A DNA stretch of 62,847 nt, from positions 1-62,847 of the forward strand of contig MGTY01000029.1 in NCBI GenBank assembly GCA_001799695.1, read 5' to 3'. The notes below the pieces were generated by a model. That model did no database searches. It was not told the DNA's origin and worked only from the letters and a program-made list of their open reading frames with translations. The DNA comes from Elusimicrobia bacterium GWA2_69_24 (GTDB lineage Bacteria; Elusimicrobiota; Elusimicrobia; UBA1565). Shown in pieces: positions 1-62,847 of this stretch (position 1 is the first letter of the stretch; the number at the start of each line of letters is the position of its first letter). Made by a program: the position numbers and the translations under genes.

Positions 1-4
1 CTAA

Positions 5-20
5 GTGTGCCCGGGCACAG
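5..20. repeat. Palindromic repeat, copy 1
   Basis: First of seven copies of the palindrome CTGTGCCCGGGCACAG in this window; here the outermost left base differs, leaving a perfect 14-bp core at 6-19. It lies upstream of the gene at 72 and, with the copy at 1142, brackets that gene. Confidence 0.8.
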
Positions 21-49
21 TTCCCTCAGCCCGCGAATCCGGCGCGTAG

Positions 50-58
50 TGATATACT
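50..58 (+). promoter_or_regulatory. Extended -10 promoter
   Basis: TGATATACT matches an extended -10 element (TGN followed by TATACT at 53-58). The start codon at 72 lies 13 bases downstream, giving a leader of roughly 7 nt. No convincing -35 box is seen, as is usual for extended -10 promoters. Confidence 0.5.
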
Positions 59-71
59 GGTCAGGCTACTC

Positions 72-1097
72 ATGAGTTGGCGCAAAATCATGAAAATGCA
101 GTCACGGTCACCCAGAATGCGGAAACGGTTTAAAGGCGCTTGCCTGATGGCGATCACCGCATTATTCTTTGGCCTGAGAGATGCCGCAGCTGATGATGGC
201 CCATTCATGATGTCGTTCTCTGGGACTCCGCAACCGATGAACGACGTTCAGATAGAGCTCAGAAAACAAACAACGATTATCACTTTGACCACGAACTCAT
301 ACACAGTTGAGTCCACTTTTGAATTCTTTAACCACGGAGCGACAAAGCGCGTTCTTGTCGGGTTTCCCGAAACCGCAGATACTCGGGAGAGTAACTTCTT
401 CGATTTTTCTACGCAGGTGAATGCAAAGAGTGTTACCCCAAAAGTGACCCCGTGGAAACTGATCGGCGGAACGGGAGGGGAGTATGACCCGGACAACAAC
501 TATTCTCGGCTATGGACTAAGAAGGTAAGGTTCCCAGCCCATACCATCATCACAACGCGCGTTGCCTACGGCTCGAAATACTCGCCCGATTCGAGTATCA
601 GTGGATACTCCGTGTTCTATGACATTGCAACGGGACGATTGTGGAAAGACAAGATTGGGAAACTGGCTGTCATCATCAGATTCAATGATGACGCTTTTCC
701 ATTCATCTGGCTTCGTGGGAGAATCTTCTCGGGATACCATTTGGTCGGTGAATTATCAGAAATTGCCGAGAACATCTCGGAAGACAAGACGGATGCTGTG
801 CCTCTGAAGTTTCGTCGGACCTTGAATGAAATGACTTGGGAGCTAACCGACTTTGAGCCGAGAGAAGGCTGCATGATTAACATTGGCCTCATCGCTCGCA
901 GCATCGATGAGATTGATGCTCGACTGAAACCCGAAAGCGATAACAAGCCAGTTTTGGAGGCTTACTGGCCCTATTGGGGCAGCCTTTTTCAAGTAGCCAG
1001 AACTACTAGTCCCGAGCAATACTCGGCATATGAGCAAGCGGTGAAAAGCGGCGTCGAAGCGGATTATTGGCTGCGCAAATACATATTCTGGGAATGA
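72..1097 (+). CDS. Secreted protein of unknown function (DUF4424-like?)
   Basis: A 341-residue exported protein of unknown function. A basic stretch (MRKRFK, from a possible alternative start at 117) precedes a hydrophobic segment ending near AAA-DD, a classical signal peptide. The mature part begins with beta-rich sequence (VQIELRKQTTIITL, then STFEFFNHG and VLVGFPE) that resembles the DUF4424 type of extracellular beta domain; that match is from memory and tentative. The gene is visibly less GC-rich and has more A/T-ending codons than everything around it. Copies of the 16-bp palindrome sit about 50 bp before and 45 bp after it. This suggests recent acquisition as a small cassette. It appears monocistronic. 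Confidence 0.7.
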   Translation: MSWRKIMKMQSRSPRMRKRFKGACLMAITALFFGLRDAAADDGPFMMSFSGTPQPMNDVQIELRKQTTIITLTTNSYTVESTFEFFNHGATKRVLVGFPETADTRESNFFDFSTQVNAKSVTPKVTPWKLIGGTGGEYDPDNNYSRLWTKKVRFPAHTIITTRVAYGSKYSPDSSISGYSVFYDIATGRLWKDKIGKLAVIIRFNDDAFPFIWLRGRIFSGYHLVGELSEIAENISEDKTDAVPLKFRRTLNEMTWELTDFEPREGCMINIGLIARSIDEIDARLKPESDNKPVLEAYWPYWGSLFQVARTTSPEQYSAYEQAVKSGVEADYWLRKYIFWE

Positions 1098-1141
1098 GGG
1101 AGATCTTTCCCGACTGAGAAGGAGGAGTAGCCAGGGTGGAA

Positions 1142-1157
1142 CTGTGCCCGGGCACAG
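1142..1157. repeat. Palindromic repeat, copy 2
   Basis: Perfect CTGTGCCCGGGCACAG, extended by one pairing base on each side (1141-1158). It lies in the 226-bp gap between the atypical secreted-protein gene and carA. No U-tract follows, so it is not a standard intrinsic terminator. Confidence 0.85.
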
Positions 1158-1206
1158 TCGACCAGTCGAGCAGTTGACCGCGGGCATACCAGGCATGGCG
1201 CGGATT

Positions 1207-1215
1207 TGATATAGT
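1207..1215 (+). promoter_or_regulatory. Probable carAB promoter (extended -10)
   Basis: TGATATAGT at 1207-1215 is an extended -10 element about 110 bp upstream of carA. Transcription would start near 1222, giving a leader of about 100 nt. I see no clear attenuator or pyrimidine/arginine operator in that leader. A TTGACC at 1174 is 30 bp away and therefore not its -35 box. Confidence 0.4.
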
Positions 1216-1323
1216 TACCACCGCCGAAGTGCACAACGCCAGCGCCGCGCCAACGCCGACGTCACCCCCCGAACCTCCAGGCCGCGCTGTTTCCGCCCCA
1301 TCCCTCATCCAGGCAGGCCAGCC

Positions 1324-2464
1324 ATGAACGCATTGCTCGCTCTAGAAGACGGGACGGTTCTGCGCGGCCGCTCTTGCGGCGCCCCCGGGGAGGCCTCCGG
1401 GGAGATGGTCTTCAACACCTCCCTGACCGGCTACCAGGAGGTCCTCACCGACCCCTCCTACAAAGGCCAGGTCGTGCTGATGACCTACCCCCTCATCGGC
1501 AATACCGGCATCACGAACTCGGACCACGAGTCGCCGCGTCCCCGCCTGGAGGCCCTGGTCGTCCGGGAGCTCTGCCGGACGCCCTCCAACTGGGAATCGG
1601 TGGAAAGCGTGCCGGACTTCCTGCTGCGGCACGCCATCCCGGCCATCGAGGGCGTGGACACCCGGGCCCTGACTTTGCGCCTGCGCGCGAAGGGCTCTTT
1701 GCGCTGCATCCTCTCCACCACGGACGCCGACGAGCGGCGCCTCGTGCGCCGGGCGCGCGCCCTGCCCCCGACCGTGGGCGTGGACCTGGCCCAGACCGTC
1801 ACCTGCGCCGAGCCCCGCGTCTGGAGCGAGCCGCTCGCGGAGGTCCCGCTGGGCTGGCCCATGGCCTTCCCGCGGTCCCCGCATGTCGTCGTGCTCGACC
1901 TCGGGGTCAAGAACGGCATCCTGCGCTGCCTGGCCTCTTTGGGCTGCCGGGTCACCGTGGTCCCGGCCCGCACCACGGCCGCGGAGATCATGACCCTTTT
2001 CCCCGACGGGGTGCTCCTGTCCAACGGCCCGGGCGACCCGGAGCCCATCGCCTACGCCGTGGAGACCATCCGGCGGCTCCTGGAAGAGCGCGTCCCGCTC
2101 TTCGGCATCTGCCTGGGCCATCAGCTCCTGGGCCTCGCGCTGGGGGGGAAGACCTTCAAGCTCAAGTTCGGGCACCACGGGGCCAACCACCCGGTCAAGG
2201 ACCTGGCCACCGGCCGCATCGCGGTCACGACCCAGAACCACAACTTCTGCGTGGACCTGAAGTCGCTCCCCGACCAGGTGCGCACGACCCACCTCAACCT
2301 CAACGACGGGACCTCGGAGGGGATGATGCACACCCTCCTCCCCGCCTTCTCGGTGCAGTACCATCCCGAAGCCTGCGCCGGGCCGCACGATTCGCGCTAC
2401 CTCTTCGCGCGTTTCGGCGAGCTGATGGCCGAACGGATGAGCAAGAACCAAGGAGCCCTCGCCA

Positions 2465-2481
<17 letters not shown>
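1324..2481 (+). CDS. carA: Carbamoyl-phosphate synthase small subunit
   Basis: This 385-residue glutaminase subunit supplies ammonia from glutamine to CarB for carbamoyl phosphate synthesis, feeding the pyrimidine and arginine pathways. The N-terminal CPSase domain begins [10 protein letters not shown] and carries the TGYQE signature near residue 36. The C-terminal class I amidotransferase domain has the nucleophile Cys263 in GICLGHQ and the His347/Glu349 pair in YHPE, so the catalytic triad is complete. Length is normal for the family. The last 17 bp overlap the start of carB, indicating a translationally coupled two-gene operon. Confidence 0.97.
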
Positions 2482-5701
<3,220 letters not shown>

Positions 5702-5868
5702 GGGCTTCGCCCCTCGTGTCGAAATGGCCATTGATCCCTTCCCGGCCGACGCCTGAGCCGGGAACCGAACCCTTGTGCCCCGCTAATGGTGGAGGATTTC
5801 CGCACCCTCCACGGCACTCTGGAGCGTCCGAAGAGCTGCTTGATCAGCTTGAAGGTCCCGGAGACGGA

Positions 5869-6134
5869 CCAGTGTAGTGAGTTATGAGTCCAATCACATT
5901 CGTCACCCCGGCGAAGGCCGGGGTCCAGGCGCCAGAACAGGTGTTTTGAATCCGTTCCTCACGCTGGATACCGGCTTTCGCCGGTATGACGGCTAGCCCG
6001 AACCTTCTGAGCGACTGTGCCCGGGCACAGTCCGGGGGGGCCCGCCGCTGGATAAGATGGACGAGCCAGCAACCCCCAGTGTAGTGAGTTATGAGTCCAA
6101 TCACATTCGTCACCCCGGCGAAGGCCGGGGTCCA
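5869..6134. repeat. Compound palindromic repeat element, copy 1
   Basis: This fills most of the 530-bp gap after carB. A 59-bp direct repeat occurs at 5869-5927 and again at 6076-6134, each containing a hairpin with stem CCCCGGC/GCCGGGG and loop GAAG (5906-5923 and 6113-6130). Between them are a second hairpin, ATACCGGC/GCCGGTAT at 5968-5987, and a copy of the 16-bp palindrome. A closely similar element lies at 24668-24965. The hairpin sequences belong to the widespread short repeats that read as TPAFAGVT or IPAKAGIQ when translated; they are non-coding here. I see no gene in 5702-6228. Confidence 0.85.
6015..6030. repeat. Palindromic repeat, copy 3
   Basis: Perfect CTGTGCCCGGGCACAG, extended to 20 bp of perfect symmetry at 6013-6032. 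It is embedded in the centre of the compound repeat element. Confidence 0.85.
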
Positions 6135-6228
6135 CTGGCGGGATGGGTCTTCTTGCCCAACCCCGCTTAGGCTCTTTTCCGGCCCGCCTCTAGGTCCCAA
6201 TCCCGCTGTCCTCCGGGCGCGGGAAGGC

Positions 6229-6234
6229 TAGACT
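6229..6234 (+). promoter_or_regulatory. -10 box immediately upstream of start
   Basis: TAGACT ends six bases before the ATG at 6241, which would place the transcription start on or next to that ATG. This favours 6241 over the upstream in-frame ATG at 6235 and implies a leaderless mRNA. The -35 region is weak. Confidence 0.4.
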
Positions 6235-6240
6235 ATGTCC

Positions 6241-7122
6241 ATGCCCTCTGCGCGCAAGTCCGGCCGTGCCGCCCGCGATGCCTGCCTGGCTCTGCTGGCC
6301 TGGCCTCTAGCAACCGCCTCGGCCCAGCTTTCTCTGGGCCCGGGCCTCGGCGGAGCCTCGGCTGCAGCCGGTCTGCCCGTTCAGGTGGCCATGGCCTGGG
6401 CCGTATCCATCCGGGACCCGCTGCAAGGCATCGACCTGGACTCGGTACTTCCCGACCTGAGGTCCTGCATGTCCGGGCTCGGCAGACTGGACCTGACCCA
6501 GCCGGAGCATTGGGCCCCCATCGAACCGGTGCTTTCCGAACTTTCCGCCAGCGGGCTCGGCCCGAAGGAATTCTCGGCCCTGGGACCGGCGCGCCGCCAG
6601 GAGGTGCTGGTCGCGGCCGTGTCCCGGGTCGCCGACTCTAAGCGCGCGCGGGCGGCCTTGCTGATCCTGCGCACCGGCACCGGCAGGATAGAGGACCATG
6701 TCCTCGAGTCCGTGGAAACCGAGTCCCACAGCCTGCGGCGGGATTCCCTGTTCCTCACCGAGCGCCTGCTTCGGGACGTCGACAGCATCGCCCGGCAGGC
6801 GTCACGCCAACGGGCCGAGCGGGAGCGCGCCCGGGTGCTCTCTTCCGCTCAGGAAACGGCGCGCCGGCTCGGGCAGATGAAGGAGGACTCCGCCGCGGAT
6901 CAGGTCGTCAGAACCGTCCTAGCTCCAGACGGCCGGCGCGTGCGCCTGGTGCGCCGCGGCACCGTTTACCAGGTCTTCTATGAAGGAGAGACGGAAGCCC
7001 TCGTCCGCTACGACATCGCGGACCTCGATAGCGATGGCATCCCCGCCTTCACCGTCGAGCGCGGCGGCCGGCGCGGGCTCCACATCAATGGCCGAGTCTT
7101 CTGGGAAGACGGCGTCTACTGA
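6241..7122 (+). CDS. Secreted protein of unknown function
   Basis: About 293 residues, not recognised. A basic N-terminus (ARKSGRAARD) and a hydrophobic stretch ending ATASAQ form a signal peptide. The middle third is helical and charged (about residues 170-215, rich in Arg and Glu) and may form a short coiled coil. The C-terminal 80 residues look beta-rich and contain a DLDSDGIP segment resembling a calcium-loop-like turn. The next gene also encodes an exported protein, 126 bp downstream. An ATG six bases further upstream is possible, but the -10 box argues for 6241. Confidence 0.6.
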   Translation: MPSARKSGRAARDACLALLAWPLATASAQLSLGPGLGGASAAAGLPVQVAMAWAVSIRDPLQGIDLDSVLPDLRSCMSGLGRLDLTQPEHWAPIEPVLSELSASGLGPKEFSALGPARRQEVLVAAVSRVADSKRARAALLILRTGTGRIEDHVLESVETESHSLRRDSLFLTERLLRDVDSIARQASRQRAERERARVLSSAQETARRLGQMKEDSAADQVVRTVLAPDGRRVRLVRRGTVYQVFYEGETEALVRYDIADLDSDGIPAFTVERGGRRGLHINGRVFWEDGVY

Positions 7123-7248
7123 TCGCCTTGTCTTCTTTAAGAGCGGCCGCCCTCCTGGCCCTGACTCTGTCCTGGCCCGGTCGGGACGAGATACCCTGAA
7201 AGAACTCGTCCCTGGGCGGTTCGGCCGAACCTGACGCAACAATACCCT

Positions 7249-8514
7249 ATGTTACGCGCTCCGCGGACTTCGCACCCTTATTGGGATTACGAGTTACGAC
7301 GCCTCACGGCGGCCGTCCTGCTCGCGCTTCTCGCTGCGGGGGCGGCCGCGGCGGAGCCCGGACTCACGCGGGTCTTCATCGACTGCTACGCCTGCGACCT
7401 CGACTACATCCGCACCGAGATCCCCTTCGTGGACCAGGTACGGGACCCGGAGCAGGCCCAGGTGCACGTGCTGGCCACCACCCAGCCCACGGGCGCGGGG
7501 GGGACCGAACTCACCTTCGCCTTCATCGGCCGGGAGGGCTGGGCCGGGTCGAGCGACACTTTGCGCGCGGTCTGGGCCCCGGCGGACACCGACGAAGAAC
7601 GCCGCGCCGCCGTGGTCCGGACGCTCAAGCTGGGGCTCATCCGCTACGTGGCCGGCACCCCCGCGGCCAAGGACATCGCCATCACCTATTCGGGTACCGG
7701 GGCCGCCGACGCGGCCGCCGACCCCTGGCGCTCCTGGGTCTTCACCGAGAGCGTCAACAGCGCCATGAGCGGCCAGCACGCCCGGAAGTCGGTCTCGCTC
7801 AACGCCTCCCTGAGCGCCAGCCGGGTGACCGCGCCCGCGAAGATCAACCTCAACGGCTGGGTGAACTACGGCGACGAGAAGTTCGAGACGGACTCGGGCC
7901 GCATCCGCAGTGTCACCCGCGACCAGGGCGCCTACGCCCTCTGGGTCAAGAGCCTGGGGGAGCACTGGTCGGCCGGCGCCCGCGGGACCCTCAACGCCTC
8001 GACCTACAACAACATGAAGCTCGCCGTGGCCGCGGGCCCCGCGGTGGAGTACGACTTCTTCCCCTATTCCCAGTCCACCCGGCGCCAGCTGCGCTTCCTG
8101 TACGGGGTCAACTACAACTCCTACCGCTACCGGGAAGAGACCATCTACGAAAAGACCTACGAGAACCTCTACGACCATTCCCTGACGGTCTCCTTGGAGG
8201 CCACCGAGAAGTGGGGCAGCGCCTACCTGAGCCTGCAGGGCTCGCATTACCTCCACGACATCCACAAGAACAACCTGCAGGTCACCGCCGACCTGTCCCT
8301 GCGGCTGTGGGAAGGCCTTTCCCTGCGCCTCTTCGCCACGGGCTCGCGGGTCCGCGACCAGCTGTTCCTGCCGCGCGGGGGGGCCACCGAGGAGGAGATA
8401 CTCCTCGAGCGCTCCGCCCTCGCCACCCAGTACACCTACAACAGCTCGGTGGGGCTCAGCTATACCTTCGGCTCCATCCACAACAACGTCGTGAACCCTC
8501 GCTTCGGCGCATGA
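7249..8514 (+). CDS. Putative outer-membrane beta-barrel protein
   Basis: A 421-residue exported protein. After a signal peptide (hydrophobic core LTAAVLLALLAAGAAA) comes a globular domain of about 120 residues beginning RVFIDCYACDLDYIR, with two cysteines three residues apart. The second half alternates polar and aromatic residues in strands typical of transmembrane beta barrels. The chain ends with SVGLSYTFGS followed by NNVVNPRF, a pattern seen in DUF481-like and related barrels. The function is unknown; the Cys-containing N-terminal domain could be periplasmic. The N-terminus before the hydrophobic core is unusually long, but no later in-frame ATG, GTG or TTG precedes that core. Confidence 0.65.
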   Translation: MLRAPRTSHPYWDYELRRLTAAVLLALLAAGAAAAEPGLTRVFIDCYACDLDYIRTEIPFVDQVRDPEQAQVHVLATTQPTGAGGTELTFAFIGREGWAGSSDTLRAVWAPADTDEERRAAVVRTLKLGLIRYVAGTPAAKDIAITYSGTGAADAAADPWRSWVFTESVNSAMSGQHARKSVSLNASLSASRVTAPAKINLNGWVNYGDEKFETDSGRIRSVTRDQGAYALWVKSLGEHWSAGARGTLNASTYNNMKLAVAAGPAVEYDFFPYSQSTRRQLRFLYGVNYNSYRYREETIYEKTYENLYDHSLTVSLEATEKWGSAYLSLQGSHYLHDIHKNNLQVTADLSLRLWEGLSLRLFATGSRVRDQLFLPRGGATEEEILLERSALATQYTYNSSVGLSYTFGSIHNNVVNPRFGA

Positions 8515-8526
8515 CGGCGCCCCCCA

Positions 8527-8572
8527 ATCCTCGGCTAAAGCTGTGCCCGGGCACAGCTGCTCAGCCGAGGAT
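8527..8572. repeat. Palindromic repeat copy 4 inside a longer hairpin
   Basis: The 16-bp palindrome at 8541-8556 (symmetric over 8539-8558) is nested within outer arms ATCCTCGGCT (8527-8536) and AGCCGAGGAT (8563-8572). The whole can fold as a long hairpin just after the barrel gene. It may stop or shield transcripts, but no T-run follows. Confidence 0.75.
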
Positions 8573-8590
8573 CGGAGGCGCCGCCGGCCC

Positions 8591-8619
8591 TTGCATTATC
8601 GCCGGAGGCCGGTTATCCT
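8591..8619 (+). promoter_or_regulatory. Sigma-70-type promoter, short leader
   Basis: TTGCAT (8591-8596), a 17-bp spacer and TATCCT (8614-8619). The ATG at 8629 is nine bases after the -10 box, so the leader is at most a few nucleotides. Confidence 0.6.
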
Positions 8620-8628
8620 TCTGATGCC

Positions 8629-9309
8629 ATGAAGCTCGCCGGGATACTGCTGTTGCTCGCCACCGGGGCCGCGGCCCAGAACCTGCGCCTCGCCGCGCCG
8701 GTCGCCTCCGGCTTCACCGGCGCCTATGTGGGGACGGTGCAGTTCTCGCTCACCCAGGAGCCGCTCTACGCCTCCATGCTCCTCAACGGCTTCAGCCGGC
8801 ACCTGCAGACGGTCCTGCCCATGCGCAATGCCTCGGACGTCAAGCGCTACCTGGAGGCCGCGGTGGCGGATTCGCCCCGCGCCATGGATTCGCTGAAGGC
8901 CTCCATGGGCCAAGCGCCCCTGGAAGCCCGGCGCGCCTCCGCCCTCCTCCTGGCCAACGGGCTGGCCCGGCCCGAGCAGTTCCGGGACATCGTGGAGAGC
9001 CTGGAGGGGGTCAAGCCCGGCCTGGGCAAGCAGGTGACTCGGCTCCTGAAGGAATCGAACAGTTCGGGGGCGCATCCGGATTTCGTGCGCCTCCTGCGCA
9101 CGCTGGGGGAGGCTTCGGTCCCCGTGGGCAAGCCCTTCATCTACGATTCCAAAGGGCGGCTCGAACGCCTCTTCGACGGGACCCCCCTGCGCCGGGACGA
9201 CGAGTCTTCCCTGCTCCCCGCCCAGCCGGTGCGCACCGGCGGCTACACGGGCTACGGCCCCGACGGCAAGCCCCGGCGCAACGCCCTGCTCCCCGCGCCG
9301 AAGAAGTGA
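8629..9309 (+). CDS. Secreted protein of unknown function
   Basis: 226 residues with a short, clean signal peptide (MKLAGILLLLATGAAAQ). The rest is mostly alpha-helical and charged, with no motif I recognise; the C-terminal 40 residues are Pro/Gly/Arg-rich and probably flexible. The stop codon overlaps the GTG start of the esterase gene at 9306, so the two are likely co-translated and both products exported. A good promoter sits directly upstream. Confidence 0.65.
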   Translation: MKLAGILLLLATGAAAQNLRLAAPVASGFTGAYVGTVQFSLTQEPLYASMLLNGFSRHLQTVLPMRNASDVKRYLEAAVADSPRAMDSLKASMGQAPLEARRASALLLANGLARPEQFRDIVESLEGVKPGLGKQVTRLLKESNSSGAHPDFVRLLRTLGEASVPVGKPFIYDSKGRLERLFDGTPLRRDDESSLLPAQPVRTGGYTGYGPDGKPRRNALLPAPKK

Positions 9310-10217
9310 CCCGCCTCCTGCTGGCCCTGCTCCCGATGCTCCTCCCGCTCCCGCTGCTGGCCGAGGAGCGGGATAGGAACTTCACGCTCCAGCACGACGG
9401 AGTGGAACGTCAGTACCGCGTCCATCTTCCGCCGGGCTACGGCGACCGCGGGGCTCCCCTGCCCGTGGTCATCTATCTGCACGGCGGCGGGGGCGGCACC
9501 GTCTCGGCCTATCTGGACGGGGTCCACAAGTCGGCCGACCAGCACGGCTTCCTGCTGGCCATCCCCGCCGCGACGCGCATCGACAAGAAGCCCATGTCCT
9601 CGCGCTGGAACGGGGGCCGCTGGAAGGGCGGGGAATGCTGCGGCACGGCCGACGACATCGGCTTCCTCGCCAAGATGCTCGACGACCTGGCCCGGCGGTT
9701 CCGCGTGGATGAGCAACGTGTCTACGCCGCGGGCATCTCCAACGGCGGCCTGATGACCCACCGCGTCGCCTGCGAACTCTCCGAACGGGTCGCCGCGGTC
9801 GCCACAGTGGCCCCGGCGGCCGTGCCCCAGGACTGCGCTCCCGTTCGGCCGATCCCGGTCATGAACATCCACGGCACGAAAGACCCGTGCAATCCCTTCG
9901 ACGGAAGCGACCCCAAGGGCTTCTGCGCGCGCGCCGGGTACAAGCGCATGTCCCCGGCCGAGGTGGTCGAGACCTGGAGGAAGCTCGACGGCTGCGGGGA
10001 AACCGCCGTCCCGGGGTTCCGGCGGGGCAAGGCATCCTGCACGCGCTACCCGGACTGCCGTCAGGGCGCCGAAGTCGCATTCTGCCGGGTGGACGGCATG
10101 GGGCACGCCTGGCCCGGCGGCGCCCAGTACTTCCCCGCCGGGCTCATCGGGCCGGTCTCCGAGGACATCTCGATGAATGAGATCTGGACGTTCTTCCGGG
10201 AGCATCCGCTCCCCTGA
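9306..10217 (+). CDS. Secreted PHB-depolymerase/feruloyl-esterase family hydrolase
   Basis: A 303-residue alpha/beta hydrolase of the LpqC/Esterase_PHB family (COG3509), which hydrolyses esters such as polyhydroxybutyrate oligomers or feruloyl esters. A signal peptide (MTRLLLALLPMLLPLPLLAE) indicates export. The oxyanion region is YLHGGGGG near residue 60. The nucleophile is Ser145 in AGISNGG, the acid is probably Asp in HGTKDPCNPF, and the histidine lies in GMGHAWPGG near the C-terminus. Paired cysteines (GGECCG and others) suggest disulfides. Translation starts at GTG overlapping the previous stop. The substrate cannot be set from sequence alone. Confidence 0.85.
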   Translation: MTRLLLALLPMLLPLPLLAEERDRNFTLQHDGVERQYRVHLPPGYGDRGAPLPVVIYLHGGGGGTVSAYLDGVHKSADQHGFLLAIPAATRIDKKPMSSRWNGGRWKGGECCGTADDIGFLAKMLDDLARRFRVDEQRVYAAGISNGGLMTHRVACELSERVAAVATVAPAAVPQDCAPVRPIPVMNIHGTKDPCNPFDGSDPKGFCARAGYKRMSPAEVVETWRKLDGCGETAVPGFRRGKASCTRYPDCRQGAEVAFCRVDGMGHAWPGGAQYFPAGLIGPVSEDISMNEIWTFFREHPLP

Positions 10218-10230
10218 GGCCCTGCCGGGC

Positions 10231-10980
10231 TCAGGTCTCCCGGCTGGCGGCGCGTACGGGATCGACGAAGGAGCAGGGGACTCCCGCCAGGCATTTCCCG
10301 CACACGTCCGCCTTGCCGAGTTCCCGGTGCCGCTCCTCGTTGTGCAGGCACACCGCGTAGCAGCGCTTCCGGTCGAAGCGTTCCGCGGACAACGCGTCGC
10401 CGACGCAGCGCGCCGCGCAGCGCTGGCACGATCCGTCATGGCGGAAGAGGCAGGCCTCCCGCCCGGGCCGCGGGTCGGGCGGCAGCTCCAGCGAAGTGAC
10501 GAGACTGCCCAACCTGCCGCAGCAGCCGGAGTCCGTTATGAGCATGTTGTTGAGCCCGAACCGCCCCAGCCCCGCGATGAAGGCCGCATGGCGATGCGAC
10601 CAGTCGCTGACGAGCGTCTCCGGGTCGAAGTTGTGGGTCGCCGGCGTCACCGCGGCCGCGTGCCCTTCAGCCTCGAGGACCCGCTTCAGGCGCAGGGCGG
10701 CATCCCGGATGAGGGCGTTGGTCTCGATGTAGGCGAGCGCCCACTCGCGGGAAGCCGCCTTCCCGGGGACATTGCTGCGCACGACCGCGCGCGGCAGCGG
10801 GATGAAGAACGCGACCACCGTACGCGCGCCCGGGAGCAGGTCCTCCGGCAGCGCATGAGCGGGCGAGACGACCCGCTTGTTCTCCCGGAACAACGGATCG
10901 TCGGCGGCGGCGAAACCCACCAGCGGGGAACGCCCGGGGACGGATTCCCGCAGCGCCGAGATCAAGTCTTGCTTGGTCAA
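10231..10980 (-). CDS. QueG-like iron-sulfur protein
   Basis: 249 residues resembling epoxyqueuosine reductase (QueG, COG1600) and its paralogues. The first 170 residues match the cobalamin-binding reductase fold in style (RTVVAFFIPLP; HRHAAFIAGLGRFGLNN). The C-terminal part holds the cysteines for two [4Fe-4S] clusters (CQRCAARC, then a CYAVC and CGKC group). It lacks the C-terminal HEAT-like extension of canonical QueG, so a different reductase role is possible. Its start overlaps the stop of the upstream gene by ATGA, making a two-gene unit. The Fe-S class is secure; the substrate is not. Confidence 0.75.
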   Translation of the reverse strand: MTKQDLISALRESVPGRSPLVGFAAADDPLFRENKRVVSPAHALPEDLLPGARTVVAFFIPLPRAVVRSNVPGKAASREWALAYIETNALIRDAALRLKRVLEAEGHAAAVTPATHNFDPETLVSDWSHRHAAFIAGLGRFGLNNMLITDSGCCGRLGSLVTSLELPPDPRPGREACLFRHDGSCQRCAARCVGDALSAERFDRKRCYAVCLHNEERHRELGKADVCGKCLAGVPCSFVDPVRAASRET

Positions 10981-11594
10981 TGGCGATGGAGCGCGGCTAT
11001 GGCTACCGCCACGAATTGGCAGTCGTCGACCGGGGCGCTGAACGACAGCCGGACCGGGAACCGCCCGACCCCGGCGCCCTCGGCGGTCGATCCCTGTCGC
11101 GACAAGGTGACGTCGTAGGCCTTCGCCACGCCGGAGATCCCTCCGGCCTCGAGTTTTAGTTCGACCGGGTAGCCGCCCATGGTCCGGCCGGACACGCGGC
11201 CGGCGGAGAGGGTCACGTCCACCGGATAACCTCCGAGCATCTTGCCGGTGATGCGGCAGCCCCCGCCCTCCCGCGAAAGCGCGAGCGCGACCGGATAGCC
11301 TCCATCGGTCTTGCCGTGCACGCGGCTGCCTTCGACGGTGAGAACGACCGGAAACCCCCCATTGTTCTCACCCCGGACCTGGATGATCTCCTGGGCCGGT
11401 CCCAGGGACCCTGAGTCCGCCTGGGTCGAGTCGCCTGCGCCGGCGACCTCGGTCCTGACCCCTCGGAGAACGTCGCCGATGGAGACCCCAACCCGGTCGA
11501 AATCGACGACGGATTGCGCCCGAGAGGAAATCCCACACAGGACGAAGCCGGCTGCTGCCAGCCCCAGCGTTCTCAACGGATGTCGAGTTCCCAT
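10977..11594 (-). CDS. Secreted protein with GGYPV repeats
   Basis: 205 residues, not a family I recognise. A signal peptide (LGLAAAGFVLCGISSRAQ) is followed by a linker and then five tandem units of about 24-27 residues, four beginning GGFPV or GGYPV and the last GRFPV. The pattern is roughly GGYPVxLxLxxGxIxGxTxG, starting near residue 78. Alternating hydrophobic residues suggest a beta-solenoid or a small beta sheet. It is transcribed just ahead of the QueG-like gene with a 4-bp overlap. A possible -10 (TAAACT) lies on the minus strand near 11631. The 126 bp between this gene and the MFS gene hold only a weak imperfect inverted repeat. Confidence 0.65.
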   Translation of the reverse strand: MGTRHPLRTLGLAAAGFVLCGISSRAQSVVDFDRVGVSIGDVLRGVRTEVAGAGDSTQADSGSLGPAQEIIQVRGENNGGFPVVLTVEGSRVHGKTDGGYPVALALSREGGGCRITGKMLGGYPVDVTLSAGRVSGRTMGGYPVELKLEAGGISGVAKAYDVTLSRQGSTAEGAGVGRFPVRLSFSAPVDDCQFVAVAIAALHRH

Positions 11595-11720
11595 GCGATC
11601 CCCCTTGCACCCTGTCCTGGTATCGAGTTTAGCCGCCGCTGACGCAAAGCGGTTGGGCCAATAGGAACCTCCGTGGACGACATAGGACCCACCCGGTCTG
11701 GGATATTGGTCCCGACTGGG

Positions 11721-12908
11721 TCACTCCGCCGGGGCGCCGGGCCGCAGGACGGTGCGGTGCTGCACCAGGTAGATGAGGGCCGACCCCAGCAGGAAGCAAG
11801 CCACCAGGACCGACTCCACCGCCGGCAGGCCCCAGGACTGGGTGCAGCGCGCTTCGAACGAGGATATCACGGTCAGGCCGACCCAGGCGGTCAGCGTGTT
11901 GAGGCTGCCGAACACGGTCTTGTTCCCGAGGGAGGGGAACATCCGTGGGATGGTGATGATGGCCGCCATGCAGTAGATCCGGTCGAGCGTCATGAACACG
12001 GCGATGAGGGCGACGGCGGCCGCGAGCGGGACCTTGCCGAAGATGAAGAAGGGCAGGACCAGGGCCGAGCCCGCGAGGCTCGCCGGGAACACCCGGCGAT
12101 GGCCCCAGCGCCGCAGCAGGCCCGGGACCAGGAAGTTGACCACCGCCTCGGCCAGGCCGATGACCAGCAGGGCCGCGCTCATGAGGTCCAAGGACAGGCC
12201 GTAGTGCCGGATGAACCAGATCCCGGCGAAGGAGTAGAAGCCGAAGTAGCACATCCGGTTCACCGTGAACCCGATGTAGTACTCCGCGGCCTGGGGCAGG
12301 CGGAAGGCCTCGGCATAGTCCGACACGATGACGCGCAGGGAGATGGGCTTCTTGGGCTCCGTCTCCGCGGGCATGCAGGCGACCAGGGCCGCCCCGCCCG
12401 CGGCCATGACCGCGCCCAGGGCCCAGAAGGGCACCTGCCAGCCCATGCGGGAGGCGGCCAGGCCCGCGGCCGGAACCCCGATGGCGGCGGCCAGGGGGCG
12501 GGCCGACATGAGCACCACGATCATGGCCGGGTAGTATTCCTTGGAGACCCCGTGGAAGGCCAGCCACCACATGACCCCGGCGATCGTGCCCGAGGCGAGC
12601 CCGAAGAAGAAGCGCGCGGCCAAGGCGGCGCCGAAGCCCCCGGCGAGCAGGAAGAGCGCGTGCGTCACGGTCAGCACGACCACGGCCGCGGCCAGGAGGC
12701 GCGAGACCCGGAAGGCCGAGGTCATGGAGGGTCCGGCCAGGACCCCGATGACGATGCCGGCGGTGCTCGCCGAGATCAGCAGCAGCACGGTGTCCAGGTC
12801 CACCCCGAAGTGCAGGTGCAGGGCGTCCACCATGGGCGAGATGGCGCTGTCCACGCACGAGAAGCCGAAGATGAGGGCGAAGGAGAAGACGACGCGGAGG
12901 CGGTCCAT
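11721..12908 (-). CDS. MFS transporter, probable exporter
   Basis: A 395-residue major facilitator superfamily permease with about 12 hydrophobic segments. The ARFFFGLASG segment near residue 100 resembles the MFS motif around helix 4, and a charged cytoplasmic loop (AETEPKKP) separates the two halves. I start it at the ATG at 12908 because upstream sequence is the other gene read in a wrong frame; this ATG overlaps the TGA of the ATP-grasp gene by one base. As the last gene of a five-gene operon with a ligase, methyltransferase, radical SAM enzyme and peptidase, it may export the product those enzymes make. The cargo is unknown. Confidence 0.85.
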   Translation of the reverse strand: MDRLRVVFSFALIFGFSCVDSAISPMVDALHLHFGVDLDTVLLLISASTAGIVIGVLAGPSMTSAFRVSRLLAAAVVVLTVTHALFLLAGGFGAALAARFFFGLASGTIAGVMWWLAFHGVSKEYYPAMIVVLMSARPLAAAIGVPAAGLAASRMGWQVPFWALGAVMAAGGAALVACMPAETEPKKPISLRVIVSDYAEAFRLPQAAEYYIGFTVNRMCYFGFYSFAGIWFIRHYGLSLDLMSAALLVIGLAEAVVNFLVPGLLRRWGHRRVFPASLAGSALVLPFFIFGKVPLAAAVALIAVFMTLDRIYCMAAIITIPRMFPSLGNKTVFGSLNTLTAWVGLTVISSFEARCTQSWGLPAVESVLVACFLLGSALIYLVQHRTVLRPGAPAE

Positions 12909-14182
12909 CAGCCCAGCGCGTCCCGCAGGCTCGCCGCGGCCCGGTCCGCGTAGCGGGGGGTATCCCCGAAGACCGCCATGGCGCAGGCGCCCCGGGCCGG
13001 GGGCATCATGATGACGGCGCCCCGCTTCAGGCCCGGGTGGTCGATCAGGACCGGTTCGCCGCCGATGCGGAGCTTCCCGGCGGCCTCGCGCAGCGCCTGC
13101 AAAGTGTCGAGTGCCGGGCGCAGGGGGAAGGCCTCGGTGTAGCGGATGTGCATGCGGCCGGCTCGGGGGCCGAAGAAGCGCCGGGCGAAGCGCATGAGGT
13201 AGCCGAAGCCGTTGTGCCGGAAGTTGCATTCCAGGGCCAGGGGGATGCTCCGCCCGGAGCCGCCCCGCAGGATGCCCCAGTCCAGGTTGATGTCGCCCCG
13301 GGCGTTCTTCGCCCGCACCTGCCGGGCCACTCGCAAAGTGAGCTCGCGGATGCGTCGGGAGGCCGCGTCATCGCGATGCGGATAGCGGAAGCCCGCCCAG
13401 CGCCCGGCCGCGAACACCTGCTCGTCCACGCCGTGGTAGCGCACCCCGCCCGACGAGATCGTGGCCAGGGAGCCGGCCACGGACGCGAAGCGCAGGAAGG
13501 GCTCCACGATCACGTCCCCGCCGCCGTACCAGCCGCGCAGGCGCCGCCGGATGGACGCCGGGGTGCCGCTCAGGTTCCCGATCCCGCCGCCGTAGCGGGT
13601 CTTCTTGACCATGATGCGGCTGCGGCGGTCCTTGCCGGCGCGGTCCATGGCCGCGCGCAGGGACTCACGGTCGTAGGCCAGGTAGCCCCGGACCGTGGGC
13701 ACGCCCACCAAGGACATCAGGGCCTTGAAGTAGGCCTTGTCGTTGAGCTCCAGGATGACCCCGCTGAGCACGGCTTGCGCGGAGCAGGGGTCGAAGGGGA
13801 TGCCCGTCTTGCGGGAGAGCTCGAGTATCCGGTGCGACTGGTAGTACGGCTCCAGCTGCCAGCCGCCCGCTTTCCCCAGGCCGCGCAGCTCGGCGAAGAT
13901 GCCGCGGCGGTCGGCCAGGATCGACGTGACGATGGAATAGGGACGCGTGCGCCGGGGCAGGGTCCGGAGCCAGCGCAGGTCTTCCGGCAGACCGTTCACC
14001 GCGGCGGCGTAGCGGGCGAAGTCCTCCGGCACCGGGACCGGCGCGACGGTCAGGTCCCCGGGCTCGAGGCAGAACAGGAAGCGCGGGAAGACGGCGGCGA
14101 CCTTGGGGGTGAAGACCCGGTCGAAGTGGAGGTCCTCCTCGGGAGCCACCTCCTCGACGTTGAAGAGCCAGACCCGCGGCAT
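12908..14182 (-). CDS. ATP-grasp ligase (PGM1-like)
   Basis: A 424-residue ATP-grasp family enzyme of the kind that activates a carboxylate as acyl phosphate and joins it to an amine. A pre-ATP-grasp N-terminal region (to about 150) leads to LNDKAYFKALMSLVGVPTV, typical of the start of the ATP-grasp fold. RIMVKKTRYGGGIG would contact ATP, and LECNFRHNGFG near residue 330 is the metal-binding Glu/Asn segment. The closest style I recall is the PGM1-type peptide ligase of natural-product pathways. It starts 10 bp after the radical SAM gene and overlaps the exporter gene by one base. Confidence 0.75.
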   Translation of the reverse strand: MPRVWLFNVEEVAPEEDLHFDRVFTPKVAAVFPRFLFCLEPGDLTVAPVPVPEDFARYAAAVNGLPEDLRWLRTLPRRTRPYSIVTSILADRRGIFAELRGLGKAGGWQLEPYYQSHRILELSRKTGIPFDPCSAQAVLSGVILELNDKAYFKALMSLVGVPTVRGYLAYDRESLRAAMDRAGKDRRSRIMVKKTRYGGGIGNLSGTPASIRRRLRGWYGGGDVIVEPFLRFASVAGSLATISSGGVRYHGVDEQVFAAGRWAGFRYPHRDDAASRRIRELTLRVARQVRAKNARGDINLDWGILRGGSGRSIPLALECNFRHNGFGYLMRFARRFFGPRAGRMHIRYTEAFPLRPALDTLQALREAAGKLRIGGEPVLIDHPGLKRGAVIMMPPARGACAMAVFGDTPRYADRAAASLRDALG

Positions 14183-14192
14183 TCAGCCGCCT

Positions 14193-15140
14193 TTACGCAT
14201 AGAAGGTCCCGTCGCAGAGATGCTCGCCCTCGTATTCCCCGCGCTCCTTGCCCGGGGTGTTCTTGAGCGAGCAGAGGACGTACTCGAAGCCCAGCTCGTC
14301 GAGTTGGGCGAAAATCTTGGCCACGGATGCCTTCTTGACCTCCGGGCGGGTGGCGAAGTAGGTGGTCTCCTCCTGCCGGGGCAGGTACTGCTTGAGCTCC
14401 GCGGGGTCGAAGGAGGCCAGGATGCGGTTCCAGTCCGCAGGCTGCAAATGCCGCTGGAGATGCGCCGCCAGCTCGTCGGAGAGGAGCAGGTAGGAGAACA
14501 TCACCCGGTTCAGGCCCTGGGCCTTCAACGCGTCGAGCAGCGGCCGCAGGACGGCCGGGTCGTCGTCGACCCCGGCGATGATGGGGTCGAGGTGCACCGT
14601 GGTCAGGAGCCCGGCTTCCTTCATCTTCGCGGCGGCCGAGAGGCGCTCGGCCGCGGAGGGCAGGGAGGGCTCGAGCGGGATGGAGGCGGGGGGGCGCACC
14701 GCGGCGTTGTAGGAGACCCGTTCGGCATGGCGCGCCATGAGGTCCAGGAGCGCCTGGTTGGGGACGCCTTTGGTCGTGACGATGACGCGCTCCACCGGCG
14801 AGCGGAAGAGCTCCTCCAGCACGGCCAGGGCCAGCCCTTCCTCCACGAAACGGGGATTGAAGAAATCGGTATAGCGGCAGAGCTTGACGGTCTTCACCTT
14901 GTCGGCGACCACGCCCTCGCGGATCTTCTTCAGGAGTTCGTCCTTGGGGTACAGCGGCCGCGGCTGGTTGTAGGGGCTCTTGAACTCGGCGAGCTTGCCC
15001 GTCACCGGGCTGCGGAACCGGGCGTAACAGTAATGGCAGTCGTGGGCGCAGCCGGCCCAGGGCTCCAGGTAGTGGTACTTCCCGTACCAGCAGGTCCCCA
15101 GGCTCCCCTTCACGAACAGCTCCAAGGTCTCTTCGGCCAT
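14193..15140 (-). CDS. SPL-family radical SAM protein
   Basis: A 315-residue radical SAM enzyme. The cluster motif CAHDCHYC (CX3CX2C) lies near residue 31 within a segment typical of the spore photoproduct lyase/Rv2578c group (WAGCAHDCHYCYARF). The start at 15140 is chosen because it has a GGGAGG ribosome site and gives the family's N-terminus (ETLELFVKGS). Members of this group are poorly characterised outside true photoproduct lyases. Its operon position between a methyltransferase and an ATP-grasp ligase suggests a biosynthetic rather than repair role, but that is inference. Confidence 0.8.
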   Translation of the reverse strand: MAEETLELFVKGSLGTCWYGKYHYLEPWAGCAHDCHYCYARFRSPVTGKLAEFKSPYNQPRPLYPKDELLKKIREGVVADKVKTVKLCRYTDFFNPRFVEEGLALAVLEELFRSPVERVIVTTKGVPNQALLDLMARHAERVSYNAAVRPPASIPLEPSLPSAAERLSAAAKMKEAGLLTTVHLDPIIAGVDDDPAVLRPLLDALKAQGLNRVMFSYLLLSDELAAHLQRHLQPADWNRILASFDPAELKQYLPRQEETTYFATRPEVKKASVAKIFAQLDELGFEYVLCSLKNTPGKERGEYEGEHLCDGTFYA

Positions 15141-15150
15141 CGGGCCTCCC

Positions 15151-15813
15151 TCAGGGTGTCTTGCGCGCCAGCAGTCCGCCGTAGAAGCTCGACGCCTGCC
15201 ACCGGTCCACGATCTCGAAGCCCGCTCCCGCGAAGGCGCCTTCCCAAGCGTTGCGGCCGGTCGGGAACTCGTGGCGCAGGCATTCGACGAAATCCTTGCG
15301 CTTGGCTTCCCAGGCGTCCTGGTAGTAGACGGCGGCTTCTTCGAGCACGGCCGGCATCCGGGCCTCCAGCTCGGCGCGGTCGAAATCGAACACCCCGTCC
15401 TCGAGGATGAAGAGCGCCCCGGGCGCGAAATGGGGGGCGACCTGCCGCAGGAACTCACCCTTCTGCTGGTCGTCGAGATGGTGCAGGGCCTTGCGCGCGG
15501 CGCCCTTGGTGAAGGGCTCCCCGTCCCAGCGGAAATCCAGGAACGCGGACTCGATGAGCCGCGCCCCCGACCGCCCTTCGAGCCGCTCCCGCGCCAGGGC
15601 GAGCTGCTGGGGGGACACGTCCACGCCCACGACGGTCTGCACGGTCTCGGCGGCGACGGCCAGCATGTCGCCCTGCCCGCAGCCGAAGTCCACGAACACG
15701 TCGCCGGGGACCAGGCGCAGGCGCGCCAGGTAGGCGGCGACCTCCGCCCGTCCGGGCCCGTAGAGCCGGTTGTAGTGGGAGACGAACCCTTCGGAACGCC
15801 AGTCGTCAGGCAC
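15151..15813 (-). CDS. Class I SAM-dependent methyltransferase
   Basis: 220 residues with the Rossmann-type SAM site: VDFGCGQGD near residue 41 (motif I) and GVDVSPQQ near 63 (acidic end of strand 2). Translation begins at GTG, 6 bp after the peptidase gene, and the next gene starts 10 bp downstream, so it sits mid-operon. The substrate is unknown; small-molecule O- or N-methylation within this operon is plausible. Confidence 0.8.
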   Translation of the reverse strand: MPDDWRSEGFVSHYNRLYGPGRAEVAAYLARLRLVPGDVFVDFGCGQGDMLAVAAETVQTVVGVDVSPQQLALARERLEGRSGARLIESAFLDFRWDGEPFTKGAARKALHHLDDQQKGEFLRQVAPHFAPGALFILEDGVFDFDRAELEARMPAVLEEAAVYYQDAWEAKRKDFVECLRHEFPTGRNAWEGAFAGAGFEIVDRWQASSFYGGLLARKTP

Positions 15814-15819
15814 CGGGAG

Positions 15820-17049
15820 TCACTTCAGCTTCATCGCGGTCAAGGCGAAGACCTTGGCGTCGCCGCGCAGGTTCTCCAGGATGCAGTACTCGTTGGGCTG
15901 GTGGGCCGTGTCGTCGAGCTTGGAGTACACGACCGCGTGCAGCCCCAGCCGGCGCAGGGAGGCCGCAACCGTGCCGCCGCCGATGCCCTGGGGCTTGGGG
16001 CGGACGTTGTGGACCTCCTTGATGGACTCCACGACGAGCTGGACGAACTCGCTGTCGGGCGGGGTGGGGGGGGCGGCCTGCGCCTCCTGCACCGGGTCGA
16101 TGGTGATGGTGACCTTGTAGGCCTTCTCCACCAGGGCCGCCAGGCGCCGGATCTCGGCCTTCACCTTGGCCAGCGGGTAGCAGGGCAGGACGCGGCTGTC
16201 GAGGTAGAACACGTCGTCGCCCGGGATGGTGTTGACGTTGGGGACGTTGGGCTCCTTCTTGGTCGGCTCGAAGGTGCTGATGGGCGGGTCGAAGAGCGGG
16301 TCCGCCTTGGGGAACTTCCGGTGCAGGGCGTTGAGGCGCACCACGAGGTCGCTGGCGGCGCGGAAGGCGTTGATGCCGCGCTCCGGGGCCGAGGCGTGGC
16401 ACTGCTTGCCCTCGGTGCGGATCTTGAGCCAGAGGATGGACTTCTCGGCCACCTCGACCATGGTCCCGTCGGGGTTGCCGCCGTCCGGCACGAGGAAGGC
16501 GTCCCGGGGCCCGAAGAGCCCGGGGTGGTGCTCCACGAGGTAGTCCGCGCCGTAGTCGCTGCCGTTCTCCTCGTCCGCGACGAAGAGCAGCGCGATGTCC
16601 ACGTCGGGCCGGTAGCCCGAGTCCATCATGGCCTTCACCATGAGCAGGCTGGAGACGATCGCCTGCTGGTTGTCCTCGACGCCCCGCCCGAAGACCTTGC
16701 CGCTCTCCACCCGCAGCACGTAGGGATCGGACTTCCACTGCGACATCTCTCCGGGGGGGACGATGTCGAGGTGGGACATGATCCAGAGCGTCTTGCCGGA
16801 GCCCTTGCCCTTGTAGCGGGCCACCAGGCTCGGGCGCACCCCGTTCTTGGCGCGCGCGTCGGGCGCGTCGATGCGCTTGATGTCGTCGAAAGGGAGCTTG
16901 CGCAGTTGGGCTTCCAGCCAGACGGCCTTATCGTGCTCGCCCGTGCCGCCGCTGTCCGGGCTGATGGCGGGGATGGCGGTGAGCCCTTTCTGGAGTTCCA
17001 GGACGAAGTCGGTGCCGGCTTCGATCCGCTTCAGGATCTGATCTTTCAT
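15820..17049 (-). CDS. M20-family metallopeptidase
   Basis: A 409-residue dinuclear zinc amidohydrolase of the M20 family, which removes acyl groups or cleaves dipeptides. SHLDIVPPGE supplies the first metal His and Asp, GRGVEDNQQ the bridging Asp, and ADEENGSDYG the catalytic Glu and metal Glu. The dimerisation lid domain lies at about 200-320. The start at 17049 has a GGAGG site 7 bp upstream. It is the first gene of the five-gene minus-strand operon and is divergent from a peptide transporter across only 40 bp, which suggests linked peptide uptake and hydrolysis. Confidence 0.88.
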   Translation of the reverse strand: MKDQILKRIEAGTDFVLELQKGLTAIPAISPDSGGTGEHDKAVWLEAQLRKLPFDDIKRIDAPDARAKNGVRPSLVARYKGKGSGKTLWIMSHLDIVPPGEMSQWKSDPYVLRVESGKVFGRGVEDNQQAIVSSLLMVKAMMDSGYRPDVDIALLFVADEENGSDYGADYLVEHHPGLFGPRDAFLVPDGGNPDGTMVEVAEKSILWLKIRTEGKQCHASAPERGINAFRAASDLVVRLNALHRKFPKADPLFDPPISTFEPTKKEPNVPNVNTIPGDDVFYLDSRVLPCYPLAKVKAEIRRLAALVEKAYKVTITIDPVQEAQAAPPTPPDSEFVQLVVESIKEVHNVRPKPQGIGGGTVAASLRRLGLHAVVYSKLDDTAHQPNEYCILENLRGDAKVFALTAMKLK

Positions 17050-17051
17050 CG

Positions 17052-17079
17052 TTGCCTCCGCAGCGATACATTCTATAAT
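17052..17079 (+). promoter_or_regulatory. Promoter for POT transporter, divergent region
   Basis: TTGCCT (17052-17057), a 16-bp spacer and a consensus TATAAT (17074-17079). The ATG at 17090 is 10 bases after the -10 box, so the leader is about 4 nt. The A/T block is partly symmetrical and on the minus strand offers TATTAT/TAGAAT as a -10 box for the M20 gene, making this a compact divergent promoter. Confidence 0.65.
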
Positions 17080-17089
17080 AGCGTCCACT

Positions 17090-18496
17090 ATGAGCGAAAC
17101 CACCGCGACGCCTCCCGCAGCCGCCGTCCCTTCCGACAAGCACCCCTTCGGCCTCTACGTCCTCTTCAGCACCGAGATGTGGGAGCGCTTCTCCTACTAC
17201 GGGATGCGCGGGCTCCTCATGTACTACATGACCAAGGAACTCTTCCTGGGCGACCCCTCCACCACGGTATTCGGCTACGCGACCCTGAAGTCCGTCCTGG
17301 AGAGCTTCTTCGGCGAGATGAGCGTGCAGGCCCTGTCCTCCCAGCTCTACGGGCTCTACACGGGCTTCGTCTACCTCACCCCCTTCTTCGGCGGCATCAT
17401 CGCCGACCGCTGGCTGGGCCAGCGCAAGGCGGTCATCGTGGGCGGCCTGCTCATGGCTTGCGGCGAGTTCATGCTCATGCAGCAAAGCCTGTTCCTGCCG
17501 GCCCTGTTCCTGCTCATCCTGGGCAACGGCTTCTTCAAGCCGAACATCTCCACCCAGGTAGGCAACCTCTACCCCGCGGGCGACCACCGCCGCGACCGGG
17601 CCTTCAGCATCTTCTACGTGGGCATCAACGTGGGTGCCACGCTCTCGCCCCTCATCGCCGGGACCCTGGGCGAGAAGTACGGCTTCAAGTGGGGCTTCTG
17701 CGCGGCCGGCGTGGGCATGCTGCTCGGCCTGGCCTTCTACCTCTGGGGACAGCGGCACCTGGCTCCCGACAACGTCATGAAGCAGGCCGCCAAGAACGAG
17801 ACCGAGAAGGCGGTCGAGCCCCTGACCACCTCCGACTGGAACAAGATCGGCGCCCTGGTCGTGCTCTGCACGCTCAACATCGTCTTCTGGGGCGTCTACG
17901 AGCAGCAGGGGAACACCCTGGCCCTCTGGGTGGACTCCAACTGCAACCGCTTCATCTTCGGCTGGGAGATGCCGGCCACCTGGTACCAGTCCTTCAACGC
18001 GGCCATGATCGTGGGATTTACGCCCATCGTCCTGGCGTTCTGGAAATGGCAGGAGCACCGCAAGTCCGAGCCCTCGAGCGTAGCCAAGATGGGCATCGGC
18101 TGCTTCCTGCTGGGACTGTCCTTTCTGGTCCTGCTGCCCGGGGCGGCGGCCGTGGACGCGGACCCGACCGCCAAGGCGAGCCTGCTCTCGCTGACGCTCT
18201 GCACGGCCATCCTCACCGTGGGCGAGCTCTACCTCTCGCCGGTGGGGCTGTCCCTGGTCACCAAGCTGGCGCCGGCCCGAATGGTCTCCATGCTCATGGG
18301 CATGTGGTTCATCTCGAGCTTCTTCGGCAACTACTTCAGCGGCTTCATGGGCAGCTTCTGGGAGAAGATGTCCCACAAGAGCTTCTTCATGATGCTCGCG
18401 GGTCTGGCCTGCTTCGCGGGCTTGGCGATGTTCGCTTTGCTCAAGCCCCTGAAGAAAGCCATCAGCCACGGCGACGCCGTGGAAGTCGACGTCTAG
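17090..18496 (+). CDS. POT-family di/tripeptide transporter
   Basis: A 468-residue proton-coupled oligopeptide transporter (PTR2/DtpT type). The proton-coupling ExxER signature is present as EMWERFSYYG near residue 30, and FYVGINVGA near residue 180 matches the second POT signature. About 12-14 membrane segments are visible. It imports di- and tripeptides across the inner membrane. It is monocistronic, with a strong divergent promoter shared with an M20 peptidase. It ends 48 bp before a copy of the palindrome. Confidence 0.93.
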   Translation: MSETTATPPAAAVPSDKHPFGLYVLFSTEMWERFSYYGMRGLLMYYMTKELFLGDPSTTVFGYATLKSVLESFFGEMSVQALSSQLYGLYTGFVYLTPFFGGIIADRWLGQRKAVIVGGLLMACGEFMLMQQSLFLPALFLLILGNGFFKPNISTQVGNLYPAGDHRRDRAFSIFYVGINVGATLSPLIAGTLGEKYGFKWGFCAAGVGMLLGLAFYLWGQRHLAPDNVMKQAAKNETEKAVEPLTTSDWNKIGALVVLCTLNIVFWGVYEQQGNTLALWVDSNCNRFIFGWEMPATWYQSFNAAMIVGFTPIVLAFWKWQEHRKSEPSSVAKMGIGCFLLGLSFLVLLPGAAAVDADPTAKASLLSLTLCTAILTVGELYLSPVGLSLVTKLAPARMVSMLMGMWFISSFFGNYFSGFMGSFWEKMSHKSFFMMLAGLACFAGLAMFALLKPLKKAISHGDAVEVDV

Positions 18497-18544
18497 CCGC
18501 GCGGCACGCTCGAAAGCCAAGACGAGACCCCGTTGGGGGAACGA

Positions 18545-18560
18545 CTGTGCCCGGGCACAG
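18545..18560. repeat. Palindromic repeat, copy 5
   Basis: Perfect CTGTGCCCGGGCACAG (symmetric over 18543-18562). It lies between the convergent ends of the peptide transporter and the toxin-antitoxin fusion, overlapping the last bases of the latter. Confidence 0.85.
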
Positions 18561-19100
18561 TCATAGGCTGCCGGTGACGAACTTGTGGAGGACGCTGGCG
18601 ATCAGGGTCTGGTAGGGCATGCCCTCTTCCAGCGCGCGCTGCTGGATGCCTTCCAGGTCCTGGGGGGACATGCGGATGTTGACCCGGCAGCGCTTCTGCA
18701 GGGCCGCCTTCACGAAGGACCGGTAGCGCCGGACCTCCTTCTTCAGATCCTTGACCCGCCGCCACAGACCCCGTTTATAGGCGCTGGAGAGGGCCCGTTC
18801 TTCCTTGCTGAGCCGTTGGGCGACGCAGTTCCCGTGGCCCAGGTAGCGTTCCGTGGCCAGGGCGTCAGGGAGTATGTTCCGCAGGGCGATGTCCCCGGCG
18901 CTTTCCGTGAACGGGACCAGGTGCGCGGCGGAGCGCAGCTTGACTACGAAGATGCGGCCGGCTTGCCGGCGGCGGCGCAACTCCAATATATCGAGGATTT
19001 CTCCGACCTCGAGACGCAGCACGATCTGCGCAAAACCCGTTTTTCTGCGTTTTTTGAGCCACTGGTCGCGCTCGCCGTCCCATCCCACGGTCTTGGCCAT
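18561..19100 (-). CDS. BrnT-type toxin fused to CopG/BrnA-type antitoxin
   Basis: One uninterrupted 179-residue reading frame that looks like both partners of a type II toxin-antitoxin system. Residues 1-90 resemble BrnT ribonuclease toxins (EILDIL, then GRIFVVKLRSAAHLVPF and an ERYLG end). Residues about 95-179 resemble their antitoxins: SKEERAL near 98, then a ribbon-helix-helix RVNIRMSPQDLE and EEGMPYQTLIASVLHKF. In ordinary systems these are two genes. Here no stop separates them, and the joint has no ATG or GTG start (the Val there is GTC), so the antitoxin cannot easily be made alone. A promoter with TTGACA lies upstream. The family assignment is from memory of sequence patterns. Confidence 0.7.
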   Translation of the reverse strand: MAKTVGWDGERDQWLKKRRKTGFAQIVLRLEVGEILDILELRRRRQAGRIFVVKLRSAAHLVPFTESAGDIALRNILPDALATERYLGHGNCVAQRLSKEERALSSAYKRGLWRRVKDLKKEVRRYRSFVKAALQKRCRVNIRMSPQDLEGIQQRALEEGMPYQTLIASVLHKFVTGSL

Positions 19101-19105
19101 TCCTT

Positions 19106-19134
19106 ATTTGAGTACAATGTGTGCCTTTTGTCAA
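19106..19134 (-). promoter_or_regulatory. Promoter for the toxin-antitoxin fusion
   Basis: On the minus strand, consensus TTGACA (19134-19129), a 17-bp spacer and TCAAAT (19111-19106), ending five bases before the ATG at 19100. An AAGGA abuts the start. The -10 box is weak, and the region is shared with the divergent PrlF/YhaV-like genes. Confidence 0.45.
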
Positions 19135-19191
19135 TTACTCTACAGCCTCCGCCCCGCGCAGGGGAGGGGGGTCTGGGGTCTCGTCCGGCCC

Positions 19192-19220
19192 TTGACGAAG
19201 TATATATTTCTGTGTATACT
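19192..19220 (+). promoter_or_regulatory. Strong promoter, leaderless start
   Basis: TTGACG (19192-19197), exactly 17 bp, then TATACT (19215-19220). The ATG at 19227 begins seven bases after the -10 box, which is where transcription itself should start. This is the clearest leaderless start in the window. Confidence 0.75.
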
Positions 19221-19226
19221 CAGGAT

Positions 19227-19517
19227 ATGCAGAAGAAACTCTTCAAGCACGGCGGCAGCTATGCCGTCGACCTGCCCATCTCCTTCGTGCGGGAGCTCGA
19301 CCCCAAGACCGTGCTGATCGAGAGGCAGGCGGACCGGATCGTGATCGCGCCCAAGCGCGAGCTCGACACCATCGAGCAGGAGCCCGAATTCGCGGCCTTC
19401 GCCGCGGCGCTCTTGCGGGATGCGCTGCGCCGGCCGTCCAAGCTGCGGGACGCAAAGGAAGTCTGGGATAAGGAGTGGGACGAGCTCCTGAAGGGCGTCC
19501 CCCGCGGCGAGGATTAG
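19227..19517 (+). CDS. AbrB/PrlF-type antitoxin
   Basis: 96 residues with an N-terminal SpoVT/AbrB (MazE-like) swapped-hairpin DNA-binding domain: KKLFKHGGSYAVDLP, then VLIERQADRIVIAPK. The C-terminal half is acidic/helical and would bind and neutralise the toxin encoded 9 bp downstream. Its start is fixed by the promoter whose predicted start point falls on the ATG. It probably represses its own operon, as is usual for the class. Longer in-frame extensions upstream read through the promoter and are rejected. Confidence 0.75.
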   Translation: MQKKLFKHGGSYAVDLPISFVRELDPKTVLIERQADRIVIAPKRELDTIEQEPEFAAFAAALLRDALRRPSKLRDAKEVWDKEWDELLKGVPRGED

Positions 19518-19526
19518 CGCCTCCGG

Positions 19527-19970
19527 ATGGCCCCCAAGTACCTGGTCAGATACCACGAGTTCTATCGCCGGCGCATCCTGGAGCTCAAGTCGCGCGTCCG
19601 GGAGCTCAAGGAACGCCTGCCCGCCGAAGAATTCTCCCGCCACGAAACGGTCAAACTCGCCGTCCGCATCCGCGCCGCCGAGCAGGAAATCGCGGGCGAT
19701 CCTAAGCACCCGGAATATCTCCTGCACGCGGAGCTGCGGAAGTTCCGGCGGTACAAGCGCGGCCTGGGGCGCTACCGGATCATCTTCTGCTTCTCCGAGC
19801 ATCCTCCGATCGTCATCTTCCTATACCTGAACACGGCGGACACCCTGCGCAAAGCCGGCAGCCGCCAAGACCCCTACGAACGATTCAAAGGGAAGCTCCG
19901 CCGCGGCGAATTCTCCCATGACCCGGGAGATCCGAAGACGCAGAAGTGGATCGCCGCGAAGGACGCCTAG
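19527..19970 (+). CDS. YhaV-family toxin
   Basis: 147 residues resembling YhaV, the ribosome-associated RNase toxin of the PrlF-YhaV system. The typical core is present: HPEYLLHAELRKFRRYKRG, RYRIIFCFSE, IVIFLYLNT, LRKAGSRQDPYERFK. Length is close to the usual 150. It lies 9 bp after an AbrB-type antitoxin gene, the expected order. It ends 4 bp inside the convergent minus-strand gene. No disrupting change is seen, so the module looks intact. Confidence 0.82.
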   Translation: MAPKYLVRYHEFYRRRILELKSRVRELKERLPAEEFSRHETVKLAVRIRAAEQEIAGDPKHPEYLLHAELRKFRRYKRGLGRYRIIFCFSEHPPIVIFLYLNTADTLRKAGSRQDPYERFKGKLRRGEFSHDPGDPKTQKWIAAKDA

Positions 19971-20722
19971 AGGCGGGCGGTCCAGCGGACCAGCTTCTCC
20001 AGGAACTTCGCGTAGTGGCTGCCGACTTCGACGGGGTTGGCGCCGGGGGCCTGCAGTCTCAGTCTCCGGCTGCCCCAATCGATCAGGGGGCCGACCCAGT
20101 GCGGGGCCACGTCGGTGGTGAGGGCGGCGGAGCGGCCGTTCCCGTACATCCCGGCCACGAGCAGGGGATGCACGTCCCGTTCCTGAGATGACAGGAAGCC
20201 CTCGTCGGTCTCGAAACGGTAGCGCACGGCCTCTAGAAGGACGCGCGCCCCGCGACGGGCCCGCACCTTGCAGAAGCCGCCGATCATGGGCGGCTCGCTT
20301 TCCCAGGGCAGGCCCGAGAGGAGGGGATACATCGCTTGGGGAGCCCGGCGGACCAAGGCACCCTGCCCGCAGTTGATACGGTCGTCCTTGGCTGCGATGT
20401 GTACGGGCAGGGCTTCCCGGACCGGGCTCTTATCCCAGAGGCCGTTCTGCCCCCGGAATGACGCCCAGCCCCCGACCATGAGCAGGCCGCAGCCGTTCTG
20501 CACGGCCGAGAGCAGGGCCGCGGCGGCTTTCGCGCCCAGACCGGCGGCCGGATAGTCGCTGAGGATCACGGCGCCGCGGTCGGCGAAGAGGTAGGGGTCG
20601 CGCACCGGAATCGCGCTCTCGACGTGGTCGCAACCGATCTTCGCACCGTGCAGGACGCCCGCCAGGTAGGCCGCCGCGCCCTTCAGACGACCGTCACCCA
20701 TGTATAGAACGGGCCTTTGCAT
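19967..20722 (-). CDS. Putative glutamine-amidotransferase-like protein (PF07090 type)
   Basis: 251 residues resembling the GATase1_like family (PF07090), which has the class I amidotransferase fold but no assigned reaction. DYPAAGLGAKAAAALL and GLLMVGGWASFRG (about residue 95) match the Rossmann-like core. I start it at the ATG at 20722, which overlaps the stop of the transporter gene (TGATG). A Cys-Gly elbow typical of active amidotransferases is not obvious. It is the last gene of a four-gene minus-strand operon with TauE/SafE, acyltransferase and OmpA genes. Confidence 0.6.
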   Translation of the reverse strand: MQRPVLYMGDGRLKGAAAYLAGVLHGAKIGCDHVESAIPVRDPYLFADRGAVILSDYPAAGLGAKAAAALLSAVQNGCGLLMVGGWASFRGQNGLWDKSPVREALPVHIAAKDDRINCGQGALVRRAPQAMYPLLSGLPWESEPPMIGGFCKVRARRGARVLLEAVRYRFETDEGFLSSQERDVHPLLVAGMYGNGRSAALTTDVAPHWVGPLIDWGSRRLRLQAPGANPVEVGSHYAKFLEKLVRWTARL

Positions 20723-21510
20723 CAGAACCTCCCTCCGAATAGGTCGTATGCCGTCTTCAAGAGCAGCAGTCCGCTGATGAAGGCGATGGCCGGACGGATC
20801 GCGGCGGTGCCGCGCCTCAGCCCCAGATGCGAGCCCACCCAATGCCCCGCCACGCTCATGACCCCCATGGCCGCGCCCAGGGGGATATGGACGCGCCCCG
20901 CGTAGAGGAACGCGGCCAGCGCGGCCGCGTTGGAGGCGAGGTTCAAGGCCTTGGCATAGCCCGTGGCCTGGAGCAGATCGTAGCGGCAGAAACGGCTCAG
21001 ACCCAAAGCGAGGAAGGTCCCGGTGCCGGGCCCGAAGAAGCCGTCGTAGGCGCCGATGGGGAAGGCCACGGCGACCGAGCGGCGGCCCAGTTCCTTACGG
21101 GTGAAGCCTCCGCTCAGGTCCGACAGCCCGAAATGGTGCTTCACGAGCACCGAGTACATGACGAACGGGAGCATGAGCAGGAGGGCCCAGCGGATGAAGC
21201 CGGGGTCGAGCAGCATGGCCGCGCCGGCGCCGATAGCGGAGCCGACGAGCGCGGCCAGGGCCATGGGGGCCAAGGCGCGCAGGCTCAGCTTCAGGGTGCC
21301 GAAGTAGCGCAGGACCGAGACCACGGTGCCGATCGTGGAGGAGCACTTGTTGGTGCCGAGCACCAAGGGGAGGGGGAGGCCAAGGGCGGCGTAGGCCGGG
21401 AGCGTGATGATCCCGCCGCCGCCCGCCAAGGAATCCACCACGCCCGCGAGGAACACCAGCACGCCCAGTACCGCGAAGTGCAGGGTGGAGAACCCGAACA
21501 GCTCCGTCAT
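20722..21510 (-). CDS. TauE/SafE (TSUP) family transporter
   Basis: A 262-residue inner-membrane protein with about eight hydrophobic segments. The family signature is present: DSLAGGGGIITLPAYAALGLP near residue 26 and its repeat IGAYDGFFGPGTGTFLALG near 150, with TNKCSSTIG in between. TSUP proteins export or import small sulfonates, sulfite or organic anions. The start at 21510 overlaps the acyltransferase stop, and its own stop overlaps the next start, indicating translational coupling. The substrate cannot be inferred. Confidence 0.88.
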   Translation of the reverse strand: MTELFGFSTLHFAVLGVLVFLAGVVDSLAGGGGIITLPAYAALGLPLPLVLGTNKCSSTIGTVVSVLRYFGTLKLSLRALAPMALAALVGSAIGAGAAMLLDPGFIRWALLLMLPFVMYSVLVKHHFGLSDLSGGFTRKELGRRSVAVAFPIGAYDGFFGPGTGTFLALGLSRFCRYDLLQATGYAKALNLASNAAALAAFLYAGRVHIPLGAAMGVMSVAGHWVGSHLGLRRGTAAIRPAIAFISGLLLLKTAYDLFGGRF

Positions 21511-22322
21511 CTGCCGGACTGGCCGTCCCACTCGCGGAGGGACTCGGTGATGAAGCGGACCACGGATTCGTTGACGTCCTTGCCGGTGCCCTGCACGGTC
21601 ATGGGCTCGCCGAAACGGAAATGGACGACTTGGCTGCGGTCGAGGGTACCGAGGTCCTTGATGAGGCTCCCGTTCCTCTGAAAATCGGTCTTGAGCGCCA
21701 GGGGGATGACCGGGACCCCGGCCGCCCGGGCCAGCTTGACCCCGAGGGTGTTGAACGCGGAGGGGTCGAAGCGGGGGGCGCGCGTGGCCTGGGGGAACAG
21801 CACCACCGAGCGGCCCTGGCCCAGGAACTTCTTGCCTTGGTCGAGCACGGCCATCAGGTCCTCCTTGGGGCTGCGCCGCCCCACCCGGATGGGGTCGATG
21901 GCGCGCGCGAAGGAGCCGAGCAGGGGATAATCGAGGAGGCTCTCCTTGATCACCGGGGCGATGCTTCCGATATGCAGGAGCATCCCCGGCAGGAGGAAGG
22001 CCTCGATGAGACTCATATGATTGCCCACGAAGACGCAGGGGCGGCCGAGCTTCAAGGGATGCTCCAGCCCGGACAGTTCCACCGTGCCGCCGCACTCTTC
22101 GACGATGGAAAGGAAGGTCAGGGAATGGGCCGCCCAGGCCTTGAGGTCGAACTCGCCCCGGGCCGCCAGGCGGTGCCCGAGATAGACCAGGCGCAGCAGG
22201 CGCAGGTAGTACCAGGAGTCGAAGCGGCCCAGGGCGGCGCGCGGCCGGGAGGGATCGGTGCGGTAGCTCCCGGTCTCGCGCAGGGTCCTCTGGAACGCGT
22301 CGACTTCCGCCCGGCTCTTCAT
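21507..22322 (-). CDS. Lysophospholipid acyltransferase (PlsC-like)
   Basis: 271 residues of the glycerolipid acyltransferase family, which transfers an acyl chain to a lysophospholipid or similar acceptor at the membrane. The catalytic block is FVGNHMSLIEAF near residue 98; the position usually occupied by Asp in HX4D is Glu, a variant that also occurs in proteobacterial relatives. Acceptor-binding blocks follow as IRVGRR and VVLFPQATR. The start at 22322 overlaps the OmpA stop by 4 bp. Context with an OmpA lipoprotein suggests an envelope role. Confidence 0.82.
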   Translation of the reverse strand: MKSRAEVDAFQRTLRETGSYRTDPSRPRAALGRFDSWYYLRLLRLVYLGHRLAARGEFDLKAWAAHSLTFLSIVEECGGTVELSGLEHPLKLGRPCVFVGNHMSLIEAFLLPGMLLHIGSIAPVIKESLLDYPLLGSFARAIDPIRVGRRSPKEDLMAVLDQGKKFLGQGRSVVLFPQATRAPRFDPSAFNTLGVKLARAAGVPVIPLALKTDFQRNGSLIKDLGTLDRSQVVHFRFGEPMTVQGTGKDVNESVVRFITESLREWDGQSGR

Positions 22323-23461
22323 CCCGGGGTCTGGGGCTGGGCGGCGGGCTTGAGCAGCTCCTTGTCGATGAGGACGATCTCGATGCGCCGGTTCTTGGCC
22401 CGGCCCTCTTCGGTCTCGTTGGGGGCGATGGGGCGCCACTCGCTGTAGCCCGCCGCGGTCAAAAGCGCGGGGTCGAGCCCGGCCTTCTCCTGCAGGAAGC
22501 GGGCGACCATGGTGGCGCGGGCCGTGGAGAGCTCCCAGTTCGTCGGGAAGCGCTCCTTGAGCGAGCCGCGGATCCGCAGATTGTCGGTGTGGCCCTCGAT
22601 GCGGATGCCCTTGTCCGGGATGTGCTTAAGGATGTCGCCCACACGCTGGAGGACCTTGCGCCCGCTCTCCTTGATCTCGACTCGCCCCGAGTCGAAGAAG
22701 ATGGTGTCCGCGACGTTGACCGAGAGCTTGCCCTGGATCTGGGAGATCTGCACCTGGCCCTGGGCGATCTCGCCCTGGAGCTCGCCGACGAGGCTTTCGT
22801 AGGTGCTCCGGGTCTCGGACAGCTCCCGCTCCTGGCGGACCTTGAGCTCCTCGGCCGCCATACCGAGCTCCTCGACCCGGCCCTCGAGCGCGCGCTTCTC
22901 CGCGGTCAAGGACGAGACCGTTTTGGAGAGCTCGTCCTGCTTGGCCCCCAAAGACTTGGAGAGCTCGGTCCCGGACTTGAGCAGGCCGTCCCGCTCCCGC
23001 TCCAGCTGGGCGGCCCTGACCTTGAGCTGGTCGCAGCGCGCGTTCGCCTCCAGCAAGGACTTCTCGAAGTCGGCGTTGCGCCCCTGGGCCTGCGCCAGCG
23101 CCCGCTGGGCCTCGCTGAGCTCGCCCTGCAGCCGGGAGATGCGCTTGGAGAGTTCGTCCTGTTTGGCGTAGAGGGACTGAGACAGGGCCTGGTTGCCCTG
23201 CTGGAGCTGGTCGCGCTCCTTGGTCAGCTCCTCCGTGCGCCCGGTCGCACGCGACAGGCTGGCCAGCACCTCCGCGTCCCGCTTCAGGAGGTCGGTGTAT
23301 TGGGCCTTGCCCACGGTCACCTCGCCGCGGACCGTTTCAAGGTCCCTCTTGAGGGTGTCGGAGTCCGACTGGAGGCGGGTGAACTTCTTGGCGCTCACCA
23401 CGCAGCCCGCCGAACCGGACAGCAGGATGGCGGCGGCGCACAGCGTCAACAGGCGGGTCAT
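22319..23461 (-). CDS. OmpA-family lipoprotein with long coiled coil
   Basis: 380 residues. A lipoprotein signal ends LLSGSAGC, making Cys20 the lipidated residue. Residues about 30-240 are heptad-rich, with Leu/Glu/Gln/Lys repeats and two near-identical AKQDELSK segments, and should form a long coiled coil. The C-terminal OmpA domain (about 245-370) contains FFDSGRVEIKE, IEGHTDN and NRRIEIVLI, the peptidoglycan-binding signature. It probably tethers outer membrane or an envelope machine to the wall. A GGGAGG ribosome site precedes the ATG, with TAAAAT (23494-23489) as a likely -10 box. It heads a four-gene operon. Confidence 0.9.
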   Translation of the reverse strand: MTRLLTLCAAAILLSGSAGCVVSAKKFTRLQSDSDTLKRDLETVRGEVTVGKAQYTDLLKRDAEVLASLSRATGRTEELTKERDQLQQGNQALSQSLYAKQDELSKRISRLQGELSEAQRALAQAQGRNADFEKSLLEANARCDQLKVRAAQLERERDGLLKSGTELSKSLGAKQDELSKTVSSLTAEKRALEGRVEELGMAAEELKVRQERELSETRSTYESLVGELQGEIAQGQVQISQIQGKLSVNVADTIFFDSGRVEIKESGRKVLQRVGDILKHIPDKGIRIEGHTDNLRIRGSLKERFPTNWELSTARATMVARFLQEKAGLDPALLTAAGYSEWRPIAPNETEEGRAKNRRIEIVLIDKELLKPAAQPQTPG

Positions 23462-23563
23462 GATAGGCCTCCCAGGATTACTGGGGCCATTTTACATAAA
23501 TGCCCCGGCCGCGTCCCCGCGCGGTGGACGAGGGACCCGTATTTTTGGGAGACTGGCGGCCAC

Positions 23564-24673
23564 ATGCGCTTCCTGCGCCACACCCTGCTCGCGTTCGCCG
23601 GCGTCGCGGCCGGACTCGGTTTGGCCGAGGGACTCATCCGGCTCGGACACCTCGACGTCCGGGCCCTGCGGCACACCTTGTACTGGGTGGAAGGGGACTT
23701 CCACTACGAGGGGGGTGCGGAGGTGTGCCGCCCCTCGGCCGAGCCGGGACGGCTCTACGAACTCATCCCGGGCGCGCGGGCCCGCTGCACGGACTGCGTG
23801 CACCCGCTGGAGAAGCGCTACCGGGTCACCGACATCTCGGTCAACTCGCTGGGCATGCGCGGGCCGGAGCCCGTCTCCCGGGCCAGGCGCTCCGGCGTGT
23901 TCCGCGTGGTGCTGTTCGGCGGGTCCAACACCTTCGGCATCTCCGTGAGCGACCGCAACACCACCGCGGCCACCCTGCAGCGCTCCCTCGACAAACTGCA
24001 CCCCGGGAAATTCGAGATCTGGAACTCGGGAATCAACGCCTTGGTCACCTCGCAGCTCACGGCGCGCGCCGAAGAGGTCCTGCGCGACTACGGGGCCGAC
24101 CTGATCCTGCTCCAGCCCTCCAACGGGGGCCGGCGGGCCTTCTTCTACAAGGACCCCGACCTGGCGCCGCATTTCCGGAGGGACCCGGAGCTGTGGCTGG
24201 AGAACCTGCCGCTCATGGATTCGCGGGCCCCGAAAGCGGTGCGCCTGCACCGGCGCCTGGTCGCCCGCTCGGCCCTGTACCGGTTCTGGGCCGCCTCGGC
24301 GAACCTGATGCGGGTCGGCCAGGATTTCAAGACCTGCAACATCCCGTTCCAGCTATGGTCCTGCTGGAGCGACGACATCAACCGCATCTACGCCGAGTAC
24401 GGCGACCTAGTGAACCGGCGGGAGTTCTCGAAGTTCCTGGACCGGCACCCGGACCTGCCCATCCTCATCTATGACCCGGTCCACCCCACGTTCTGGCTGG
24501 AACCGGCCCTGCGCCGCCCCAACGTGCGCACCGTCCATTTCCGCACGCTGGGAAAGCCCGCGGAATACGCGTTCATCCACCCGCCGTCGTACGTCTACGA
24601 CTGGTACGTGACCCAGCTGGCGCCGATCATCGTCGAGATGTGGAAGGAGTCGCGCCGTACTCGATGGAATTGA
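23564..24673 (+). CDS. Membrane-anchored SGNH/GDSL-like hydrolase
   Basis: 369 residues. An N-terminal hydrophobic segment (LLAFAGVAAGLGLAEGL) could be a signal anchor. The first catalytic block is VVLFGGSNTFG near residue 108, with Ser in the GDS-like position. An IWNSGINA segment resembles the block with the conserved Asn/Gly, and a C-terminal IHPPSYVYDWY could supply the histidine. SGNH enzymes of this topology act on envelope polysaccharides or lipids, but the reaction is not determinable. It is monocistronic, running opposite to the OmpA operon with 102 bp between starts, and followed by a repeat-filled gap. Confidence 0.68.
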   Translation: MRFLRHTLLAFAGVAAGLGLAEGLIRLGHLDVRALRHTLYWVEGDFHYEGGAEVCRPSAEPGRLYELIPGARARCTDCVHPLEKRYRVTDISVNSLGMRGPEPVSRARRSGVFRVVLFGGSNTFGISVSDRNTTAATLQRSLDKLHPGKFEIWNSGINALVTSQLTARAEEVLRDYGADLILLQPSNGGRRAFFYKDPDLAPHFRRDPELWLENLPLMDSRAPKAVRLHRRLVARSALYRFWAASANLMRVGQDFKTCNIPFQLWSCWSDDINRIYAEYGDLVNRREFSKFLDRHPDLPILIYDPVHPTFWLEPALRRPNVRTVHFRTLGKPAEYAFIHPPSYVYDWYVTQLAPIIVEMWKESRRTRWN

Positions 24674-24965
24674 GTCATAAGTCCGATTACATTCGTCACC
24701 CCGGCGAAGGCCGGGGTCCAGGCGCCAGACGTCACCCCGGCGAAGGCCGGGGTCCAGGCGCCAGAACAGGATTTTGAAACCGTTCCACACGCTGGCTGCC
24801 GGCCTTCGCCGGTATGACGTCTAGCTCGAACCTTCTGAGCGACTGTGCCCGGGCACAGTCCGGAGGGGCCCGTCGCTAGATGAAATGGACGAGCCAGCAA
24901 CCCCCATTGTAGTGAGTCAGGAGTCCGATTACATTCGCACTCACCCCGGCGAAAGCCGGGACCCA
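24668..24965. repeat. Compound palindromic repeat element, copy 2
   Basis: A near-copy of the element at 5869-6134. Two tandem CCCCGGC-GAAG-GCCGGGG hairpins (24699-24716 and 24735-24752) lie in a roughly 35-bp tandem repeat. They are followed by a diverged second hairpin near 24799-24812, the 16-bp palindrome, the GAGCCAGCAACCCCCA segment, and a degenerate third hairpin at 24943-24960. The order of parts matches copy 1, so the whole unit was duplicated or moved rather than assembled independently. No gene is seen from 24674 to 25048. Confidence 0.85.
24843..24858. repeat. Palindromic repeat, copy 6
   Basis: Perfect CTGTGCCCGGGCACAG (symmetric over 24841-24860), in the same relative position inside the compound element as copy 3. 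Confidence 0.85.
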
Positions 24966-24975
24966 GGAGCTGCCC

Positions 24976-25003
24976 TGGACCCCGGGTCAAGCCCGGGGTG
25001 ACG
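24976..25003. repeat. CCCCGGG/CCCGGGG hairpin repeat
   Basis: The arms CCCCGGG and CCCGGGG are separated by TCAAG, directly after the compound element and about 50 bp before the radical SAM gene. The sequence is of the common dispersed type that reads LDPGS or PGLDPG if translated. It is non-coding here. Confidence 0.6.
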
Positions 25004-25048
25004 GCGGGTCGATGGAAACGCCGGACCCCGATATGGGAAAATAGCCCG

Positions 25049-27145
25049 GTGCCGACCGTACTGATCCAGCCTCCCAGCCCCAAACCGCCCCCGACCTATT
25101 TCGGACCGCCCTACGGGCTCGCCATGGTGGCGGCCTGCCTGCGAGAGGCGGGACTCAAGGTCCGCTGTCACGACCTCGACCGGGTCGCTCCGGATGACCT
25201 GCGCGGCCGGCTGATGGAGATCCTGAAGGCGGACCGTCCCCGCTTCCTGGGGCTGAGCTGCGGCAGCGCGAGTCGCGGGGCGGTCTACGAGCTCATCCGC
25301 GCCGCGCGGGCCTGCGCTCCGAAGCTGACTATCGTGGTGGGCGGCCCCTTCGCCTCCCTGGAGCCGGAGCTCATCCTCGAGAACTTCCCCGCGGACTTCG
25401 TCGTCATCGGGGAAGGCGAGCGCACCTTCCCGGAGCTGGTCGCGACGCTCAAGAAAGGCGGCGACCCCGACTCCGTGCCGGGCGTCGCTTTCCGGCGGGG
25501 GGGCAAGACCCGGCGCAGCGCGCCCCGTCCCCCGTGCCCCGACCTCGACGCCCTGCCCTTCCCCGCCTTTGACCTCTTCGATTTCAAACCCCAGCTGGCC
25601 GCCTTCCAGGGCATCCCCGAAGCCCGCTTCGCTCCCGCGGGCTTCGTGCGCGAGAACCGCCTGGACCTCCTGCGCAGCGGCCTGACCTTGCTCGGCTCGC
25701 GGGGCTGCCCGTTCAGCTGCGTCTTCTGCCCGCAGAGCGCGGTGCGCGGGCCGCACAAGCTCCGCGCCCATTCGCCCGAGCGCTTCGTCGACATCGTCGC
25801 GCATTTCCGCCGGAGCGCCGGGGTGCGGCGCTTCATCTTCGGCGACAACTACTTCACCTTCGACCGGGAGCGCGCTTTGGCCATCTGCGCCGGGCTGCTG
25901 CGCCGCAAGCTGGATATCGAATGGATCTGCATGACCCGGCCCGACAGCGTGGACCCGGGGCTGCTGGCCAAGATGCGCGAGGCCGGCTGCATCGAGATCT
26001 CCTACGGGGTGGAGAGCGGCTCGCCCGCCATCCAGAAGGCCATCGGCAAGTACCTGCGCCTGGCGGAGGTGGCTCCGTGCTTCGCGGCCACGCGCGCGGC
26101 GGGGATCGCCTCGGTGCTCATGCTCATGGTCGGCAACCCGGGTGAGTGCGAGGCCACGCTGCTCGAGACCCTGGCCTGCGCCCAGCCCCTGCGGCCGGAC
26201 CGGGTCCTGGTCAAGACCACGAAGGTCTATCCCGGCACCCGCATGCACGACCTGGCCGTGAAGCAGGGCCTCATCCCCGACGGCTACTACGCCGGCTCCG
26301 ACCCCCATCCGCCCCGCTTCACCGCCGAACACGACCTGGCCGGCCTGCGCGCGCTCAAGGGCATGCTGCGGCCGCGGGAGGCCTTCGTGGACCTGCCCGC
26401 CGGGGAGCGGGCCGCCAAGGCCGCCCTGCTTTTGGCCGCGCGCCGCTCGGAGCTGGTGACCCTGGGCGGAGCCGAGCCGCTCGAGCGCAGGCACGAGGAC
26501 CTGGCCCGCGCCCTGAGCGCCGCGCGCCGGCTCGAGATCCATCATCTGGCCCTGCGCAGCGGCGCCTTCGCCGCGGTCGCGGCCCGGGCCGCGGACCTGC
26601 GCGCCAACGGCGTGGAGGAGCTGCTCTTGCCATGGGAGGCTCCGGCCCTGCCGGCCGCCGCGGCCTGGAAGGCCGCGGGCGGGCGGGTGCGCGCGCAAGT
26701 GCCCCTGCGCGAGGCCGACTTCCGGGACCTGCCCCGCCTGGTCCGCGGATTGACGGAGGCCGGCGTGGACGAGAGCGTGTTCTTCTGCGGGCGTTCGCCC
26801 GACGGCTGGTCCCAGGTCGCCTGGGCCGACTGCCCGCGCATGTCCGACCTGGTCCCGCGGGTCTCCGACGCCCTGGCCGCCCTCCGCGCCGCCGGCGCGG
26901 CCGCCTTCCTGTCCGGCATCCCCGCCTGCATCGCAGGCACGCGGCCCGAGCGCCTCTACGAAGTCCATCGCCCTTTCGACGAGAAGATCGCGGCGGGAGG
27001 CAAGCTCGTCGCCCTGCCCGCGGAGCGCGAGACCCTCAAGCTGAAGACCGAGGTATGCCGGAGTTGTCCCCGCTCCCCGGTCTGCGAAGGGCTGTGGAAA
27101 GGCTACGCCGAGCGCTACGGCGCCGGAGAGCTCCATGCCCTTTGA
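25049..27145 (+). CDS. B12-binding-domain radical SAM enzyme with Cys-rich C-terminus
   Basis: 698 residues starting at GTG (VPTVLIQPPSP, a usual start for this family). Residues 1-150 form a cobalamin-binding-like Rossmann domain (PYGLAMVAACLREAG; IVVGGPFASLEP; VVIGEGERTFPEL). The radical SAM core follows with CPFSCVFC (Cys220, 224, 227). The last 230 residues are an uncharacterised Ala/Arg-rich extension ending in a possible extra cluster site, CRSCPRSPVC (Cys670, 673, 679), like a shortened SPASM segment. Such enzymes methylate or rearrange unactivated carbons. The stop overlaps the start of a second radical SAM gene by 11 bp. The substrate is unknown. Confidence 0.85.
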   Translation: MPTVLIQPPSPKPPPTYFGPPYGLAMVAACLREAGLKVRCHDLDRVAPDDLRGRLMEILKADRPRFLGLSCGSASRGAVYELIRAARACAPKLTIVVGGPFASLEPELILENFPADFVVIGEGERTFPELVATLKKGGDPDSVPGVAFRRGGKTRRSAPRPPCPDLDALPFPAFDLFDFKPQLAAFQGIPEARFAPAGFVRENRLDLLRSGLTLLGSRGCPFSCVFCPQSAVRGPHKLRAHSPERFVDIVAHFRRSAGVRRFIFGDNYFTFDRERALAICAGLLRRKLDIEWICMTRPDSVDPGLLAKMREAGCIEISYGVESGSPAIQKAIGKYLRLAEVAPCFAATRAAGIASVLMLMVGNPGECEATLLETLACAQPLRPDRVLVKTTKVYPGTRMHDLAVKQGLIPDGYYAGSDPHPPRFTAEHDLAGLRALKGMLRPREAFVDLPAGERAAKAALLLAARRSELVTLGGAEPLERRHEDLARALSAARRLEIHHLALRSGAFAAVAARAADLRANGVEELLLPWEAPALPAAAAWKAAGGRVRAQVPLREADFRDLPRLVRGLTEAGVDESVFFCGRSPDGWSQVAWADCPRMSDLVPRVSDALAALRAAGAAAFLSGIPACIAGTRPERLYEVHRPFDEKIAAGGKLVALPAERETLKLKTEVCRSCPRSPVCEGLWKGYAERYGAGELHAL

Positions 27146-28058
27146 TCCCTCCGACAACACGGCCAACGTCCTCGCGGTGCTGACCCGCGCCTGCCAGCTC
27201 GATTGCGGCTATTGCCGGATGCGGCGCGGCGGCCCGGCCATGAGCCGCGGCCTGCTCAAGCGCACCGCGGCCTTTTTGGCCGGGTCCCGGGCAGCGTCCT
27301 TGGAGCTGCAGCTCTTCGGCGGGGAGCCGCTCTTGGTCCCGGACCTGGTGCGGGCGGCCGTGGACGAGGCGGAGGCGAACGCGCAGAGGACGGGCAAGGA
27401 GATCCGGGTGGTGCTGACCACCAACGGTCTCCTGCTCGACCAGGCCATGGCCGCCTTCCTCGCCCGCCGGAGCGTGCGCGTCCTGCTCAGCCTCGACGGA
27501 GCGCCCGGGAACTCGGGCCGCAAGGACGTTCGCGCGGACCGGGTACTGGGACTCCTCGCCGGGGCCGGGGGGGAGTTCTTCGTGAACATGGTGGTCCCGC
27601 CCGAGGACGCCGGCCGGGTCGCGGAAAACGCGCGCTATCTCGTCGCGAAAGGCGCCCGGGAGATACAGATCGCCTATGCCCTGGGCGTGTTCTGGCCCGA
27701 GCGGGAGGCGCGCCTGCTGGAGGCCGGACTGCGCTCAGCGGCCCAGGCCTGCATCCTGCGCAACCGCAGCAGCGCGGCGGAGCCGGTCTTGAGCTCGCCG
27801 CAGATCATCGTGGACTGCGACGGGACGGTGTCGGTGGGCTGCGCCCTGGTGCTCGAGGAGCGCCTGCCGGCTTTGGCCCGGCTCTGCCGCGTCGGCAAGC
27901 TGGGGGGACTCGGCGGCATCGCGGGACTGCGCCGCTCCCGGGCGGAGCACCTGCGCTTTCTGCGCAAAGGTCTGGCCGGGACCCCGGACCAGGCCGTGCT
28001 GGCCAACAACCTCGTGCTCGGACGGCGGGTGCGGGAAGTCCTCGCTCACTGCTCCTGA
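27135..28058 (+). CDS. Radical SAM protein, maturase-like
   Basis: 307 residues with the cluster motif CQLDCGYC (Cys20, 24, 27) and FGGEPLL near residue 56, the pattern of peptide-modifying and anaerobic sulfatase-type radical SAM enzymes. A DCDGTVSVGC segment near 230 resembles a minimal SPASM element. It overlaps the preceding B12-type radical SAM gene by 11 bp, so the two act together. It is convergent with, and overlaps by 13 bp, a gene for a secreted Gly/Gln/Met-rich protein. No obvious small precursor peptide gene lies upstream. Confidence 0.83.
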   Translation: MPFDPSDNTANVLAVLTRACQLDCGYCRMRRGGPAMSRGLLKRTAAFLAGSRAASLELQLFGGEPLLVPDLVRAAVDEAEANAQRTGKEIRVVLTTNGLLLDQAMAAFLARRSVRVLLSLDGAPGNSGRKDVRADRVLGLLAGAGGEFFVNMVVPPEDAGRVAENARYLVAKGAREIQIAYALGVFWPEREARLLEAGLRSAAQACILRNRSSAAEPVLSSPQIIVDCDGTVSVGCALVLEERLPALARLCRVGKLGGLGGIAGLRRSRAEHLRFLRKGLAGTPDQAVLANNLVLGRRVREVLAHCS

Positions 28059-28747
28059 CAATCCGAGGGGCACACTCCCCGCGTCTGTTCGACCTCGTCG
28101 CAGACCCCGTCGCCGCATTTCTTGTTCTTGGGCCCCATGCCGCCCTGACCGCCCTGGCCGTGCATCCCGCCCTGGCCGCCCATCCCGCCGCCGGGGCCGC
28201 CGCCGGGGCCGCCGCGCATCCCGCCCTGGCCGCCCTGCATCCCGCCCTGGCCCTGACCGCGCATCCCGCCTTGGCCGCCCCGTCCGCCCTGGCCCCCTTC
28301 CTGGCCGCCCTCCTCCATCATGCCGCCCTGGCCGCCCTGCTTGCGCCCGTTCTCCTCGGATTCCCATTCCGACATGGGCACCAGGCGCTTGCGGGCCTCG
28401 GGGGCCCGGGGCCGCCCCGCGGTCTGGGAGGCTCTCCGTTCCTCTTCCTTCAGGAAACCGTCGAAGGACGCGCCTTGGTCATCGTCGAGCGCCTCCCGGA
28501 TGCGCTGATTGCCCGCCTCCATGGCCTTGCGCACGTCCCGGTCCGTGGCTTCGAGGATGCTCTTGATGTCGGTCATCTGCTCCTCGCTCAGGCCCACGGC
28601 TTTCTCCAACTGGGACAGGCGCTGGGCGGGGGGATCGAGCCGCACCGCCTTCTTGCTCGGCGCCGGGGTCTTGGACGCGGCCAGAAGCGGCAGGGGCGCG
28701 GCCAGCAGGAAGGTAAGGGCCACCGCGATATTGGATCCGTTCATCAT
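28046..28747 (-). CDS. Secreted Gly/Gln/Met-rich protein with Spy-like helix and Cys-rich tail
   Basis: 233 residues. A signal peptide (IAVALTFLLAAPLPLLAA) is followed by an alpha-helical part at about 40-110 with LSEEQMTDIKSILEATD, reminiscent of the LTxxQ periplasmic Spy/CpxP/ZraP group. A low-complexity stretch at about 135-205 is built almost only of Gly, Gln and Met with short GGQGGM and GGMRG units. The last 25 residues carry four Cys in CGDGVCDEVEQ followed by GVCPSDC, like the CGDGxCxxxE...CPxDC tails of various secreted proteins. The Met repeats could bind copper; this is inference. The start at 28747 has a GGGAGG site; the ATG at 28744 is also possible. Confidence 0.78.
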   Translation of the reverse strand: MMNGSNIAVALTFLLAAPLPLLAASKTPAPSKKAVRLDPPAQRLSQLEKAVGLSEEQMTDIKSILEATDRDVRKAMEAGNQRIREALDDDQGASFDGFLKEEERRASQTAGRPRAPEARKRLVPMSEWESEENGRKQGGQGGMMEEGGQEGGQGGRGGQGGMRGQGQGGMQGGQGGMRGGPGGGPGGGMGGQGGMHGQGGQGGMGPKNKKCGDGVCDEVEQTRGVCPSDCQEQ

Positions 28748-28748
28748 G

Positions 28749-28771
28749 CCTCCCGGGAAAAGAGAAGTATA
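28749..28771 (-). promoter_or_regulatory. Promoter and ribosome site, leadered
   Basis: On the minus strand, TATACT (28771-28766) is followed 11 bases later by GGGAGG (28754-28749), directly before ATG. This is an ordinary short leader with a Shine-Dalgarno site, unlike the many leaderless starts nearby. Confidence 0.5.
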
Positions 28772-28810
28772 ACCTAAATGGGCCCGCCCCTTTCTTGCTA
28801 CCATGCCTGC

Positions 28811-29533
28811 GTGAAGCGCCCGTACCTGAGGCTCAAGGCCGCTCTCTACCGCACCCGCTGGATACTCGGGGCCATCGCCCTCTGGACGCTGGCCGCGGTG
28901 CTGGCCTTCCGCTGGGGCTCCGGCCTGTCCTGGGCCGACGCCTGGCTCTCCGCGCTCTATTTCGAAGTCCAGCCCGGGGTCTTCTGCCAGGGCTACGCTT
29001 TCTGGGGACAGTCCGTCGTCTTCGGGGTGCTGGTCGCCCTGCTCCTGCGCGAGACGCTGGAGAACTACGCCGAGAGGTGCCGACTCATGGCCCAAGTCAT
29101 GGAAGACCACACCATCATCGTAGGCTACACGCACCTGGGACGGCGCCTGGTGGAGCACTGCATCGCAAAGGGGCTCCCCTACGTGCTCATCGAGCGCAAC
29201 CGCGCCCTGGTCGACGACCTCCTGCGCGCCGGGGAACCCATCATCGTCGACGACGCGCGCACTCCGGACGCCCTGCCCCAGGCCAACCTGGCCCGGGCCC
29301 GCCGGGTGGTCATCGCCTCCGACAACATCGAGACCGCGCTCATCGTCACCAAGCGCGCCAAGGAAGGGAACCCCGCCTGCCAGGTCATCGCCCGCTGCGC
29401 CGTGGACGACCTGGCCGGAATCCTGGAGAAACTGGGCGCGGACCAGGTGTTCTCCGCGTCCCGGGCCGCCTTCGCCGAGATCGCGCCCCACCTCGGGCAG
29501 CGCGCAGGCGCCACGAATGTGCCATATGGGTAA
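28811..29533 (+). CDS. Two-TM RCK/TrkA-N domain protein
   Basis: 240 residues. Two transmembrane segments (LGAIALWTLAAVLAFRW, and VVFGVLVALLLRE) are followed by a TrkA-N/RCK Rossmann domain: TIIVGYTHLGRRLVEHC near residue 98 and VIASDNIETALI near 180. The layout copies a K+ channel with a cytosolic NAD-binding gate. However, the loop between the helices (WADAWLSALYFEVQPG) has no TVGYG-type selectivity filter, so conduction is doubtful. I prefer the GTG at 28811, preceded six bases earlier by TACCAT, over the ATG at 28778 because it gives a basic MKRPYLRLK N-terminus. It is divergent from the Gly-rich protein gene. Confidence 0.75.
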   Translation: MKRPYLRLKAALYRTRWILGAIALWTLAAVLAFRWGSGLSWADAWLSALYFEVQPGVFCQGYAFWGQSVVFGVLVALLLRETLENYAERCRLMAQVMEDHTIIVGYTHLGRRLVEHCIAKGLPYVLIERNRALVDDLLRAGEPIIVDDARTPDALPQANLARARRVVIASDNIETALIVTKRAKEGNPACQVIARCAVDDLAGILEKLGADQVFSASRAAFAEIAPHLGQRAGATNVPYG

Positions 29534-29585
29534 TACCCATAGTGGGCAATGCCCACTTGACAATATTCCCATTATGCCTTATCCT
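29526..29585 (+). promoter_or_regulatory. Toxin-antitoxin promoter with two tandem palindromic operators
   Basis: Two back-to-back palindromes share the core TGGGYAATRCCCA: ATGGGTAATACCCAT (29526-29540) and AGTGGGCAATGCCCACT (29541-29557), with centres 16 bp apart. The second touches a consensus TTGACA (29557-29562), followed by 17 bp and TATCCT (29580-29585). A repressor on these sites would block RNA polymerase. AGGAG (29595-29599) is the ribosome site for the ATG at 29606. This is a typical autoregulated toxin-antitoxin control region. Confidence 0.8.
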
Positions 29586-29605
29586 ATCCTCACCAGGAGC
29601 ATCCC

Positions 29606-29908
29606 ATGACCCTAGCCCAGTTGGTCCGGTCCCAGGAGTTCACCGAGGTGACCGAGACCCGAGTTGACGACAAGAAGCGAGTCACTCTCAGAAAAGTGAG
29701 AACCAGCGCGAAGTACTACAAGATCTACGTGAACTCCGCCGGACAGATCATCCTGGACCCCCAGGCTGTGATCCCCGCCTCGGAACTATGGCTTTTCAAG
29801 AACCAGGCCGCGCTGGCGTCGGTCCGCCGGGGGCTCGCGCAATCCTCCGAGGGCAAGACCGTGAAGCGGCCTTCTTCGGCCAAGCACGCCGACGCGGAAA
29901 TCGAGTAG
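29606..29908 (+). CDS. Antitoxin of a type II toxin-antitoxin pair
   Basis: 100 residues. The segment YYKIYVNSAGQIILDP followed by PASELWLFKNQ is typical of small antitoxins found before RelE-like toxin genes. The C-terminal 20 residues are polar and probably disordered until the toxin binds. The toxin gene follows after 2 bp. The doubled palindromic operator upstream suggests that this protein, alone or with the toxin, represses the operon. I cannot name an exact family. Confidence 0.72.
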   Translation: MTLAQLVRSQEFTEVTETRVDDKKRVTLRKVRTSAKYYKIYVNSAGQIILDPQAVIPASELWLFKNQAALASVRRGLAQSSEGKTVKRPSSAKHADAEIE

Positions 29909-29910
29909 CC

Positions 29911-30207
29911 GTGCGCTTCTCGGTCCTGTTCACCCGGGAGGCCTCCGGGCAGTTGGACCGGCTGGAGACCACTCCCGCGTCAGCCAAAAGACTGAAGGCC
30001 GTGCGCAAGACCCTCGGCTTGATGGAAACGAACTTGCGCCATCCGAGCCTGAACACCCATAAGTTCAGCTCTCTGAACGGCCCCAACGGCGAAGAGGTGT
30101 TCGAATCATACGCCGAGAACAAGACCCCGGCGGCCTTCAGGGTCTTTTGGCATTACGGCCCGAGCCAGGGCAAGATCACCATCATCGCGATAACGCCGCA
30201 CCCCTGA
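29911..30207 (+). CDS. RelE/ParE-like toxin
   Basis: 98 residues beginning at GTG two bases after the antitoxin stop. The sequence RFSVLFTREASGQLDRLE resembles the N-terminus of RelE/HigB-type toxins, and the C-terminal AAFRVFWHYGP, TIIAITPHP segment matches a common uncharacterised RelE-superfamily clade. Such proteins usually cut mRNA on the ribosome. The gene is intact. It ends 9 bp before the convergent DUF192 gene. Confidence 0.72.
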   Translation: MRFSVLFTREASGQLDRLETTPASAKRLKAVRKTLGLMETNLRHPSLNTHKFSSLNGPNGEEVFESYAENKTPAAFRVFWHYGPSQGKITIIAITPHP

Positions 30208-30216
30208 CCAGTCGCC

Positions 30217-30693
30217 TCAGGGGACGGCGAAATGGAGGACCTGGCCCTTCTGCAGGTTGTGGCGGCGGGCCTCTCCCGCAGCGAGCTCGAGCACGTAGAG
30301 CCCCAACCCCGCCCGCCGGGCCAATCGTTCCTCGGGCGTGTCCAGCCGGGAGCGCGGCACGTCGGCGTGGACCACCGTGATCTTCTTCTGGGCGTCCAGC
30401 CACACCATGTCCAGGTCGATGAGGGTGTTCTTCATCCAGAACTGCAGGCCTTCCTCCTTGTCGAAGACGAACAGCATCCCGGTGTCGGGGGCCATGGCCG
30501 TGCGGAACATGAGTCCCCGCTCGCGGGCCTCCGGCGTGTCGGCGACCTCGGCCGCGATCTCCTTGCCGTCGGGGAGGAGTATCTTGACCTGCGTCAGCGG
30601 GGGGGGCGTGGCCGGCTGCGGCTCCGGCGCCGGGGCGCGGCAAGCCGCCGCGGCGAGGGCCAGGAGCACGGCCAGGACGCTAAGGGCTCGCAA
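30217..30693 (-). CDS. DUF192 lipoprotein, start displaced by an inserted element
   Basis: DUF192 domain protein of unknown function; the core motifs are present (EARERGLMFRTAM, GMLFVFDKEEGLQFWMKNT, DLDMVWLD). Reading from the TTG at 30693, it has 158 residues with a lipoprotein-type signal ending LALAAAAC. That TTG lies inside the terminal repeat of a 324-bp MITE. Removing the element and one copy of its target duplication restores ATG AGA AGA AGC CTT AGC, so the original start was an ATG at 31023-31021, inside the end of the upstream gene, giving MRRSLSVLAVLL. The insertion replaced the first four codons. Expression now depends on the TTG and may be weak. Confidence 0.8.
   Translation of the reverse strand: MRALSVLAVLLALAAAACRAPAPEPQPATPPPLTQVKILLPDGKEIAAEVADTPEARERGLMFRTAMAPDTGMLFVFDKEEGLQFWMKNTLIDLDMVWLDAQKKITVVHADVPRSRLDTPEERLARRAGLGLYVLELAAGEARRHNLQKGQVLHFAVP
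30680..30684. repeat. 5-bp target-site duplication, left
   Basis: CTAAG directly before the MITE; the same five bases follow the element at 31009-31013. Confidence 0.75.
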
Positions 30694-31008
30694 TGAATTA
30701 AGTGGCGCATTTCGGAGGCCCGATGTTGAGCCGATTTCTAGGCGCGAGGAGCGCGCATAGCGTGAGCTATGTAAGCGACGAGCAACGACGAAATCGGCCA
30801 ATAGCGGGCCGTGCGTAAGGAGAACATTCTCTTGCACGGTCCCTGCCGGTCGATAGCGGCAGGGGCCTCCCCCGAAGGGCCGGGGCGCTTTCGGGCTGCG
30901 CCTTCGCGCGGCTCGACTTACAGGCCTTAAGGCCTGCGCGTCTCGCATCGCTTCGGCTCGCTCCAAAATCGCCTCCGGCGAAATGCACCACTTAATTCAT
31001 TGCGAGCC
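30685..31008. mobile_element. MITE-like element with 29-bp terminal inverted repeats
   Basis: A 324-bp non-coding element. The left end, GGCTCGCAATGAATTAAGTG (30685 onward), and the right end (reverse complement from 31008) match over 29 bp with one mismatch, and CTAAG is duplicated on both sides. Inside is a further inverted repeat, CCGATTTC/GAAATCGG (about 30731-30797), and several G/C hairpins. No transposase gene is present, so it would move in trans. It inserted into the 15-bp overlap between the genes at 31009 and 30217, leaving the upstream stop codon intact and separating the downstream gene from its ATG. Confidence 0.82.
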
Positions 31009-31013
31009 CTAAG
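31009..31013. repeat. 5-bp target-site duplication, right
   Basis: Second copy of CTAAG. On the minus strand this is CTTAG, and its TAG is the stop codon of the gene ending at 31009. Confidence 0.75.
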
Positions 31014-31503
31014 GCTTCTTCTCATCGGTGAACACCCTTATCCTTGAGACGGTCTCGAGGCTCCGGTCCACGGCCCGGGCCAGGACCTCGGAGTCCTCGT
31101 AGACGCGGTCATAGTCCGTCGAAAGGTCGGTCGCGATCTTGCGCAGGGTGTCCCCCTGGTTCCGCTTCTCCACCAGGTCCGGCAGCTTGCGCCCGGCGCG
31201 CTGGGCCATAAGGGTGAGCTGGAGTATCTCCAGGCGGTAGCAGCCCTTGAGGAGCAGCTTGGCCATATCCTGGGCCGGAGCCTCCGTGGACACGCCCACC
31301 GCGTACCAGGTGGTCGCGTCGAAGGCCAGGCTGAGCGCCACGGCCATGGGGGTCAGCTCGACCTCCGTCCCGGGCTTGACCGCGGCCGGGCCGAAGGGAT
31401 AGTTCGGGCCCACTCCCAGACCCGGCTCCATCTGGGCCCGGGCCGAGGCGCCCGCGCCGAGCAGGAGCGCCGCGAGGATCAGACTTCTTCGCAATCGAGC
31501 CAT
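31009..31503 (-). CDS. Secreted protein of unknown function
   Basis: 164 residues, not recognised. A signal peptide (LILAALLLGAGASARAQ) is followed by a helical domain; a GDTLRKIATDLSTDYDRVYED segment near residue 118 is the most distinctive part. The start overlaps the end of dtd by 25 bp. The stop codon lies in the target duplication of the neighbouring MITE, and the sequence shows the protein end (DEKKP) was unchanged by the insertion. Confidence 0.65.
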   Translation of the reverse strand: MARLRRSLILAALLLGAGASARAQMEPGLGVGPNYPFGPAAVKPGTEVELTPMAVALSLAFDATTWYAVGVSTEAPAQDMAKLLLKGCYRLEILQLTLMAQRAGRKLPDLVEKRNQGDTLRKIATDLSTDYDRVYEDSEVLARAVDRSLETVSRIRVFTDEKKP

Positions 31504-31931
31504 AGGGTGACGGGTCCGTCGTTGACCAACTCCACTTCCATGACGGCGCGGAACTCCCCGGTCTTCACGGGCAGTCCCAGCCCGCGCAGGGCCGCCACGA
31601 AGCCCTCGTACAGTACCGCGGCGCGCTCGGGCGGCATGGCCGCGGTGAAATCCGGCCGCCGGCCGCGGGCGCAGTTCCCATAGAGGGTGAACTGGCTGAC
31701 CACCAGGGCCTCCCCGCGCACATCCAGGAGCGAAAGGTCGAACTTCCCCTCGTCGTTGGAGAAGATGCGCAGGTTGGCCGTCTTCTCGGCCAGCTTGCGG
31801 GCCGCCGCCTCGTCGTCCTTCCGGCCCACGCCCACGAGTACGACCAGTCCCTTGCCTATGGAGGAGGCCGGGGACGCCGCGCCGACGACGCGCACCTCGG
31901 CCCGGCTCACCCTCTGCACGAGGACCCGCAT
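31479..31931 (-). CDS. dtd: D-aminoacyl-tRNA deacylase
   Basis: 150 residues, normal for DTD, which hydrolyses D-aminoacyl-tRNAs (and Gly-tRNA-Ala) in the cytosol as a homodimer. The N-terminus RVLVQRVSRAEVRV, the SQFTLYG motif near residue 79 and the cross-subunit NDGPVT motif near 138 (consistent with the Gly-cisPro requirement) are all present. Its promoter overlaps that of the divergent gene at 31958. It is co-transcribed with the secreted-protein gene downstream. Confidence 0.95.
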   Translation of the reverse strand: MRVLVQRVSRAEVRVVGAASPASSIGKGLVVLVGVGRKDDEAAARKLAEKTANLRIFSNDEGKFDLSLLDVRGEALVVSQFTLYGNCARGRRPDFTAAMPPERAAVLYEGFVAALRGLGLPVKTGEFRAVMEVELVNDGPVTLWLDCEEV

Positions 31932-31943
31932 GGGCGGAATTTT

Positions 31944-31951
31944 AGTATATT
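31944..31951. promoter_or_regulatory. Overlapping divergent -10 boxes
   Basis: One 8-bp A/T block serves both strands. TATATT (31946-31951, plus) ends six bases before the ATG at 31958. TATACT (31949-31944, minus) ends 12 bases before the dtd ATG. Both transcripts would have almost no leader, and the two promoters should compete for polymerase. Confidence 0.55.
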
Positions 31952-31957
31952 AGGCGC

Positions 31958-32191
31958 ATGGTTACAGGACTAGTGCTGGTGCGGCTGTTGTCGGGAAAGG
32001 AGAAGGAGACCCTGGCGCGGATCAAGACGACCAAGGGCGTCTCCCACGTCTCCGCGGTGTTCGGCCGCTGGGACCTGGTCCTGGACATGGAGACCGAGGA
32101 CCTGCCCAGTCTCTCCCACGTCGTCATCGAGCGCATCCGCTCGATCCCGGGCATCCTGGCCACCGAGACCCTGGTCACGACGGCCATCTAG
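31958..32191 (+). CDS. Stand-alone Lrp/AsnC ligand-sensor (RAM) domain
   Basis: 77 residues corresponding to only the C-terminal RAM domain of Lrp/AsnC regulators (GLVLVRLLSGKEKETLARI, then VSAVFGRWDLVLDME). There is no helix-turn-helix. Such single-domain proteins form rings, bind amino acids and are common in archaea. It begins a plus-strand run leading, 13 bp later, into the EndoQ-like gene, so it may sense a metabolite for that set. The start is fixed by a -10 box six bases upstream. Confidence 0.82.
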   Translation: MVTGLVLVRLLSGKEKETLARIKTTKGVSHVSAVFGRWDLVLDMETEDLPSLSHVVIERIRSIPGILATETLVTTAI

Positions 32192-32204
32192 CCGCCCCGC
32201 GACC

Positions 32205-33491
32205 GTGCGGTTCACCGCCGACCTCCACATCCACTCCTACCTGTCCCGGGCCTGCAGCCGCAGCCTGCGCCCGGAGACCCTGCAGCGCTGGGCCCAGCTC
32301 AAGGGCCTCACCGTGCTGGGCACCGGGGACTTCACGCACCCGGTGTGGCGGGCGGAGCTGCGCGAGAAGCTGGAGGACGCTGAGCCCGGGCTCTTCCGCC
32401 TGCGCAAGGACCTGACCCGGCTCTCGGACCTGGAGGTCCCGGACTCCTGCCGCGCCCCGGTGCGCTTCCTCCTGCAGGCCGAGATCAGCTGCATCTACCG
32501 GCGGGGGGGGAAGACCCGCAAGGTCCACAACCTGGTCTACGTCCCCTCCTTCAAGGCCGCCGACGCTTTGGCCAAGCGCCTGGGCAAGATCGGGAACCTG
32601 AAAGCGGACGGGCGGCCCATCCTGGGTCTGGACTCGCAGGACCTGTTCGCCATGGTCCTGGAGTGCTCCGAAGAGGCGCACCTGGTCCCGGCCCACGCCT
32701 GGACGCCGCATTTCTCCGTGTTCGGCTCCCAGTCCGGGTTCGACGCTCTGGAGGAGTGCTTCGGCGACCTCGCCCCCCGCATATTCGCCATCGAGACCGG
32801 ACTTTCCTCGGACCCGCCCATGAACTGGCGGGTCTCGGCCCTGGACCGGCTGACCCTGCTCTCCAACTCGGACGCCCATTCCCCGGAGAAGCTGGGTCGG
32901 GAGGCCAACCTCTTCGACGCCGAGCTCTCCTACGGCGCCCTCTTCTCGGCGGTGCGCTCCGGCCGCGGCAAGAGCTTCCTCGGCACCCTGGAATTCTTCC
33001 CGGAGGAGGGGAAATACCACGCGGACGGGCACGCCCCCTGCCAGACCCGCCTCCAGCCGGAGGAGACCCGGGCCGCCAACGGGCTCTGCCCCCGCTGCGG
33101 CAAGCCCGTGACGGTCGGCGTCCTGCACCGCGTCGCGGCCCTCGCGGACCGCGCGGACGGGGTGCGCCCCGCGGGCTCGGCGGGCTTCCAGTGCCTGGTC
33201 CCTCTGAAGGAGATCCTGGGGGAGGCCCGGGGCGTGGGCTCGGGGAGCGTCCGGGTGGACCGCGACTATCACGCCCTCCTGGAGCGCTTCGGCAGCGAAC
33301 TCCACATCCTGCGCGAGCGGCCCCTGCGCGACGTCGCGGCCGCGGGCCACCCCCTGGCCGCGGTGGCCCTGGGGCGCATGCGCAAGGGCGAGATCGAGGT
33401 CGCGGCCGGCTATGACGGGGAGTACGGCACGGTGTCCCTCCTGCGCGAAGAAGACCGCAAGCCTTCCGCGGCCCAGCCTTCCTTCCTTTAA
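32205..33491 (+). CDS. Endonuclease Q-like PHP phosphoesterase
   Basis: 428 residues of the PHP-domain/zinc-ribbon group (COG1379) that includes archaeal endonuclease Q, which cuts DNA 5' to deaminated bases such as uracil and hypoxanthine. The PHP metal ligands are visible: ADLHIHSYLS at the N-terminus, GTGDFTHP near 40, and SNSDAHS near 225. A zinc ribbon, CPRCGKPVTVGV, follows near residue 298, and the GKYHADGHAPC segment before it is typical of EndoQ. Start is GTG. EndoQ is known mainly from Thermococcales and methanogens, with a few bacterial homologues. It neighbours other archaeal-type genes. Confidence 0.8.
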   Translation: MRFTADLHIHSYLSRACSRSLRPETLQRWAQLKGLTVLGTGDFTHPVWRAELREKLEDAEPGLFRLRKDLTRLSDLEVPDSCRAPVRFLLQAEISCIYRRGGKTRKVHNLVYVPSFKAADALAKRLGKIGNLKADGRPILGLDSQDLFAMVLECSEEAHLVPAHAWTPHFSVFGSQSGFDALEECFGDLAPRIFAIETGLSSDPPMNWRVSALDRLTLLSNSDAHSPEKLGREANLFDAELSYGALFSAVRSGRGKSFLGTLEFFPEEGKYHADGHAPCQTRLQPEETRAANGLCPRCGKPVTVGVLHRVAALADRADGVRPAGSAGFQCLVPLKEILGEARGVGSGSVRVDRDYHALLERFGSELHILRERPLRDVAAAGHPLAAVALGRMRKGEIEVAAGYDGEYGTVSLLREEDRKPSAAQPSFL

Positions 33492-33500
33492 CCGGGCGCG

Positions 33501-33506
33501 TATAGT
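33501..33506 (+). promoter_or_regulatory. -10 box before gatE
   Basis: TATAGT lies 12 bases before the GTG start of gatE in an A/T-rich patch of the 27-bp gap after the EndoQ gene. An internal promoter for the gatE-gatD run is likely; no good -35 box is present. Confidence 0.4.
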
Positions 33507-33518
33507 ATTATCTGCCTA

Positions 33519-35468
33519 GTGGAATACATCCCGCTGGAAGCCTGCCCGCCCCAGGTCTACGAGGGCCTGGGGCTGATGAGCGGACTGGAGATCCATCAGC
33601 AGCTCTTCACCGAGAAGAAGCTATTCTGCCGGTGCCCCGCCGGCCGCTACTCCAAGCACTGGGACGCCCGCATCCTGCGGCACATGCGCCCCACCCTCTC
33701 CGAGCTGGGCGAATACGACGGCACGGCCCTGATGGAGTTCAAGACCAAGAAGGAGATCACCTACCTCATCAACAAGGAGACGGTCTGCACCTACGAGTTC
33801 GACGACACGCCCCCGTTCCAGATCAACGACCAGGCCGTGGACATCGCCCTCGAGGTCACCCTGCTCCTCAACTGCAACATGGTCTCCGAGTTCCACATCG
33901 CCCGCAAGCAGTACCTCGACGGCTCCATCCCGGCGGGCTTCCAGAGGACGACCATCCTGGGGACCGACGGCTGGATCCCTTATGCGGGCCGGCGCATCGG
34001 CATCCGCCAGCTCGGGCTGGAGGAGGACTCCTGCCGCGAGGTCTCGGACATCGGGCACCAGCGCACCTACGTCACCGACCGCCTGGGCATGCCCCTCATC
34101 GAGACCGTGACCTACCCGGACATGAAGACCCCCCAGGAGGCGGCCGAGGTGGCCCACCGCCTGCGGCGCCTGGTGCGCGCGACCAGGCATGTGCGCACCG
34201 GGGCCGGGGCCGGGCGAGAGGACGTGAACGTCAGCGTGCGGGGGGGCAACCGCTGCGAGATCAAGGGCGTCTCCAGCATCAAGCGCATCCCGCTCCTCGT
34301 GCACAACGAAGCCTTCCGCCAGGCCGCGCTCCTCGAGATCCGTGCGTCCCTGCTCTCGCGGGGCCTCAAGCCCGAGACCTTCGCTCCGCGCGATGCGGAC
34401 CTCACCAGCCGCCTGCAGAAAACCCGCTTCGTCCCCATCCGCCAGGCCCTGGACGCGGGCAAGCGCGTGGCCGGCGTGCTGCTCCCGGTCTTCGAGGGCA
34501 TCCTGAGCCGCCCACTGACCCCGGGCCGGCGCTTCATGGCTGAGTTCTCCGACCGGGTCCGGGTCATCGCCTGCATCGACGAGCAGCCCAACATCATCGT
34601 GAGCGACCTGCCCGACGGCACACTTTCCCCCGACTCCTGGCTGACCGCCCGCAAGGCCCTGGGCGCCGGGACGCAGGACGCGGTGGTCCTGGTCTGGGGC
34701 GCGGTCGAAGACGTGCGCACCGCCGTGGCCGAGATCGGCGCCCGGGCCAGGGAAGCCCTGGTGGGCGTGCCCCTGGAGACCCGTCAGGCTCTTCCCGACG
34801 GAAACACCGGCTTTGAGCGCATCCTCCCGGGCCCGGAGCGCATGTACCCCGACACCGACCTCCCGCCCAAAGCCGTGCTGGACGCGCAGGTGGACGCCAT
34901 CCGCGCGCGCCTGCCCGACCAGCCCTGGGCGCGGGAAGAGCGCTACCTCAAGGCCGGGCTGGCCCCCGAGCTGGCGTTCCGGCTCAGCGTGTCGCCCTTC
35001 GCCCCGCTCTACGACCAGCTCGCCCCACTCGGAGGAGTCCGGCCATCCTGCCTGGCCTCGCTCCTGGTGGATCATCTCCGCTCGCTCAAACGCCGCGGCC
35101 TCGACCTCACGCGCCTGCAGGACGCCTTCCTGAGCTCCGCCTTCGGGCTCCTGGCGCGGGGCAAGATCATGTGGGGCGGGGTCCTGGCCCTCATCGAATT
35201 CTCGCTGGGCGGCGTGCAGGGCGCGCCGGAGGAGCTGGTGGACTGCTTCCAGCTCCAGCCCGCCTCCGAGGACGATATCCGCAAGGGGCTCGAGGACACT
35301 CTGCACGAGCTCAAGGGCCGCCGCTTTCCTTCGCGCGAGGATCAGGTCCGCTACGCCATGGGGCATTTCATGGGACGCCTGGGCCGGCGCGTGGACGGAG
35401 CGGAGATCCGCCGCCGCCTGTCGGAGGCGGTCGCCTCCGACCGCATCTTGAAGGAGACCGCGGCATGA
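33519..35468 (+). CDS. gatE: Glu-tRNA(Gln) amidotransferase subunit E (archaeal type)
   Basis: 649 residues, the length of archaeal GatE and far longer than bacterial GatB (about 480). GatE phosphorylates and amidates Glu-tRNA(Gln) using ammonia from GatD. The cradle domain starts with GLMSGLEIHQQL, and ARKQYLDGSIPAGFQRT near residue 127 is typical of the catalytic region. The GAD (AspRS-like) insertion unique to GatE is present at about 330-430, recognised by TRQALPDGNTGFER and RMYPDTDLPP. The C-terminal helical/YqeY-like part binds tRNA. Start is GTG; the stop overlaps the gatD ATG. GatDE is normally restricted to archaea. Confidence 0.93.
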   Translation: MEYIPLEACPPQVYEGLGLMSGLEIHQQLFTEKKLFCRCPAGRYSKHWDARILRHMRPTLSELGEYDGTALMEFKTKKEITYLINKETVCTYEFDDTPPFQINDQAVDIALEVTLLLNCNMVSEFHIARKQYLDGSIPAGFQRTTILGTDGWIPYAGRRIGIRQLGLEEDSCREVSDIGHQRTYVTDRLGMPLIETVTYPDMKTPQEAAEVAHRLRRLVRATRHVRTGAGAGREDVNVSVRGGNRCEIKGVSSIKRIPLLVHNEAFRQAALLEIRASLLSRGLKPETFAPRDADLTSRLQKTRFVPIRQALDAGKRVAGVLLPVFEGILSRPLTPGRRFMAEFSDRVRVIACIDEQPNIIVSDLPDGTLSPDSWLTARKALGAGTQDAVVLVWGAVEDVRTAVAEIGARAREALVGVPLETRQALPDGNTGFERILPGPERMYPDTDLPPKAVLDAQVDAIRARLPDQPWAREERYLKAGLAPELAFRLSVSPFAPLYDQLAPLGGVRPSCLASLLVDHLRSLKRRGLDLTRLQDAFLSSAFGLLARGKIMWGGVLALIEFSLGGVQGAPEELVDCFQLQPASEDDIRKGLEDTLHELKGRRFPSREDQVRYAMGHFMGRLGRRVDGAEIRRRLSEAVASDRILKETAA

Positions 35469-36853
35469 GCGGCGCCGACGACTACAAGGGCTACCGCGAG
35501 CCCGCGCTGTCGGTCCTCAAGCGCTTCCAGGTCCGGGTCTGGTCCGACGTGACGGTCGCATCCAGCCGCGGCAAGTTCACGGGCATCATCCTGCCGCGCT
35601 CCGAGACCGCGGACCCCGACCACGTGGTGCTCAAGCTGCGCAGCGGCTACAACGTGGGCCTGCGCCACAACACCATCACCGCGATGCGCGAGGACAGCTA
35701 CAAGGAGTTCCACTACCGCGTCCCCGAGAAGCAGTTCCCCTTCGACCCCGGCAAGCCCCGGGTCAAGCTCTTCGGCACCGGCGGCACCATCGCCTCGCGG
35801 TTGGACTACCGCACGGGCGCGGTCATCCCGGCCTTCTCCCCGGGCGAGCTCTACGGCTCCGTCCCCGAGCTCGCCGACATCTGCAACCTCGACACCGAGA
35901 AGCTCTACAGCGTGTTCAGCGAGAACATGGGCCCCGAGCAGTGGATCGGCACGGCCCAGGCCATCGGAGCCGAGATCGCCAAGGGCGTGAACGGGATCGT
36001 CATCGGGCACGGCACCGACGTGATGCACCACACGGCCGCCGCGCTCTCCTTCATGGTGCAGCACTCCCCGGTGCCCATCGTCATGGTGGGCTCCCAGCGC
36101 TCCTCCGACCGGCCCTCCTCCGACGCGGCCCTCAACCTCATCCACGCGACCACCACGGCGGCAGCATCGGATATTGCCGAGGTGATGGTCTGCATGTTCG
36201 GCCCGACGTCGGACCAGTACGGCCTCCTGCACCGGGGCACGCGCGTGCGCAAGATGCACTCTTCCTACCGCTCCACCTTCCGCACCCTCAGCGACATCCC
36301 GCTGGCCATGGTCGACCGCAAGAAGATCACCCCGCTCAAGACCGAGTACCAGCGGCGGCGCAGCGACCGCAAGGTGGACATCGACGCGGTGTTCGACGAC
36401 CGGGTAGCCCTCCTCTACTACTATCCCAACATGAAGCCGGACGTCATCGACGCCCTGGTGGACAACGGCTACCGGGGCATCGTGATCGCGGGCACCGGGC
36501 TCGGCCACGTGAACAAGCCCACCTACCCGGCCTTCAGGCGCGCCTGCGACCAGGGCGTGACGGTGTGCATGACCGTGCAGACGCTCTGGGGCTTCGCGCA
36601 GATGTACGTCTACGAGACCGGGCGCGAGCTGATGGGCCTGGGCATATTCCCGCTCGACAACATGCTCCCCGAGGTCGCCTACATCAAGCTGGGCTGGGCC
36701 CTGGCCCATAGCCAGGACCCGGCGGAGGTCCGGCGCATCATGACCACCCCCATCGCGGGCGAGATCACCGAGCGCGAGCCGCACAACGGCTACCTGATCC
36801 TCCAGGGCGGCATCCCCGAGGTCGAGGAATTCATCCGGAGCTTCAAGAAATGA
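35465..36853 (+). CDS. gatD: Glu-tRNA(Gln) amidotransferase subunit D (archaeal type)
   Basis: 462 residues. GatD is an asparaginase-like amidase that releases ammonia from asparagine or glutamine for GatE. An N-terminal beta-barrel domain of about 95 residues (VRVWSDVTVASSRGKFTGIILP) distinguishes it from plain L-asparaginases. The amidase domain has FGTGGTIAS with Thr105 as likely nucleophile, HGTDVMHHTA with the second Thr/Asp pair, and the C-terminal half TGLGHVNKP. The start at 35465 overlaps the gatE stop (ATGA) and its stop overlaps the next start, so expression is tightly coupled. This gene order matches an intact heterotetrameric GatDE enzyme. Confidence 0.93.
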   Translation: MSGADDYKGYREPALSVLKRFQVRVWSDVTVASSRGKFTGIILPRSETADPDHVVLKLRSGYNVGLRHNTITAMREDSYKEFHYRVPEKQFPFDPGKPRVKLFGTGGTIASRLDYRTGAVIPAFSPGELYGSVPELADICNLDTEKLYSVFSENMGPEQWIGTAQAIGAEIAKGVNGIVIGHGTDVMHHTAAALSFMVQHSPVPIVMVGSQRSSDRPSSDAALNLIHATTTAAASDIAEVMVCMFGPTSDQYGLLHRGTRVRKMHSSYRSTFRTLSDIPLAMVDRKKITPLKTEYQRRRSDRKVDIDAVFDDRVALLYYYPNMKPDVIDALVDNGYRGIVIAGTGLGHVNKPTYPAFRRACDQGVTVCMTVQTLWGFAQMYVYETGRELMGLGIFPLDNMLPEVAYIKLGWALAHSQDPAEVRRIMTTPIAGEITEREPHNGYLILQGGIPEVEEFIRSFKK

Positions 36854-38628
36854 GACGGCCCGGCCCCGCCCTCACCCTGGCCCTGGCCCTGGCCCTCGCC
36901 GCCGCCTGCTCGGGCCAGGACCAGGGCCAGCCGGGCGCGGGAACGGACCGGGGCACCTACGTGCACGCGGGCATCTCCGAGGCGAGCACCTTGGACCCGG
37001 CCATCGCCTACGACACCTCGAGCCACTACCTGCTCATCAACGTCTACGAGCCCCTCCTGGACTTCAAGGGCTCCAGCCTCACCGAGCTCGAGGGGCGCAT
37101 CGCCGAGAAGGTGCCCTCCCGCGAGAACGGGCTGATCTCCGCCGACGGTCGGACCTACGCATTCCCCATCCGCAAGGGCGTGCGCTTCCACGAGGGGGGG
37201 CGTCTCACCCCCGAGGACGTCCGGTACTCCCTCCTGCGCTTCATGCTCCTCGACGCGGCCGGGGGCCCTTCCGCCCTGCTCCTGGAACCGGTGACGGGCT
37301 CGGCCGTCACGCGCGGCAAGGACGGCAAGCCGCTCGACGAGGTCTTCGCCAAGGCCGACGCCGCGGTGCGCGTGGACGGGGACAAAGTGCTCGTCACCCT
37401 GGACAAGCCCTTCGCCCCCTTCCTGACCGTACTCGCCTCCTGGGGCCTGATCGTGCCCAAGGACTGGTGCGCGTCCCACGGGGCCTGGGACGGGAGCTCC
37501 GCGACCTGGAAGCAGTACAACGGCGGACCGAAGACCGCCTCTTACCTCCACGACCACGCCAACGGCTCCGGCCCCTTCAAGCTGGAGCGCTGGCAGAAGG
37601 ACAAGAACGAGTTCGCCCTGGTCCGCTTCGACGGCTACTGGAAGGGTCCGGCCAAGCTCGAGCGCGCGGTGGTCAAGGTCGTCCCCGAGTTCCGGACCCG
37701 CAAACTCATGCTCGCCTCGGGCGACGCGGACTCCATACAGGCGGACTACCTGCAGCTGCCCCTCCTGAAGAGCGCGGAGGGGGTGCAGGTGATAGACGAC
37801 CTGCCCCGCATCGACATGAGCCCCTCCATCTTCTTCGTCCAGGACATCAAGACCCAGGACAACCCCTACGTGGGCTCCGGCAAGCTCGACGGCCAGGGCA
37901 TCCCCCCGGACTTTTTCGCCGACATCGAGGTCCGCAAGGGCTTCGCCCACGCCCTGGACTACGACGGCTACATCAACGACGTGAACCAGGGCAAGGGCAG
38001 CCGCGCCAACAGCTTCATCCCCAAGGGCATGTTCGGGCACAACCCCGGGCAGAAGACCCGGGACTACGACCGAGACAAGGCGGAGGCCTGCTTCAAGAAG
38101 GCCCACGGCGGTAAGCTGTGGAAGAAGGGCTTCAAGTTCACCTTCGTCTACAACACCGGCAACCAGGCGCGCGAGGTCGTGGCCAACATGTTCAAGCGCT
38201 CGCTGGAGAGCATCAACCCCAAGTTCGTGATCGAGACCCGCCCGGTGCCGTGGTCGGCCTTGCTGGACCTCTCCAACGCCTCCAAGCTCCCGATGTTCAC
38301 CATGGGCTGGACCCCGGACTTCCCGGACCCGCACAACTTCGCCTTCCATTTCATGCACTCCCAGGGGAACTACCCGCGCCTGCAGGGCTACCGCAACGAG
38401 GAAGCCGATCGGCTGGTCACCGCCGCCATGACCGAGCTGGACCCGGCCCGGCGCCGGGAGTTCTACCGCCGCCTGCAGGAGATCGCCTATGACGACGTGC
38501 CGTCGCTCTTCGTCCTGAACTCCGTGCTCTTCCGGGTGCAGCGCTCCTGGGTCGACGGCTACGTCTACAATCCCGTCCACCCCGGCTCCCCCGAACTCTG
38601 CCCGCTGTACACCCTGAGCAAGCGGTGA
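36850..38628 (+). CDS. ABC-type peptide/solute-binding lipoprotein (family 5)
   Basis: 592 residues of the DppA/OppA substrate-binding family (SBP_bac_5). A lipoprotein signal ends LALAAAC, making Cys20 the anchor. The fold is indicated by ASTLDPAIAYD, then FPIRKGVRFHEGGRLTPEDVRYSLLR near 100 and the C-terminal VPSLFVLNSV. Such proteins capture peptides or similar solutes for an ABC importer, but no permease or ATPase genes are next to it. It is oddly placed between gatD and an acyl-CoA ligase with 4-bp overlaps on both sides. Confidence 0.88.
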   Translation: MRRPGPALTLALALALAAACSGQDQGQPGAGTDRGTYVHAGISEASTLDPAIAYDTSSHYLLINVYEPLLDFKGSSLTELEGRIAEKVPSRENGLISADGRTYAFPIRKGVRFHEGGRLTPEDVRYSLLRFMLLDAAGGPSALLLEPVTGSAVTRGKDGKPLDEVFAKADAAVRVDGDKVLVTLDKPFAPFLTVLASWGLIVPKDWCASHGAWDGSSATWKQYNGGPKTASYLHDHANGSGPFKLERWQKDKNEFALVRFDGYWKGPAKLERAVVKVVPEFRTRKLMLASGDADSIQADYLQLPLLKSAEGVQVIDDLPRIDMSPSIFFVQDIKTQDNPYVGSGKLDGQGIPPDFFADIEVRKGFAHALDYDGYINDVNQGKGSRANSFIPKGMFGHNPGQKTRDYDRDKAEACFKKAHGGKLWKKGFKFTFVYNTGNQAREVVANMFKRSLESINPKFVIETRPVPWSALLDLSNASKLPMFTMGWTPDFPDPHNFAFHFMHSQGNYPRLQGYRNEEADRLVTAAMTELDPARRREFYRRLQEIAYDDVPSLFVLNSVLFRVQRSWVDGYVYNPVHPGSPELCPLYTLSKR

Positions 38629-40289
38629 CCGTCGGAAACAACCTCAACGATCTGCTGGACCTATCCGCACGGGAACGCCATGACGAGACGGCCCTGGTGT
38701 TCCCGGCGGGACGGGACACGCCCCACCGCGCCGGCATCCCCTTCTCCGCCGTGCTCGGGGTCCCGGTCGGCATCTGGACCGGGGAGCGCCGCCTCACCTT
38801 CTCCGAGCTCAACGGCCTGGTCCACCTCGCGGCCGCGGCCTTCCGGGGCGCGGGGATCGGCCCCGGGGACCGCGTGGCCATCGTGCACCGCAACGCCCCG
38901 GCCTTCGTCATCGCCTACTTCGGGCTCATGCGCATCGGGGCGGTGGCCGTCCCCATCAACTTCCTCATCCGCAAGGCCGAGGAACTGCGCTTCATGCTGG
39001 GGCATTGCGGCGCCAAGGGCGTGGTCACCCAGCGCGAGTTCCTCGAGGGCCTCACCGCGGCGCGGCGGGAACTGCCGGGCCTGCTGCACATCTGGGACAC
39101 CGACGCCTCCATGGAGCCCGGCATCGAGTGCTTCTGGGACCTGCTCCTCAAGCAGGACCCGGCCGCCGCGGAGGCCCCCTACCCGCCCGTGGACCCCGAG
39201 GCCACCGCCTGCATCCTCTACACCTCCGGGACCACCGGCGAGCCCAAGGGCGTGATGCTCAGCCACGCGAACCTGGTCTCCAACTGCGACGCCGCCATCC
39301 GGTCCATCGACCTGCGCGCGCAGGACACGATGCTGACGCTTTTGCCCATGTTCCACACCTTCGCCTGGACCGTGTGCGTCCTGCTGGCCCTGCGCGTGGG
39401 GATGAAGAACGTGCTGGCCCCCAGCATCACGCCGCCCAACGGCTGGCTCCGGCAGATGGGCCGGCACGGGGTGACCCTGTTCGTGGCCGTGCCCCAGCTC
39501 TACGCGCTCCTGGCCCGGCAGGCGCACGGCCTGACCGGCCTGGCGCTCAAGCACTGGTTCTTCCGCCGAGTGCGCCTGTGCGTGTCCGGCGCCGCGCCGC
39601 TGAGCCCCCAGACCTTCGGCGAGTTCCGCGCCGCCTTCCACTGCGACATCCTGGAGGGCTACGGCCTCACCGAGACCTCGCCCATCGCGACCGTCGGCCG
39701 CCCGGGCACGGCCGCGCCGGGCAAGGTCGGGCCGCCCATCGAGGGCGTGAGCGTGCGCATCTGCGACGACGCGGGCCGGGAGCTCCCGCAGGGGGAGGAA
39801 GGCGAGATCCAGATCCGGGGCCCGAACGTGATGAAGGGCTATTTCGACGACCCGGCGGCCACGGCGGCGGTGCTCGCGGACGGCTGGTTCAAGACCGGGG
39901 ACATCGGCGCCCTGGAGCCGGACGGGCAGTTGAGCATCCGGGACCGCAAGAAGGACATGATCATCGTGAAGGGGCTCAAGGTCTTCCCGGCGCAGATCGA
40001 GGCGGTGCTCCTGAGCCATCCCGCGGTGGAGGAAGCCGCGGTCATCGGGGTCCCCGACGAGACGGGCGACGAGCACGTGAAGGCCTTCCTGGTCCTCAAG
40101 AAAGACGCGCCCGGCGGCCCGGGGGGCGCCCTGACCTCCGTCAAACAGCTCTGCCGGGAGCGCTTTGATTCCTACAAGCGCCCCCGCGAGCTCGAGATCC
40201 TGGCCGCCCTGCCCAAGAACGCCCTGCAGAAGGTGCTCAAGCGCGAACTGCGGCGCGCCGAGACCGAGAAGCGCCGGGGCGCGGCGTGA
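38625..40289 (+). CDS. Long-chain acyl-CoA synthetase (AMP-forming)
   Basis: 554 residues of the ANL adenylating enzyme family, which activates a carboxylate with ATP and loads it on CoA. The P-loop-like YTSGTTGEPKGVML lies near residue 200, GYGLTETSP near 346, and the hinge and A8/A10 regions as WFKTGDIG, DRKKDMIIVKG and the catalytic Lys near PKNALQKVLKREL. The motif set is complete. Medium- or long-chain fatty acid is the likeliest substrate. It starts at GTG overlapping the previous stop and overlaps the next start by 4 bp. Confidence 0.92.
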   Translation: MTVGNNLNDLLDLSARERHDETALVFPAGRDTPHRAGIPFSAVLGVPVGIWTGERRLTFSELNGLVHLAAAAFRGAGIGPGDRVAIVHRNAPAFVIAYFGLMRIGAVAVPINFLIRKAEELRFMLGHCGAKGVVTQREFLEGLTAARRELPGLLHIWDTDASMEPGIECFWDLLLKQDPAAAEAPYPPVDPEATACILYTSGTTGEPKGVMLSHANLVSNCDAAIRSIDLRAQDTMLTLLPMFHTFAWTVCVLLALRVGMKNVLAPSITPPNGWLRQMGRHGVTLFVAVPQLYALLARQAHGLTGLALKHWFFRRVRLCVSGAAPLSPQTFGEFRAAFHCDILEGYGLTETSPIATVGRPGTAAPGKVGPPIEGVSVRICDDAGRELPQGEEGEIQIRGPNVMKGYFDDPAATAAVLADGWFKTGDIGALEPDGQLSIRDRKKDMIIVKGLKVFPAQIEAVLLSHPAVEEAAVIGVPDETGDEHVKAFLVLKKDAPGGPGGALTSVKQLCRERFDSYKRPRELEILAALPKNALQKVLKRELRRAETEKRRGAA

Positions 40290-41812
40290 AGCCGTCCCGC
40301 GCCAAGACGCTCCATCCGGCCTGGCTCGACTCCTTGGAACGGGGACCTCTGTTCCTGTCGGTCCGGGCGGCCCTGCGCGGCACGGACGCCTACCTCGTGG
40401 GCGGCGCCCTGCGCGACGCGGCCCTGGGCCGTAAAGGGGAACTCCGCGACCTCGACCTGGCCGCTCCGGGGGACGCGGAGGCTTTCGCCCGGCGCCTGGC
40501 CAAACGGCTGGGGGGGACGTGCTTTCTGATGCATGAGGCCACCCAGGTCTACCGCATCGTCCCGAAACCCGGCGGCAAGGGCTCGGCCCCTTTCCAGGTC
40601 GACGTGGCGCGCCTGCAGGGCCAGGGCATCCTCGCGGACCTGGGGCGGCGGGACTTCGCGGCCAACGCCATGGCCCTGCCCTGCGCCGGGGGGGACCTGC
40701 TCGATCCCTTCGGCGGTCTCCAGGACCTCGAGCGCCGGGTCCTGCGCGCCACGCACGACCAGGTCTTCCGCGAGGACCCCTTGCGCCTGCTCCGGGCCTT
40801 CCGCATCGCGGCCCAACTGGGCCTGCGCCTGGACGCGGGGACCCTGCGCCGCATCCGCAAGGACGCGCCGCTCCTCAAGAAATGCGCGGGCGAGCGCAAA
40901 CGCATGGAACTGTTCGCGCTCCTGTCGGTGCCCGCGGCCGCGCCCTGGCTGCACGCCATGGACGACGCGGGCCTCCTGGCGGCGCTCTTGCCGGAGCTCG
41001 AGCCCAGCCGGGCCTGCGCCGAGGTCTATTACGGGAAGGGGGGGGTGCTGAAGCATTCCCTCGCGGTCGCGGCCCGCATGGACCTGTTGCTGGGGGACCT
41101 GGAGGCCGCCTTCGGCAAGTCGGCCGAGCCCATCAGGCGGGAGCTGGCCGACACGGAAGGGCGGCCCAAGAACCTCCCCGCCCTCCTGCGCCTGGGCGCG
41201 CTCCTGCACGACGTGGCCAAGCCCGCCTGCGCCAAGATGCTGGACGGCCGCCTGCGCTTCTTCGAGCACGAGGCCGAGGGCGCCCGCATGGCCGGGAAGA
41301 TCATGGACCGCCTGCGCTGCTCCCGCGACGAAGCCGGCTGGGTGTCGGCCTGGATCGTGTACCATCTGCGCCCCGGCAACCTGGCCTCCAACAGGATCGT
41401 TTCGGACAAGGCCGTGTTCCGCTTCTTCCGGGACCTGGGCCCCAAGGGGGTGGGGCTGCTGCTGCTCTGCTGGGCGGACCACGCCAGCTACCTGACGCCC
41501 GCGCGCCTGGCCTCGGTGCTGCGCTGGACCCGGGAGGACCCGCAGACCTTCGATTCCCGCAAGGTCCGCGACGCGGATACGCGCAAGACGCTCTACCACC
41601 TGCAGGTCGTCTCCCTGCTCCTGGACCGCTGGTTCCACCGCCCCGAGACCGCCCGCCCCGTGCGCCTCTTGGACGGGGTCGCGGTCATGAAGACCCTGGG
41701 CATCCCCCCCGGTCCCAAGGTGGGGGAACTGCTCGCCGCCCTCCAGGAAGCCCAGGGCGAGGGCAAGGTCCGGACCCGGGAAGACGCCCTGCGCTACCTC
41801 CGTTCCCTGTAA
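40286..41812 (+). CDS. CCA-adding / poly(A) polymerase family enzyme with HD domain
   Basis: 508 residues of the class II nucleotidyltransferase family. The head domain has YLVGGALRDAALG near residue 37 and the two catalytic Asp in ELRDLDLA near 55. RDFAANAMALP and REDPLRLLRAFRIAAQLG form the ATP/CTP-binding neck. A C-terminal HD domain (HDVAKPACAK near 308) suggests added phosphohydrolase activity, as in some CCA enzymes. It could be the tRNA CCA-adding enzyme or a poly(A) polymerase; sequence alone does not separate them. It is the last gene of the GatDE run. Confidence 0.9.
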   Translation: MKPSRAKTLHPAWLDSLERGPLFLSVRAALRGTDAYLVGGALRDAALGRKGELRDLDLAAPGDAEAFARRLAKRLGGTCFLMHEATQVYRIVPKPGGKGSAPFQVDVARLQGQGILADLGRRDFAANAMALPCAGGDLLDPFGGLQDLERRVLRATHDQVFREDPLRLLRAFRIAAQLGLRLDAGTLRRIRKDAPLLKKCAGERKRMELFALLSVPAAAPWLHAMDDAGLLAALLPELEPSRACAEVYYGKGGVLKHSLAVAARMDLLLGDLEAAFGKSAEPIRRELADTEGRPKNLPALLRLGALLHDVAKPACAKMLDGRLRFFEHEAEGARMAGKIMDRLRCSRDEAGWVSAWIVYHLRPGNLASNRIVSDKAVFRFFRDLGPKGVGLLLLCWADHASYLTPARLASVLRWTREDPQTFDSRKVRDADTRKTLYHLQVVSLLLDRWFHRPETARPVRLLDGVAVMKTLGIPPGPKVGELLAALQEAQGEGKVRTREDALRYLRSL

Positions 41813-41882
41813 CAAATTCCTCATTTCATCCTTCCATAATAGTGCCGTGGGTCCCCCCATGGCTGAGGGATACAACCCCTGC

Positions 41883-41888
41883 TATACT
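41883..41888 (+). promoter_or_regulatory. -10 box before the giant surface protein
   Basis: TATACT ends nine bases before the ATG at 41898 and overlaps the alternative ATG at 41889. It supports 41898 as the start, with a leader of a few bases at most. Confidence 0.5.
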
Positions 41889-41897
41889 ATGGCCCGT

Positions 41898-44800
41898 ATG
41901 CCGAGCTCCCCGCGCGCCCACCGGGCGGCCGCCTTCGCCCTGGCGGTCTCGGTCTGCCTGCTCTGCGCGCCGCAGCCCTCTCCCGCCACCGACATCGACA
42001 GCCCCGCGTTCACCAACTTCAAGGTGCGCAAGTGCAAGGGCGCGGAGTACGTCTCCTCGGATGGGAACCCCACGGTCTACACGAGCAACGTCGACTTCAC
42101 CATCCAGTCCACCTCCCAGGACGGCCTCATGGCCAACGCGGGCCAATCCTCGAAGGTGACCATGCCGCCGAACGACGAATTCACCGGCAACCAGGGGCTC
42201 TGGCACTGCGACGAGAGCGCCTCCTGGTGCGCCGACTCGGTCGCCGGCCGCACGATGTGGGACTCCAGCGAGGCCTACTGGAACAACGGCTGCTGCGACG
42301 TCGGCCAGAACGGCGGCTGGATGTACGCCAGCCAGCCGGGCTCCCGGACCAACTTCGGCCTCGCGCGCGCCTTCTCGAACTACTCCTACACCACGAACTG
42401 CAACGACGTCGACGGCATCGCCTGCGGCGGAACGCTGTACGTCCACCCCTACAACTACATCAGCGGCGTCGACCCCGTCTTCGAGCAGAACTCCTTCAGC
42501 GTCGAGGCCTGGGTGTACTGGCAGGGCTGGCCCGGCGAATACCTCAACCGGACCGGCAATTACGAGCAGCCCATCCTCATCAGCTGCGACGCCCGCGCCG
42601 ACAACCGCTGCATGCTCCTGGCCTTCAAGTGGCTCGGCTCGCGCTGGAGCATCTACATGGACTTCTACAACCATGCCACCTACGGAAAGACCAACCTGGG
42701 CGTCGGCTGGCACCATCTCGTCTTCACCTACGACCGGACCTCCAACGCCCAGCACGTCTACGTGGACGGGAACATCGACGAGGACACGGGGATGCCCACG
42801 GGCAGCGCGAAGGCGGGGTTCCTGACCACCTCCCTGCCCGCGACGACGCGCATCGGCAACGGCCTGAGCCTCTGGAACTCCTCCTCCGGCGTCTCCCAGG
42901 ACAGCCCGGTGTTCTACGGCTATATCGACGAGATGCGCATCGTCAACCGGGTCCTCACCGCCCAGGAGGTGGCCGCCCATTACTGCGGGCAGGGCAACAT
43001 CAACGGCGACGGGACCTACACCTGCGGCGCCGGCGCGAACCCGAACAACTACGCGATGAACGCGACGACTTTCACGATCAACTACACCACCTGGCCGTAC
43101 GTCACGGCGGACGCCAGCTTCTTCGTGGAGGACGTCAACGAGGACATCACCAACTACTCGGTGAGCGTCACCATCGACCAGCTGGGCGCCAACTTCCCGG
43201 CCCCCGTGCCGGTGGTCTCCTCCCAGGCCGACGACTGGATCTCCTGGACCTGGTACGACGGCGACGTCTGCGAGAACACCTCCGGGACCAACGCCAACAC
43301 CACCTACGACATCAACCGCAGCTGGAGCACGCTTCTGGATGACCAGGCCAACGCCTGGTACACGCCCGGCGGCCTGGGGCCCAACAAGGCCCACGGCATC
43401 AACCTCACCGCGACCTACACCGACAACGGGGGCTCCGGCGCCTTGGTCGGCCCCTCCCCCTCCTCGCTCTGGTCCTACGCCACGACCTACGCCGCCGTCC
43501 CCGGCCGCCTGGACCTGGGCTCCATCCTGAGCGGGACGAGCCTCAACCTCACGGTGACCGCCACCACGCGCAACGGGAACCCGGACGGCACGGGCGGCAC
43601 CAACAACACGGAATTCTCCATCTGGGGCAGCGAGAACGGCGGCGCCTACACGTCGATGGCGGGCTTCAACACGTCGACCACCCGGGCCATCAGCGCCCTC
43701 CAGAAGGGCAGCAACTACAACTTCGAGGCCCAGGCCCGCAACGTCAACCTGATCACGACCGCGGTCGGCGCGACGTCCACGGGCACGGTCATCACCCAGC
43801 CCAACCTCCCCACCAACCTGGTGGGCCAGCCCTGGTGGGGAGCCCCGGACAACTGCGGCAAGAACAACATCCGCTGGACCTGGAACGGCGTCAACTTCGG
43901 CAGCGGGGCGGGCGCCTACGATCTCCACAACGGGGTGAGCTACATCATCCAGAACCTGGGGGCGACCTCCCACGTCCAGAACGTGCCCGGCGGGGGCACG
44001 GTCCAGGCCAAGATCCAGGCCAAGGACACCGGCGTGGGCTACAAGCTCAACTACCTGAGCGGCTTCTCCGTACTCTCGAGCGCCAGCACCTCCGACCCGG
44101 TCATCCCCTCGGTGGGGGGGCTGGCGGGCACGGCGCACACCTCCTCGGCCATCCTCTGGAACTGGACGGACCTGGCGGGCACGGCCCTGTGCTCGCCTTC
44201 CGCCTACCGCGTCTACGCGGCGACCAAGCCCTACGTGGTCGGCCAGTACCTGGCCGAGGTGACGGCCCCGACCTGGACCCAGAGCGGTCTGGGCATCAAC
44301 ACCACCTTCTCCGTCTTCATCACGGCGCGCGACGCCTACGACGCCACCGAGGCCAGCCTCTCGCCCCCGGCCACGGCCTTCACCCAGTGCACCCCGCCGA
44401 CCAGCATCACGCGCCCCACCATCTCGACCGGGAGCCTGACCGTTGGCTGGAGCGCCAACGGCAACCCGGACTACACCCGCTTCGAGCTGGCCGCGTCCAT
44501 GGACGACTTCGCCACGGCGTTCTCCACTCCCATCACGGCCGGCGACAACTTCACCGCCTACAGCCGGGGCTTCGGCGGGCTGAGCAACGCGACGACCTAC
44601 TACTACCGAGTCTGGTCGGTGAACGGCCGCGCGGGCGCCCCCTGGGGCGGGGATTTCTACAGCTCCTACGTGTCGACCGCCATCCCGACCCTGCCCCCCG
44701 CCCCCAGCCTGAGCGGGACCGTCCTGGGCCAGACCTCCATCAACTGGACCTGGCCCGCGGTCAACACGGCCACGAGCTACCGCTTCCTCCCGGACTGCAA

Positions 44801-46844
44801 CCCGGCCAACGCCGTGAACCTGCCGCCCGCGACGCTCAACTACACCCAACTCACGCTCGTGGCCAACACCGAGCATTGCGGCATGCTGCAGGTCCGCAAC
44901 AACTCGGGGGCCGGCCTATGGTCCTCCGCCACCGTCTATACCCTGGCCTCGGCGCCTAGCGGCCTGCAGGTCACCGCGGTCACGACCAACACCTTCACGG
45001 TGGCCTGGACCAACAACAACACGGGGCCGACCACCTTCGAGGTCACCTGGACCGGCCTGCCGGGTTTCTACGAGACCGGCTTCACGGGCAACGTGTCCAC
45101 GGACACGGTCCTGGGGACCAGCTACCGCAACCCGGCCTCCATGCCCCTCATCCCGGCCACCACCTACCAGATCCGCGTCCGCGCGGTGGGCCAGGCCGGC
45201 GTGTACACCGCCTTTGACGGTCCTGTGTCCACCCGGACCAACAACTCGGCGTCCTTCTCCTCCACGATGACGCCCGTCACCCCCTACACCCCGCCCTCCG
45301 ACACGGTGGGCGTGTGGCATTTCGACGAGTTGATCGGGACCACCACGCTGGACGCATCGACCCTGCTCAACCACGGCCAGTTGACCTGCACCTACGGCTC
45401 GTGCACCTCGACCCCGACCTACGTGACCAGCCGCACCGGTCTGGGCACGGCCGGAAGCTTCCCGGGCGCGCAGAACGGCTACATGCGCGTCCCGGACGCG
45501 GCCTCGCTCGACACGAGCGGGGACCTGACCATCGAGGCCTGGGTGCATCCCACCGACACCAACGGCCAGGTGTCGAGCGCGGCGGTGGTGGCCAAGGGCG
45601 ACGGCCTCCAGGAGTCCTTCGCGTTGGACGTCACCTACCCGGTCTCCTACCCCGAACTCCAGAAGTGGCGCTTCTTCGTGCGCCCCGCGGGCTGGGCGAC
45701 AGCGTACTCGGTCAGCTCCACCCAGACCCTGCGCCGGAACGCCTGGACGCACCTGGCGGCCGTCTACGACGACCTGGGCGCCGACTCCACGCTCTCGATC
45801 TATATCGACGGAGTGCTGTCCAACTCCGTCACGGCCACGGGCCTGGCCGCCCGCGGCGTGAACGCGCATCAGCTCACCATCGGCAGCCGGCAGTCGGGGA
45901 GCGCGGCCTACGACCGCAGCTTCCAGGGCTACATCGACGAGGTGCATATCGTGACCCGGGCCTACTCGGCCACCGACGTCCTGTCCGCCTACCGCCAGGC
46001 CGAGCCCCAGACCTTCTCCATGCCCTGGCCCAACGACGGCACCAACATCACGGTCCTGCCCAACACCTTCTCCAGCCACACGGCCACCATCCTCATGTCC
46101 TCGTCCCCGACGAGCGCGCCCATCATGGTGGACCTGCAGCATCTCAGCGACGGCCTGGCCTCCCCCCCGACGCTCTGCGGCAGCACCTGCACCGCGCGCT
46201 ACTCCCTGGTCCCGGGGAGCGTGGTCGAGATCGTGGCCCAGGTGGGCGGCTTCGTCTACGGGGGGGCTTTGGGCTCCTCCATCACCCTCTCCATCTCCTA
46301 CCCGGACAACGACGCGAACACCTTGGTCGACGACACCTTCCCGCCCCTGACCGAGACCGCTCTGCGCATATTCACCTTGAACGAGCAGAACATGACCTGG
46401 GAGGGCGGCTACGAGAACGACCCCAGCCGCTTCATGCCCCAGTACGTGGACACGGTGAACAAGCGCGTGGTGGCCCAGGTCGGCCACTTCTCAATCTACG
46501 CCATGTTCGGGACCTCCAACATCAACCCCAACCTGACGGACGTGGCGGTCTATCCCGTGCCCTGGAAGCCGGGCTGCGGCGCGGGCTGCCGCTTCGAATC
46601 CGCCGGATGGCAGGGCGTGGAGGGCGTCAAATTCGACCGCCTGACCGAGTCCGGCAAGATCACCATCCTGACTCTGTCCGGCGAGAAGGTCAAGGTCCTC
46701 AACTACATCGCGTCCAATAACGGGGCCATCGTCTGGGACGGGACCAACACGGCCGGGCGCACGACGGCCAGCGGGGTCTATTTCGCGTACGTCGAAGGTT
46801 CGGACGGCTCGAAGCGCATCAAGAAGTTCGCGGTGGAGCGATGA
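41898..46844 (+). CDS. Giant secreted LamG/FN3 protein with FlgD-like C-terminal domain
   Basis: About 1648 residues. A signal peptide (basic SPRAHRA, hydrophobic AAFALAVSVCLLCA) leads to a LamG/concanavalin-like jellyroll at about 100-363 (GLWHCDES ... YIDEMRIV). A run of fibronectin type III-like beta domains follows to about 1110. A second LamG domain lies at about 1137-1367 (VGVWHFDE ... YIDEVHIV), followed by a beta domain ending VAQVGHFSIYAMF. The last 95 residues form a FlgD Ig-like/CHU_C-type end (ITILTLSGEKVKVL; WDGTNTAGR; ASGVYFAYVEG), a known sorting tail in type IX-like secretion. It overlaps a PorV gene by 4 bp. Likely a surface adhesin or glycan binder. Confidence 0.88.
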   Translation: MPSSPRAHRAAAFALAVSVCLLCAPQPSPATDIDSPAFTNFKVRKCKGAEYVSSDGNPTVYTSNVDFTIQSTSQDGLMANAGQSSKVTMPPNDEFTGNQGLWHCDESASWCADSVAGRTMWDSSEAYWNNGCCDVGQNGGWMYASQPGSRTNFGLARAFSNYSYTTNCNDVDGIACGGTLYVHPYNYISGVDPVFEQNSFSVEAWVYWQGWPGEYLNRTGNYEQPILISCDARADNRCMLLAFKWLGSRWSIYMDFYNHATYGKTNLGVGWHHLVFTYDRTSNAQHVYVDGNIDEDTGMPTGSAKAGFLTTSLPATTRIGNGLSLWNSSSGVSQDSPVFYGYIDEMRIVNRVLTAQEVAAHYCGQGNINGDGTYTCGAGANPNNYAMNATTFTINYTTWPYVTADASFFVEDVNEDITNYSVSVTIDQLGANFPAPVPVVSSQADDWISWTWYDGDVCENTSGTNANTTYDINRSWSTLLDDQANAWYTPGGLGPNKAHGINLTATYTDNGGSGALVGPSPSSLWSYATTYAAVPGRLDLGSILSGTSLNLTVTATTRNGNPDGTGGTNNTEFSIWGSENGGAYTSMAGFNTSTTRAISALQKGSNYNFEAQARNVNLITTAVGATSTGTVITQPNLPTNLVGQPWWGAPDNCGKNNIRWTWNGVNFGSGAGAYDLHNGVSYIIQNLGATSHVQNVPGGGTVQAKIQAKDTGVGYKLNYLSGFSVLSSASTSDPVIPSVGGLAGTAHTSSAILWNWTDLAGTALCSPSAYRVYAATKPYVVGQYLAEVTAPTWTQSGLGINTTFSVFITARDAYDATEASLSPPATAFTQCTPPTSITRPTISTGSLTVGWSANGNPDYTRFELAASMDDFATAFSTPITAGDNFTAYSRGFGGLSNATTYYYRVWSVNGRAGAPWGGDFYSSYVSTAIPTLPPAPSLSGTVLGQTSINWTWPAVNTATSYRFLPDCNPANAVNLPPATLNYTQLTLVANTEHCGMLQVRNNSGAGLWSSATVYTLASAPSGLQVTAVTTNTFTVAWTNNNTGPTTFEVTWTGLPGFYETGFTGNVSTDTVLGTSYRNPASMPLIPATTYQIRVRAVGQAGVYTAFDGPVSTRTNNSASFSSTMTPVTPYTPPSDTVGVWHFDELIGTTTLDASTLLNHGQLTCTYGSCTSTPTYVTSRTGLGTAGSFPGAQNGYMRVPDAASLDTSGDLTIEAWVHPTDTNGQVSSAAVVAKGDGLQESFALDVTYPVSYPELQKWRFFVRPAGWATAYSVSSTQTLRRNAWTHLAAVYDDLGADSTLSIYIDGVLSNSVTATGLAARGVNAHQLTIGSRQSGSAAYDRSFQGYIDEVHIVTRAYSATDVLSAYRQAEPQTFSMPWPNDGTNITVLPNTFSSHTATILMSSSPTSAPIMVDLQHLSDGLASPPTLCGSTCTARYSLVPGSVVEIVAQVGGFVYGGALGSSITLSISYPDNDANTLVDDTFPPLTETALRIFTLNEQNMTWEGGYENDPSRFMPQYVDTVNKRVVAQVGHFSIYAMFGTSNINPNLTDVAVYPVPWKPGCGAGCRFESAGWQGVEGVKFDRLTESGKITILTLSGEKVKVLNYIASNNGAIVWDGTNTAGRTTASGVYFAYVEGSDGSKRIKKFAVER

Positions 46845-47830
46845 GGACCAAACTGACCAGCATCCCCGCGCTCATGATCATGCTGGGGGCGCTCCTCCCC
46901 GGCACGGAAGCCTTCGGCTTCGGCAAGGACGATGCCGGGACCTCGGGGGGGGAGTTCCTCAAGCTCGGCGCCGACGCCCGGGGCGCGGGCCTGGGCTCGG
47001 CCATGGCGGCGGCCTCCGACGACGCCTCGGCCGTCTACTGGAACCCGGCCGGTCTCTCCCAGGTGACCCAGCACCAGCTCAATTTCACCGGGGCCCAGCT
47101 CTATCAGAGCATGGCCTACGGCTTCATGGTCTACGCCCGCCCCATCAAGGCCCTGGTGGCCCCCAGACGCAGGTTCCTCCGCCCCAGCGGCATGGGCACC
47201 CTGGCCTTAGGGGCGCTCTACCTGGACGCCGGGACCATGCAGGAGATGGACAACACCGGCCACCCCACGGGAGGGAAGGTGACCCCCAGGGACCTCGCCG
47301 TGATGGCGGGCTGGGGGGCCTCCATCACCAACCTGCTCGACATCGGCCTCACCCTCAAATACATCGACTCCCACATCCAGGCCACGGCCCGGACCGGCAC
47401 GGCCGACGTCGGCATGCGATTGAGAATGCACCTCGCTGACTGGCCCTACGTCATAGCCGTGAGCGGCCACAACCTCTTCGGCCGCCTGAAGTTCCGCAGC
47501 CAGGAAGACCCTCTTCCCATGAGCGTGCGTCTAGGCCAATCCCTCAAGCCGCTCCCCTACTGGACCCTCACCGGCGACTTCGTCGTCCCCAGGGATAACG
47601 CCCCCTACCCCAACCTGGGCACCGAGTTCACCGTCCCCATCCAGGACCACACCGCCATCTTCCTGCGCGGCGGCTGGTCCGGCAGGACCAACTCCGCGGA
47701 CCTCGACGGCGTGACCGGCATCGCTTTCGGCATGGGCTTCCGCCTCAAAGTATTCGGCATCGACTACGGCTGGGCCCCCTACGGGGTCCTCGGCAACACC
47801 CACCGCTTCTCCGTCACCTTCCAGTTCTGA
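46841..47830 (+). CDS. PorV/PorQ-family outer-membrane protein
   Basis: 329 residues with a signal peptide and a predicted beta-barrel. The family hallmark is at the mature N-terminus: GGEFLKLGADARGAGLGSA, then SDDASAVYWNPAGLS, as in PorV/PorQ proteins (FadL-related). In type IX systems PorV shuttles proteins with C-terminal sorting domains. Here it is translationally coupled (ATGA) to a giant protein with just such a tail, suggesting a dedicated carrier/cargo pair. No other type IX genes are in this window, so the system's identity is inferred. Confidence 0.87.
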   Translation: MRTKLTSIPALMIMLGALLPGTEAFGFGKDDAGTSGGEFLKLGADARGAGLGSAMAAASDDASAVYWNPAGLSQVTQHQLNFTGAQLYQSMAYGFMVYARPIKALVAPRRRFLRPSGMGTLALGALYLDAGTMQEMDNTGHPTGGKVTPRDLAVMAGWGASITNLLDIGLTLKYIDSHIQATARTGTADVGMRLRMHLADWPYVIAVSGHNLFGRLKFRSQEDPLPMSVRLGQSLKPLPYWTLTGDFVVPRDNAPYPNLGTEFTVPIQDHTAIFLRGGWSGRTNSADLDGVTGIAFGMGFRLKVFGIDYGWAPYGVLGNTHRFSVTFQF

Positions 47831-47842
47831 AGCTCCCGGCGA

Positions 47843-47888
47843 CTGTGCCCGGGCACAGTGACAGGCACAGTGACAGAGGCACAGTGTG
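47843..47888. repeat. Palindromic repeat, copy 7, with degenerate half-copies
   Basis: Perfect CTGTGCCCGGGCACAG at 47843-47858 is followed by two truncated repeats of its right half with linkers (GGCACAGTGACAG, then AGGCACAGTGTGAC). The stepwise array may mark an end that has slipped or decayed, and shows the GGCACAGTG half is itself a repeat unit. Confidence 0.75.
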
Positions 47889-47915
47889 ACACCCCCTGCC
47901 CCCCTTGACCCCATG

Positions 47916-47924
47916 TGATATACT
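47916..47924 (+). promoter_or_regulatory. Extended -10 promoter
   Basis: TGATATACT, the same extended -10 sequence as at 50-58, is followed eight bases later by an ATG at 47933. A TTGACC at 47905 is too close to be its -35 box. Confidence 0.4.
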
Positions 47925-47932
47925 CCCGCTGG

Positions 47933-48049
47933 ATGAGGATGCTGCCCACTCGTGACCGGCTGCGCCGCGAGGCGCTGAATGTCCATGCTCCTGGGCAAGG
48001 TCACGCCCCTGCCATTGCCCTTCTGGCTGCCGGTGTCCAAGAACTGTAA
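47933..48049 (+). CDS. Possible 38-residue small protein
   Basis: A short reading frame of 38 codons (starts MRMLPTRDRLRREAL, ends LLAAGVQEL), placed eight bases after an extended -10 box exactly like the leaderless genes of this window. No family is recognised. It could be a real small protein, a decayed gene end, or chance. It ends 24 bp before the next gene start. Confidence 0.3.
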   Translation: MRMLPTRDRLRREALNVHAPGQGHAPAIALLAAGVQEL

Positions 48050-48073
48050 GATGCCGATCCTCCTCACGCATTG

Positions 48074-48397
48074 ATGGGATTTCTCGGTCTGCTGCTGAAA
48101 CCGTTCGTCTGGCATCCCGCCAGCGCGTTCATCGTCGCGGCACTGTTCGCGATCCCCTGCGCGACAAAAGCGTACTCCCCAAGATCGCGAAAGACCCTCA
48201 TCGCCGTCGCAGCCATCTGGGGCGCCTACGCTCTCTGGGAAACCTACATGACCCGATGGCGCTCCCACACCGGCGACATGGCCATCCGCATCGACATGGC
48301 TCTCTTCGGCCCCGTCATCCTGCTAGCAGCGATCACGGGCATCCTGACCGCCCTCTTCGGCCACGCCCGGGGAGCTCCCGCAAGCGGAAAAGAATGA
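48074..48397 (+). CDS. Small inner-membrane protein of unknown function
   Basis: 107 residues with three hydrophobic segments (about 12-26, 42-58 and 76-97) separated by short charged loops. No recognisable family. The ATG at 48074 is preferred over the adjacent TTG at 48071. It is convergent with the glutamine synthetase gene, 72 bp apart. Confidence is moderate because of its short length, but the membrane topology is coherent. Confidence 0.55.
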   Translation: MGFLGLLLKPFVWHPASAFIVAALFAIPCATKAYSPRSRKTLIAVAAIWGAYALWETYMTRWRSHTGDMAIRIDMALFGPVILLAAITGILTALFGHARGAPASGKE

Positions 48398-48469
48398 TTG
48401 TCCGGAGACATCGGGGAGACATAGGCACTCCTATATCGGCCGGGGCGGACGCCATCCATCGAAAGGCCG

Positions 48470-50008
48470 CTACATGCAGTGCAGACTCGCCAGCATTAAT
48501 CGGCGGGTGGCTTCCATCCTGGGTCTGGGGCCCATCTTCCGCAGCTTGCGGGCCAGGTCGGCGTCTTTCTCGGCTTCGAGGCGTCTTCGGCAGTACTCGA
48601 TGGTCTGCTTGGGGAATACGCCTTCCGCCTCATAGAGTGCTCGGTCTTGTCTCAGGCACTCCGCGGATTCCACACAGCTCCTGGGGAGGGAGTCGAGTTG
48701 GTCGAGGGCTTTCCTGTCGTCGAAGATGTTGCGCTGGACTTCCAGGCGCTTGGCGAGCTGGTGGGATTCTTCCGTGTGGGTCAGGCCGTGCCTGACCGCG
48801 GCGCCTAATCCCGCGAGGAGCAGGTACACGTCCGCGCTGCCGTCGGGGGAGCGGATCTCGACGGTCTGGCCGAACCCGTCGGTGATGGACGGTCCTGACT
48901 GGTTCGGATTCACCCGGCTGGCCAGGTTGCCGACGCCGCGCCAGCCCAGCGGGACCCTTACCAGGACCGAGCGGTTGGAGGCGCTCCAGCACACGCGCAC
49001 CGGGGCCTCCTGATGGGGGACCAGGCGGAGGTACGAGGCCGCGCAGGTGTTGCCGAATGCGGTCAGACTTCTTGCGCCTTTGAGCAAGCCGCCGATGACG
49101 CCCATGGCTTCCGGGGTGAGGCCGCCCTTTTGGTCGGTGAGGACGTTTCTTCCCTGCTTCTTGACCGAGAGGTGCACGTGCATGCCGCTGCCCGCGTCGC
49201 CCACGTTGAGCTTGGGGGCGAATGATACGAGTACGCCGGCTCTTGCGGCCAGATTTCTTATGAGCCACTTGGCTACCAGGAGGCGTCCGGCGGCTTCGGG
49301 GAGGGGGGCGGGGAGGAACTCGAGCTCGTACTGACTCATGCACTTGCCCCGCACCTCGGGGAAATCGTCGTGGGAAGGCTGGATGTAGCCCACCTCGGAG
49401 TGGCAGTACTTCACCCCGCCGCAGATCTCGGCCGAGATGCGCAGGATGTCCTCGGTGAGGTCGTTCCACTTGACGAAGGGGGCGGACTCGTGGTAGAGGG
49501 CCTGGGAACGGCCAGGATACAGGTCCTTTTCGCCGGGGTAGATGAGGTAGAACTCGAGCTCGCCCAGGGCGTGCAGTTCGCAGCCCGTCTTGTCCTTGAA
49601 GACTTGGTCGGAGCGGGCCAGGATGTTGTCGGGGGTGAAGGCCGAGGGCTCGCCCTTGGCGTCCAGGAAGCGGCAAAGGATGTCCAGGCAGTCCGGGACG
49701 AAGGGGTTGATGAAGGCCGTGCGGTACATGGGCACCACGTACATGTCGCTCGCGCCCGGGTCCACCATGCCCTTGAACAGGCTCGAACCGTCCACCCGCT
49801 CGCCGTCCGTAAGGACGGACTCCATGTCCTTAAGGTCGTTGACCGGGAACTTGAGCTCTTTGAGCTTACCGTCGGCGGCCGGATAGCGGAAATGCACGCT
49901 GCGGATGTTGCGCTTGCGGATGACCCCGAGGATATCGTTGCGGGTGAAGTCTTGGGGCAGCTTGTCCAAGGAGCGGACCAGGGGGGATGCGTGATGAATG
50001 TCCTTCAT
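48470..50008 (-). CDS. Glutamine synthetase family protein
   Basis: 512 residues of the GS-I/GlnA fold, which ligates ammonia (or an amine) to glutamate with ATP. Metal and substrate segments are present: VDGSSLFKGM near 70, GELEFYLIYPGEKD near 148, SQYELEF near 226, GSGMHVHLS near 273 and SNRSVLVRVP near 347. The usual adenylylation Tyr motif near the C-terminus is not evident. The C-terminal 70 residues are an extra charged helical tail. It could be the main glutamine synthetase or a glutamate-amine ligase. It is divergent from the mevalonate operon with only 62 bp between starts. Confidence 0.87.
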   Translation of the reverse strand: MKDIHHASPLVRSLDKLPQDFTRNDILGVIRKRNIRSVHFRYPAADGKLKELKFPVNDLKDMESVLTDGERVDGSSLFKGMVDPGASDMYVVPMYRTAFINPFVPDCLDILCRFLDAKGEPSAFTPDNILARSDQVFKDKTGCELHALGELEFYLIYPGEKDLYPGRSQALYHESAPFVKWNDLTEDILRISAEICGGVKYCHSEVGYIQPSHDDFPEVRGKCMSQYELEFLPAPLPEAAGRLLVAKWLIRNLAARAGVLVSFAPKLNVGDAGSGMHVHLSVKKQGRNVLTDQKGGLTPEAMGVIGGLLKGARSLTAFGNTCAASYLRLVPHQEAPVRVCWSASNRSVLVRVPLGWRGVGNLASRVNPNQSGPSITDGFGQTVEIRSPDGSADVYLLLAGLGAAVRHGLTHTEESHQLAKRLEVQRNIFDDRKALDQLDSLPRSCVESAECLRQDRALYEAEGVFPKQTIEYCRRRLEAEKDADLARKLRKMGPRPRMEATRRLMLASLHCM

Positions 50009-50017
50009 AGTTCCCGT

Positions 50018-50064
50018 ATTATATACATAGCGGGCTCCTCTAAGGCCCTCAAAAGCGGTAGAAT
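50018..50064. promoter_or_regulatory. Divergent promoters for glutamine synthetase and mevalonate operon
   Basis: Minus strand: TATAAT (50023-50018) ends nine bases before the glutamine synthetase ATG. Plus strand: TAGAAT (50059-50064) ends six bases before the ATG of the isomerase gene. Both imply leaderless or near-leaderless mRNAs. No clear -35 boxes, so an activator could be needed. Confidence 0.5.
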
Positions 50065-50070
50065 ACGCGA

Positions 50071-51174
50071 ATGATCGAGGGCAGGAAAACCGACCATTTG
50101 AAGCTCTGCGCGGAGCGGGACGTGGAGTTCCAGAACACCACGACCCTGCTGGAAGATGTGCGCTTCGTCCACGATGCCATGGCCGAGATAGCGTTTTCGG
50201 AGATAGACCTCGGGACCTCCTTCATGGGCCGCAAGCTCCGGGCGCCCTTCCTCATAAGCGCGATCACCGGAGGTATGGACGCCGCCAAGGACTTGAACCG
50301 CGACCTGGCCAAGGCCGCCCAGGAGCTGGGGATAGGATTCTGCCTGGGCAGCCAGCGTCCCATGATGGAAAACCCCTCAGCCGCCGATTCCTACCAGGTG
50401 CGCCGCTACGCCCCCGACATACCCATTTTAGGCAACATCGGCATACAGCAGGCCGCCACCGCCAAGCCTGCGGATATCGAACGGCTTGTGACCTCGATAG
50501 GCGCGGACGGCATCGCCGTGCACCTGAACCCCGCCCAGGAGCTCAGCCAGGCCGAGGGCGACCGCAGTTTCCCGGATGGGGCGGCCTTCCTTCGGGTCCT
50601 GACCAAGCGCATGCCCGGCAAGGTCATGGTCAAGGAGACCGGCTGCGGCATCTCGCGGGAGGTCGCGCTCCGACTCAAGGCCGCCGGCGTCCGCACCCTG
50701 GACACGGCCGGCGCCGGGGGGACCTCCTGGACCCGCGTGGAACGCCTGCGCGGCGCGCCTGGGCGCGCCGCCCTCGCAGGCGCCGGCCGTGCTCCTCTCG
50801 CCGGAGAGGAGGGCGGCTCCTGGCTCGATGAGTGGGGCATCCCCACCGCCGCCTCGCTGCTGGAGACCGCGCCCCTGGGGTTCACCTTGGTCGCCTCGGG
50901 CGGCATCCGCAACGGGCTGGACATCGCCAAGTGCCTGGCTTTGGGCGCCGACGTGTGCGGCATGGCGCTGCCCATCGTGCGGGCCTATTGCGGCGGGGGC
51001 TACGACGGCGTCGTGGGCCTCCTGCACCGGACCATCGACGAGCTCAAGTCGGTCATGGTCCTGGTCGGCGCGAAAGACCTTTCTTCACTCAAGCAGCGGA
51101 AAATCCTGATCACTGGAAGGCTCCTGGAATGGAAGACTTGCAGAAGCGCAACGACGGGCAGAAGCAGAAAGTAG
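50071..51174 (+). CDS. fni: Type 2 isopentenyl-diphosphate delta-isomerase
   Basis: 367 residues. This FMN/NAD(P)H-dependent enzyme interconverts IPP and DMAPP, the final step of the pathway encoded by this operon. Typical segments are RKTDHLKLC at the N-terminus, PFLISAITGGM, VHLNPAQE near 152, KETGCGIS near 193, AGAGGTSW near 216 and the FMN phosphate site ASGGIRNGLD near 276. After the GGTSW motif there is an Ala/Gly/Arg-rich insert (about 222-245, RGAPGRAALAGAG) in a stretch of short inverted repeats. The C-terminus runs 46 bp into the next gene. It is first in the mevalonate operon. Confidence 0.94.
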   Translation: MIEGRKTDHLKLCAERDVEFQNTTTLLEDVRFVHDAMAEIAFSEIDLGTSFMGRKLRAPFLISAITGGMDAAKDLNRDLAKAAQELGIGFCLGSQRPMMENPSAADSYQVRRYAPDIPILGNIGIQQAATAKPADIERLVTSIGADGIAVHLNPAQELSQAEGDRSFPDGAAFLRVLTKRMPGKVMVKETGCGISREVALRLKAAGVRTLDTAGAGGTSWTRVERLRGAPGRAALAGAGRAPLAGEEGGSWLDEWGIPTAASLLETAPLGFTLVASGGIRNGLDIAKCLALGADVCGMALPIVRAYCGGGYDGVVGLLHRTIDELKSVMVLVGAKDLSSLKQRKILITGRLLEWKTCRSATTGRSRK

Positions 51175-52490
51175 ACAAGCCGGCGGCGCGCACCTCGCGC
51201 TTCCCGGGTTTCTACAAGCTCGACATATGGGAGCGCCTCGACAAGCTGGGCGAATGGTTCCCGCTCACCACCAAGGAGAAGTGGCTGCTCAAGAACGAGA
51301 CCCTGAAGGCTGAGAAGGCCGACCTCATGGTCGAGAACGTCATCGGCGTCTTCGGCATGCCCCTGGCGGTCGCCCTCAATTTCCGCATCAACGACAAGGA
51401 CTGGGTCATCCCCATGGCCGTCGAGGAGACCTCCATCGTCGCCGCCTGCGGCCACATCGCCAAGCTGGTGCGCGAGAACGGCTCTTTGACCGCCAACGCC
51501 TCCCACGCCATCATGGAGGGGCAGGTCCAGCTCGTGAAAGTGCCCGACATCGACCGCGCGGTAAAGGACATCTTGGAGGCCAAGGACCGCCTGCTCAAGC
51601 TCGCCAATAAGCAGGACCGGACCCTGGTCAGCCTGGGCGGCGGGGCCAAGGACCTCACCTGCCGGCGCCTGGAGACCGCCAGCGGCCCCATGCTCATCAT
51701 CCACCTCGCCGTCGACGTGGTGGACGCCATGGGCGCCAACGCGGTCAACACCATGGTGGAGACCTTGGGCCCCGTGCTCGGGGAGATTGCGAAGGGGGAG
51801 GTGGTGCTGCAGATCATCTCGAACCTCTGCGACAAGGCCATCGCCCGCGCCCGCTTTGAGATGGACCCGGCCTGCCTGGGCAGCAAGGAGATGTCCGGCG
51901 CTCGGGTCGCCGAGCGCATCATCCAGGCCTATCATTTCGCCGACGCCGACCCCTACCGGGCCGCGACGCACAACAAGGGCATCATGAACGGCGTGGACGC
52001 GGTACTGCTCGCCACCGGCAACGACTGGCGCGCCGTGGAAGCCGGGATGCACGCCTACGCCGCGCGCACCGGCCGCTACCGCTCGCTCAGCAGCTACCGC
52101 CTCGAGAACGGCAAGCTCATCGGCGAGATCGAGGTGCCGGTCGCCGTGGGCGTCGTGGGGGGGGTCACCAAGCTCCACCCCGGGGTCGAGCTCATACTCA
52201 GGCTCATGGGCATGCCCTCCCGGCGCGAGCTCGCCGAGGTCATCGCCTCCGTCGGGCTCATCCAGAACCTCGGCGCCCTGCGCGCCTTGGTGACGGAAGG
52301 CATCCAGGAAGGCCACATGACGCTCCACGCCCGCAATGTGGCCTATTCGGCCGGGGCGTTCGGCGACGCGGCCATCAAGGTGGCCGACCAGATGATCCAG
52401 GAGGGCCGCATCCGCTTCGACCGCGCCCGCGAGCTGGTCAAGAAGCTCATCATCCAGAAGCAGCCGGAAGACGGGAACGGGGAGGACTAG
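51129..52490 (+). CDS. HMG-CoA reductase, class II-like
   Basis: 453 residues; reduces HMG-CoA to mevalonate, the committed step. The pattern fits the soluble class II (Pseudomonas mevalonii-type) enzymes with no membrane segments. Catalytic landmarks are visible: Glu-Glu 99/100 in AVEETSIVAA, Lys283 in HNKGIMNG, Asp299 in GNDWRAVEAG, and GHMTLHARN at 395-403 with the general-acid histidine. DAMGANAVNTM is the HMG-CoA contact region. The start at 51129 overlaps the isomerase end by 46 bp. The N-terminal 40 residues before the core are polar and variable. Confidence 0.94.
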   Translation: MEDLQKRNDGQKQKVDKPAARTSRFPGFYKLDIWERLDKLGEWFPLTTKEKWLLKNETLKAEKADLMVENVIGVFGMPLAVALNFRINDKDWVIPMAVEETSIVAACGHIAKLVRENGSLTANASHAIMEGQVQLVKVPDIDRAVKDILEAKDRLLKLANKQDRTLVSLGGGAKDLTCRRLETASGPMLIIHLAVDVVDAMGANAVNTMVETLGPVLGEIAKGEVVLQIISNLCDKAIARARFEMDPACLGSKEMSGARVAERIIQAYHFADADPYRAATHNKGIMNGVDAVLLATGNDWRAVEAGMHAYAARTGRYRSLSSYRLENGKLIGEIEVPVAVGVVGGVTKLHPGVELILRLMGMPSRRELAEVIASVGLIQNLGALRALVTEGIQEGHMTLHARNVAYSAGAFGDAAIKVADQMIQEGRIRFDRARELVKKLIIQKQPEDGNGED

Positions 52491-52498
52491 ACCGCCCC

Positions 52499-53467
52499 AT
52501 GCGCTGCGAGAAGGCGAAGGCGCCGTCCAAAGTCATACTCCTGGGTGAGCACGGCGCGGTCTACGGCCATCCCGCCGTGGCCATCCCCCTGCGCGAGCCC
52601 TCGGCCGAGGCCTCGGTGTGCTGGACCGGCGACGGCCAGCCCTACCGCATCGAACTCCCCGACCTGAACGCCGCCTGGGCTTACGGCGACGCGCAGATGC
52701 CGCCCGAGATCGTCCCCTTCGTCAAGATCATCGACCTGGCCCGCGAGCGCCACGGCAAGAGCATCGTCACCACCGGCTGGACCCTGAAGGTCAGCTCCGC
52801 CATCCCCACCGGCTGCGGCCTGGGCAGCAGCGCGGCCGTCTCGGCAGCGGCCCTCAAGGCCGTGTTCCGCTACTTCGGCATCCACGTGAAGGCCCAGACC
52901 CTCTCCGAGCTCGTCTTCGAGACCGAGAAGCTCCATCACGGGACCCCCAGCGGCATCGACAACACCGTCATCGCCATGGGCGTCCCCATCCTGTTCCGCA
53001 AGGGGCGCGGAGCCGAGTGCCTAGACGCGCCCGAGGAGCCCCTGTTCCTGGTCATCGGGTACACGGGCATCCGGCACAGCACCCGCGCCGTCATCGCCGA
53101 GGTGGCCCGGGCCCGCGCCGCCGAGCCGGCCAAGTACGACGCCCTGTTCGCCGAGATCGGCGCCCTGGCCCTCAAGGGGGCCGACGCTTTGCCCCGCGGC
53201 CACGCGGGCGAACTGGGCGAGCTCATGAACAAGACCCAGGAGCTCCTGCGGCAGGTCGGGGTCTCCTGCCCCGAGTTGGAGGCCCTGGTCACGGCGGCCC
53301 GCGGCGCCGGCGCGCTGGGCGCCAAATTGACCGGGGCGGGACGGGGCGGCTGCATGGTGGCCGTGACCGACGGGACGGACTCGGCGGAGGCCGTGCGCGC
53401 GGCCGTGGCGGCCGCGGGCTCCAAGCTCACCGTGGTCACCGGCATCCCGGGGAGGCTGAGAGAATGA
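52499..53467 (+). CDS. mvk: Mevalonate kinase
   Basis: 322 residues of the GHMP kinase family; makes mevalonate 5-phosphate. Motif 1 is SKVILLGEHGAVYGHPAVA, motif 2 the ATP-binding IPTGCGLGSSAAVSAA near residue 103, HHGTPSGIDNTV near 147 supplies the catalytic Asp, and motif 3 is KLTGAGRGGCM near 278. The match is specific to mevalonate kinase rather than phosphomevalonate kinase or decarboxylase, neither of which is found in the operon. It begins 8 bp after the reductase gene and overlaps the UbiX gene by 4 bp. Confidence 0.93.
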   Translation: MRCEKAKAPSKVILLGEHGAVYGHPAVAIPLREPSAEASVCWTGDGQPYRIELPDLNAAWAYGDAQMPPEIVPFVKIIDLARERHGKSIVTTGWTLKVSSAIPTGCGLGSSAAVSAAALKAVFRYFGIHVKAQTLSELVFETEKLHHGTPSGIDNTVIAMGVPILFRKGRGAECLDAPEEPLFLVIGYTGIRHSTRAVIAEVARARAAEPAKYDALFAEIGALALKGADALPRGHAGELGELMNKTQELLRQVGVSCPELEALVTAARGAGALGAKLTGAGRGGCMVAVTDGTDSAEAVRAAVAAAGSKLTVVTGIPGRLRE

Positions 53468-54015
53468 GGATCGTGGTAGGCATATCCGGCGCCTCGGGCG
53501 TCGTCATCGGCACCAGGCTCCTGTCGGAGCTCGCGGTGCGGGACTGCGAGGTGCACGCCATCGTCACCCAAGCCGCGCGGGCGGTCATCCGCCACGAGCT
53601 CGGCCCCAAGTTCCGCTTCCCCAAGGGCGTGCGCCTGCACGACGAGGGTGACGCGGCCTCGCCGCTCATGAGCTCCTCCTTCGTCGTGGACGCCATGGTC
53701 GTGGCCCCCTGCTCCATGAAGTCCTTGGCCGCCATCGCCACGGGCTACGCCGACACCTTGCTCGTGCGCAGCGCGGACAGCATGCTGAGGACCGGGCGCA
53801 AGCTGATCCTGGTCCCGCGCGAGACGCCGCTGTCTTTGTCCGCGCTCGAGAACATGGCCGCCTTGAAGCGCGGCGGGGCCGTCATCATGCCGCCCGCAGC
53901 CGCCTACTACCACCACCCCAAGACCGCCGACGACATGACCGGCTTCTTCGTGGGCAAGCTGCTCGACCTGCTGGGCATCCCCAACGACCTGTACCAGCGC
54001 TGGCAGGGCGCGTGA
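53464..54015 (+). CDS. ubiX: Flavin prenyltransferase (UbiX family)
   Basis: 183 residues. UbiX joins dimethylallyl phosphate to FMN to make prenylated FMN, the cofactor of UbiD-type decarboxylases. The FMN site is VVGISGASG at the N-terminus; APCSMKSLAAIATGYADTLLVR and LVPRETPLS follow as in all family members. It directly precedes a UbiD-family gene with a 4-bp overlap, so it should activate that enzyme. In this operon the prenyl donor can come from the pathway itself. Confidence 0.94.
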   Translation: MRIVVGISGASGVVIGTRLLSELAVRDCEVHAIVTQAARAVIRHELGPKFRFPKGVRLHDEGDAASPLMSSSFVVDAMVVAPCSMKSLAAIATGYADTLLVRSADSMLRTGRKLILVPRETPLSLSALENMAALKRGGAVIMPPAAAYYHHPKTADDMTGFFVGKLLDLLGIPNDLYQRWQGA

Positions 54016-55304
54016 TGGACATCCCTTCCTTCGTGCGGAGCCTGGCCCAGGCCGGGAAGCTCAAGACCATCGAGAAGCGCTTGAGCCCCGTGCTCGCCGC
54101 CTCGGCCGAGATCCGCGGCGCCGAGCCCGCGCCCGTGCTGCTCACGGACGTGGGCGGGGCCCGGGTCGCGGCCAACCTGTTCCCGGACCGCGACGCCTTG
54201 GCCCGCGGCCTGGGCGTGGACCCGCGGCGCTTCCTGCCCGAGCTGGGCGGCCTGCTCTCGGGCAAGACCAAGCGCCGGGGCGCCGGGAGCCGGCATTCGG
54301 ACGAGGTCTACGGCGAGGTGGAGGTGCCCCTCGGCGAGCTCGAGAAGCTCCCCTTCCTGACCTATTACCAGGGCGACGGCGGCCCCTTCCTGACCTCCGG
54401 GGTGTGGATCGTGCGCGACCCTGTGCTGGGCGTCAACCTGTCCTACCACCGCATGATGATCGCGGCCGGCGCCCGGCAGGGGACCGTGCGCGTGGTCGAG
54501 AACCGCGGCACCCACACCGCGCTCAAGAACAGCGGCGGCAAGCTCGACGCGGCCATCTGCATCGGGGCCCCGGTCGAGGTCTTGTTCGCGGCGTCCTTGT
54601 CGCCCGCCCCCGACGTCAACGAGATGGACCTGGCCGCGCTCTTGGGCCGCGTCGACCTGGTGCGCTGCAAGACCGTGGACCTGGAAGTCCCCGCCGCCTG
54701 CGAGCTGGTCATCGAGGGGACCTTCACCGGGGCCCAGGGCCGCGAGGGACCCTTCGTGGACATCACCGGGACCGTGGATCTCCCGCGCCGCCAGCCCGTG
54801 TTCCGCATCACCCGCGTCGCGCGCCGCCAGGACCCGCTCCACTACGCCATCGTGCCCGGCCGGGCCGACCACCGCGTGCTCATGGGCGTGCCCAAGGAGC
54901 TCGACATGTTCCGGGCCGTGGGCCAGGTCTGCCGGGTCCTGGACGTGCGCGTCACCCCCGGGGGCTGCTGCTGGCTCCACGCCGTGATCCGCATCGACAA
55001 GCGCAAGCCCGGCGACGGGCCCCGCGCCATCGCCGCCGCCTTCGCCGCGCACCGCTCGCTCAAGCATTGCGTGGTCGTGGACGCCGACGTCGACGCCGGC
55101 GACCCCGCCGACGTGGAGTGGGCCGTGGCCACCCGCTTCCAGGCGGATAAGGACCTCGTCGTCCTGAGCGACCAGCCCGCCAGCTCGCTCGACCCCTCGG
55201 CCTGCCACTTCGCGGGGGCCAAGAGCCGCGGCGCCAAGATGGGCCTCGACGCCACCATCAAGCGGCCCGGCGAGCGCAAGCTGTTCATGCGGGTCACCGC
55301 GTGA
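54012..55304 (+). CDS. UbiD-family decarboxylase, probable anhydromevalonate phosphate decarboxylase
   Basis: 430 residues, starting at GTG 54012 (or the adjacent ATG at 54015). UbiD enzymes use prenyl-FMN and a catalytic Arg/Glu/acid set; here SYHRMM (Arg147) and REGPFVDITG (Glu245, Asp250) fit, with Asp in place of the usual last Glu. In the archaeal mevalonate route this family decarboxylates trans-anhydromevalonate 5-phosphate to isopentenyl phosphate. The assignment rests on position: between UbiX and the two dehydratase subunits, followed by isopentenyl phosphate kinase. No ubiquinone or aromatic-acid genes are nearby. Confidence 0.87.
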   Translation: MMDIPSFVRSLAQAGKLKTIEKRLSPVLAASAEIRGAEPAPVLLTDVGGARVAANLFPDRDALARGLGVDPRRFLPELGGLLSGKTKRRGAGSRHSDEVYGEVEVPLGELEKLPFLTYYQGDGGPFLTSGVWIVRDPVLGVNLSYHRMMIAAGARQGTVRVVENRGTHTALKNSGGKLDAAICIGAPVEVLFAASLSPAPDVNEMDLAALLGRVDLVRCKTVDLEVPAACELVIEGTFTGAQGREGPFVDITGTVDLPRRQPVFRITRVARRQDPLHYAIVPGRADHRVLMGVPKELDMFRAVGQVCRVLDVRVTPGGCCWLHAVIRIDKRKPGDGPRAIAAAFAAHRSLKHCVVVDADVDAGDPADVEWAVATRFQADKDLVVLSDQPASSLDPSACHFAGAKSRGAKMGLDATIKRPGERKLFMRVTA

Positions 55305-56536
55305 AGCTTTCCCGGGAGGAGAACGCCATCCTGGAGGGCAGGCTCGGGGCCGGCGCCCGCAAGGCCATGGAGATCCTCACCGCTTTGGGCGCCTTGAGCG
55401 GCTCCCCGGACATGGTAGAGGTCCGCTCCGTGCAGGTCTCGGGCGTCAGCTACGCCAACATCGGCGAGCACGGGCTGGCCTTCCTGGAAGCCTGGGCCGC
55501 GCAGGGCTCGCGCGCCGTGGTCCCGGCCTTCATGAACCCCGGCGGGGCCGACCGCAGGCTCTGGCGCAGCCTGGGCTATCCCGCCGCCTTCGTGCGCAAG
55601 CAGAACCAGGTCATCGCCGCCCTCGAGAAGTTGGGCGTGCAGCCCACCCTAACCTGCACCCCGTACCACTGCGGCCAGACGCCGGCCTTCGGCCAGCACC
55701 TGGCCTGGGCGGAATCCTCGGCGGTCTGCTTCGCCAACTCGGTCGCCGGAGCGCGCACCAACCGGGAGGGGGGGCCCTCCGCCATCGCCGCGGCCCTGAC
55801 CGGACGCACGCCCCGCCATACTTTGCACACCGACGAGGGCCGGCGCCCCACCCGGCTCGTCGAGGTGGGGTGCCGGGTCAAGAGCGTGGCCGACGCCGGG
55901 GCCCTGGGCTATCTGATCGGGAAGCTGGTCTCGGAGGACCCCAAGGGCGGCGTGCCCTACATCGTGGGCGTGGAGCCGCCGGACGGGCCCATGCGCCTCA
56001 CTTGGCTCAAGGCCCTGGGCGCGGCCATGGCCGCCTCCGGCTCGGTCGGGCTGTACCACCTCGACAGGGTCACCCCGGAGGCCGTGGCCTGCGGGCGCGC
56101 GCTCGCGTCCCGCCTGGCCAAGCGCTCCGTGGTGGCCGGCCTCCAAGACGGCCATCGCGCCCTGGGGACCGGACGCGGCGCCGCCGACCTCGTGGCCATC
56201 GGCTGCCCCCACGCCTCGCCCGACGACCTCCGGCACATCGCCGGCCTGCTCAAGGGGCGCCGGGTCAAGACCCCGCTCTGGATATTCGTGGCTTCGGACG
56301 TCCGGCGCCAGGCCAAGAAGGACGGCAGCGCCGCCAAGCTCGCCAAGTCCGGGGCCATCTTGGTCTCGGACACCTGCATCGTGGTCAGCCCCCTCAAGGA
56401 ACTCGGCGTCAAGACCGTGGCCACCGACTCGGCCAAGGCCGCGTTCTACCTGCCCTCCCACCACGGGGTGGGCGTGCACTTCGGCGCCACCGAGGACTGC
56501 GTGGAGACCGCGCTCCGGGGCAAGCATGGCGCCTGA
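55301..56536 (+). CDS. Phosphomevalonate dehydratase large subunit (aconitase X type)
   Basis: 411 residues of the aconitase X/DUF521 family. With its small subunit it should dehydrate mevalonate 5-phosphate to trans-anhydromevalonate 5-phosphate. LTCTPYHCGQ (Cys119, Cys124), IGCPHAS (Cys302) and SDTCIVVSPL (Cys359) provide plausible ligands for the iron-sulfur cluster. SVAGARTNREGG near residue 147 and TNSAKAA-like ATDSAKAAFYLP near the C-terminus are family hallmarks. Start is GTG overlapping the previous stop; the end overlaps the small-subunit gene by 11 bp. Hydroxyproline dehydratases share this family, but the context excludes that role. Confidence 0.9.
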   Translation: MKLSREENAILEGRLGAGARKAMEILTALGALSGSPDMVEVRSVQVSGVSYANIGEHGLAFLEAWAAQGSRAVVPAFMNPGGADRRLWRSLGYPAAFVRKQNQVIAALEKLGVQPTLTCTPYHCGQTPAFGQHLAWAESSAVCFANSVAGARTNREGGPSAIAAALTGRTPRHTLHTDEGRRPTRLVEVGCRVKSVADAGALGYLIGKLVSEDPKGGVPYIVGVEPPDGPMRLTWLKALGAAMAASGSVGLYHLDRVTPEAVACGRALASRLAKRSVVAGLQDGHRALGTGRGAADLVAIGCPHASPDDLRHIAGLLKGRRVKTPLWIFVASDVRRQAKKDGSAAKLAKSGAILVSDTCIVVSPLKELGVKTVATDSAKAAFYLPSHHGVGVHFGATEDCVETALRGKHGA

Positions 56537-56930
56537 CACAAAGACGCTGCGCGGCCGCGTCCTCTTCCCGGGCGAAGCCCGGGGCACCGCCCTGCGCTCG
56601 CAAGTCCCCCTGGGGCTGTTCGGCCACCTCGACCCCAAGACCGGCGTCTACCGCGAGGCCGGGCACCCCTTGGACGGGCAGTGCGTCAAGGACCGCATCC
56701 TGGTCTTCCCGCGCGCCAAGGGCAGCACGGTGGGCTCCTACATCCTCTACGCCCTGCGCAAGAGCGGTGCCGCCCCCGCGGCGATGCTCCTGAGCGAGGC
56801 CGACACCATCGTGGCGGTCGGGGCCATCATCGCCGAGATTCCCACGGTCGACGGGGTCGACCTCGCGTCCGTGCCGGACGGGGCCCGGCTCCGCGTGCAG
56901 GGCGGCGAGATCCGGGTGGAAGAGGGCTGA
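56526..56930 (+). CDS. Phosphomevalonate dehydratase small subunit (DUF126)
   Basis: 134 residues, the swivelling domain that completes the aconitase X active site. The family pattern is clear: GRVLFPGEARGTAL near the N-terminus, GHPLDGQCVKDRILVFP, and KGSTVGSYILY (Gly66-Ser71), the likely substrate-phosphate loop. It is encoded separately, as in archaeal phosphomevalonate dehydratase. It overlaps the large-subunit gene by 11 bp, and its stop shares one base with the next start. Confidence 0.92.
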   Translation: MAPDTKTLRGRVLFPGEARGTALRSQVPLGLFGHLDPKTGVYREAGHPLDGQCVKDRILVFPRAKGSTVGSYILYALRKSGAAPAAMLLSEADTIVAVGAIIAEIPTVDGVDLASVPDGARLRVQGGEIRVEEG

Positions 56931-57736
56931 TGGTCTCCAAGGTCTTCATCAAGCTCGGCGGGTCCTTCATCACCGACAAGGCCGTGCCCGAAACCCTCAA
57001 CGGCGAGCGCATCACGGCCGCGGCGCGCATGATCCGGGCCGCCATCGAGGCCGCCGCCGCCCAGGGCGACGCCCTCTCCATCATTTTGGGCCACGGAGCC
57101 GGCTCCTTCGGGCACATCGCCGCCCTGAAGTTCTCGGCGGTCCAGGGCGTGCACCCGGAGTTCGGCTGGCAGGGGCTCTACGCCATCCGGGAAGCCATGA
57201 CCCGAATGAACCTCCTGGTGCTCCAGCGCTGCAAGGAGGGGGGGCTCTACCCGGTGACCGTCTCCCCGTTCGCCGTGACCCAGGCCAAGGGGGGCAAGGT
57301 GCTCCGGCTGGACGCCGAGAACATCCAGCAGCTCCTCCTTTCGGAGCAGATCCCGCTCGTGCACGGGGACGCGGTGCCGGACACCGAGCGCGGCTTCACC
57401 ATCGCCTCCACCGAGGCACTGCTCGCGGCCCTGGGCGACCGCTTCCGCTTCGACCGCGTCGTCATGGTCTCCGACACCCCCGGCGTGCTGGACCAGAACG
57501 GGCGCACCATCCCTCTCATCGACCGCCGCAACCTCGACCAGATGGCCGCCTGCCTGGGCGCCTCGGGCGCCCCCGACGTCACGGGGGGGATGCGCAAGAA
57601 AGTGGAGAACCTGCTCGCCCTTATCCGGCGCGGCGCGGCCAACGAGGCCCGCATCCTGACCTTCTCCGACCGGCCCGAGGACCTGCGCGACGCCGTCCTG
57701 GGCGCGGGCGAAGCCGGCACCCTGCTGAGGCTGTAG
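56930..57736 (+). CDS. Isopentenyl phosphate kinase
   Basis: 268 residues of the amino acid kinase fold; phosphorylates isopentenyl phosphate to IPP. KLGGSFITDK at the N-terminus binds ATP phosphates. HGAGSFGH (residues 55-62) carries the His that distinguishes this enzyme from other amino acid kinases. HGDAVPD near 140 and VSDTPGVLDQNG near 180 complete the site, and TGGMRKKVENLL is the usual C-terminal segment. Length is normal. The ATG overlaps the previous TGA by one base. It is the last enzyme of the mevalonate operon. Confidence 0.94.
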   Translation: MVSKVFIKLGGSFITDKAVPETLNGERITAAARMIRAAIEAAAAQGDALSIILGHGAGSFGHIAALKFSAVQGVHPEFGWQGLYAIREAMTRMNLLVLQRCKEGGLYPVTVSPFAVTQAKGGKVLRLDAENIQQLLLSEQIPLVHGDAVPDTERGFTIASTEALLAALGDRFRFDRVVMVSDTPGVLDQNGRTIPLIDRRNLDQMAACLGASGAPDVTGGMRKKVENLLALIRRGAANEARILTFSDRPEDLRDAVLGAGEAGTLLRL

Positions 57737-57753
57737 AACCCGATTTTGATAGC

Positions 57754-58560
57754 ATGACACCCATGCCCCCGATCAAACCGCCCGTCCCAGCCCCCGGCAT
57801 CAAGAACGTGGTCGCGGTGGGCAGCGGCAAGGGCGGGGTCGGCAAGTCCAGCGTGGCCTGCAACCTGGCCGTGTCCCTGGCCCTCGACGGCGCCCAGGTG
57901 GGGCTGCTCGACGCGGACATCTACGGCCCCAACCAGCCCCAGATGTTCGGGGTCCCGGACTTCGCACCCCAGGCCGACGAGCACAACAAGATCGCCCCGG
58001 CCGAGGCGCACGGGATCAAGCTGTTCTCGATGGGTTTCCTGCTGGAGCCGGACTCCGCGGCCATCTGGCGCGGCCCCATGCTCCACGCCGCGGTGCGGCA
58101 GTTCCTGGAGGACGTGAGCTGGGGGGAACTGGACTACCTGGTGGTGGACCTGCCCCCGGGCACGGGCGACGTGCAGCTGAGCCTCTCCCAGGCCATCCCC
58201 ATCGCGGGGGCGGTCATCGTCACCACGCCCCAGTCCCTCGCGCTCTCCGACGTGCGCAAGGCCGTTTCCATGTTCCAGAAGGTGAGCGTGCCCATCCTCG
58301 GCATCGTCGAGAACATGAGCGAGTTCGCCTGCCCGAACTGCGGCCACAGCTCGCGCATCTTCTCCGAGGGCGGGGCCCAGGGCCTGGCGGCGAAATACGG
58401 CGTCCCCTGCCTCGGCGCCATCCCGCTCGACCCCCGCATCTGCCGCTCCGGCGAGGAAGGCACCCCGATCACCCTGGCGCACCCCGACAGCACGGTCGCG
58501 GCCGCGTTCCGCGACATCGCGCGCCAGACGGCGGCGCGGGTCGGCCGAAAGGAGGCTTGA
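57754..58560 (+). CDS. mrp: Mrp/NBP35-family Fe-S cluster carrier ATPase
   Basis: 268 residues. A deviant Walker A motif, GSGKGGVGKSS, lies at residues 23-33. DADIYGPNQPQMFG and VVDLPPGTGD are typical of the Mrp/ApbC branch, and CPNCGH (Cys193, Cys196) holds the bridging cluster between two subunits. It delivers [4Fe-4S] clusters to target enzymes. It follows the isopentenyl phosphate kinase gene by 17 bp, so it may load the aconitase X-type dehydratase encoded just upstream; this is an inference from position. Confidence 0.93.
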   Translation: MTPMPPIKPPVPAPGIKNVVAVGSGKGGVGKSSVACNLAVSLALDGAQVGLLDADIYGPNQPQMFGVPDFAPQADEHNKIAPAEAHGIKLFSMGFLLEPDSAAIWRGPMLHAAVRQFLEDVSWGELDYLVVDLPPGTGDVQLSLSQAIPIAGAVIVTTPQSLALSDVRKAVSMFQKVSVPILGIVENMSEFACPNCGHSSRIFSEGGAQGLAAKYGVPCLGAIPLDPRICRSGEEGTPITLAHPDSTVAAAFRDIARQTAARVGRKEA

Positions 58561-58564
58561 GACC

Positions 58565-59254
58565 ATGGCAGGCAATCTCCGAGGACTGATCGCTGAATTC
58601 CTGGGCACCTTCGCCTGGGTGCTGTTCGTGGCCGGCGCCCTCTGCAGCCGCAGCCTGGAGCCGGCCATGCCGCGCGGGTCTTTGCCCCTCGCCCTGACCC
58701 AGGGCCTGGCCGTGACCGCGGTCTTCGGCCTGCTGGGCCGGTACTCCTTCGGCTACTTCAACCCGGCCCTGACCCTCGCGCTGGCGCTGTGGCGCCGCAT
58801 CGACTGGGTGCGCGCGTCCTTGAGCATCTTCTTCCAGCTCCTGGGCTCCGCCCTGGCGGCCCTGCTCCTGCTCCACGCCTATCCCGACGCCGCCGGGGAG
58901 CCGCTGCACCTGGGGGCCCCGTCTTTGGGCGCCATCGGCTTCCGGACCGCCACCTTGGTCGAGTGCGTGCTCTCCTTCTTCTTCGCCCTCGCCGTCACCC
59001 GCTCCACCGTCGAGCAGGGCCACCCCTCGTTCCGCACCCGCGCCGTGTTCATCGGCGCGGTGGCGGCCGCGGCCGCGCTCTGCGCGGGGCCCCTGACCGG
59101 GGCCGTCATCAACCCGGCCCGCGCCTTCGGCCCGGCCCTGGCTTCCGGATTCTGGACGCACCAGTACGTGTTCTGGATCGGTTCCCTGGCCGGGTCGCTG
59201 GCCGGGGTCTCGCTGACCCAGACCCTCTACAAGAGCCATCAGGAGAAGACATGA
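58565..59254 (+). CDS. Aquaporin / MIP-family channel
   Basis: 229 residues with six membrane segments and two half-helices. Both NPA boxes are present, in YFNPALTLAL near residue 67 and GAVINPARAFGPAL near 180, with the selectivity-filter Arg after the second. The N-terminal LIAEFLGTFAWVLFVAGA is typical of MIP proteins. It allows water or small neutral solutes across the inner membrane; water versus glycerol cannot be decided. It begins 4 bp after mrp and overlaps folE by 4 bp. Confidence 0.88.
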   Translation: MAGNLRGLIAEFLGTFAWVLFVAGALCSRSLEPAMPRGSLPLALTQGLAVTAVFGLLGRYSFGYFNPALTLALALWRRIDWVRASLSIFFQLLGSALAALLLLHAYPDAAGEPLHLGAPSLGAIGFRTATLVECVLSFFFALAVTRSTVEQGHPSFRTRAVFIGAVAAAAALCAGPLTGAVINPARAFGPALASGFWTHQYVFWIGSLAGSLAGVSLTQTLYKSHQEKT

Positions 59255-59835
59255 AGCGCCGCCGCCCCGCACCCTCCGCCGAAGACAGCGTCCGCGACAT
59301 CCTGCTGGCGCTGGGGGAGGACCCCGAGCGCGAAGGCCTGCGCCGCACGCCCCTGCGCGTGGCCAAGTCCCTGCGCGACCTGACTTCCGGCTACCGCGAG
59401 GACGTGGGCGCCCTCATCAACGGCGCGCTGTTCAAGGCGGATTACAGCGAGATGGTCGTGGTGAAGGACATCCTGTTCTACTCCCTCTGCGAGCATCACC
59501 TGCTCCCCTTCTTCGGCAAGGCCACCGTGGCCTACGTGCCCAGCCGCCGCATCATCGGGCTCTCCAAGATCCCCAAGATCGTGGGGGTGTTCTCGCGCCG
59601 GCTCCAGGTCCAGGAGCGCATGACCCAGCAGATCGCCGAGACCCTGAACCGGGCCTTGAAGCCCCAGGGCGTCGGGGTCATCATCTCGGCGCGGCACCTC
59701 TGCATGGAGATGCGCGGCGCGCGTTCCTGCCTCTCTCCGACGGTGACCAGCGCCATGCTCGGCGTGTTCCGCCGCGACGCGCGCACCCGGCAGGAATTCC
59801 TGACCCTCGCCGGCAAAGATGGAGGATTGTCATGA
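59251..59835 (+). CDS. folE: GTP cyclohydrolase I
   Basis: 194 residues; converts GTP to dihydroneopterin triphosphate, first step of folate/pterin synthesis. Zinc ligands are Cys80 and His83 in LCEHHLLPFFG and Cys160 in ARSCLSPTVTSAMLG. GLSKIPKIVGVFSRRLQVQERMT is the strongly conserved core helix region, and the active site forms between subunits of a decamer. The start at 59251 overlaps the aquaporin stop (ATGA); its stop overlaps the next gene. Confidence 0.96.
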   Translation: MKRRRPAPSAEDSVRDILLALGEDPEREGLRRTPLRVAKSLRDLTSGYREDVGALINGALFKADYSEMVVVKDILFYSLCEHHLLPFFGKATVAYVPSRRIIGLSKIPKIVGVFSRRLQVQERMTQQIAETLNRALKPQGVGVIISARHLCMEMRGARSCLSPTVTSAMLGVFRRDARTRQEFLTLAGKDGGLS

Positions 59836-62690
59836 GCAACCCGCTGCAGGAACTCGCGAACTTCGGCCAGAGCCCCTGGCTGGACATGATCAGCCGCCGC
59901 ATGCTGGAGAGCGGCGAGCTCGCGCGCCTCATCGCCGAGGACGGAGCCAAGGGCGTCACCTCCAACCCCACCCTATTCGACAAGGCCGTCTCCGGCAGCG
60001 CGGACTACGACCCCATCCTGCGCCGGGCCCTCGCCGAGGGCGTGTCCGAGCCCCACGCTCTCTTCGAGCGCATCGCCATCGGGGACATCCGGGATGCCGC
60101 GGACGCCCTCAGGCCCGTCTACGAGTCCTCCCAGGGCGTGGACGGCTACGTCAGCCTGGAGGTCTCCCCGACGCTCGCCTACGACAAGGACGGGACCCTC
60201 GCCGAGGCCAAGCGGCTCTGGGAAGCCGTGGGCCGCAAGAACCTCATGATCAAGATCCCGGCCACCCGCCCCTGCCTGCCCGCCGTCGAGGCGGCGCTGG
60301 CCCAGGGCCTCAACGTGAACGTGACCCTGATCTTCTCGCTGGAACGCTACGCCGCGGTCATGAACTCCTACCTCGCCGCCCTGGAGCGGCGCGCAAAGGA
60401 AGGCCTGCCGCTGGCCCCCATCGCCTCCGTGGCCAGCTTCTTCGTCAGCCGCATCGACACGGCCGTGGACTCGCTTTTGCCCGAGGGCTCGCCGCTCAAG
60501 GGCCGGGCCGCGGTCGCCAACGCCAAGACCGCCTACCACCTGTTCCGGAAGATCTTCGCCTCGCCCCGCTTCGAGGCCCTGCGCCAGCAGGGCGCCCGGG
60601 TGCAGCGGCCGCTGTGGGCCAGCACCGGGACCAAGGACCCCAAGTACTCCGACGTGCTCTACGTGGACGGGCTCATCGGCCCCGACACCGTGAACACCAT
60701 CCCGCCGGCCACCTGGGAGGCGTTCCGCGGCCACGGCCAGCCCGCCGAGACCCTGACCGCCGGCGTCGACGAGGCCAAGAAGCTGCTGGAGAGCCTGAAG
60801 GCCAACGGCGTGGACATGGGGGCCGTGACCGCCGGGCTGGAGGATGCCGGGGTGAAGGCCTTCGCCGACTCCTTCGAGTCCCTGCTCCGCAACCTGGCCA
60901 AGAAGGCGGAGGCCCTGCGGGCCGCGGCCCATGCGCCTGACGCCATCCCTGAGGCGGCGCAGGACCGCGCCGCTCCCGCGCCCGCGGCCCATGCGCCTGA
61001 CGCCATCCCTGAGGCGGCGCAGGACCGCGCCGCTCCCGCGGACATCGTGCGCAGGCTCTGGGCCTGCGACGCGGGCCTGTGGAAGACCGAGGAAGCCCAT
61101 CAGAGGATCATCCGGAATTCGCTGGGCTGGCTGCGCATGCCCGAGGCCATGCCCGGGCGCGCGGCCGAGATCATGGCGTTCGTCGAGGAAGTGCGCGGCG
61201 CGGGCTTCGAGCACGCCGTGGTCCTGGGCATGGGCGGCTCGAGCCTGGCCCCCGAGGTGCTGCGCCGGACCTTCGGCCGCCGGCACGGCTACCCGACCCT
61301 GCACGTGCTCGACAGCACGGACCCCGACACGGTGGCGGCCATCGAGGCCGCCGCGGACCCGGCCAAGACGCTCTACATCGTGGCCAGCAAGTCCGGCACC
61401 ACCACCGAGCCGGTGGCCTTCCAGAACTACTTCCTGGGCAAGGTCCGCGCCCTCAAGGGCGACCGGGCCGGCGAGCATTTCGTCGCCATCACCGACCCCG
61501 GCACCTTCCTGGAAGGCTTCGCCCGGGAGCAGCGCTTCCGCAAGACCTTCATCAACTACGCCGACATCGGCGGCCGCTACTCGGCCCTGTCCTGCTTCGG
61601 CATGGTGCCCGCGGCCCTCATGGGCATCGACCTGCAGACCTTCCTGGCCCGCGCCGGGCGCATGGCCGAAGCCTGCAAGTCCGTCGACGAGACGGCCAAC
61701 CCGGGCCTGCGGCTGGGGCTGGAACTGGCCGAGCAGGCCGCGGCCGGCCGCGACAAGATCACCTTCCTCATGAGCCCCGAGATCGAGAGCTTCGGTCTGT
61801 GGCTGGAGCAGCTCATCGCCGAGAGCATCGGCAAGGAAGGCAAGGGCGTCGTGCCCATCACCGGCGAACCCATCCGCCTGCCCGAGGAGTACGCCGCGGA
61901 CAAGGTCTTCGTCTGCATCCAGACCGAGGGCGCGGCCGACACGCGCTGCTCGGAGGTGGTCCGCGGCCTGGAGGCGGCGGGCAAGCCCGTGTTCCGCATC
62001 GCGCTGGTGGACGCGCTCGACCTGGGCGCCGAGTTCTTCCGGTGGGAGGTGGCCACCGCGGTCATCGGGGCCATGCTGGGCATCGACCCCTTCGACCAAC
62101 CCGACGTGCAGAAGGCCAAGGACAAGACCAAGACCCTGCTGGCCGAGCTCAAGCAGACAGGGCGCCTGCCGAGTCCCGAGAAGCACTGGGAGGCGGAGGG
62201 GCTGTCCTTGTCCTTCTCCCAGGCCGCGGCCGGAGCCGCGGCGGGCGGGACCTCGTCGGTCGAGGAGCCGCTGGCGCGCTTCCTGGCCCTGGCCAAGAAG
62301 AACGATTACATCGGCCTGCAGGTCTACCTGCCGTCGGACGGCCGGCACGACGAAGTCCTGTTCGAGATGCGGCGCGCGCTCATCCGGACCCGGGCCTGTT
62401 CGGTGCAATGGGGCTACGGGCCGCGCTACCTGCACTCCACGGGACAGCTGCACAAGGGGGGGGAGGACAACGGGCTCTTCCTGGTCCTGTGCGCGGATGG
62501 GGGCACGGACCTGCCCATCCCGGACATGGCATGCTCGTTCCGCCAGTTGGTGACCGCGCAGGCCATCGGGGACTTCCAGGCCCTGGAGGCCGCCGGCCGC
62601 CGGGCCGTGTTCATCCGCGTCCCGGCCGACCCGGCCGCCGCGCTCCGCCGCATCGCCGACGCCGTCGGCCAGACGGTGCAGGTAAGCTAG
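59832..62690 (+). CDS. Transaldolase / glucose-6-phosphate isomerase fusion
   Basis: 952 residues joining two sugar-phosphate enzymes. Residues 1-363 are a transaldolase of the bacterial type (GVTSNPTLF near 41; Schiff-base Lys141 in MIKIPAT; WASTGTKDP near 263). Residues about 404-952 are a phosphoglucose isomerase (GMGGSSLAPEV near 467; SKSGTTTEP near 520; GRYSALSCFGMVP near 583). Such bifunctional proteins are known in scattered bacteria and link the pentose phosphate pathway with glycolysis. The linker is an Ala/Pro/Asp-rich segment encoded by a perfect tandem duplication. It starts overlapping folE by 4 bp and ends 84 bp before the tRNA. Confidence 0.95.
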   Translation: MSNPLQELANFGQSPWLDMISRRMLESGELARLIAEDGAKGVTSNPTLFDKAVSGSADYDPILRRALAEGVSEPHALFERIAIGDIRDAADALRPVYESSQGVDGYVSLEVSPTLAYDKDGTLAEAKRLWEAVGRKNLMIKIPATRPCLPAVEAALAQGLNVNVTLIFSLERYAAVMNSYLAALERRAKEGLPLAPIASVASFFVSRIDTAVDSLLPEGSPLKGRAAVANAKTAYHLFRKIFASPRFEALRQQGARVQRPLWASTGTKDPKYSDVLYVDGLIGPDTVNTIPPATWEAFRGHGQPAETLTAGVDEAKKLLESLKANGVDMGAVTAGLEDAGVKAFADSFESLLRNLAKKAEALRAAAHAPDAIPEAAQDRAAPAPAAHAPDAIPEAAQDRAAPADIVRRLWACDAGLWKTEEAHQRIIRNSLGWLRMPEAMPGRAAEIMAFVEEVRGAGFEHAVVLGMGGSSLAPEVLRRTFGRRHGYPTLHVLDSTDPDTVAAIEAAADPAKTLYIVASKSGTTTEPVAFQNYFLGKVRALKGDRAGEHFVAITDPGTFLEGFAREQRFRKTFINYADIGGRYSALSCFGMVPAALMGIDLQTFLARAGRMAEACKSVDETANPGLRLGLELAEQAAAGRDKITFLMSPEIESFGLWLEQLIAESIGKEGKGVVPITGEPIRLPEEYAADKVFVCIQTEGAADTRCSEVVRGLEAAGKPVFRIALVDALDLGAEFFRWEVATAVIGAMLGIDPFDQPDVQKAKDKTKTLLAELKQTGRLPSPEKHWEAEGLSLSFSQAAAGAAAGGTSSVEEPLARFLALAKKNDYIGLQVYLPSDGRHDEVLFEMRRALIRTRACSVQWGYGPRYLHSTGQLHKGGEDNGLFLVLCADGGTDLPIPDMACSFRQLVTAQAIGDFQALEAAGRRAVFIRVPADPAAALRRIADAVGQTVQVS
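60922..61040 (+). repeat. 60-bp tandem duplication within the fusion linker
   Basis: Two copies of a 59-bp unit, identical base for base, at 60922-60980 and 60982-61040 (period 60 bp, 20 codons). They encode twice the segment AAHAPDAIPEAAQDRAAPA between the transaldolase and isomerase domains. Perfect identity, including silent positions, points to a recent duplication that lengthened the linker without shifting the frame. Confidence 0.9.
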
Positions 62691-62698
62691 CGCGTGTC

Positions 62699-62713
62699 GT
62701 CACCCCGGGTGAC
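62699..62713. repeat. Short hairpin after the fusion gene
   Basis: GTCACC-CCG-GGTGAC, nine bases after the stop codon. It could mark the end of the transcript but has no T-run, so I do not call it a terminator. Confidence 0.35.
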
Positions 62714-62728
62714 AGGACCCAAAACCCG

Positions 62729-62758
62729 TTGTCGGGCCCGGGCCCAGTTTGGTATATT
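62729..62758 (+). promoter_or_regulatory. tRNA promoter
   Basis: TTGTCG (62729-62734), an 18-bp spacer and TATATT (62753-62758), 16 bases before the 5' end of the tRNA. Confidence 0.5.
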
Positions 62759-62774
62759 CGGTAGGCAGGAAATC

Positions 62775-62847
62775 GCGGGCGTAGTTCAATGGTAGAATGG
62801 GAGCTTCCCAAGCTCTAGACGTGGGTTCGATTCCCATCGCCCGCTCC
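62775..62847 (+). tRNA. tRNA-Gly (anticodon CCC), 3' end at window edge
   Basis: A complete cloverleaf: acceptor arms GCGGGCG (62775-62781) and CGCCCGC (62838-62844), a D-loop with GTTCAATGGTAGA, an anticodon stem GGAGC/GCTCT with loop TTCCCAA (anticodon CCC at 62807-62809), and a T-arm containing GGTTCGATTCC. The discriminator is T, followed by an encoded CC; the final A of CCA would lie just past the window. The sequence is close to the known bacterial tRNA-Gly(CCC) type and reads GGG codons, frequent in this GC-rich genome. Confidence 0.95.

Follow-up and report, generated by a model that had tools for sequence, protein, structure and literature searches.

An eight-gene mevalonate operon

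Eight contiguous open genes, all on the forward strand, were located at positions 50071–57736 of the window (the whole 62,847-nucleotide stretch of DNA analysed here) by a check of its open reading frames. Their products were assigned to families by comparing profile scores, in bits, with curated cut-offs.

50071..51174, forward strand: fni, type 2 isopentenyl-diphosphate isomerase, 367 aa (TIGR02151 343.5, cut-off 281.3)
51129..52490, forward strand: HMG-CoA reductase (HMGR), class II, 453 aa (TIGR00532 389.9, cut-off 260.0)
52499..53467, forward strand: mevalonate kinase, 322 aa (TIGR00549 240.6, cut-off 163.1)
53464..54015, forward strand: UbiX flavin prenyltransferase, 183 aa (TIGR00421 194.9, cut-off 108.9; NF004685 205.4, cut-off 188)
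54012..55304, forward strand: UbiD-family decarboxylase, 430 aa from the GTG at 54012 or 429 aa from the ATG at 54015 (TIGR00148 308.1, cut-off 244.9)
55301..56536, forward strand: AcnX large subunit, 411 aa (PF04412 446.1, cut-off 31.5)
56526..56930, forward strand: AcnX small (swivel) subunit, 134 aa (PF01989 106.5, cut-off 27)
56930..57736, forward strand: isopentenyl phosphate kinase (IPK), 268 aa (NF040647 148.3, cut-off 120)

Every family score exceeds its curated cut-off, confirming the eight gene names given in an earlier note made from the sequence alone. That note also placed all overlaps and gaps at 8 bp or less. This spacing fails for fni and HMGR, which overlap by 46 nt when the first ATG of HMGR (51129) is taken, and for the AcnX pair (11 nt), but it holds for the remaining junctions, which comprise a single 8-nt gap and overlaps of 1–4 nt.

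Full-length AcnX is carried by 10 of 340 genomes of the Elusimicrobia phylum, all within one order of 56 genomes (the 10 bearers and 46 others). The ten are drafts of 79–99% completeness, and their gene order is identical as far as the contigs extend. All eight genes recur in the same order in seven separate bins, with partial copies at contig ends in G228 and G231; this recurrence indicates that the operon is not a chance arrangement. Two copies are not fully intact. In G213, which lacks the MEP markers described below, fni is split between frames, and in G183, which keeps those markers, fni and HMGR are split and the UbiD gene contains a stop, so that three of the eight genes look broken. 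These features may represent either decay or sequence error.

Several of the enzymes retain recognizable functional signatures. The motifs ENVIG, HNKGIMNG, GNDWRA and LHARN are all found in HMGR, whose best-matching solved structure is 1qax (424.7 bits). We take the organism of 1qax to be bacterial, and among solved structures HMGR is thus nearest to bacterial enzymes. The UbiD protein has the UbiD N, Rift and C domains, and its residues R146, E234 and E244 are kept in all ten AcnX-bearing genomes. For IPK, the best solved structure is 3k4o, annotated as ‘isopentenyl phosphate kinase’, with 105.9 bits versus 41.4 for FomA.

Probable loss of MEP markers

Three of the seven MEP enzymes, IspG, DXR and IspH, were searched for. 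The earlier note had proposed looking for this pathway in the parent genome, and none of the three enzymes has a match in that genome (G000, 85.07% complete); four relatives of 91–93% completeness agree. The three markers are jointly absent from five of the ten AcnX bearers, among them the window’s genome, but from none of the 46 others of the order (hypergeometric P = 6.6e-5, genome relatedness left uncorrected). In the remaining five bearers all three are retained; the operon is thus not the only route in every genome.

The chromosomal site of dxr was compared as well. In the four marker-less relatives (G190, G212, G213 and G234), cdsA directly adjoins rseP across an assembled junction that lacks dxr, and the aligned ends of the two genes lie 1–109 nt apart. 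Two genomes with the MEP route, which have dxr here, show distances of 1201 and 1240 nt. Counting against the proposed replacement, G189 has a dxr-less junction of this kind although it is not among the genomes with full-length AcnX. Because rseP was not found in the window’s genome, where the cdsA–rseP region is not assembled, this evidence for dxr loss applies to the relatives and not to the window’s genome itself.

It is unlikely that the gaps reflect genome incompleteness, with the operon accessory everywhere and the MEP pathway still serving as the housekeeping route. The draft state of the ten genomes and the five that keep all three enzymes would fit such a reading, as would those genomes lacking full-length AcnX that miss one or two of the markers (G187, G198, G205 and G206 among them). 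However, the triple absence occurs in exactly five genomes, every one of them AcnX-bearing, and in four of these the assembled junction is without dxr.

A putative phosphomevalonate dehydratase

The large AcnX subunit matches the Thermococcus kodakarensis enzyme (TkAcnX, structures 7cnr and 7cns) with 277.9 bits and 42% identity to 7cnr, and the small subunit matches 7cnr_B with 123.4 bits. Scores of the large subunit against cis-3-hydroxyproline dehydratase chains are lower, at 194.9–200.1 bits. Residues reported for phosphomevalonate dehydratase were taken from PMC10040528 and compared where they could be placed, which excludes Thr63. The large-subunit residues C119, C302, C359, E138, S139 and K379, together with the phosphate contacts, equal those of the archaeal enzyme. 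They do not vary among the ten genomes, with the exception of V49, which is isoleucine in two. A stretch of nine residues (87–95) in the Elusimicrobia large subunit is missing from TkAcnX.

A rival account would have the AcnX pair act on cis-3-hydroxy-L-proline or another substrate, with UbiD and UbiX serving quinone or aromatic-acid chemistry and the mevalonate pathway left partial. We consider this very unlikely. In its favour, cis-3-hydroxyproline dehydratase is the top-scoring NCBIfam family for the large subunit, albeit far under the cut-off (265.4 bits of the 700 required; the small subunit scores 73.5), and AcnX homologues from bacteria are frequent on plasmids (160 records). Cis-3-hydroxyproline dehydratase (type I AcnX) belongs to the same family with a different cysteine set and a single fused chain. 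At site C, the third cysteine of the type I Fe-S set, all ten Elusimicrobia proteins carry V361 and no cysteine, whereas C302, which is conserved among archaeal enzymes, is present and the placeable phosphate and carboxylate contacts are kept. The AcnX, UbiD and UbiX genes also lie between those for mevalonate kinase and IPK in all ten genomes.

Furthermore, the classical and haloarchaeal-type mevalonate routes appear to lack their decarboxylase. Diphosphomevalonate or phosphomevalonate decarboxylase (PF22700) gave weak matches in 10 of the 56 genomes of the order and none above the cut-off. In the parent genome, where the earlier note had proposed a search for mvaD, the only weak match is mevalonate kinase itself. 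Of four GHMP-kinase matches in this genome, two were placed, one being mevalonate kinase and the other a heptose-kinase-like gene on contig C100.

The placed residues speak against another substrate for the DUF521/DUF126 pair, which the earlier note had named as a possible refutation, and the families together with the AcnX residues support the view of that note that the gene set covers the steps after HMG-CoA of the trans-anhydromevalonate 5-phosphate route. Its ‘archaeal-type’ label suits the chemistry but not HMGR, given the class II assignment and bacterial structural neighbours of that enzyme. From these sequences we propose that the AcnX pair is phosphomevalonate dehydratase and that UbiD is trans-anhydromevalonate 5-phosphate decarboxylase. 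The substrate proposed for UbiD is drawn from the operon because no characterized anhydromevalonate phosphate decarboxylase is present among the reference sequences.

Supply of HMG-CoA

On contig C107 of the window’s genome, genes for HMG-CoA synthase (HMGS), a thiolase and a DUF35-like protein adjoin one another. Both the HMGS (TIGR00748 520.1 bits, cut-off 353.4) and the thiolase (NF004720 508.3 bits, cut-off 420) are of archaeal type. The pathway described as complete within the operon is therefore complete after HMG-CoA but not from acetyl-CoA, as HMGS and thiolase are encoded elsewhere in the genome. Among the ten AcnX bearers, five have an archaeal-type HMGS (386–846 bits, with the next best match at 52), as do none of the 46 others. 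It was not found in the remaining five bearers, two of which are G233, at 99% completeness, and G234 (93%), which also lacks the MEP markers. Matches to PF01154 in these two genomes were considered as HMG-CoA synthase and rejected, as they correspond to FabH. In members without HMG-CoA synthase, HMG-CoA from leucine breakdown may feed the operon.

Proposed route

In the window’s genome, HMG-CoA would be made by the archaeal-type thiolase, the DUF35-like protein and HMGS encoded on the other contig. HMGR would convert HMG-CoA to mevalonate, and mevalonate kinase would yield mevalonate 5-phosphate. Dehydration of this product by the two-subunit AcnX Fe-S enzyme would then give trans-anhydromevalonate 5-phosphate, which UbiD would decarboxylate to isopentenyl phosphate using prenylated FMN, presumably provided by UbiX. 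IPK would phosphorylate isopentenyl phosphate to IPP, from which the type 2 isomerase would yield DMAPP. We infer these enzymatic activities, as well as flux through the route, from the genes. Very probably, the operon provides C5 precursors by the archaeal route and is apparently the sole route to IPP in five of the ten AcnX genomes, where it would have replaced the native, ancestral MEP pathway; the window’s genome is among these five.

Bacterial host and origin of the operon

The host is bacterial. That archaeal DNA was mis-binned is hardly credible, as only the archaeal character of several genes speaks for it, whereas the operon occurs in ten separate bins, eight of them relatives deposited as Elusimicrobia MAGs under at least four isolate naming series, has a GC content (0.704) near that of the window (0.684), and in G230 and G233 is inserted into a bacterial rpsB-tsf-pyrH-frr-uppS-cdsA-dxr-rseP cluster, where it is flanked by cdsA and dxr. 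An archaeal or chimeric contig, a concern raised at the outset, is accordingly improbable.

Archaeal membrane lipid synthesis in the window’s genome was considered and rejected, as GGGP synthase (PF01884) had no match there; across the order, weak partial matches occur in 7 of 56 genomes, one of which (G188) is just above the cut-off. An archaeal assignment was also rejected for the UppS encoded beside the operon in G190. Its best family match, NF011409, scores 284.8 bits, below the cut-off of 425, and it matches 1f75 with 208.8 bits versus 74.6 for 7caq, presumably an archaeal protein, such that neither family nor structure scores support the assignment.

We infer that the operon was acquired by horizontal transfer. 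A contig scan with two short clade-specific patterns, which is blind to more distant bacteria and archaea, recovered eight loci, all from Elusimicrobia, and a scan of viral contigs with an archaeal chain added found no relative. The plasmid AcnX homologues are all below 60% identity (34–38% among the 40 listed). One two-subunit plasmid homologue was inspected, and its neighbours are unrelated (ilvD, an oxidoreductase and a TRAP transporter). In an unrooted operon tree (FastTree), which includes pieced-together proteins for G183 and G213, the window’s operon groups with those of G212 and G213 rather than with that of its family-mate G190, a placement weakly suggestive of transfer within the order.

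G189 is a candidate for reversal from the operon to the MEP pathway. This genome is without full-length AcnX, belongs to the same genus as the MEP-less G190, lacks dxr at the cdsA–rseP site and carries a divergent dxr elsewhere; its ispH is also of a divergent type, and its ispG groups with another genus. G183 may have been caught in the course of operon loss. It is conceivable, although somewhat doubtful, that the isoprenoid pathway behaves here as an exchangeable module, whereby an archaeal mevalonate operon was taken up, passed from family to family and made MEP loss possible, with some members having reverted or now losing the operon.

Relation to known pathways

The modified mevalonate pathway via trans-anhydromevalonate 5-phosphate was described in Aeropyrum pernix (Hayakawa 2018), and the abstract of a 2023 article terms the route unique to archaea (PMC10040528). 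The enzyme set after HMG-CoA is equal to that of A. pernix, the dehydratase cysteines and placed substrate residues are shared, and archaeal-type HMGS and thiolase are also present in the window’s genome. The Elusimicrobia system differs in its bacterial host, in the gathering of eight genes into one operon, in its class II HMGR and in the loss of MEP markers from some relatives but not others.

Among bacteria, an archaeal mevalonate pathway, reportedly complete, has been described in Candidatus Promineifilum breve of the Chloroflexota (Kanno 2024, AEM 90:e0110624, as cited in PMC13001223). The occurrence of this pathway in bacteria is therefore not new in kind. Both signature enzymes were reportedly tested in the Chloroflexota study. 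What is new here is the phylum, the arrangement as a single eight-gene operon and the comparative evidence for MEP replacement.

The operon thus occurs in a second bacterial phylum, and it constitutes a compact gene set for a mevalonate route that, according to PMC11052028, is thought to need less energy. Close relatives with MEP markers only, with both and with the operon only form a natural series in which the replacement of an essential pathway may be followed.

Operon content and distribution

The earlier note had read eight genes of the window as one archaeal-type mevalonate operon, and all eight are indeed in frame at 50071-57736 on the forward strand: fni, HMG-CoA reductase (HMGR), mevalonate kinase (MVK), UbiX, UbiD, the large and small subunits of AcnX (the proposed phosphomevalonate dehydratase) and isopentenyl phosphate kinase (IPK), each scoring above a curated cut-off in NCBIfam or Pfam. 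The claim that overlaps and gaps never exceed 8 bp is slightly off, as fni and HMGR overlap by 46 nucleotides when HMGR is started at its first ATG, and the two AcnX genes share 11 nucleotides. Elsewhere in the window (20870-20962), ARAGORN called a tRNA-like gene whose anticodon has four bases (gagg) and to which it assigned no amino acid; this may be a false positive.

Of the phylum's 340 genomes, 10 have AcnX above the Pfam cut-off, every one in the window's order, and an AcnX alignment scan of named genomes returned eight loci, all recorded as Elusimicrobia; the window's genome is assigned to this phylum through the order that it shares with them. Partial matches below the cut-off (E ≤ 0.001) occur in 65 further genomes.

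AcnX-bearing genomes by family
f1: G000 (the window's genome), G190
f2: G183
f3: G212, G213, G228, G230, G231, G233, G234

Operon gene order is identical in all ten as far as the contigs reach; genes at the contig edge in G228 and G231 are cut, and fni was not found in these two because the contig ends there. The relatives' proteins are 49-58% (MVK), 71-80% (HMGR) and 53-74% (remaining six) identical to those of the window. In G190 (locus L071, about 7700-8470) and G212 (locus L064, about 6000-7380), ubiX and ubiD are separated by extra sequence with small open reading frames, which breaks the elsewhere tight operon at one and the same position in both.

Dehydratase and other operon enzymes

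The AcnX large subunit is 42% identical to Thermococcus AcnX and matches it with 277.9 bits, compared with 194.9-200.1 bits for three cis-3-hydroxyproline dehydratase chains. As described in an excerpt of PMC10040528, the Thermococcus complex has phosphate contacts at Gly48, Val49, Ser50, Asn53, Asn79 and Pro80, carboxylate contacts at Thr63, Ser130 and Lys361, and three conserved cysteines. Matching aligned residues in the window's large chain are G48, V49, S50, N53, N79, P80, S139 and K379, along with C119, C302, C359 and E138, and these are invariant in all ten genomes except that V49 is isoleucine in two. At position 63 the large chain has arginine rather than threonine, and therefore the Thr63 of the contact list may be a small-subunit residue; the small subunit retains a KGST motif in 10 of 10 genomes. 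Whereas type I enzymes (cis-3-hydroxyproline dehydratases) carry a cysteine at site C, the window's enzyme has V361.

IPK scores 105.9 bits against isopentenyl phosphate kinase (3k4o), far over FomA (41.4 bits). The nearest solved structure to UbiD, among references that include no anhydromevalonate enzyme, is 6h6v (214.5 bits), and R146, E234 and E244, which we take to be the catalytic residues, are kept in all ten genomes. The best of 11 structure matches of HMGR is 1qax (424.7 bits), and the bottom three score 190-202 bits; by class and organism labels that we assume here, the best matches are class II enzymes. For MVK, the top six structure matches (133.8 to 118.5 bits) presumably come from archaea, protists and bacteria alike, and 1kkh and 1vis reach 92 bits, so that no clear origin emerges for this enzyme. 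Its phosphate-binding motif (window positions 52817-52837) reads GLGSSAA, compared with GLGSG in nine of nine relatives.

HMG-CoA supply

Genes for the upper pathway lie on two other contigs of the window's genome.

Contig C107, locus L082, 5857-6978, minus strand: HMG-CoA synthase, adjoining the thiolase
Contig C107, locus L082, 4696-5853, minus strand: thiolase, adjoining the synthase
Contig C107, locus L082, 4303-4686, minus strand: presumed DUF35-like protein, adjoining the thiolase
Contig C120, locus L124, 1549-2694 and 383-1537: second HMG-CoA synthase and thiolase-like frame

The C107 synthase scores 470.4 bits against 6esq, and the sole NCBIfam match of the protein that we take to be DUF35-like is a BbsA-type subunit, at 43.6 bits (cut-off 250). 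The C120 synthase, 53% identical to that of C107, scores 471.3 bits with TIGR00748, and the accompanying frame 420.1 bits with NF004720 (cut-off 420). An archaeal-type synthase is present in five of the ten AcnX-bearing genomes (G000, G190, G212, G213 and G230); it was not found in the other five, including G233 (99% complete), or in any of the 46 other genomes of the order. Directly before the synthase-thiolase pair of G230 (locus L085, 7049-11448) are genes for a biotin carboxylase, a carrier, a carboxyltransferase and an enoyl-CoA hydratase, the last best matching gamma-carboxygeranoyl-CoA hydratase at 233.9 bits (below the cut-off of 426). This neighbourhood suggests, without proving, that leucine breakdown may supply HMG-CoA there.

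Joint absence of MEP markers

Among the 56 genomes of the order, the MEP markers IspG, DXR and IspH are found in 47, 45 and 47, respectively. All three are jointly missing in exactly five (G000, G190, G212, G213 and G234), every one of which bears AcnX; the other five AcnX-bearing genomes (G183, G228, G230, G231 and G233) have all three. Of the genes for which the earlier note proposed a search, dxr, ispG and ispH were not found in the window's genome, a 4.2-Mb draft of 132 contigs that is 85.07% complete.

In the two compared regions of G227 and G185, MEP genomes without full-length AcnX, dxr lies between cdsA and rseP, and G228 has dxr next to rseP. The genomes G190, G212, G213 and G234 lack dxr at this site, with cdsA directly next to rseP; G000 gave no rseP match. 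In G230 and G233 the operon separates cdsA from dxr and is encoded on the other strand. In this gene cluster, rpsB, tsf, pyrH, frr, dxr and rseP all exceed their NCBIfam cut-offs; the matches of cdsA and rimP fall short of theirs, uppS was checked separately, and nusA was named by eye.

The uppS gene is also missing between frr and cdsA in G190 and G234. A second-type cis-prenyltransferase (UppS) lies at or near the operon in both (L071, 12179-12985, and L066, 15181-15981; 67% identical), and G231 has a 69% relative. By family scores, the operon-linked enzymes of G190 and G234 are not clearly archaeal.

Two operons look broken. In G183 (locus L069, 9416-14448), neither fni nor HMGR stays in a single frame, and UbiD contains a stop; as this genome keeps its MEP markers, its operon may be decaying, with sequence error as the alternative. 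The fni of G213, split between frames (locus L065, 15301-16283), reflects either decay or sequence error.

Signs of gene exchange

Gene exchange was assessed with 20 loci each of IspG, DXR and IspH, drawn from 47, 45 and 47 positive genomes; two of the 20 IspH loci come from G186. A divergent IspH (loci L175-L182) occurs in six genomes of genus g19 (G228-G233), in G189 and as a second copy in G186. It averages about 30-33% identity to the remainder, which are 76% identical among themselves, an apparent replacement by a foreign gene on these sequence comparisons. The DXR proteins of G229 and G189 are likewise divergent, with 44% identity to G227 compared with 59-73% for others. G189 also has an IspG that clusters with those of g19 (support 0.997), and its cdsA-rseP site carries no dxr.

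In an unrooted tree of concatenated operon proteins (FastTree; pieced-together proteins for G183 and G213), the window's operon groups with those of G212 and G213 (support 1.000). Kinship labels, unlike this tree, place the window's genome in a family with G190, which in a housekeeping tree that left out G000 groups with its f1 relatives.

Relation to known bacterial pathways

The archaeal mevalonate pathway is already known in kind in bacteria: an excerpt of PMC13001223, which cites Kanno 2024 on Candidatus P. breve, describes an archaeal-type pathway encoded by some Chloroflexota. Our literature search, covering titles and abstract openings, found no report of the route in Elusimicrobia. Within the literature searched, the phylum Elusimicrobia therefore appears to be a new addition to the bacteria that carry the archaeal mevalonate pathway.
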